A DNA stretch of 20,392 nucleotides, taken from IMG/VR virus record IMGVR_UViG_3300044911_001356, positions 1 through 20,392 of that record. One strand, 5' to 3'. Positions 1 through 20,392 of this stretch are shown here, piece by piece; positions within the stretch are counted from its first letter, which is position 1; every line of letters begins with the position of its first letter. The position numbers were made by a program, and so were the translations under genes. This DNA comes from a virus. The notes beneath the pieces are model-generated. The model did not search any database. It was not told the DNA's origin and saw nothing but the letters and a program-made list of their open reading frames with translations.

Positions 1-36
1 GAAGCACAATTGGAAAAGGTTACTAAATTAACTTAA
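1..36 (+). CDS. 3' end of an upstream gene, possibly portal protein (5' end outside window)
   Basis: The first 33 bases read open in frame 1 (EAQLEKVTKLT) and end with TAA at 34-36, which overlaps the ATG of the next gene as TAATG. Only eleven residues are visible, so nothing in the sequence identifies the product. In phages the gene directly before a Mu F-like minor head protein is usually the portal, so portal is an inference from order alone. Confidence 0.5.
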   Translation, partial: EAQLEKVTKLT

Positions 37-953
37 TGGCCCAAGCGAATAAAGAAATACAAGCGACATTAAAAGCCATTGACGATGGTTTGATTACTTG
101 GGATGAGGCAATGCCAAAGATTCAAGAACAGATTTATCGTAGGCTATTAATATTTCAAAAGGAGTTAATAATCCAAGGCGATACCATCACCAATTCGGTT
201 AAGAATATCAAACTGTTATCGGATTTAAAGTCGGATTTAGAAAGCATTATTCTTGATAATTCTGATTACTTGGAAAGCGTTACCAAGTTTGCAAAGTTGT
301 ATGATAAGGTTAGCGAATTGAACTATGCTTATTTTAAAGCATTGGAAAAGAAATTCAAACCGCCCAAAGTTATGGAAGCGGTAAAGAAGCAATCAATATC
401 AATTGTATTGGATTCGTTAACCGAAGCAGGAATGAACACTAACCTGATTAATCCAGTACGTGAAATGATTAACACCTACGTTACTACGGGCGGCAGCTAT
501 TCGCAATTAAGCAAAGAATTAAACAACTATATTAATGGCACACCAACGATTGATGGCGCATTGGTAAAGTACACAAAATTAGTTACCACCGATGCAATTA
601 ATCAATATACTGCAACAGTCAATCAAGTTGTTAGTGCTGATTTAGGGTGGGAGTGGTTTCGTTATGTAGGCAGCAACATAAAGACAACACGAACGTTCTG
701 CAAAGCATTAACACAAAAGCAATATTACCACCGTTCTGAGTTACCAAAGATTATCAAAGGAAACTTTGCCGAGTTTAAAGAAATGAAAGGGCAAATTTAT
801 GATAAGACTGGCTTGCCACAAGGTATGATTGAGGACACGAATGTTTCTAACTTCCAAACTTATCGAGGTGGTTATAATTGTGGACATCAAGCATATCCAA
901 TACCGAATTATCTTGTTCCTAAAAATATTATTAGTACATTTACAACCAAATAA
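36..953 (+). CDS. Minor head / head morphogenesis protein, phage Mu gpF-like
   Basis: 305 aa. The N-terminal two thirds are mostly helical and charged. The C-terminal part (about residues 205-295) has the layout of Mu F-like minor head proteins: an aromatic GWEWFRYVGS segment, a short stretch with R and FC (TRTFCKAL), then NFQTYRGGYNCGHQAYPI near the end, where the family keeps an N-C-x-H motif. Such proteins sit at or near the portal inside the capsid and take part in head assembly. The start overlaps the preceding stop as TAATG, which suggests translational coupling, and scaffold and capsid genes follow. The family call rests on the C-terminal pattern and the position; the exact role in the virion is inferred. 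Confidence 0.75.
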   Translation: MAQANKEIQATLKAIDDGLITWDEAMPKIQEQIYRRLLIFQKELIIQGDTITNSVKNIKLLSDLKSDLESIILDNSDYLESVTKFAKLYDKVSELNYAYFKALEKKFKPPKVMEAVKKQSISIVLDSLTEAGMNTNLINPVREMINTYVTTGGSYSQLSKELNNYINGTPTIDGALVKYTKLVTTDAINQYTATVNQVVSADLGWEWFRYVGSNIKTTRTFCKALTQKQYYHRSELPKIIKGNFAEFKEMKGQIYDKTGLPQGMIEDTNVSNFQTYRGGYNCGHQAYPIPNYLVPKNIISTFTTK

Positions 954-967
954 AACCCAATAAAAAC

Positions 968-1351
968 ATGGAAAACAATCCGACAAAACAATCAACCGAA
1001 ACGAATGCTCCGACATTCAAATTATTAAAGATTACAAATGCACATGGAGTGGTAAACTACATTCCCGATAATCGCATGAACAGAAACCATCATGAAACTT
1101 TTAAGAAAGCGTTATCAAAAGAAAAGCGTGAAAAGTATCTGATTGAAGAAGTTATCTTAGATGTTAACGAAGCATCTGATTTAGGTGTGGCCGAGGCTTA
1201 TTACATTCTAAATCCACCCGCTAAGAAGCAAGTTGCAAACCAAAGCGGAACAAGCGATGCAGTCGTTAAAATGCTTATGGAGCAAAACCAAATGTTAATG
1301 GAACGATTGGCAGTTATTGAGTCACAAACACCTAAAACCCCTAAAAAATAA
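968..1351 (+). CDS. Hypothetical phage head-region protein with C-terminal coiled coil
   Basis: 127 aa, not recognised as a named family. It is charged and soluble with no signal or membrane segment. Residues about 30-60 are basic (RMNRNHHETFKKAL). The last 30 residues contain a heptad-like run, VVKMLMEQNQMLMERLAVIE, that should form a short coiled coil, followed by a Pro/Lys tail. It lies between the minor head gene and the scaffold-like gene. A small accessory head or scaffolding-partner role fits the position but is not shown by the sequence. Its TAA shares one base with the ATG of the next tiny gene. Confidence 0.65.
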   Translation: MENNPTKQSTETNAPTFKLLKITNAHGVVNYIPDNRMNRNHHETFKKALSKEKREKYLIEEVILDVNEASDLGVAEAYYILNPPAKKQVANQSGTSDAVVKMLMEQNQMLMERLAVIESQTPKTPKK

Positions 1352-1404
1352 TGGCAAAGTCATATCCAAAACCAAAAGGCGGCTGCAAAGGCTGCGGCAA
1401 ATAA
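1351..1404 (+). CDS. 17-residue Gly/Lys/Cys microprotein with a CxxC motif
   Basis: The ATG overlaps the previous stop as TAATG and opens a 17-codon frame ending in TAA: MAKSYPKPKGGCKGCGK. Cys12 and Cys15 form CxxC in a basic, glycine-rich context, which could bind a metal or form a disulfide. The reasons to take it as a gene are the coupled start, the non-random composition and its place in the gap between two head genes, which would otherwise be empty. It is too short for standard gene callers. Function unknown; it could also be a translated leader for the scaffold gene 27 bp downstream. Confidence 0.5.
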   Translation: MAKSYPKPKGGCKGCGK

Positions 1405-1430
1405 TTACTAACCAAAATAAATAAAACAAC

Positions 1431-2309
1431 ATGGCAATATTAGCTGACACAATAAAGAAGTTACTTACTAAGGCGGGTTTTGATTTAAACTCCGAAACTT
1501 ACAGACAATTAATAGGCATCAAAGAACTTGTTGCTGAAATTCCTGATGAGGTGGACCAGTCACTTACATCATTAATGGGATTGACTGAAGCTAAAAACAA
1601 CATTGATATTAAAAAACATTTCAAAGCTGAGGCACTTGATCCGTTTAATAACAAAGTTGGTGGATGGCTAAAAGAATACGGAGTTGATGATGATACGATT
1701 AAATCAATCTCAGAAGACCCAAACACCTATAATAAGATTGAAACCGCAATTAAAAAGATTGCTGAGTTAAAATCTAAGGGTGGCGAAAACAAAGGAGATA
1801 AAGCCGAACTTGAACGCAAAATAAACGAACTAAGCGCAGCATTGTCTAAGGCGGCAACAGATGCAGCAACTGATAAGGCAAACGCGGTGGCTCAGTTGGT
1901 TGCTCAATATGACGGCGAGTTTACTGAAATGGAAATTAATCGTATTTTAGGAAGTAAACCATTGCCAGGGCAATTCGGAATTGATGTTGAAACAAAGATT
2001 GCACGTGAGTTTTTGAATAAAAAACTTGCTGAAAAAAATGCCACAATAAAAAAAATTGATGGAAAATTAAAAATAGTTGCAAAAGATGATAATAAAATGC
2101 TTATCTTTGACAACGGAAAGGAACTCGACCTTGACACTCTCACAGATATGGCCTTGGCCGACAACAAGTTTTTGAAAGTAAGTGGTACTGGAGGAGGAAA
2201 TCCACCATCACCGACACCGAGTCCACAAGGCTCACCCAAACAGTCTGCCGCGGCAGCCGATGCACTTAGCGAATTAGATATCGCATTGCAAGGTTTCGTG
2301 CAGAAATAA
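1431..2309 (+). CDS. Probable capsid scaffolding protein
   Basis: 292 aa, directly upstream of the major capsid gene, the usual place for a scaffold. The composition fits: acidic and Lys-rich, few aromatics, no Cys seen. A long helical coiled-coil stretch covers about residues 105-160 (KAELERKINELSAALSKAA and Ala-rich continuation). Next comes a mixed alpha/beta stretch, a low-complexity Gly/Pro/Ser linker around residues 250-270 and a short amphipathic helix at the C-terminus (LSELDIALQGFVQK). A small C-terminal helix after a flexible linker is a common way for scaffolds to dock on capsid subunits. No protease motif was recognised. The call comes from composition and position, not from a diagnostic motif. 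Confidence 0.6.
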   Translation: MAILADTIKKLLTKAGFDLNSETYRQLIGIKELVAEIPDEVDQSLTSLMGLTEAKNNIDIKKHFKAEALDPFNNKVGGWLKEYGVDDDTIKSISEDPNTYNKIETAIKKIAELKSKGGENKGDKAELERKINELSAALSKAATDAATDKANAVAQLVAQYDGEFTEMEINRILGSKPLPGQFGIDVETKIAREFLNKKLAEKNATIKKIDGKLKIVAKDDNKMLIFDNGKELDLDTLTDMALADNKFLKVSGTGGGNPPSPTPSPQGSPKQSAAAADALSELDIALQGFVQK

Positions 2310-2322
2310 ACACTACACTATC

Positions 2323-3435
2323 ATGGCATTAGGTTATTGCCCCGCGATGTTACAACACATGAAATATGTGATTGGACAAAACGCACCGGAACATAAGATT
2401 ACTCCTTCGGGATTTTTACGCGCAACTTTGGAGAAAGGCGCACAAGCAACACCAATCGCTGATTCTTTAGCACTTGCAAATACTGCGGGTCATATTAAAG
2501 ATTTGCGTTTGAAATACTACCAACGTACTACACCAGCGCAAATGGCTACTGCTGATAATTGCGATATTGATTTAGTACAAGCGTATGATGAAATCACTAT
2601 TGATACTACTTCAATCGTGAAATTCGGATTACATTTCGACCAAGCTACCATCGCACGTTACTGTGATGAGGCTTCTGCAACCGTTTCAATCGGTGGCGCA
2701 CCTACAAGATTCATGCAAGAACATTTAGCAGGCTTAATGGCTGCAATGAATGGATTTGTTGGTAAAATCGACCAAACATTGTTAGGTCAAATCGTTTGGG
2801 GTAAGAACGCAGTAACGGGTGCAAACACCGCAGTAACTGTGAACTTTAACGATGATTCAACTGTAAACAACTTTTCAGAAGGTTGGACAAAGATTATGAC
2901 TGACTATCGTTTTAACGAAGGTCAAGGTACTCCAATTGTAGTTGGTAGCGGATTAGTTGACTCAGCAGCAGTGCAAGCAATGATTCCTGCAATGACTCAA
3001 TATGCACAGTTGAACAACAACGCAGCTATGGGTCAAATGGATTACTACCATGACATCTACATGAAAGATGCAGTAGGTACAAATCAATTCGGTGTATTCC
3101 AACCTGGAACTTTTGGACTTGTTGAACTTGATCGTTACAGAGGCTTTAGAGCTCAGCAATTAGGTTTATCAACTTTCTGGAACATGGCAGTTCCGTTTAA
3201 CCTACCTGGTAGCGATGGCTTACTTGGAATGTTAAACATCGACTTCCAATTAAGAGAACTTGATTGCCCTACTGAAACAACTGTTGGTTATGAAGAAACT
3301 ACACTTGGCGCAGGTTATTCATTAATCATGTCTAAGAGATTTGCTTTATGGCAAGTACCTAACGATGCTTACTTAGCAGCGGACAGATTAACTGGAAACA
3401 ACGGTGCATTACGTTACACAGCAACTAACACTTAA
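2323..3435 (+). CDS. Major capsid protein (probable)
   Basis: 370 aa, 13 bp after the scaffold-like gene. Codon choice differs visibly from the neighbours (frequent GCA, GTA, TTA, ACT, few rare codons), as expected for the most highly expressed virion gene. The protein has an N-terminal helical/extended part, a long mixed alpha/beta core rich in Asn, Gly and Ala, a loop with TLLGQIVWGKNAVTG, and a C-terminal segment ending in SKRFALWQVPNDAYLAADR. Size and position fit an HK97-fold capsid subunit that assembles around the scaffold. There is no long N-terminal delta domain, which agrees with a separate scaffold gene. Fold-level assignment needs structure comparison; the name rests on order, length and composition. 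Confidence 0.7.
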   Translation: MALGYCPAMLQHMKYVIGQNAPEHKITPSGFLRATLEKGAQATPIADSLALANTAGHIKDLRLKYYQRTTPAQMATADNCDIDLVQAYDEITIDTTSIVKFGLHFDQATIARYCDEASATVSIGGAPTRFMQEHLAGLMAAMNGFVGKIDQTLLGQIVWGKNAVTGANTAVTVNFNDDSTVNNFSEGWTKIMTDYRFNEGQGTPIVVGSGLVDSAAVQAMIPAMTQYAQLNNNAAMGQMDYYHDIYMKDAVGTNQFGVFQPGTFGLVELDRYRGFRAQQLGLSTFWNMAVPFNLPGSDGLLGMLNIDFQLRELDCPTETTVGYEETTLGAGYSLIMSKRFALWQVPNDAYLAADRLTGNNGALRYTATNT

Positions 3436-3438
3436 TAG

Positions 3439-4464
3439 ATGAGTTGCTTTGATGGATTAATTAAACTTAACGGTTGCTCCATTACAGAGGTGCCGCAGGC
3501 TGTTTATTCTTTGAACAGCCTGCCCGGCATTTCTTTAAAATCCTTTGAGCAAGTTGCCAATAGTGAGCAACAAAACTACATTGGATTGTGGGATGCAATT
3601 AATGAACGTGCTGAGGCCCGTTTAAAAAATCAAATTATAAGCTACATGTCCACGCGCTACGACATTAAAAGAGTGCGAAGAACCGTTGATATTTTTGGAA
3701 GTGATACTGTTGCAGTAAGTGATGATAAGTTCAAAGGAATTATAATTAATTCGGGCTATTCGCTTGTTGAAAATTGGAAAATATCGCCATTGCAATCAAC
3801 CTCAATTGATAAAATTAGATTCTACAAATCAAGCACAACAACTGCAACGAGCATTGATGTGTTGTTTTTCAATTATATAAGTAAGGAAATACTATTCACT
3901 AAGACCTTAACGGTGGCTAATTTAGTCCAAGGTTGGAATGAAATCGATATATTATTAAAGTTTGATTGCGCTGTTTTAGGGATTGGTTTCTTAGATACCA
4001 ATATTAACGGTGTGACTTACTCAACAAACGATGCAAACGGTTATTTTAGTTCGTGTTTTGATTATTGCTATGGCTTAGACTATGGCAACTGCGGACAAAT
4101 TAACGGTTTTATTAGCAGCACAAGCGCAATTGGTGGCAATTTAGCCAACAATACTACTGTAAATTCACTGCAGGCAGTTGTAACATTAGGTTGTGAGTAT
4201 GATAGCGCAGTTTGTGCTAATCGTTTATTATTTGCCGAAGCGTTTTGGTATGCTTTGGGCATTGAGTTAATGACTGAGCGCATGTTTTCTGAGCGAATTA
4301 ATTTCTATACTTCAGTTAAACGTGAAGAAGCGAAAGAGTTAATCGATTTGTATAACGTGCGATATGAAGAAGCATTAAAAAACGCTTTGGGCGGTTTAAA
4401 ATTTGAGTGCGATGCATGTTTGGAGTGCAATAGTCAAGTACAAGTTTTTACTCAGTTACCGTAA
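3439..4464 (+). CDS. Head-tail adaptor-like protein with an inserted beta-rich, Cys-rich domain
   Basis: 341 aa, starting 3 bp after the capsid stop. The two ends look helical and similar in style to head-completion adaptors: residues about 35-75 (SFEQVANSEQQNYIGLWDAI) and about 270-320 (LLFAEAFWYALGIELMTERM and onward). Between them lies a beta-rich stretch of about 170 residues with many Asn, Thr, Ser and aromatic residues. Cys is unusually common, with clusters near residues 195-215 (SSCFDYCYGLDYGNCGQ), near 250-257 (GCEYDSAVC) and near the C-terminus (CDACLEC). The position between capsid and neck genes suggests an adaptor at the portal. The inserted domain might be surface-exposed. The whole call is inferred from order and secondary-structure impression. 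Confidence 0.5.
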   Translation: MSCFDGLIKLNGCSITEVPQAVYSLNSLPGISLKSFEQVANSEQQNYIGLWDAINERAEARLKNQIISYMSTRYDIKRVRRTVDIFGSDTVAVSDDKFKGIIINSGYSLVENWKISPLQSTSIDKIRFYKSSTTTATSIDVLFFNYISKEILFTKTLTVANLVQGWNEIDILLKFDCAVLGIGFLDTNINGVTYSTNDANGYFSSCFDYCYGLDYGNCGQINGFISSTSAIGGNLANNTTVNSLQAVVTLGCEYDSAVCANRLLFAEAFWYALGIELMTERMFSERINFYTSVKREEAKELIDLYNVRYEEALKNALGGLKFECDACLECNSQVQVFTQLP

Positions 4465-4910
4465 TGGAAATAAGCTCAAACATACCATTCGTTGTTGGCA
4501 ACATACTTGCTAAGTTTAGGGAGTTAGGAAATCCCGAAACTGTTTCAAGGGCTGCGGCAGTTGCTGTATTGCCTGAATTTCGCAATCGTATTCATGTTGA
4601 GGGCAAAAAATCAGATGGTAGTGCTATTGGCACATACTCGAATAGTTACTTAAAGTTAAGACAACGCCCACCATATAACCGTACAAGTGACCCCGATGTA
4701 ATTGCATCGCTCACAAGACAGTTGGAGAATGGTTATGTTTTAAAAGCAACCGAAAACGCATACACTATTGGCAATGCAAGCCCGTACAATGATGAGAAAG
4801 TTAAACATTTAACCGAGCAATACGGAGAGATATTCCAATTAACGCAAGGTGAGAAAGATTTAACCCAATTAGTAGCCCAAAACACTGCAATAGCATTAAT
4901 GAACGCATGA
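4464..4910 (+). CDS. Neck / virion morphogenesis protein, Mu gpG-like or HK97 gp10-like
   Basis: 148 aa; its ATG shares one base with the preceding stop (TAATG). An N-terminal helix leads into a basic stretch with GTYSNSYLKLRQRPPYN, then LTRQLENGYVLKATENAYTIG and HLTEQYGEIFQLTQGE. This sequence of features (a GxY site with an arginine patch, a ligand-free Thr/Leu helix, a beta strand pair, then a helix with tyrosine and Gly-Glu) is how gpG-like or gp10-like neck proteins read. Such proteins complete the head or join it to the tail. Next to it lies a tail-terminator-sized gene, overlapping by 4 bp (ATGA), so the two are probably translated as a pair. Confidence 0.55.
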   Translation: MEISSNIPFVVGNILAKFRELGNPETVSRAAAVAVLPEFRNRIHVEGKKSDGSAIGTYSNSYLKLRQRPPYNRTSDPDVIASLTRQLENGYVLKATENAYTIGNASPYNDEKVKHLTEQYGEIFQLTQGEKDLTQLVAQNTAIALMNA

Positions 4911-5470
4911 ATTTAAAAGCAGTCATATCAGAAGTTGATAACGCCATTTTAAGCGCGTTTCCATTTGCACCTAACAAGGCATTTGGATTGGCTGAGTTTT
5001 ATTACGATGGCGATAAACGTTATCCTGGCATTGTGCAAACCAATGGCGAGGTAAAAAATTGTTTTTTAGAGGATCAATATAAAATTAGTTGGTATCATCG
5101 CAGCGAATCATCAAGACTTGTTGTAATTGAAAATAACTTTGGCGATAAATTAGATAAGGTTGAGGAAACTATACCCGTACAATTAATAATTTACGCAAAT
5201 AGAGCGCAAACAAAGCAGTCATCACAGACTATTAAGGATATATTTGTTTCAAAAATTCCCAGTGTATTAAGTAAGTTGGTGTGTGAGAGCATTGACATAT
5301 TTGATTGCACATTCGAGGTAACGGAAACTGAAATGAATTCGTCTTTAATTTTTCGTGAGGAATGTAGCGTTCCCGATGTGAGAGTCGGTTTAGAGCATGC
5401 ACTAATAGCAGTGCGATACGAAATCAAACAAACATTTCGCAGATCATGCACAGTGATTTGCGAGTGCTAA
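4907..5470 (+). CDS. Tail terminator / neck protein (probable)
   Basis: 187 aa. The start overlaps the previous stop as ATGA. The protein alternates strands and helices: an N-terminal helix (AVISEVDNAILSAF), a beta segment around residues 30-60, another around PVQLIIYANRAQTKQ (about 85-102), a helix (TIKDIFVSKIPSVLSKL) and a last strand (EHALIAVRYEIKQTF). This alpha/beta order and the length are typical of tail terminator (gpU-like) proteins that cap the tail tube and join it to the neck. It lies just before the tube-like paralogues, where such a gene is expected. The C-terminus is Cys-rich (RRSCTVICEC). No signature motif was recognised, so the name is an inference. Confidence 0.5.
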   Translation: MNLKAVISEVDNAILSAFPFAPNKAFGLAEFYYDGDKRYPGIVQTNGEVKNCFLEDQYKISWYHRSESSRLVVIENNFGDKLDKVEETIPVQLIIYANRAQTKQSSQTIKDIFVSKIPSVLSKLVCESIDIFDCTFEVTETEMNSSLIFREECSVPDVRVGLEHALIAVRYEIKQTFRRSCTVICEC

Positions 5471-5482
5471 AAATTAAAAATC

Positions 5483-6025
5483 ATGGCATATTATCCATCG
5501 GGTTGTGATGAAAACATTACAAACCATACATGTGGCACATGTGGCGTTGAGTTATCTCGCGTACGTGGCACCGCATTCGTAAATAAAAGCTATTACGCCA
5601 CCCTATCAGCCGACTTTGAAGATGAGGCTTTATGGGCTGCGGGCGTAGCATCGGGTGCAATCATTGTTTATCCTGAAACACAAGGCGAATTTGATGGCGG
5701 AACTCCAAACATGGGACAAGGTTATGGCGACACTGAAGAAAGTTTAAACTCTTATACTTTCATGTTATCGTTCAAAGACCCTAACTATGTAGGAAACCGC
5801 GACCATTTCAATAGCGTTAAAGGGTCAAGAAACTTTCACGTTGCATTTAGAAGTGAAACAGTGTTGGCCATCAGTGATGAGCCTTGCACAATCGTACCTA
5901 AGAACCCAATCGCAAACGATTTAAAAGTTGAGCGCACTTGGGATGTTGAGGTTAAATGGACAAGCGATAACTTCCCTGAAGAGTCGGCTATTCCTGCTAA
6001 CTTATTTACTTGTTACGTAGTTTAA
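5483..6025 (+). CDS. Virion protein, copy 1 of a tandem paralogous pair (tail tube candidate)
   Basis: 180 aa. It is clearly homologous over its whole length to the next gene: the shared pattern includes FYPS/YYPS near the start, Cys8, Cys17, ELxRVR, KSYY/KSFY, TQGEFDGG / TQGEYNGG, KDPxYVGN and GSRNFHVAFRSET / GSRNFYIAFCSET. It is beta-rich with no membrane or signal segment. Codon use is regular, and a GC-rich hairpin sits just after its stop, as often seen behind a strongly expressed virion gene. Position after the tail-terminator-like gene points to tail tube, but a decoration or tail-sheath-like role cannot be excluded. Confidence 0.6.
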   Translation: MAYYPSGCDENITNHTCGTCGVELSRVRGTAFVNKSYYATLSADFEDEALWAAGVASGAIIVYPETQGEFDGGTPNMGQGYGDTEESLNSYTFMLSFKDPNYVGNRDHFNSVKGSRNFHVAFRSETVLAISDEPCTIVPKNPIANDLKVERTWDVEVKWTSDNFPEESAIPANLFTCYVV

Positions 6026-6030
6026 TCATT

Positions 6031-6070
6031 GGCGGTCATGGCCCGTAAGCCAGCCGCCTTTAATACTTTT
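6031..6070 (+). terminator. GC-rich hairpin between the tandem paralogues, partial terminator candidate
   Basis: GGCGG at 6031-6035 pairs with CCGCC at 6054-6058, and an inner GGC/GCC pair (6040-6042, 6049-6051) closes a six-base loop. The sequence then turns T-rich (TTTAATACTTTT). It lies in the 50-bp gap between the two copies and is far more GC-rich than its surroundings. The T-run is interrupted, so it would be a weak terminator or an mRNA-stabilising end rather than a full stop. Confidence 0.45.
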
Positions 6071-6075
6071 AATTT

Positions 6076-6669
6076 ATGAGTTTCTACCCATCAAATTGTA
6101 ATGTAATTGAAAGTCATTTGGCTTGTGGATGCGGTATTGAACTTGCCCGCGTTCGTTCGGTTGCATTGATACATAAATCGTTTTACAATCAATTAGCAAC
6201 AGACTTTGAAAATCCTTTGTTTTGGCAAACGGGCATAACTGGAGGCTTTATAATTGTATTGCCGCAAACACAAGGCGAATACAACGGAGGCAGCCCAATA
6301 ACTTCACGCGGCTTTGGTTGGAGTGAAGAAACATTGATGGCCTATGGCTTTGAGGTTAACTATAAAGACCCTGATTATGTAGGTAACTTACCACATTATA
6401 ATTCAATAACGGGTTCACGTAACTTTTATATTGCATTTTGCTCAGAAACAATAATGCGAATATCGCAAAGACCTGGCACATTAATAGCAAGTAATCCCGT
6501 TGCAAATTCGTTAAAAGATGAGGTAAACTTTATGTTGAATTATAAGTGGACACATGATAAGATGCCATTGGAATTTGACATTCCAGATGGTGTATTTGTT
6601 TGCGCCCCATCAGTTGTTTACGGTGCAAGTTTTGACAATAGTTTTGATGACTCATTTGATATACCTTAG
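6076..6669 (+). CDS. Virion protein, copy 2 of the tandem pair, with acidic C-terminal SFD repeats
   Basis: 197 aa and a full-length paralogue of the preceding gene (same Cys8 and Cys17, same TQGEYNGGSP, YKDPDYVGN and GSRNFYIAFCSET blocks). The copies have diverged strongly at the DNA level, so the duplication is old. Copy 2 carries an extra tail of about 17 residues with a repeated SFD unit (SFDNSFDDSFDIP), absent from copy 1. Two tube-like subunits may form different parts of the tail, or one may cap or decorate the other. The stop is followed after 2 bp by the fibre gene. The specific role of either copy is not visible in the sequence. Confidence 0.6.
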   Translation: MSFYPSNCNVIESHLACGCGIELARVRSVALIHKSFYNQLATDFENPLFWQTGITGGFIIVLPQTQGEYNGGSPITSRGFGWSEETLMAYGFEVNYKDPDYVGNLPHYNSITGSRNFYIAFCSETIMRISQRPGTLIASNPVANSLKDEVNFMLNYKWTHDKMPLEFDIPDGVFVCAPSVVYGASFDNSFDDSFDIP

Positions 6670-6671
6670 AT

Positions 6672-8378
6672 ATGGCACAAAAGAATAGGGCTAACATGCT
6701 CACAGATATTGTAAATAATATCTTTAACAATATTGTAAACTACATTACGGGCCAAAACGCGCAGGATAGGTTTGTAAACTTACTTGATTCAAGCCCGAAT
6801 ATATTATCCGACAAAGACCAAGCGGATGGGTATGTGGGATTAGGGCCAACTTCTCAAATGTTTTCATCTTACTACAATGAAAATATCTCACGATCCGATT
6901 TAATTACTTTACTTGGTGCAAACTTAGCGGTTGGATTTAAGTTTTACCAAGTTAATGATGCCGTTGGAAGCACAAGAATATTGTTGGTTATGGCCGATAG
7001 CAATATTACATTATACCCAATAGGCACCGATTTGGCAACGGGTGAGCAAGGGACTTACGATATTACAACGGATGTGTTTACACCTATAGTAGTTAGTGGC
7101 ACACCCGACCTGCAACAAGTAACAACTGCGGGTTCTACAACATCAGTTGGTATAACAGTTGACAATGGAGCAGGAGAAAGTATAGATGTTAAGCACGATT
7201 TAATAAACATTGCTAATGCTTTAGGTACTGCAACAATAACATCGCCAAACCTTACAACTTCAACAACCTTTGAAATACCAAACAAATCAGGAGGCACAGA
7301 AACCTTTGCGATGTTGAGTGATGTAACTGGTGGCGGTGTTGCGTCAGTTAGCTCAGGCACAAACATCAATGTTGACAATACTGACCCTGCCAACCCTATC
7401 ATTAACTCATTATCGGATAGGTATAAGACATCATCGTTAACAAGTAACACAATAGGCAATGGTAGCAAAACATTCACAGTTGATGCTAACTTGTCTTACA
7501 TTCCATTGCAAGAGGTGTTGATAGTTAATAGTCCAAGCAACCACATGCACGGAGAGGTTACAAGTTATTCAGGCACAACGCTGATTGTTGATGTTAATCA
7601 TCATACTGGTAGTGGCACTTTTGCTTCTTGGGTTATAAATTTAGATGGCATTCCTATTGATGCTATTACAGGCAGTGGAACTGCTAACGAAATAGCTTAC
7701 TTTACAAGCGGTCAAGTGATAGGGTCATTGGCAACTTCTACTTATCCAAGTTTGACGGAATTAGCATTGGTTAAAGGTGTTACAGGTAGTGACATTCAAA
7801 CGCAAATCAATGGTAAGATGACCAACCCAATGACAACGGGTGGTGATATTATTTACGGTGGGGGTTCGGGTGTTCCGACAAGATTAGCCAATGGAACAGC
7901 AGGGCAGATTTTGCAAAGCAATGGAACAACACTTGCTCCAAGTTGGGTTGCTGCTCCGAGCATAACAAACACCCAAACATTAACTTGCATTGGACTTGTA
8001 TTAACAACAGTTACCGATGCTGTTAACTATCATATCGGGACAATTGCAGCAGCCCCATCAAGTGTTGATGCAAGGAGGGCTTTTAAACCAACTGCTAATT
8101 GCACAGTAACCGCAGCATCATTCACATTGGAGCAAGTAAACAATGGGAGTAACGAAACCGTATCTGTTTACCTTAGAAACGTAACCGATGCCACAGAAAC
8201 ATTGATTGGAACATTTACATCTGATTTTGGGGCATCAACTACTTTAAAAACATTGTTTAGTGGGCTTTCAATTTCACTTGTAACAACTAAGGATTATACC
8301 ATAAGAATAACAACTCCAACATTTGCAACAAACCCATCAAGTTGGATTCCATCATTAACTTTACAAATGACTTTATAA
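6672..8378 (+). CDS. Tail fibre / receptor-binding protein
   Basis: 568 aa, the longest complete gene here. The N-terminal 30 residues are helical (probably virion attachment). The rest is low in charge and very rich in Thr, Ser, Gly, Asn and Val, in short beta-strand and loop units such as GTATITSPNLTTSTTFEIP and TNINVDNTDPANPIINSL. A segment around residues 245-330 (SDRYKTSSLTSNTIGNGSKT, then PLQEVLIV and NHMHGEVTSY) matches a block often seen in fibres of Bacteroidota phages. A later GTANEIAYFTSGQVIGS unit is typical of fibre shafts, and the last 120 residues resemble a beta-sandwich head. It should bind host surface glycans or proteins. The target is unknown. Confidence 0.75.
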   Translation: MAQKNRANMLTDIVNNIFNNIVNYITGQNAQDRFVNLLDSSPNILSDKDQADGYVGLGPTSQMFSSYYNENISRSDLITLLGANLAVGFKFYQVNDAVGSTRILLVMADSNITLYPIGTDLATGEQGTYDITTDVFTPIVVSGTPDLQQVTTAGSTTSVGITVDNGAGESIDVKHDLINIANALGTATITSPNLTTSTTFEIPNKSGGTETFAMLSDVTGGGVASVSSGTNINVDNTDPANPIINSLSDRYKTSSLTSNTIGNGSKTFTVDANLSYIPLQEVLIVNSPSNHMHGEVTSYSGTTLIVDVNHHTGSGTFASWVINLDGIPIDAITGSGTANEIAYFTSGQVIGSLATSTYPSLTELALVKGVTGSDIQTQINGKMTNPMTTGGDIIYGGGSGVPTRLANGTAGQILQSNGTTLAPSWVAAPSITNTQTLTCIGLVLTTVTDAVNYHIGTIAAAPSSVDARRAFKPTANCTVTAASFTLEQVNNGSNETVSVYLRNVTDATETLIGTFTSDFGASTTLKTLFSGLSISLVTTKDYTIRITTPTFATNPSSWIPSLTLQMTL

Positions 8379-8686
8379 TGACTATAACATTTAAACAACA
8401 AGGCAACGGTGTTAAATCATGGATAGTTGATGGGCAGTTGACTTATGATAGTCCCACCAACACATATCATAATAATATGCTGCAAGGATATTTAGATGAG
8501 TTGAATTACTTATCTATTGGTGAGGTTGTAATGTGGGTTAACGATACCAAATACGGGGCAGAGGCACAATCGTTAATCAATTGGTGGATTCCCACTTGCA
8601 AGTTAGTTGCCGAATATGTAGATTTACACCCTAACGAAGAAACATCAGAAGAATTTATACTAACAATACCAACATTAACTTTATGA
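8378..8686 (+). CDS. Hypothetical protein coupled to the fibre gene (chaperone or accessory candidate)
   Basis: 102 aa. I place the start at 8378 because this ATG overlaps the fibre stop as TAATG; an in-frame ATG 36 bp upstream lies inside the fibre gene. The product is soluble and acidic: an N-terminal beta part (MTITFKQQGNGVKSWIVDGQ), a central helix (GYLDELNYLSIGEVVMWVND) and another with AQSLINWWIP. Small proteins translated directly after a fibre are often fibre assembly helpers or a minor tip protein, which is only a contextual guess. No motif recognised. Confidence 0.6.
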   Translation: MTITFKQQGNGVKSWIVDGQLTYDSPTNTYHNNMLQGYLDELNYLSIGEVVMWVNDTKYGAEAQSLINWWIPTCKLVAEYVDLHPNEETSEEFILTIPTLTL

Positions 8687-8886
8687 TGCCATCACACGAA
8701 CATAGCAACGATATACCGACATTAATTATGATATTTATAGTGCAAATTGGTGTTTGGATAACAGAACACTTTGCTCATATTACTTTTGATGGAGTTTATC
8801 AAGTGTTATTTGACATCGCAAAATTAGCGGCATTGATAGCTTCTATTTGGGCTTCGTATAGAGTAGGTAAAAAAAATAAAGAATGA
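8683..8886 (+). CDS. Small membrane protein, two hydrophobic segments (holin-cluster candidate)
   Basis: 67 aa; the start overlaps the previous stop as ATGA. It has a hydrophobic helix at about residues 11-27 (IPTLIMIFIVQIGVWI) and another at about 43-60 (IAKLAALIASIWASY), then a basic end (RVGKKNKE). The topology and charged C-terminus would suit a small holin or antiholin. It is the first of three consecutive membrane genes after the fibre, so this looks like a lysis or membrane cassette. Which gene makes the hole cannot be told from sequence alone. Confidence 0.55.
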   Translation: MMPSHEHSNDIPTLIMIFIVQIGVWITEHFAHITFDGVYQVLFDIAKLAALIASIWASYRVGKKNKE

Positions 8887-9071
8887 AAGAGATAGTATTA
8901 TTAATTGGACTGGCTTCGATTATTGCCTTTAGCGTTATTTATTGGTTTTGGTTTTCAAATAATGAGTATAAAAAATTGATTGGCAAAATAAGAAATATGC
9001 CTTTAGTGGCTGCTATTATTGCAATATTTTGGGCAAATGATAAGGATAATAATAATAGTGCTGCTTCTTAG
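8883..9071 (+). CDS. Small membrane protein of the lysis-like cluster
   Basis: 62 aa; the ATG overlaps the previous stop (ATGA). An N-terminal membrane helix covers about residues 4-24 (IVLLIGLASIIAFSVIYWFW), followed by a basic stretch (YKKLIGKIRN), a second hydrophobic run (PLVAAIIAIFW) and a low-complexity end (DKDNNNSAAS). The last 35 bases also encode the signal peptide of a lipoprotein in another frame, which may explain the odd C-terminus. A role as holin, antiholin or inner-membrane partner of that lipoprotein is possible; none is proven. Confidence 0.5.
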   Translation: MKEIVLLIGLASIIAFSVIYWFWFSNNEYKKLIGKIRNMPLVAAIIAIFWANDKDNNNSAAS

Positions 9072-9132
9072 CAGTTGCGCCCATCAGAAAGAAGTTAAAC
9101 GGTTTAAAAATACAGTGAAATGTCAACACTAA
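9037..9132 (+). CDS. 31-aa lipoprotein nested out of frame (Rz1-like or lysis lipoprotein candidate)
   Basis: The ATG at 9037 opens a 31-codon frame ending in TAA at 9130-9132. It begins MIRIIIIVLLLSSCAHQKE: a positive residue, a hydrophobic core and a clean lipobox L11-S12-S13-C14. The mature part would be only 18 residues and basic (K18, K21, R22, K24, K28). It overlaps the end of the preceding membrane gene by 35 bp and the start of the next by 13 bp, in a different frame from each. A short lipoprotein embedded in a lysis-type cluster is how outer-membrane spanin subunits (Rz1-like) and colicin-type lysis proteins are encoded. Without this gene the interval 9072-9119 would be empty. Chance cannot be excluded for so short a frame. 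Confidence 0.5.
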   Translation: MIRIIIIVLLLSSCAHQKEVKRFKNTVKCQH

Positions 9133-9350
9133 AAGAAAGGTTTACGGCACCAGATGACCCGAAATTAAAGAAGATTGCGGATTACTTGATTTATGTTTTG
9201 CTGCCTTTTATTCAAACATCATTAGCACTTGCAGAAAGTCAAGGATTGATAACAACCAAGCAAGCGTTTTGGGGCGGATTGGCTGCTACATTCTTGCTGA
9301 TTAATACAAAGTTTCTGACTAAGTTCAGTAGCGATATAGACGAGGCTTAA
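9120..9350 (+). CDS. Holin-like small membrane protein
   Basis: 76 aa. A soluble charged N-terminus (about 18 residues with four Lys and two Asp) leads to a hydrophobic helix at 19-38 (IADYLIYVLLPFIQTSLALA), a short hydrophilic turn, a second helix at about 49-62 (AFWGGLAATFLLIN) and an acidic tail (SSDIDEA). Two membrane helices with a short loop is the class II holin layout. It is the last gene of the rightward late block and is followed by a strong terminator. Phage endolysin partners usually lie nearby; here the only candidate is the DUF5675 gene on the other strand. Confidence 0.55.
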   Translation: MSTLKERFTAPDDPKLKKIADYLIYVLLPFIQTSLALAESQGLITTKQAFWGGLAATFLLINTKFLTKFSSDIDEA

Positions 9351-9410
9351 CACATTGAGCATATCAATGATGATGGACTTGTTCCGTAATAGTGGATAGA
9401 ATCGCTATTG

Positions 9411-9449
9411 AAAAAGCCTCACTATTCGTTAGTGGGGCTTTGTTGTTTT
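9411..9449. terminator. Bidirectional intrinsic terminator between the converging blocks
   Basis: GCCTCACTA (9416-9424) pairs with TAGTGGGGC (9430-9438), nine base pairs with one G-T, around a five-base TTCGT loop. Five A residues precede it and TTTGTTGTTTT follows, so it can stop transcription from either side. It closes the rightward late genes and would also end leftward transcripts coming from 9579 and beyond. Confidence 0.8.
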
Positions 9450-9496
9450 ATCATGTGCAGTATCTTGTGCAATATCATGTGCAGTGTCATGTGCGG
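9449..9496. repeat. Four tandem 12-bp repeats
   Basis: Four adjacent 12-bp units begin at 9449, 9461, 9473 and 9485. Units 1 and 3 are identical (TATCATGTGCAG); units 2 and 4 are TATCTTGTGCAA and TGTCATGTGCGG. The period is a multiple of three, so a repeated tetrapeptide could be read (SCAVSCAISCAV on the plus strand), but I see no start codon for that frame. They lie between a terminator and a hairpin, in non-coding DNA. A binding-site array, or the repeated core of a small RNA, is more likely than coding. Confidence 0.8.
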
Positions 9497-9563
9497 TAAA
9501 CAATACAGCCCTCACATCTCTGCAAGGGCTGTAACCTAAACTAATTAACCTATGAAAACGCCA

Positions 9564-9596
9564 CAAATATAATAATTATCATTTAACCATCGTAAA
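9564..9596 (-). promoter_or_regulatory. Bacteroidota-type promoter, leftward
   Basis: On the minus strand TATATTTG (9564-9571) fits the -7 consensus TAnnTTTG exactly. The -33 partner is weak: TTTA at 9593-9596, 21 bp away, matches three of four bases of TTTG. It lies just downstream of the end of the leftward gene block, so its product would be the repeat-bearing non-coding region. Confidence 0.45.
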
Positions 9597-10181
9597 ATAA
9601 ACCACAACCGCAGTAAATCCAACCGCAGCACCGACTAATACTTTATTGAAGAACTTTGCTACTTTTGCTTTGCGTTCGGCTTTCTTCAACTTTTTATCCG
9701 TTGCTTCAATAACCTTATTTTGCGCACCAACTTGCACGTTCAACTCAATTATTACACTATCCTTAACCAAACTTATAGAATCCGTTACCAATAACTTATC
9801 AAATAACACTGCATAACTGCTATCCTTAACATCCATTATCTCGGTATAATAAGTAACAGTTGAATCAATGTAAGGCTCACAGTCTTTTGGTGCGTTTTCT
9901 CGCAGTCTTTTAATCAAACCTAAGTTAGTATAGGTTAATTGCTTTTCGTGCGCTCTTACATCACGTAATTGATTATCCTTTTCAAGTAACCTGCTTTGCA
10001 ATCTGCTTACTTCGGTCATATAAACTGCCGCAGCGTTGCCCGCTTGTTTGGCTTGTTGTTTCCAGATGGAGGTGGAATCGGTGGTGGTGGGTTGTGGGTG
10101 TGGGGTGCAATAATGCAAACCTATTGATAGCAGTAGGCAAGTTATGCCAAATGTGATGGCGAGGTGTTTTGTTGCGTTCAT
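9579..10181 (-). CDS. Coiled-coil protein with membrane segments at both ends (spanin-like candidate)
   Basis: 200 aa. The N-terminus is a signal-like hydrophobic segment (about residues 8-24, LAITFGITCLLLSIGLHYC) with Cys25 close after it; LHYC is a poor lipobox because Tyr is at -1. A long charged helical region with heptad character covers about 45-100 and 140-172. A second hydrophobic helix lies at the C-terminus (about 180-196, LVGAAVGFTAVVVYFTMV). This end-to-end layout is that of unimolecular spanins, which tether inner and outer membranes for the last step of lysis, though those are usually shorter. It could equally be an anchored periplasmic protein of unknown function. Confidence 0.5.
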   Translation of the reverse strand: MNATKHLAITFGITCLLLSIGLHYCTPHPQPTTTDSTSIWKQQAKQAGNAAAVYMTEVSRLQSRLLEKDNQLRDVRAHEKQLTYTNLGLIKRLRENAPKDCEPYIDSTVTYYTEIMDVKDSSYAVLFDKLLVTDSISLVKDSVIIELNVQVGAQNKVIEATDKKLKKAERKAKVAKFFNKVLVGAAVGFTAVVVYFTMVK

Positions 10182-10182
10182 G

Positions 10183-10365
10183 TTAGAATTGTTTAGGGTA
10201 TGTTAATATGATAGCCGAACCCATTAAAAATATTGCAGCACAAAAAAACCTTGACGATTCAGCCCATAGTTTTATATTAAAGGTTGTTGCGTAAAAAGCA
10301 AAGCAAAGAAATGTTATTAAACATAATACAAATGCTTGAAATAATCTTTCGGGTAGGTAATTCAT
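10183..10365 (-). CDS. Small membrane protein, two helices
   Basis: 60 aa with two hydrophobic segments at about residues 9-27 (FQAFVLCLITFLCFAFYATT) and about 40-56 (FFCAAIFLMGSAIILTY), separated by a short polar loop. It sits 1 bp upstream of the spanin-like gene, with which it is probably cotranscribed. A holin or holin regulator would fit size and neighbour, but nothing specific is visible. Confidence 0.55.
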   Translation of the reverse strand: MNYLPERLFQAFVLCLITFLCFAFYATTFNIKLWAESSRFFCAAIFLMGSAIILTYPKQF

Positions 10366-10368
10366 AGT

Positions 10369-10587
10369 TTATGTGTTAAGGTGGGTTAATACTTCGTTCC
10401 AATACTGTTCACCGCTTATATTTTCGTAATGTGGCAAATTCCATCCCATTTTTAATATTTCTTCAACTGCAATTCTAACACACTCATTAGCAGCACTTGC
10501 ACTTGTAACAGTATCGGATTTAAACTCTTTTGAAGTTATTGTATTGAACTTATAAAACAGTTCTTGATATTTTTCTTTAGGTGTCAT
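10369..10587 (-). CDS. Hypothetical small phage protein
   Basis: 72 aa, soluble. It begins MTPKEKYQELFYKFN and has a helical segment with SAANECVRIAVEEILKMGW in the middle. Proteins opening with MTPKEKAxEL and carrying a Cys-Ala-x-x-AVxEI helix are frequent in accessory blocks of Bacteroidota phages, without known function. The start overlaps the end of the next upstream gene by 4 bp (ATGA), so it belongs to the same leftward operon. Confidence 0.65.
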   Translation of the reverse strand: MTPKEKYQELFYKFNTITSKEFKSDTVTSASAANECVRIAVEEILKMGWNLPHYENISGEQYWNEVLTHLNT

Positions 10588-10979
10588 TTCAATGTTATTT
10601 TAAGGGGTTGGTTAGTTATTGCTAATATAAGCATTTGGAGGTGGTGTAGGGTGTGAAATCTCATTGCAGGCAATGCTCTATAAGGGTCAATAATAAACCA
10701 ACCGCCAATATCGTTGTTAATTTCTAAACCATTGTAAGAAAACCAACTAAAATCACCTATACCATCGGCTGAATCTGTTTGCTTTTCAAACCCACACCAC
10801 TCCACCAATATCCTTTCGGTGAGAGGTATGCCTCTGTGCCATTTATTAAAATCGGTGTTATCTTCAACGCAGTTGCGAATATCCTGCCAATCCATTACAG
10901 TAGGCAGCCATTCGTTAGTTTCTTCAATGTAGTATTCCAATACTGATTGTGATTCTATAAGTTCGTGTGGTTGTATCAT
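10584..10979 (-). CDS. Conserved hypothetical phage protein of the IPLTE / HxLQ type
   Basis: 131 aa. The recognisable parts are GIPLTERILVEWCGFEK near residues 48-64 and a C-terminal FHTLHHLQMLILAITNQPL. Proteins with an IPLTEEwLlkfGFEK block and a terminal VHqLQNLyfaLTgeEL helix are very common in phages and prophages of Bacteroidota, always in small-gene regions; the function is unknown. This copy has HHLQ in place of the usual VHQLQ. It is linked to both neighbours by 4-bp overlaps. Confidence 0.75.
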   Translation of the reverse strand: MIQPHELIESQSVLEYYIEETNEWLPTVMDWQDIRNCVEDNTDFNKWHRGIPLTERILVEWCGFEKQTDSADGIGDFSWFSYNGLEINNDIGGWFIIDPYRALPAMRFHTLHHLQMLILAITNQPLKITLK

Positions 10980-11191
10980 TTCTTATCATTATTAAAGTGT
11001 TCTAAATTCTTTTCTCTTTGATTCATTATTAGCCCCATTTTTTGAGTTTCAAATATCCCAATAATTTCATGGTAGGTACATAAATAATCACCTTCATTTG
11101 CTATTGCAATTGAGGCGCAATTTTCAAACACTTCAATAGTAATCGTAAACAATTTCTTATGCTTGTTTGGGTCAAATAGTTTGTTTTCCAT
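10976..11191 (-). CDS. Hypothetical protein, first gene after an internal promoter
   Basis: 71 aa, soluble, with two basic ends (NKHKK at the N-terminus, FNNDKK at the end) and a beta-like centre (KLFTITIEVFENCASIAIAN). Not recognised. It overlaps the next gene by 4 bp and starts about 65 bp after a TAAATTTG promoter element, so it may open the leftmost transcription unit of the leftward block. Confidence 0.6.
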   Translation of the reverse strand: MENKLFDPNKHKKLFTITIEVFENCASIAIANEGDYLCTYHEIIGIFETQKMGLIMNQREKNLEHFNNDKK

Positions 11192-11255
11192 AGTTTAATA
11201 AATAATTTCTAAGTGAACATTCGGGTCTATTGTGGTGGCGGAGGGGTGCATAGGG

Positions 11256-11286
11256 CAAATTTAGTTAAATGATGGTTAACTTAAAA
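11256..11286 (-). promoter_or_regulatory. Bacteroidota-type promoter, leftward, for the 9579-11191 genes
   Basis: TAAATTTG on the minus strand (11256-11263) fits TAnnTTTG exactly. TTTT at 11283-11286, 19 bp upstream, is a three-of-four match to the -33 TTTG. The 73-bp gap 11192-11264 is the only sizeable one in this part of the block, and the -7 element is placed to start an RNA with a leader of about 60 nt. Confidence 0.55.
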
Positions 11287-11696
11287 GGTTCTTTACCCAT
11301 AACTTCCAACAATCGTTTTAATGTAGGTGTTGACCTTAATAGTTCAACAATGCCATCTCCATTAATATCGCCATAGCCATTTCCAACGCCAATACAGCCG
11401 AGCAAATCGGGTTTGCGTGTCTTTGGGTTAGGACTGCCAACAAAGTTCGCCTGATGCACTAAAATAAAGTCACGATTTGGCACGTTTAAAATGTGGTAGT
11501 GGCGTGGGTACTTTTTAGATTCACGATAAACAACATCGTAAACTCCTTTAGGTATGCAACTAATTTGCTTTTGATTGCCTAAATTTGGCAGTTCGATTGT
11601 ATCGCAGGCAAATATCATATTGCCATTTTCGTAACTTATCCACTTGCCCAGTGTTTGATTGCTTTGTGGTATTCGGGTTATAATTGCTGATTTCAT
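11265..11696 (-). CDS. DUF5675 family protein (putative lysis or cell-wall enzyme)
   Basis: 143 aa, close to full family length. The diagnostic order is present: TLGKW near the start, a strand with IFACDTIELP, NQKQISCIPKGVYDV (about residues 41-55), a basic stretch with the YPRHYHILNVPNRDFILVHQ block (about 63-82), LLGCIGVGNG (about 98-107), then DINGDGIVELLRS and a final helix. DUF5675 is found beside phage lysis genes in many Bacteroidota phages. The SCIP, H and GCI positions resemble an active site of the L,D-transpeptidase kind, but no reaction is proven. As the only enzyme-like gene near the small membrane proteins, it is a candidate endolysin here. Confidence 0.75.
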   Translation of the reverse strand: MKSAIITRIPQSNQTLGKWISYENGNMIFACDTIELPNLGNQKQISCIPKGVYDVVYRESKKYPRHYHILNVPNRDFILVHQANFVGSPNPKTRKPDLLGCIGVGNGYGDINGDGIVELLRSTPTLKRLLEVMGKEPFKLTII

Positions 11697-11699
11697 TTT

Positions 11700-11978
11700 T
11701 TATTTGGGGTTAAAGGTTTGATTAAAATAGGCTTGTCCATCTTCAAATTCTGCACCATCTCCTTGTGCATCATCATATCCGCTTGAAAATCCATAATCAA
11801 AAGCATCAATTAAGGTCTGCTTCTCAATCGCCAATAGTTCGGTGTTGATGATAGAGATAATTTCTAACAATTCATTATATCTTCCATAAACAACATTGCT
11901 AATTGCGGAGTGTTGTTTTATTTTATCTGCTTTCGCTTGCAACCTATTTCTTAGTTGCTGCATTGCTGTTTTATTCAT
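11700..11978 (-). CDS. Small acidic hypothetical protein
   Basis: 92 aa, beginning with a basic helix (NKTAMQQLRNRLQAKADKIK), continuing with a hydrophobic helical stretch (ELLEIISIINTELLAIEKQT) and ending with an acidic, aromatic part (LIDAFDYGFSSGYDDAQGDG, then DGQAYFNQTF). The closing DGxxYFNQTF phrase recurs in short hypothetical proteins of Bacteroidota phages. Function unknown. It is coupled to the upstream HTH-like gene by a 4-bp overlap. Confidence 0.65.
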   Translation of the reverse strand: MNKTAMQQLRNRLQAKADKIKQHSAISNVVYGRYNELLEIISIINTELLAIEKQTLIDAFDYGFSSGYDDAQGDGAEFEDGQAYFNQTFNPK

Positions 11979-12292
11979 ATTTCTGACATTATTAATAGTT
12001 CATTACTACCTATCGCCTCTGCAACTTTCTTCGCTTCGGCTATTTTTAACTTTCTTTTCATTTCTCTAATTTCAGTATCGCCTTTATTCGACTGCTCATG
12101 TTCAACCAATTTTCTTATGGCATTGTTTAAAAATGAATAAGTTGAATCTAAAGGGGTGTTAAACTTAATTGCTATTGACCTAACTCCAATGTTGTCAACG
12201 TGGAATAGGTTGAACACATTGCGCTCAAATGAGGTTAATATGCTTGTATCTGGATTGTTCACTTTGTGATATTCTTCGGTTATTGTGTTCAT
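11975..12292 (-). CDS. Sigma region 4-like helix-turn-helix protein
   Basis: 105 aa. Residues about 19-62 read like a sigma-70 region 4: LTSFERNVFNLFHVDNIGVR then SIAIKFNTPLDSTYSFLNNA. That is a scaffold helix, a positioning helix with an acidic/Gly turn, and a recognition helix, followed by a basic helix (REMKRKLKIAEAKKVAEAIG). It lacks a region 2, so it cannot act alone as a sigma factor. It could be a small transcription factor or a terminase-small-subunit-like HTH. Lying in the middle of the leftward block, it could regulate late genes. Confidence 0.5.
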   Translation of the reverse strand: MNTITEEYHKVNNPDTSILTSFERNVFNLFHVDNIGVRSIAIKFNTPLDSTYSFLNNAIRKLVEHEQSNKGDTEIREMKRKLKIAEAKKVAEAIGSNELLIMSEI

Positions 12293-12361
12293 AGGGTTTC
12301 GTTTTATTTGTTAAATTGTTGGATATGCGATATAATCACTCGGTTATGCGGTAGTTAGCTG

Positions 12362-12538
12362 CTATTTTACCGACCACTCCGAAAGTTTAGACTTGACAAC
12401 TAACTTCAATTCATCAACTTTTGACAATGGACAGCGAAAGGCAACCGTTTTTGTTTCTTCGTTGTATTTAGGTTTAGCACCCGACCCTTGCCGAGTGCCT
12501 CCCCTACCAATTTTCTTTTTTTGTATATTTTTTTCCAT
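12362..12538 (-). CDS. Small basic hypothetical protein of the FRxPxS type
   Basis: 58 aa; ATG at 12538, TAG at 12362-12364. It opens with a lysine-rich stretch and a Gly/Arg segment (KKKIGRGGTRQGSGAKPKYN), then TKTVAFRCPLSKVDELK and a C-terminal helix ending in KSKLSEW. Small proteins with a GRPKGSG-like start and a T(I/V)AFRVPxSxxxELK core are common in Bacteroidota phages and resemble minimal ribbon-helix-helix DNA-binding proteins. This supports the frame despite its short length and the 35-bp overlap with the upstream gene, which uses another frame. Confidence 0.65.
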   Translation of the reverse strand: MEKNIQKKKIGRGGTRQGSGAKPKYNEETKTVAFRCPLSKVDELKLVVKSKLSEWSVK

Positions 12539-12755
12539 TTTTTGCTACTCTGTAATTTCTAAAATTTGCATTTGGACTAAAAGAACCGCTTGGATAATAA
12601 AAACCTAAATATGTTTGAAGTCTTGCCATTTCATCAGTAACTATACCCGTTGATAAGCATATCTGTTGATTACCTTTGGATATTTGGCTATCAATAAATT
12701 TCTCAAACTTTTCAATTTCTTGCTCTGTAAATGTTGGTTTTGTGTACGCTTCCAT
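12504..12755 (-). CDS. Hypothetical small protein
   Basis: 83 aa, soluble. The first half is helical and charged (TEQEIEKFEKFIDSQISKGN). A central part (CLSTGIVTDEMARLQTYLGF) is followed by an aromatic, Asn-rich end and a basic tail (KNGKKYTKKENW). Not recognised. The gene directly follows a strong promoter (12779-12810) and overlaps the next gene by 35 bp. Confidence 0.6.
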   Translation of the reverse strand: MEAYTKPTFTEQEIEKFEKFIDSQISKGNQQICLSTGIVTDEMARLQTYLGFYYPSGSFSPNANFRNYRVAKNGKKYTKKENW

Positions 12756-12778
12756 TTTGTTTGTTTTTAATTACCCCA

Positions 12779-12810
12779 CAAATATACAATGCTTATTTTG
12801 ATTATGCAAA
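12779..12810 (-). promoter_or_regulatory. Bacteroidota-type promoter, leftward, strong match
   Basis: On the minus strand TTTG (12807-12810), 20 bp, then TATATTTG (12779-12786): both boxes match the Bacteroidota consensus. The -33 box overlaps the last codons of the upstream membrane-protein gene. The start would give a leader of about 16-20 nt before the ATG at 12755. It makes the genes from 12755 leftward a separate transcription unit. Confidence 0.75.
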
Positions 12811-13032
12811 CTTTTTCAAAGATATTTTTAATTTATTTTCTAAAGTGCTAACAATCAAATAGAAAAAAACAGCAGCTAACACGCAATTGGCAAAATAAAA
12901 GCCATAAAGTGTAGTGCTAACCATCAACAGTAGTGCAAGGCTTTTACTTCGCCAATCGCCACCGTTAGTGGCAAGGGCGGTTGACCGTATCACCAACATT
13001 ATAGCCATTGTCAATGTCGTAAACTTCCACAT
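12802..13032 (-). CDS. Small membrane protein
   Basis: Up to 76 aa from ATG 13032; ATGs at 13008 and 12999 are alternatives that shorten the overlap with the upstream lipoprotein gene. There are two hydrophobic segments (SLALLLMVSTTLYGFYFAN and CVLAAVFFYLIVSTL) after an N-terminal part with RSTALATNGGDWRSK, and a basic C-terminus (KLKISLKKF). Function unknown; a small inner-membrane protein. The start is uncertain, the C-terminal two thirds are secure. Confidence 0.55.
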   Translation of the reverse strand: MWKFTTLTMAIMLVIRSTALATNGGDWRSKSLALLLMVSTTLYGFYFANCVLAAVFFYLIVSTLENKLKISLKKFA

Positions 13033-13240
13033 ACTTCAATATCTCTCCTTTATACTTTATATCATACAATGTGCTGCCATCTATTTTAATAAAATCATAC
13101 TTTTTATAGATAATAGCGCCTTTGTAAATGCAATTTATATCTACTCTTTTGTCTGGTTGGGAACAAGATGTAGCCCCAGCCACTAACAGCACACTTGCAA
13201 AAGCAAAGGCTAATCGGTTAATTGAAATTTTGTGTTTCAT
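12965..13240 (-). CDS. Small secreted lipoprotein
   Basis: 91 aa. I chose the ATG at 13240: it opens MKHKISINRLAFAFAS and a hydrophobic core that ends in VAGATSC, a lipobox with Cys26. An upstream in-frame TTG would put 18 charged residues before the signal peptide and is unlikely. The mature part is small and beta-like (INCIYKGAIIYKKYDFIKID, then YDIKYKGEILKYVEVYDIDN). Lipoproteins in accessory phage blocks sometimes block superinfection or act in lysis; nothing here decides between these. It overlaps the next gene by 68 bp. Confidence 0.65.
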   Translation of the reverse strand: MKHKISINRLAFAFASVLLVAGATSCSQPDKRVDINCIYKGAIIYKKYDFIKIDGSTLYDIKYKGEILKYVEVYDIDNGYNVGDTVNRPCH

Positions 13241-13306
13241 TTGATATTTATTTTTAAGTTGAAAATTTGTAATTCTAATCCTTTGCCTTCGCAAGTCTGC
13301 AAAACG

Positions 13307-13756
13307 TTAAATTTTTATAAGTTTTCCATTAATTCTTACATCAAATATATTAACCTTAAACGGTATCACCTTATTTTCGGGCGCATCGGTTTCAAAGTAG
13401 GGGTTGAGTAATACGCCAATCGGGAACCAAATAGGAGCGTATTCAACTTTAGCATATTGACCGAAATCACCGCAAACAACTGCGGCAAATACATGGTGTT
13501 TAAAGGTAAGTTCAACATCTAATTTAGTGCCAACCTGCCACGTTCCAATTAGTTGCTCATTGCGTTTTCCTTTAACATAGGTGTATAGCCATATTCTTAC
13601 AAAGTTAGTATTTTCGCTTCTATTATAACCCAATCTTATTGAGTTCCAATGATGCCAACCTTTGCTGAAACCGATTAACTTTTGGATGCCTTTTACTGGC
13701 TTCCAATCGCCTATTTCAAGTGAGAAAGTGAGGGTATGTGGTTTCCAAAGTAGCAT
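13307..13756 (-). CDS. Beta-rich hypothetical protein, lectin-like impression
   Basis: 149 aa from ATG 13756, which overlaps the upstream stop as TAATG; an in-frame upstream ATG at 13789 lies within the preceding gene. Trp and Tyr are abundant: LEIGDWKPVKG, GWHHWNSIRLGYNRSE (about residues 36-51), VRIWLYTYVKGKR, then FKHHVFAAVVCGDFGQYAKV and KVNIFDVRINGKLIK. The alternating strands and the HHWNSIRLG-WxY pattern resemble jelly-roll, concanavalin-like domains found next to Bacteroidota phage virion genes. A sugar- or surface-binding protein is possible. No catalytic residue is recognised. Confidence 0.6.
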   Translation of the reverse strand: MLLWKPHTLTFSLEIGDWKPVKGIQKLIGFSKGWHHWNSIRLGYNRSENTNFVRIWLYTYVKGKRNEQLIGTWQVGTKLDVELTFKHHVFAAVVCGDFGQYAKVEYAPIWFPIGVLLNPYFETDAPENKVIPFKVNIFDVRINGKLIKI

Positions 13757-13962
13757 TACTTCCCTGCTTTCAAAAAGAAATACACACAAGCCATTAGCGC
13801 AACAAATGGGGCTGATATGCCCAATGCTACAAAGCCGATGGTAAACATACTTTCTGACACCGATATGGCATCAATTACACTATTCCAATTAAGGACTATT
13901 CCGATACATACTATTAGGGCTATGCAGCCACAGATTAAAGGTACTGTTTGATTTGGTTTCAT
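13756..13962 (-). CDS. Small membrane protein, two helices
   Basis: 68 aa with a hydrophobic helix at about residues 8-26 (PLICGCIALIVCIGIVLNW) and a second at about 42-64 (IGFVALGISAPFVALMACVY), separated by a mildly acidic loop, and a basic end. It is preceded by a 22-bp leader element also found before the next gene upstream, and coupled by TAATG to the beta-rich gene after it. Confidence 0.6.
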   Translation of the reverse strand: MKPNQTVPLICGCIALIVCIGIVLNWNSVIDAISVSESMFTIGFVALGISAPFVALMACVYFFLKAGK

Positions 13963-13963
13963 T

Positions 13964-13985
13964 TTAGTTGTTGTTTTAGATTATT
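13964..13985 (-). repeat. 22-bp direct repeat, copy A, leader of the 13962 gene
   Basis: The plus-strand sequence at 13964-13985 is identical over 22 bp to 14204-14225. In leftward orientation it reads AATAATCTAAAACAACAACT and lies directly before the ATG at 13962. It also contains the stop codon of the 13981 gene. It may be a duplicated translation leader. Confidence 0.75.
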
Positions 13986-14199
13986 TTCTTCTTTTCTTTG
14001 CCGCCCTTTGTTGGCTGCAATATGTTTGAATTGGGTGCTTGTATGGGATATAGATAGGTGAAGAATAGCCATGAAACAGTCCAGCACCGTTGCCACTTCC
14101 ATAGCCAACTTGCGGCAAATCGTTTGCAATTCTGTTGTCTGATTGCGCGGACATTGCCAATGCTGCAAGTCCCATTAATCCAATAATTGATTTTCTCAT
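13981..14199 (-). CDS. Small secreted protein with signal peptide
   Basis: 72 aa. The N-terminus MRKSIIGLMGLAALAMSAQS is a plausible signal peptide. The mature part is Gly/Tyr/Pro-rich (VGYGSGNGAGLFHGYSSPIY) and ends in a strongly basic run (QQRAAKKRRK). A competing frame on the same strand (69 codons, 13959-14168) lacks such features, so I keep this one. Proteins with this signal and a KKRRK end occur in Bacteroidota phages, without known role. Confidence 0.6.
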   Translation of the reverse strand: MRKSIIGLMGLAALAMSAQSDNRIANDLPQVGYGSGNGAGLFHGYSSPIYIPYKHPIQTYCSQQRAAKKRRK

Positions 14200-14345
14200 T
14201 TTGTTAGTTGTTGTTTTAGATTATTACTAAATTCATTAAATGTTTGGGCCGACCTTAATTGTGTTAGTTTTGATCCGCTTCGGGGCGTTTCTGCATTCGG
14301 GTTTGGTCGGTAGCCGAATAGGAGGCGTTGGATTAGGGTTTTTAT
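14196..14345 (-). CDS. Candidate 49-codon gene with non-standard ATA start
   Basis: The 142 bp between the 14199 gene and the end of the 14342 gene are open in one leftward frame: (I/M)KTLIQRLLFGYRPNPNAE and on to FNEFSNNLKQQLTK, ending in TGA that overlaps the next ATG. No ATG, GTG or TTG starts it. The only start-like codon is ATA at 14345-14343, overlapping the upstream stop as ATAA. The basic, Arg-rich composition looks protein-like. It may be a gene whose ATG has mutated, a reading frame reached by a -1 slip from the upstream gene, or chance. Confidence 0.25.
   Translation of the reverse strand: MKTLIQRLLFGYRPNPNAETPRSGSKLTQLRSAQTFNEFSNNLKQQLTK
14204..14225 (-). repeat. 22-bp direct repeat, copy B, leader of the 14199 gene
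   Basis: Identical to copy A. It sits immediately before the ATG at 14199, at the same distance within a few bases. In one leftward frame both copies read NNLKQQL and run into a TGA that overlaps the next ATG (ATGA). Confidence 0.75.
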
Positions 14346-14974
14346 GTTAGTTGGTTTTTAAAGATTATTTTGTTTTGTTTTTTAACCTCTGATTCTGACA
14401 TTAATATTATTGTCATTATTTCGCAACAGATAATTGCAATTTGTTCATTTGAAATACAAGTTTTTTTTAATTGTTTTGACAGTCTTATTAAATTAGCAAC
14501 AGTTGATTTGTACTTTAAATAAGTTTGTTTTGATAAGCAATAATTATTTAATTCGTAAACAACAGAATTTACAATATTTGTAAACCTTGCTTCTTGATTA
14601 TTAATAATAAACTCCAAACACTCTTCAAAAGTATAAGTACAAAATATTCCAAGTTTTTTGTTTACAGTAAAATAAATATTGTTTATTCTACTTTTTTTAG
14701 GGTTATAACCTCCAGCAACAATTTTGGGCAAATGTGGAATTATAATTTTTTCCAAAATATGTTTTGATTCTATATTGCTTAAATAAGTTGTATCCCTTTT
14801 TATCATTTCTGTTTGAATACAACTTCTCAAATATTCAGCACAAAAAACAAGTCTTAATGCATAGATACTTGTAGGCAATGCAATGTCAAAAAATCTTTTT
14901 TTGCAAATCTCACTTGTTATTCCAAATGAATGATTGCAATGGCAATCTCCGCAATATTTAATTTCGTAACTCAT
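14342..14974 (-). CDS. AT-rich hypothetical protein with N-terminal Cys/His cluster (moron candidate)
   Basis: 210 aa, visibly more AT-rich than the genes around it and using many AAT, ATT, TTT and AAA codons. The N-terminus has C8, C11, C13, H15 and C24 (YCGDCHCNHSFGITSEIC), a possible zinc site. The rest is helical: SIYALRLVFCAEYLRSCIQT, then a basic region, FEECLEFIINNQEARFTNIV, and a C-terminal hydrophobic stretch (IAIICCEIMTIILM). Not recognised. Base composition and position beside the transcription switch suggest a recently acquired accessory gene, perhaps for host takeover, exclusion or defence; this is an inference. Confidence 0.6.
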   Translation of the reverse strand: MSYEIKYCGDCHCNHSFGITSEICKKRFFDIALPTSIYALRLVFCAEYLRSCIQTEMIKRDTTYLSNIESKHILEKIIIPHLPKIVAGGYNPKKSRINNIYFTVNKKLGIFCTYTFEECLEFIINNQEARFTNIVNSVVYELNNYCLSKQTYLKYKSTVANLIRLSKQLKKTCISNEQIAIICCEIMTIILMSESEVKKQNKIIFKNQLT

Positions 14975-15210
14975 TATACTAAAGAATCAAATTTTTTACT
15001 TTCAATTTCTCTGATATTCTCTTTTGCATTATTGCTTTCAATAGCATTAATAACAACTGCCCTTTTTAATTCATAGTTTAAAAGGTTGTTACATTGTGCA
15101 ACAAGTTTTGCTTGTGCCGATGCGGTGCTTGCATCAATTTCTCCTTTGTCTAATTTCTCCATTTGAATGCAAAGGTGTGCAAATAGTGATTTGGTGTTTA
15201 CTGGTATCAT
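14974..15210 (-). CDS. Conserved phage protein, first gene of the leftward block
   Basis: 78 aa. The core reads MEKLDKGEIDASTASAQAKL followed by VAQCNNLLNYELKRAVVINA, a block that recurs in small proteins of Bacteroidota phages and prophages next to regulatory regions. It is helical and soluble with no recognisable HTH, and the function is unknown. It is the first gene after the leftward promoter at 15238-15268, with a leader of about 20 nt, and its last base overlaps the next start. Confidence 0.7.
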   Translation of the reverse strand: MIPVNTKSLFAHLCIQMEKLDKGEIDASTASAQAKLVAQCNNLLNYELKRAVVINAIESNNAKENIREIESKKFDSLV

Positions 15211-15237
15211 AATTAATTAGTTTTTAGTTTTCGGCCA

Positions 15238-15268
15238 CAAACATAAAACAAAAATAATTAGTAAACAA
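15238..15268 (-). promoter_or_regulatory. Leftward promoter of the divergent switch
   Basis: Minus strand TTG (15266-15268), a 20-bp spacer, then TATGTTTG (15238-15245), which fits TAnnTTTG exactly. It points at the ATG at 15210. Its -33 box touches the -33 box of the opposite promoter. Confidence 0.75.
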
Positions 15269-15300
15269 TTTTATTTTTAAAAATATTATTTGTAGGTTTG
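15269..15300 (+). promoter_or_regulatory. Rightward promoter of the divergent switch
   Basis: TAGGTTTG at 15293-15300 is an exact TAnnTTTG box. The -33 region (TTTT at 15269-15272, 20 bp upstream) is a three-of-four match to TTTG. It would drive the early genes from 15320 with a leader of about 14 nt. Confidence 0.7.
15272..15285. promoter_or_regulatory. 14-bp perfect palindrome, operator candidate
   Basis: TATTTTTAAAAATA (15272-15285) is a perfect palindrome located in the spacer of the rightward promoter and within a few bases of the leftward -33 box. A dimeric repressor bound there could block rightward transcription. AT-rich palindromes can arise by chance, so this is a candidate only. 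Confidence 0.4.
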
Positions 15301-15319
15301 CGGAAAATTAATTTATACT

Positions 15320-15661
15320 ATGCAAGAGTTAAGAAAAAAACGCAGTGCAACAAGCCCTTACCAAAATAAACCAATCATTAGAGTTGCCAAAAAAAAACAG
15401 TCTATTTTTATTGTGTCAAAACTTCTTTTAAAACAACTTGAATTTAATCCCGATATTCACGGATTAATGTTTGGCTTTAAAGATAAGAAATTACACGTAT
15501 TTAAAGAATTTAAAGAAAGCGACAATTATCATTTATCTCCAGCCGATGCAAATACTATGAGATTTAGAAGCAATGATTTATATGAGCATTTGTCTAAATT
15601 TTACAATAAACAAGATTTTACCATTTTATTACAAAACGATTTAACATTTAATATATCATGA
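15320..15661 (+). CDS. Hypothetical early protein
   Basis: 113 aa, AT-rich and basic. It starts with MQELRKKRSATSPYQNKP and continues with beta-like parts (IIRVAKKKQSIFIVSKLLLK, then GLMFGFKDKKLHVFKEFKES) and a C-terminal helix plus strand. Not recognised. As the first gene of the rightward block it would be made earliest after infection, a position often held by host-takeover or regulatory proteins. It is coupled to the next gene by a 4-bp overlap (ATGA). Confidence 0.6.
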   Translation: MQELRKKRSATSPYQNKPIIRVAKKKQSIFIVSKLLLKQLEFNPDIHGLMFGFKDKKLHVFKEFKESDNYHLSPADANTMRFRSNDLYEHLSKFYNKQDFTILLQNDLTFNIS

Positions 15662-15906
15662 ACATAACCCAAGAACAACCCCTCATCAAGCCGACAATCA
15701 AACAATTAAAGGCTGAACACAAACGACTATTGAAGTTGGTCCAACACAACGGATCGCAACCCGCGAAATGCAACCCAATGAAAGAATGTGCTAAACATTT
15801 TGGGTACACACGCCCAGGTATTGACCGATTAATGATGGGCAAGGTCGAAAATTGGAAGCCGATACATTTTACTATTTATCAGTTCTTAAAAGCATATTTA
15901 ACATAA
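15658..15906 (+). CDS. Small protein with HTH-like C-terminal half
   Basis: 82 aa. A basic helix (PTIKQLKAEHKRLLKLVQHN) is followed by PMKECAKHFGYTRPGIDRLM, which has the spacing of a helix-turn-helix (KECAKHFGYT, then PGIDRLMMG), and ends in a helix (FTIYQFLKAYL). It resembles small Cro-like DNA-binding proteins without matching a family I can name. It could act on the switch region 250 bp upstream. Confidence 0.5.
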   Translation: MNITQEQPLIKPTIKQLKAEHKRLLKLVQHNGSQPAKCNPMKECAKHFGYTRPGIDRLMMGKVENWKPIHFTIYQFLKAYLT

Positions 15907-15932
15907 ATTAACAAATTAGTTGTAAATAATAT

Positions 15933-15962
15933 TTTGAGGTAAGGTATTTATAGTTACATTTG
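15933..15962 (+). promoter_or_regulatory. Bacteroidota-type promoter, rightward
   Basis: TTTG (15933-15936), an 18-bp spacer and TACATTTG (15955-15962) match both consensus boxes, the spacer being one or two bases short. It lies in the 80-bp gap before the ATG at 15987 and gives a leader of about 18-20 nt. Confidence 0.65.
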
Positions 15963-15986
15963 TGCAACATTTAAAACGAAATAATT

Positions 15987-16178
15987 ATGAAAACATTTAC
16001 TTTTAAGCTGCTAACAACAATAAAATTTAAAAATATAACTATTGACTTGTATTCGAGTACATACGGTTATTTTGTTGAAACTTCACAAGGTTTGGTTTCT
16101 GATTATTTTAAGATTAAAAAAGAAGCTACAAATTACATTGCTAACACAAAGCGTAATATTAAAATAGAGGCAATATGA
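15987..16178 (+). CDS. Small basic hypothetical protein
   Basis: 63 aa, AT-rich and Lys-rich, beta-like in the first half (FKLLTTIKFKNITIDLYSST) and helical towards the end (IKKEATNYIANTKRNIK). Not recognised. It has its own promoter. Its stop overlaps an ATG (ATGA at 16175-16178) that opens a weak 57-codon frame I do not accept as a gene. Confidence 0.5.
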   Translation: MKTFTFKLLTTIKFKNITIDLYSSTYGYFVETSQGLVSDYFKIKKEATNYIANTKRNIKIEAI

Positions 16179-16194
16179 AAATAACTAACCCCAC

Positions 16195-16258
16195 AACACC
16201 CCAATTGCAGACGAGGCTGTGCTACTTTTGCGCGAAGATGCAGACGGATTGGGGTGTT
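16195..16258 (+). promoter_or_regulatory. Promoter inside nested inverted and direct repeats
   Basis: AACACCCCAAT (16195-16205) and ATTGGGGTGTT (16248-16258) form a perfect 11-bp inverted repeat. Directly inside it TGCAGACG occurs twice (16206-16213 and 16239-16246). Between the direct repeats lies TACTTTTG (16223-16230), an exact TAnnTTTG box; a TTG at 16205-16207 is only 15 bp upstream, so the -33 box is poor. The block is more GC-rich than its surroundings. The symmetry suggests operator sites or a long leader hairpin controlling the genes from 16278. Confidence 0.5.
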
Positions 16259-16277
16259 AATTTTAAAACCATAAACT

Positions 16278-16460
16278 ATGACAACACTAACAACAACACA
16301 CCGAGATGCTACTCTGCACCTCAAATCAATACGCAATGGCGTTATTGAAACAACAACTGATCCGACCGAAGCTAAACAGTTTGCAAACAAAGCTGAGGCG
16401 GTGCAATTTACTAAAGACAATAAATCACTTTTAAACTGGAAAACTTATGAAAACAATTAA
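16278..16460 (+). CDS. Small hypothetical protein
   Basis: 60 aa, Thr-rich at the start (MTTLTTTHRDATLHLKSIRN) with a helical middle (TDPTEAKQFANKAEAVQFTK). Soluble, not recognised. It follows the repeat-flanked promoter by about 45 nt and overlaps the next gene by 14 bp in another frame. Confidence 0.5.
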   Translation: MTTLTTTHRDATLHLKSIRNGVIETTTDPTEAKQFANKAEAVQFTKDNKSLLNWKTYENN

Positions 16461-16767
16461 CATCAGAAAAACAATCGACACCATTACAACTTGGTTTAAC
16501 GATGAACAAAAACAAAGAATAGAATTTGAAAGCAATGGCCAACATTTCTACTTTTGGCATGAGGGTAGAATAGCAGCATCATTTGAACGAGAAGATGCAG
16601 CCGACATACTAAAGAAATGTGATGCGCTTGTTAGTGCTGGTTTCAATGAAATGGATTTGCCGGGTAAAGACTTCATTCCTAACAATGCTTTTCTCTCAAT
16701 GGTGTTGTCACAGTTTTTGCACGTGCCTAAAATAGATACAATTCATAAAGATAGTAATCATAATTAA
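16447..16767 (+). CDS. Hypothetical early protein
   Basis: 106 aa, soluble and slightly acidic. An N-terminal helix (RKTIDTITTWFNDEQKQRIE) is followed by a beta hairpin with aromatic residues (HFYFWHEGRIAASF), then a helix (DAADILKKCDALVSAGFNEM) and a final helical part (AFLSMVLSQFLHV). It does not match a family I know. It sits just upstream of the DUF3127 gene and is likely cotranscribed with the replication-recombination genes. Confidence 0.6.
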   Translation: MKTINIRKTIDTITTWFNDEQKQRIEFESNGQHFYFWHEGRIAASFEREDAADILKKCDALVSAGFNEMDLPGKDFIPNNAFLSMVLSQFLHVPKIDTIHKDSNHN

Positions 16768-16778
16768 TAAATAAACAA

Positions 16779-17108
16779 ATGCAAATCAAAGGAACAATTA
16801 GAGAAATCTACGCAGCTAACCGAGTTAGCGAAAAATTCATTAAGCGCGACTTGGTCGTAACTATTGATGGAACTTACCCTCAGTATATTAAAATGCAATG
16901 TACGCAAGATAGATGCGCTATGCTTGATAATTTTCAAGTGGGCGATACCGTTACAGTTGACATTAACATTCGCGGCAAGCAATATGATAAAAAAGATGGC
17001 AGCGGCCATGATTATTTCACAACGATTGAAGCGTGGAAGATAACTAAGGATGGAAGCGCACTAACCGCAGGCTTTGACCCTACCAAGAAATATGATGATG
17101 AATTTTAA
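16779..17108 (+). CDS. DUF3127 family OB-fold protein, putative single-strand DNA-binding protein
   Basis: 109 aa. It follows the DUF3127 pattern: VSEKFIKRDLVVTID (about residues 16-30), YPQYIKMQ, LDNFQVGDTVTVDINIRGKQ (about 49-68), and YFTTIEAWKI. The predicted five-strand OB fold and the acidic C-terminal tip with a final Phe (KKYDDEF) resemble bacterial SSB, whose tip recruits partner proteins. In this module it probably binds phage single-stranded DNA together with the annealing protein encoded next. DNA binding is inferred from fold and context. Confidence 0.75.
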   Translation: MQIKGTIREIYAANRVSEKFIKRDLVVTIDGTYPQYIKMQCTQDRCAMLDNFQVGDTVTVDINIRGKQYDKKDGSGHDYFTTIEAWKITKDGSALTAGFDPTKKYDDEF

Positions 17109-17128
17109 ACCTTAATAAACTAAACCAA

Positions 17129-17842
17129 ATGAAAACAGAAAACACTCAAGTATCAATAGTGCAACAGTTGCCTATTGCAGAATTAATGAACATGGCCAAG
17201 GCATTTGCCGAAAGTGGAATGTTTGCCGACACGAAATCAGCAGCTCAGGCAATAGTCAAAATACAAGCAGGGCAAGAAATCGGAATACCTCCATTTGCTG
17301 CAATGACTGGCATACACATCATTCAAGGAAAGCCGACAATCGGGGCTGGTTTAATTGCTTCACGTGTTAAAGGTAGCGGAAAGTATGATTACAAAGTAAT
17401 TGAAGCATCAGAAAAGGTTTGCAGCATTGATTTTTATCAAGGTGCAACAAAGATAGGCAATAGTACATTTACCATTGAGGATGCGAAGAAAGCACTTACA
17501 AAAAACATTGATAAGTTCCCAAAAAACATGCTATTTGCCCGCGCAATTTCAAACGGTGTTAAATGGTATTGCCCAGATGTTTTTAGCGGTCCAGTTTATG
17601 TGCCTGAAGAAATGCCATCGGTAACAGAAGAAGCAACACACACCGTTATTGACACAACGATTGATGAAATCATTAATGATATTCAAGTGTGTGTTAGCTT
17701 GGATGAAATCAAAGCGGTATGGAAAAAACTAACACTTAATCAAAAGTCTGATTTACGTGTACTTGCTGCCAAAGATGAAATGAAAGCGAAGTTAACACCG
17801 AAAATCGAAGCAGTTACTAACGCAGCTAACACCGAAGCATAA
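17129..17842 (+). CDS. RecT-like single-strand annealing protein
   Basis: 237 aa. Conserved parts are SAAQAIVKIQAGQEIGIPPF (about residues 37-56), MTGIHIIQGKPTIGAGLIAS, GKYDYKVIEASEKVCSIDFY and FPKNMLFARAISNGVKWYCP followed by DVFSGPVY (about 130-157). These mark a phage family related to RecT/Bet proteins that anneal complementary strands during recombination and replication. The C-terminal 70 residues are helical and variable, as usual. The flanking SSB-like and Gp157 genes fit a phage recombination module. No matching exonuclease gene is seen in the window. Confidence 0.7.
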   Translation: MKTENTQVSIVQQLPIAELMNMAKAFAESGMFADTKSAAQAIVKIQAGQEIGIPPFAAMTGIHIIQGKPTIGAGLIASRVKGSGKYDYKVIEASEKVCSIDFYQGATKIGNSTFTIEDAKKALTKNIDKFPKNMLFARAISNGVKWYCPDVFSGPVYVPEEMPSVTEEATHTVIDTTIDEIINDIQVCVSLDEIKAVWKKLTLNQKSDLRVLAAKDEMKAKLTPKIEAVTNAANTEA

Positions 17843-17843
17843 C

Positions 17844-18338
17844 ATGAAACTAACAATCTATCAAATCGAACAGAATTACAATCAATTAGCAGAGCAATTA
17901 ATTGATAATGATGGCGAGCTTACAACCGAGTTAGCCGAACAACTTGCCATCACAGAAGAACAACTACAAAACAAATCAGTTGCTTATTCCTTTGTGATTA
18001 AGCAAATGGATGCTGATATTGACACCATTGATGCTGAAATAAAACGACTCCAGGCTGCAAAGAAACAACGCGAAAAGGCAAGCGAATATCTAAAGGATCG
18101 TATCAAACATGCAATGGAGTTATTCAGCATTGATGAAATCAAAACACCTTTGGTTAAGATTAACTTTAGAAAATCTGAATCAGTTGAGGTGGATGATGTG
18201 AACTCACTACCTATGGCATATAAGACTGTGAAAATTGTTGAAACTGCCGATAAAGCTTTTATCAAGAAAGCAATCAAAGATGGTGTGTTTGTTCCTGGTT
18301 GTTTTATTGTTGAGCATCGGAACTTGCAGATTAAGTAA
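17844..18338 (+). CDS. Gp157 family protein (siphovirus Gp157-like)
   Basis: 164 aa, full length for the family. An N-terminal helical region (LTIYQIEQNYNQLAEQLIDN) leads to a long coiled coil (about residues 45-95, with TIDAEIKRLQAAKKQREKAS and EYLKDRIKHAMELF), then a beta part (VKINFRKSESVEV) and a C-terminal segment with KAFIKKAIKDGVFVPGCFIV. This layout is characteristic of Gp157, which accompanies phage recombination genes; a role in resistance or recombination has been suggested for the family but is not settled. The start lies 1 bp after the previous stop. Confidence 0.8.
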   Translation: MKLTIYQIEQNYNQLAEQLIDNDGELTTELAEQLAITEEQLQNKSVAYSFVIKQMDADIDTIDAEIKRLQAAKKQREKASEYLKDRIKHAMELFSIDEIKTPLVKINFRKSESVEVDDVNSLPMAYKTVKIVETADKAFIKKAIKDGVFVPGCFIVEHRNLQIK

Positions 18339-18353
18339 TTATTGCTATATTTG
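18324..18353 (+). promoter_or_regulatory. Promoter of the structured RNA element
   Basis: TTG (18324-18326), 19 bp, then TATATTTG (18346-18353): both boxes match the Bacteroidota consensus. The -33 box lies inside the last codons of the Gp157 gene. The start would be near 18360, just before the first stem of the RNA element. Confidence 0.75.
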
Positions 18354-18359
18354 CAAAGG

Positions 18360-18450
18360 TGTTTCGGTCTCACATAATAGAAACATAACAATATTGCCCT
18401 TTGAGAGGCGCAAGGACGTGAGACCCCTTGCAAATCTATAAGGGCTTTTT
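18360..18450 (+). ncRNA. Candidate structured small RNA or attenuator with pseudoknot and terminator
   Basis: The 126 bp between Gp157 and the next gene hold dense pairing potential. Stem A: GGTCTCAC (18366-18373) with GTGAGACC (18418-18425), 8 bp. Stem B: GCCCTT (18396-18401) with AAGGGC (18440-18445), followed by six T (18446-18451). A and B cross, giving a pseudoknot topology. An alternative stem, GCAAGG (18410-18415) with CCTTGC (18426-18431), nests inside B and encloses the 3' strand of A, so it would compete with A. A longer read-through RNA could also pair 18349-18359 with 18426-18435. Own promoter plus terminator suggest a discrete RNA of about 90 nt; conditional termination controlling the downstream replication genes is the other option. 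Confidence 0.6.
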
Positions 18451-18464
18451 TAATTTTATACACA

Positions 18465-18593
18465 ATGAAAATATTTATAATCAAGTCACCAAGTGGCAAA
18501 GTTTACACTTTAAATGCTGAATCAAGGTTTCATGCAATACAAAAAGCAATAGTTAAAGATGATTTTAAATACACATCAAACCAATATAAATAA
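18465..18593 (+). CDS. Small hypothetical protein after the RNA element
   Basis: 42 aa, ATG at 18465, TAA at 18591-18593 overlapping the next ATG (TAATG). It starts MKIFIIKSPSGKVYTLNAES, a beta-hairpin-like stretch, then a short helix (RFHAIQKAIVKDDF) and a polar end. The coupled stop and the lack of another frame support it as a gene. As the first gene after the terminator-bearing RNA it would be the direct target of any attenuation. Confidence 0.6.
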   Translation: MKIFIIKSPSGKVYTLNAESRFHAIQKAIVKDDFKYTSNQYK

Positions 18594-18841
18594 TGAGAGA
18601 TTCAGCAATATTTTACCGAAGTTTCTACGAAGCCATCGACAACTTGCCGTCAAAGTCACAGAAAGAGCAAGTATATTCAGCGATATTTGACTTCATTTTC
18701 AAAAATATTGAACCGCAGTTAAAAGGCAATTCACTTTCAGTTTGGATTTTAATTAAGCCTCAACTTGTTGCTAATCAGATGCGTTACGAAAATGGAAGCC
18801 GAAGCAAAACGCAATCAAAACGTAAGCGAAAGCGAATCTAA
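18593..18841 (+). CDS. DUF6291-like replication-module protein, N-terminal part
   Basis: 82 aa. Residues 1-66 follow the DUF6291 pattern: MRDSAIFYRSFYEAIDNLPS, then QVYSAIFDFIFKN, and SVWILIKPQLVANQMRYENG. In relatives this domain continues through a polar K/N/Q/E linker into a C-terminal domain in the same protein. Here the frame instead ends in a basic tail (KTQSKRKRKRI) and the C-terminal domain continues in the +1 frame. This is therefore likely the N-terminal part of a gene split by a frameshift, either real, a sequencing error or a translational slip. The protein family sits beside DnaB or initiator genes in many phages. Confidence 0.65.
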   Translation: MRDSAIFYRSFYEAIDNLPSKSQKEQVYSAIFDFIFKNIEPQLKGNSLSVWILIKPQLVANQMRYENGSRSKTQSKRKRKRI

Positions 18842-19151
18842 TAATAATGTATTTAATAAGAATGAAAATAAGAATGAAAATGTGTTAATGGAAACAGACC
18901 CGCCCGCCCGCGATGTTTTTATTGCTTTTTGTAAAACTTTGGATATCGACTATAATAAATTTGGTAAAACTATTGAGGCTAAATATGACACTTGGATAAA
19001 AGATGGATGGAAAGATGGATACGGAAATAATATTACTGATTGGGAACAAAAAATAATTAATACTATTCCGAATTTAAAACCATGGCCAACAAAGCAACAA
19101 ACCGAAAAGCAAACAGTTAAAGGTAACTGGGGAGGTAAGAATGCAAAATAA
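18792..19151 (+). CDS. C-terminal domain of the DUF6291-like protein, in the +1 frame
   Basis: 119 aa from ATG 18792; an upstream TTG at 18765 in the same frame is also possible. After a low-complexity N/E/K/S linker (about residues 1-33) comes DVFIAFCKTLDIDYNKFGKT, then EAKYDTWIKDGWKDGYGNNI and WEQKIINTIPNLKPW. The last part, with a Y-x-x-W-x-x-x-GWxxGxGxxIxxWxxKIxNTxPxLKP layout, is the usual C-terminus of phage replication proteins of this type, thought to help load the helicase. It overlaps the first part by 50 bp and the DnaB gene by 11 bp. Whether it is made separately or fused is unknown. Confidence 0.6.
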   Translation: MEAEAKRNQNVSESESNNNVFNKNENKNENVLMETDPPARDVFIAFCKTLDIDYNKFGKTIEAKYDTWIKDGWKDGYGNNITDWEQKIINTIPNLKPWPTKQQTEKQTVKGNWGGKNAK

Positions 19152-20392
19152 TAAAAAGAAAACTATTCGCATTGATGATGATGCTACTATTGAATGGGGA
19201 AAGTTACCGCCACAAGCGGATGATTTAGAGGTTTCAATACTTGGTGCTATACTTATTCGGGCAAGTTGTATTGATGAAATTGTGGATTTTTTTAGACCTG
19301 ATATGATGTATAAAGAAGCACACAAAATTATACTTGATGCTATTTATTCACTTTACAAACTTTCAAGTCCAATAACAATTATAACGGTAAACACCGAGTT
19401 AAAGCGTACAAGCAATTTAGAAAAGGCTGGAGGCACTTATTATTTAAGTACATTATGCAACAAAGCAGATTTTAATGTTGAATACAATGCTCGAATAGTA
19501 TTTCAAAAATACACTCAGCGCGAACTTATTTTGATGTCTGCTGGTATTATCAAAGAAAGCTATCAAGATAATGCAGATGCGTTTGAAATGCTTGAGAAAG
19601 GGCAAAGTATGATTGATAAAGTTACGCAAACTATTCACGTAGGTAAGTTTGACAATGTTACTGATTTGTTTTTTGAAAGTGAAAAGCGCAATTTAGAAAT
19701 TAGATCAAAGCAAGGAATTAGCGGTGTTCCAAGTGGCTATTTTGATATTGATAAAATTACTGGAGGTTGGCAAAGTAGTGATTTGATAATTTTAGCAGCA
19801 AGACCAGGAATGGGTAAAACTGCGTTTGTGTTAAATATTGCCCGAAATGCTGCCGTTGATTTTAATGAGCCCATTGCACTATTTAGTTTAGAAATGTCAT
19901 CAATGCAATTAATAAATCGTTTGCAAAGTGCAGAAAGTGAAATACCTTTAGAAAAATTTATGCGTACCGGATTGAATGATGCTGAGGTGCAACAAAAGCG
20001 GTTAAAATGTCAAAAATTAGTTGATAGTAAAATTTTTATTGATGATACCCCTGCAATATCAGTATTTGAATTAAAAGTTAAACTTAAAAAACTCAAACGC
20101 GATCACGATATTAAACTTGCCATTGTTGATTACATTCAACTAATGACTGCTGGCAAAGTTGACAACGTTAATGGTCGTGAGCAGGAAGTGGGATTTATTT
20201 CACGTTCGTTGAAAGGCATTGCTAAAGAGTTAAACATTCCAATTATTGCACTGTCACAACTTAGCCGAAAGGTGGAGGAACGTGCCGATAAAACTCCAAT
20301 ACTTTCAGACCTTAGAGAATCGGGAAGTATTGAACAAGATGCCGACATGGTTACGTTTTTATTCAGACCTGAAGCACATGGAATAATGGAAG
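19141..20392 (+). CDS. dnaB: Replicative DNA helicase DnaB (3' end outside the window)
   Basis: 417 codons are visible and the frame is open to the window end. The N-terminal domain (about residues 25-125) has the DnaB pattern: PPQADDLEVSILGAILI near its start, FFRPDMMYKEAHKIILDAI, and LEKAGGTYYLSTLC. The ATPase domain has Walker A ARPGMGKT at 220-227, SLEMSSMQL after it, Walker B LAIVDYIQLM with Asp330, GREQEVGFISRSLKGIAKEL, the ALSQLSRKVEER segment and LSDLRESGSIEQDADMV. It unwinds DNA at the phage replication fork as a hexameric ring. The start ATG overlaps the previous gene by 11 bp. Typical DnaB length is 450-500 aa, so 40-80 residues are missing. Confidence 0.95.
   Translation, partial: MQNNKKKTIRIDDDATIEWGKLPPQADDLEVSILGAILIRASCIDEIVDFFRPDMMYKEAHKIILDAIYSLYKLSSPITIITVNTELKRTSNLEKAGGTYYLSTLCNKADFNVEYNARIVFQKYTQRELILMSAGIIKESYQDNADAFEMLEKGQSMIDKVTQTIHVGKFDNVTDLFFESEKRNLEIRSKQGISGVPSGYFDIDKITGGWQSSDLIILAARPGMGKTAFVLNIARNAAVDFNEPIALFSLEMSSMQLINRLQSAESEIPLEKFMRTGLNDAEVQQKRLKCQKLVDSKIFIDDTPAISVFELKVKLKKLKRDHDIKLAIVDYIQLMTAGKVDNVNGREQEVGFISRSLKGIAKELNIPIIALSQLSRKVEERADKTPILSDLRESGSIEQDADMVTFLFRPEAHGIME

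Follow-up and report, generated by a model that had tools for sequence, protein, structure and literature searches.

A putative ~90-nt structured RNA with its own promoter and terminator in a phage replication module

Introduction

What does a 126-bp gap in the replication/recombination module of a phage encode? The window analyzed here, a 20.4-kb stretch of DNA (20,392 nt) from an IMG/VR virus record, has such a gap at positions 18339–18464, bordered by the stop codon of a 164-residue gene on the 5′ side and by an ATG at 18465 on the 3′ side. The upstream gene (17844–18338, + strand) encodes a Gp157/Mu Gam-like end-protection protein (PF05565, E-value 5e-36; phrog_253), and the module around the gap comprises RecT-like, Gam-like Gp157 and DnaB(-like) genes. 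The downstream gene is a small ORF of 42 residues (MKIFIIKSPSGKVYTL..., 18465–18593, + strand, from translation), which is replaced by unrelated ORFs in the homologues. An earlier note on this DNA proposed that the gap, inside a replication module, holds a compact element specifying an RNA with crossing stems, which is served by a promoter and a terminator of its own. Our analysis bore out this description and revised the way in which the RNA was thought to fold.

Results

Architecture and predicted fold of the element

As claimed earlier, the gap is equipped with a consensus promoter (18324–18353, + strand), which consists of a TTG (18324–18326) inside the last codons of the Gp157/Gam-like gene, a 19-nt spacer and a −7 box TATATTTG (18346–18353). 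The box fits the Bacteroidota sigma consensus TAnnTTTG, which is accompanied by a TTTG near −33 (PMC7366714). The same −7 box, with a TTG ~20 nt 5′ of it, reappears behind unrelated upstream genes, and the RNA is predicted to start at ~18359–18362.

Four stems (termed S1 to S4) follow on the + strand. The 5′ hairpin S4 (TGTTTC 18360–18365/GAAACA 18380–18385), found by both minimum free energy (MFE) and alignment folding, was missing from the earlier list; its letters are nearly invariant, and all six pairs are retained in 27 of 27 sequences of class A, to which the window element belongs. Its 14-nt loop holds the 5′ strand of S1 (GGTCTCAC, 18366–18373). The terminator hairpin S2 (GCCCTT 18396–18401/AAGGGC 18440–18445), identified by covariation and extended by AGA 18404–18406/TCT 18435–18437, encloses S3 (GCAAGG 18410–18415/CCTTGC 18426–18431), which likewise covaries and makes up the tip of the hairpin. 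The 10-nt loop of S3 (ACGTGAGACC) bears the 3′ strand of S1 (GTGAGACC, 18418–18425), which pairs with the 5′ strand over 8 bp. A T6 tract (18446–18451), recognized in the sequence and by a promoter-terminator scan, forms the putative end of the intrinsic terminator, and the 42-residue ORF starts 13 nt past it. Both crossing perfect stems of the earlier description, the 8-bp S1 and the 6-bp S2, are present, as is the U-tract.

Folding without S1 yielded an MFE of −26.8 kcal/mol (z = −3.2), which was equalled by two of 200 shuffles, and the isolated S1 duplex is worth ~−12.6 kcal/mol. Consensus fold, MFE and centroid concur on one structure that leaves the S1 bases unpaired, and none of the three contains a conserved alternative (anti-terminator) pairing. 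The earlier note had listed a third perfect stem that excludes the first. The stem itself, S3, is present with 6 bp; however, it has no bases in common with S1 but closes the 10-nt loop that bears the 3′ strand of S1, so that exclusion is not established. As S1 and S3 share no base, they point to a kissing-loop pseudoknot, and S1 to S4, which all use different bases, can be modeled as one such pseudoknot. Mutually exclusive folding as the hallmark of a riboswitch is not supported by this compatibility, nor by the class F elements (see below), in which both loops are exactly 7 nt long and fully complementary. The proposal that read-through and promoter-initiated RNAs would fold differently is not supported either, since it depends on a non-conserved long-range pairing of TTTGCAAAGG with CCTTGCAAA. 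We rejected this pairing, which involves the promoter −7 box and is lost in most homologues; these have TTTGCATTG or TTTACAAAG where the pairing strand would be.

The sequence has the features of a stand-alone small RNA, namely TTG-N19-TATATTTG, a 6-bp stem with T6, and no ORF. Judged from these signals, the 126-bp gap probably contains a Bacteroidota-type promoter, a ~90-nt RNA and an intrinsic terminator. The class A RNAs contain no ATG. In class F (e.g., L006, ~3166–3266), an ATG within the 5′ hairpin opens a ~32-codon frame across the whole RNA. A leader peptide was rejected on the grounds that class A lacks an ATG and that the substitutions in the class F frame, by eye, look structural rather than coding.

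Two further elements of the window were noted. A short promoter-terminator unit at the end of a minus-strand operon (9504–9571, − strand; TATATTTG ... GCCCTTGCAGAGATGTGAGGGC), termed unit J, has near-identical copies in most related genomes and lacks an S1 pairing. A strong hairpin at 16187–16264 (+ strand; AACACCCCAATT...GATTGGGGTGTT) overlaps a small ORF; a weak 24-bit match of the class B model (R2) at 16161–16263 was dismissed as a member, because it is this kind of hairpin over a small ORF and has no S1.

Covariation and the coding strand

In the class A set (27 distinct RNAs), 99.6% of the cells are paired, with 148 double-changed cells compared to 59.5 after shuffling, whereas slid controls are at most 49% paired. 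The covariation score is 0.47, against 0.19 for shuffled and at most 0.075 for slid controls. Paired cells amount to 100% in S1, 99.3% in S2 and 99.4% in S3 (n = 27 each), and 4/8, 5/10 and 5/6 pairs, respectively, are double-compensatory, counts that rest on sequences related by descent. These compensatory changes in homologues support the compact RNA element of the earlier note. In class A, S1 exists as three alleles, GGTCTCAC, GATTCCAC and GGTTCGAC, each with its own complement, which implies few independent evolutionary events.

The other classes also change both strands together. In class B, one strand of S1 has an additional C, matched by an additional G in the opposite strand (ACCGCCAA/TTGGCGGT, ACCCGCCAA/TTGGCGGGT); in class C, one letter is lost on each side (GTTGCGGC/GCCGCAAC, GTTGCGC/GCGCAAC). 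The 11-bp pairing of class H carries two compensatory changes (GCTTATTCAGT/ACTGGATAAGC, GCTTACTCACT/AGTGGGTAAGC). In class F, S1 is 100% paired, the middle of the kissing loop shows one A-U to G-C change, and 10 pairs are altered on both sides versus 2.6 after shuffling. S1 strands taken from different classes pair poorly; the exceptions are closely related strands and a small number of mixed combinations. Conservation of the fold in nearly all related phages, while its letters are swapped, makes the element almost certainly functional.

Wobble pairs indicate which strand is selected. Read as the + strand, the class A cells contain 34 G-U and 0 A-C, and hence the + strand RNA is the selected product. 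This strand test rules out an inverted repeat or site acting at the DNA level; as to an antisense partner of the ColE1 type, G-U pairs occur on the + strand only, which argues for a + strand structure but would be compatible with an antisense transcript as well. The 5′ strand of S1 and S2 are joined by an A/U-rich linker that is similar (GAAATTTAACAA-like) in classes B, C, D, E and H, and this linker may occupy the groove of the pseudoknot.

Classes and distribution

When the protein of the upstream gene was used as a query, 72 loci were retrieved, and the DNA 3′ of the stop codon was sorted. All 70 readable loci (72 minus one that ends too early and one with a distant gene) carry an RNA of the same plan, in classes that are unlike in sequence: A in 18, B in 32, C in nine, and F in the remaining 11 close loci. 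Class F lies slightly further downstream, ahead of a gene whose start, by eye, resembles the VirE/primase type. In class F loci such as L006 (2880–3110), L058, L065 and others, the Gam-like gene is separated from the RNA by a plain terminator and a stretch rich in A and T. This stretch holds CACATTGA/TCAATGTG repeats in both orientations, with a partial copy beside the RNA promoter in several loci, and is a candidate operator or origin by its sequence.

Pattern scans and a second protein search revealed a second context, in which 34 of 35 readable loci next to an unrelated nuclease-like gene (by eye, YqaJ-like) carry class A or B; there, the stop codon TAA of the gene lies within the −7 box TAAGTTTG. 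A descriptor designed on classes A to C (a 5′ strand pairing with the terminator-tip loop, plus an upstream −7 box) detected 22 units in 18 genomes of 29–40 kb, 20 of them with a strong terminator stem (strict), compared to 0.5 units in shuffled genomes and one in reversed genomes, none strict in either. It recovered classes D and F, neither of which was used in its design. Class D (GTAGGAG/CTCCTAC) is a second RNA at another site in several genomes, with varied genes behind it, and the promoter-terminator scan added classes G and H, with fewer examples, which lie ~1.3–3.2 kb 3′ of the first RNA in several genomes. Class G is defined from few sequences and class E from one; E and H are H-type pseudoknots and not kissing loops. 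At the class D sites (L326 on the − strand, L317, L334, L311, L091 and others), the accessory gene behind the RNA differs between phages and is often followed by unit J, and the starts of some of these genes (MNVLSLFDGMSCGQ...) resemble DNA cytosine methyltransferases; the site is probably a slot for exchangeable cassettes. On one 39.6-kb contig (G005), a class B RNA lies toward either end, at 5744 and at 39542, each on the − strand and the two differing slightly in sequence; the contig may represent a circular genome whose assembly includes a strain variant.

These data also dispose of a plain terminator preceded by promoter-like letters by chance. Many weak TAnnTTTG boxes do occur in AT-rich phage DNA; nevertheless, this explanation is refuted by the loop-loop covariation and by the enrichment of 20 strict units versus 0 in shuffled genomes, and the near-universal presence of the element also speaks against it.

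The two-hairpin plan, with loops that are fully complementary within each molecule, partner-specific across most classes and exactly 7 nt each in class F, could in principle lead molecules to pair with one another as dimers or rings, like phi29 pRNA or the larger GOLLD/ROOL. We regard this as unlikely, as linkers of ~10–30 nt permit pairing within one molecule, classes E and H as H-type pseudoknots do not possess two closed loops, and a packaging or cage partner is not known.

Searches beyond this phage group

A search of Rfam 15 with the window gave no match at the gathering threshold, and GOLLD and ROOL were likewise absent at this threshold from the window and classes A to D. The best sub-threshold hits scored 18.3 bits (E 0.37) for class A, 20.8 (0.34) for B, 15.8 (1.7) for D and 19.5 (1.9) for C, all well short of the gathering thresholds. 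The small RNA is previously uncatalogued and matches no Rfam family. Blastn of the window element and of classes B, D and F against 50,697 cultured-phage records gave short chance matches only and revealed no relatives. Among phages with a distant Gp157 (at most 49% identity), model searches of two gave no match; the E-values of models with short calibration are rough.

A pattern search of bacterial genomes returned 35 stretches, of which one is clearly real: a 4.6-kb contig (L279) in a Bacteroidetes MAG. It was also the only match of the class A model in 396 genomes of that phylum, and perhaps belongs to a phage that was misbinned. Judged by the promoter type and this single contig, these freshwater phages appear to have Bacteroidota hosts.

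No other occurrence of the S1 8-mers of alleles A1 to A3 and B2 was found in genomes of their own class, and an antisense target inside the phage was accordingly rejected for these alleles. Stretches of 11–12 nt complementary to the 5′ end of the RNA do exist, in genes common to genomes of any RNA class; being independent of the RNA class, they give no target signal.

Genomic contexts and the mode of action

Classes A and B precede six or more unrelated ORFs (MKIF.., MYTYY.., MISVFK.., MKQVNL.., MKFPFG.. and MEVLLK..), and the same RNA stands behind at least five upstream sequence contexts, each copy with a −7 box and a U tract. Alleles with unlike S1 are found between identical neighbors, which represents exchange of the whole cassette. 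The constant downstream gene set of a riboswitch or attenuator was not found, with about six ORFs behind A and B and several genes behind D.

We favor, at a probability of about one half, that this promoter-RNA-terminator cassette produces a stand-alone, terminated ~90-nt structured RNA that acts mainly in trans. Transcription starting at this −7 box would yield an RNA that folds into the 5′ hairpin S4 and the terminator hairpin S2/S3. The apical loops of the two would then pair through the 8 bp of S1, so that the front of the RNA is docked on the terminator of the same molecule and the whole is compact and closed. Its partner in trans could be, e.g., a protein or an RNA of the host or of the phage; the terminator would restrict read-through into the following genes. 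This reading is favored by the cassette form, the compatibility of the stems, the exchange of alleles and the varied neighbors; with S1 compatible with the terminator, no switch is required.

The lack of a phage target for the S1 8-mers of A1 to A3 and B2 weighs against action in trans, and other observations suit a leader acting in cis. At all sites of classes A and B, the next same-strand ATG lies 3–15 nt past the U tract; units are located within essential operons of the same direction, and further units sit at transcription-unit boundaries of the same genome. In a cis leader, the promoter would drive the downstream operon and the pseudoknot-terminator would attenuate read-through, perhaps controlled by a factor bound to S4/linker or to a loop. 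Two or more terminators in an essential replication operon would indeed require bypass or regulation, and in allele A1 the junction from TAATTTTATACACA to the ATG is common to three unrelated ORFs. We consider a cis leader possible, though it is the less probable reading, because no competing anti-terminator pairing was found among the compatible S1, S2, S3 and S4, the downstream genes are highly variable, and alleles with different S1 precede one and the same ORF, a variation that switching in cis would not call for.

Position also raises the question of a replication origin element, in which the transcript would serve as primer RNA or form an R-loop before the replication genes. Classes A, B, C and F do stand ahead of primase/helicase genes, and an AT-rich inverted-repeat stretch lies 5′ of some class F copies; however, class D has the same plan and sits at other positions, ahead of accessory genes that include a methyltransferase gene, and the RNA precedes two different replication systems (DnaB in the window, a primase/helicase set in G007/L099), which makes an origin role highly improbable.

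Discussion

In the open PMC literature and to our general knowledge, the same plan was not found in the descriptions of four systems that resemble this RNA. The HMP-PP (thiS) riboswitch is of similar size, and shares a functional RNA within an intrinsic terminator, an unusually conserved terminator loop and a possible pseudoknot; its aptamer is embedded in the terminator, its pseudoknot competes with the terminator, and its ligand-gene neighbors are fixed (PMC6478431). In the phage RNA, by contrast, the terminator stays intact with the pseudoknot, the loop letters vary by compensation, and the neighbors vary. To our knowledge, HK022 put has neither a U tract nor loop-loop pairing. It is an early-region phage RNA that acts via its structure near the transcript start and suppresses pausing and termination in cis (PMC9378689). 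By analogy, put could serve as the model if the phage element acts in cis.

Kissing loops of ColE1 are ~7 nt. ColE1 RNA I and RNA II also have fully complementary loops whose letters provide specificity, but there two distinct RNAs, transcribed from opposite strands, pair with each other (PMC9458437). In the phage RNA, both loops lie in one transcript, and selection keeps two sites of a single strand complementary. GOLLD and ROOL are phage-encoded structured RNAs with kissing loops, whose role is not known; they span several hundred nt (GOLLD >800), lie near tRNA islands and form multimeric cages (PMC12286853), whereas the RNA described here measures ~90 nt and has no Rfam match.

A wider and more doubtful interpretation, which we offer tentatively, is that these phages place a common RNA device at many transcription-unit starts, i.e., a promoter followed by an RNA that docks its 5′ segment on its own terminator, with the specific docking pair perhaps differing per site. 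If true, one factor could open or close all sites together, and phage gene timing would be RNA-based in bacteria without known Hfq/ProQ. The RNA biology of these hosts is poorly known, and the natural compensatory alleles are ready for testing how docking of a loop on the terminator affects termination, RNA stability and infection.
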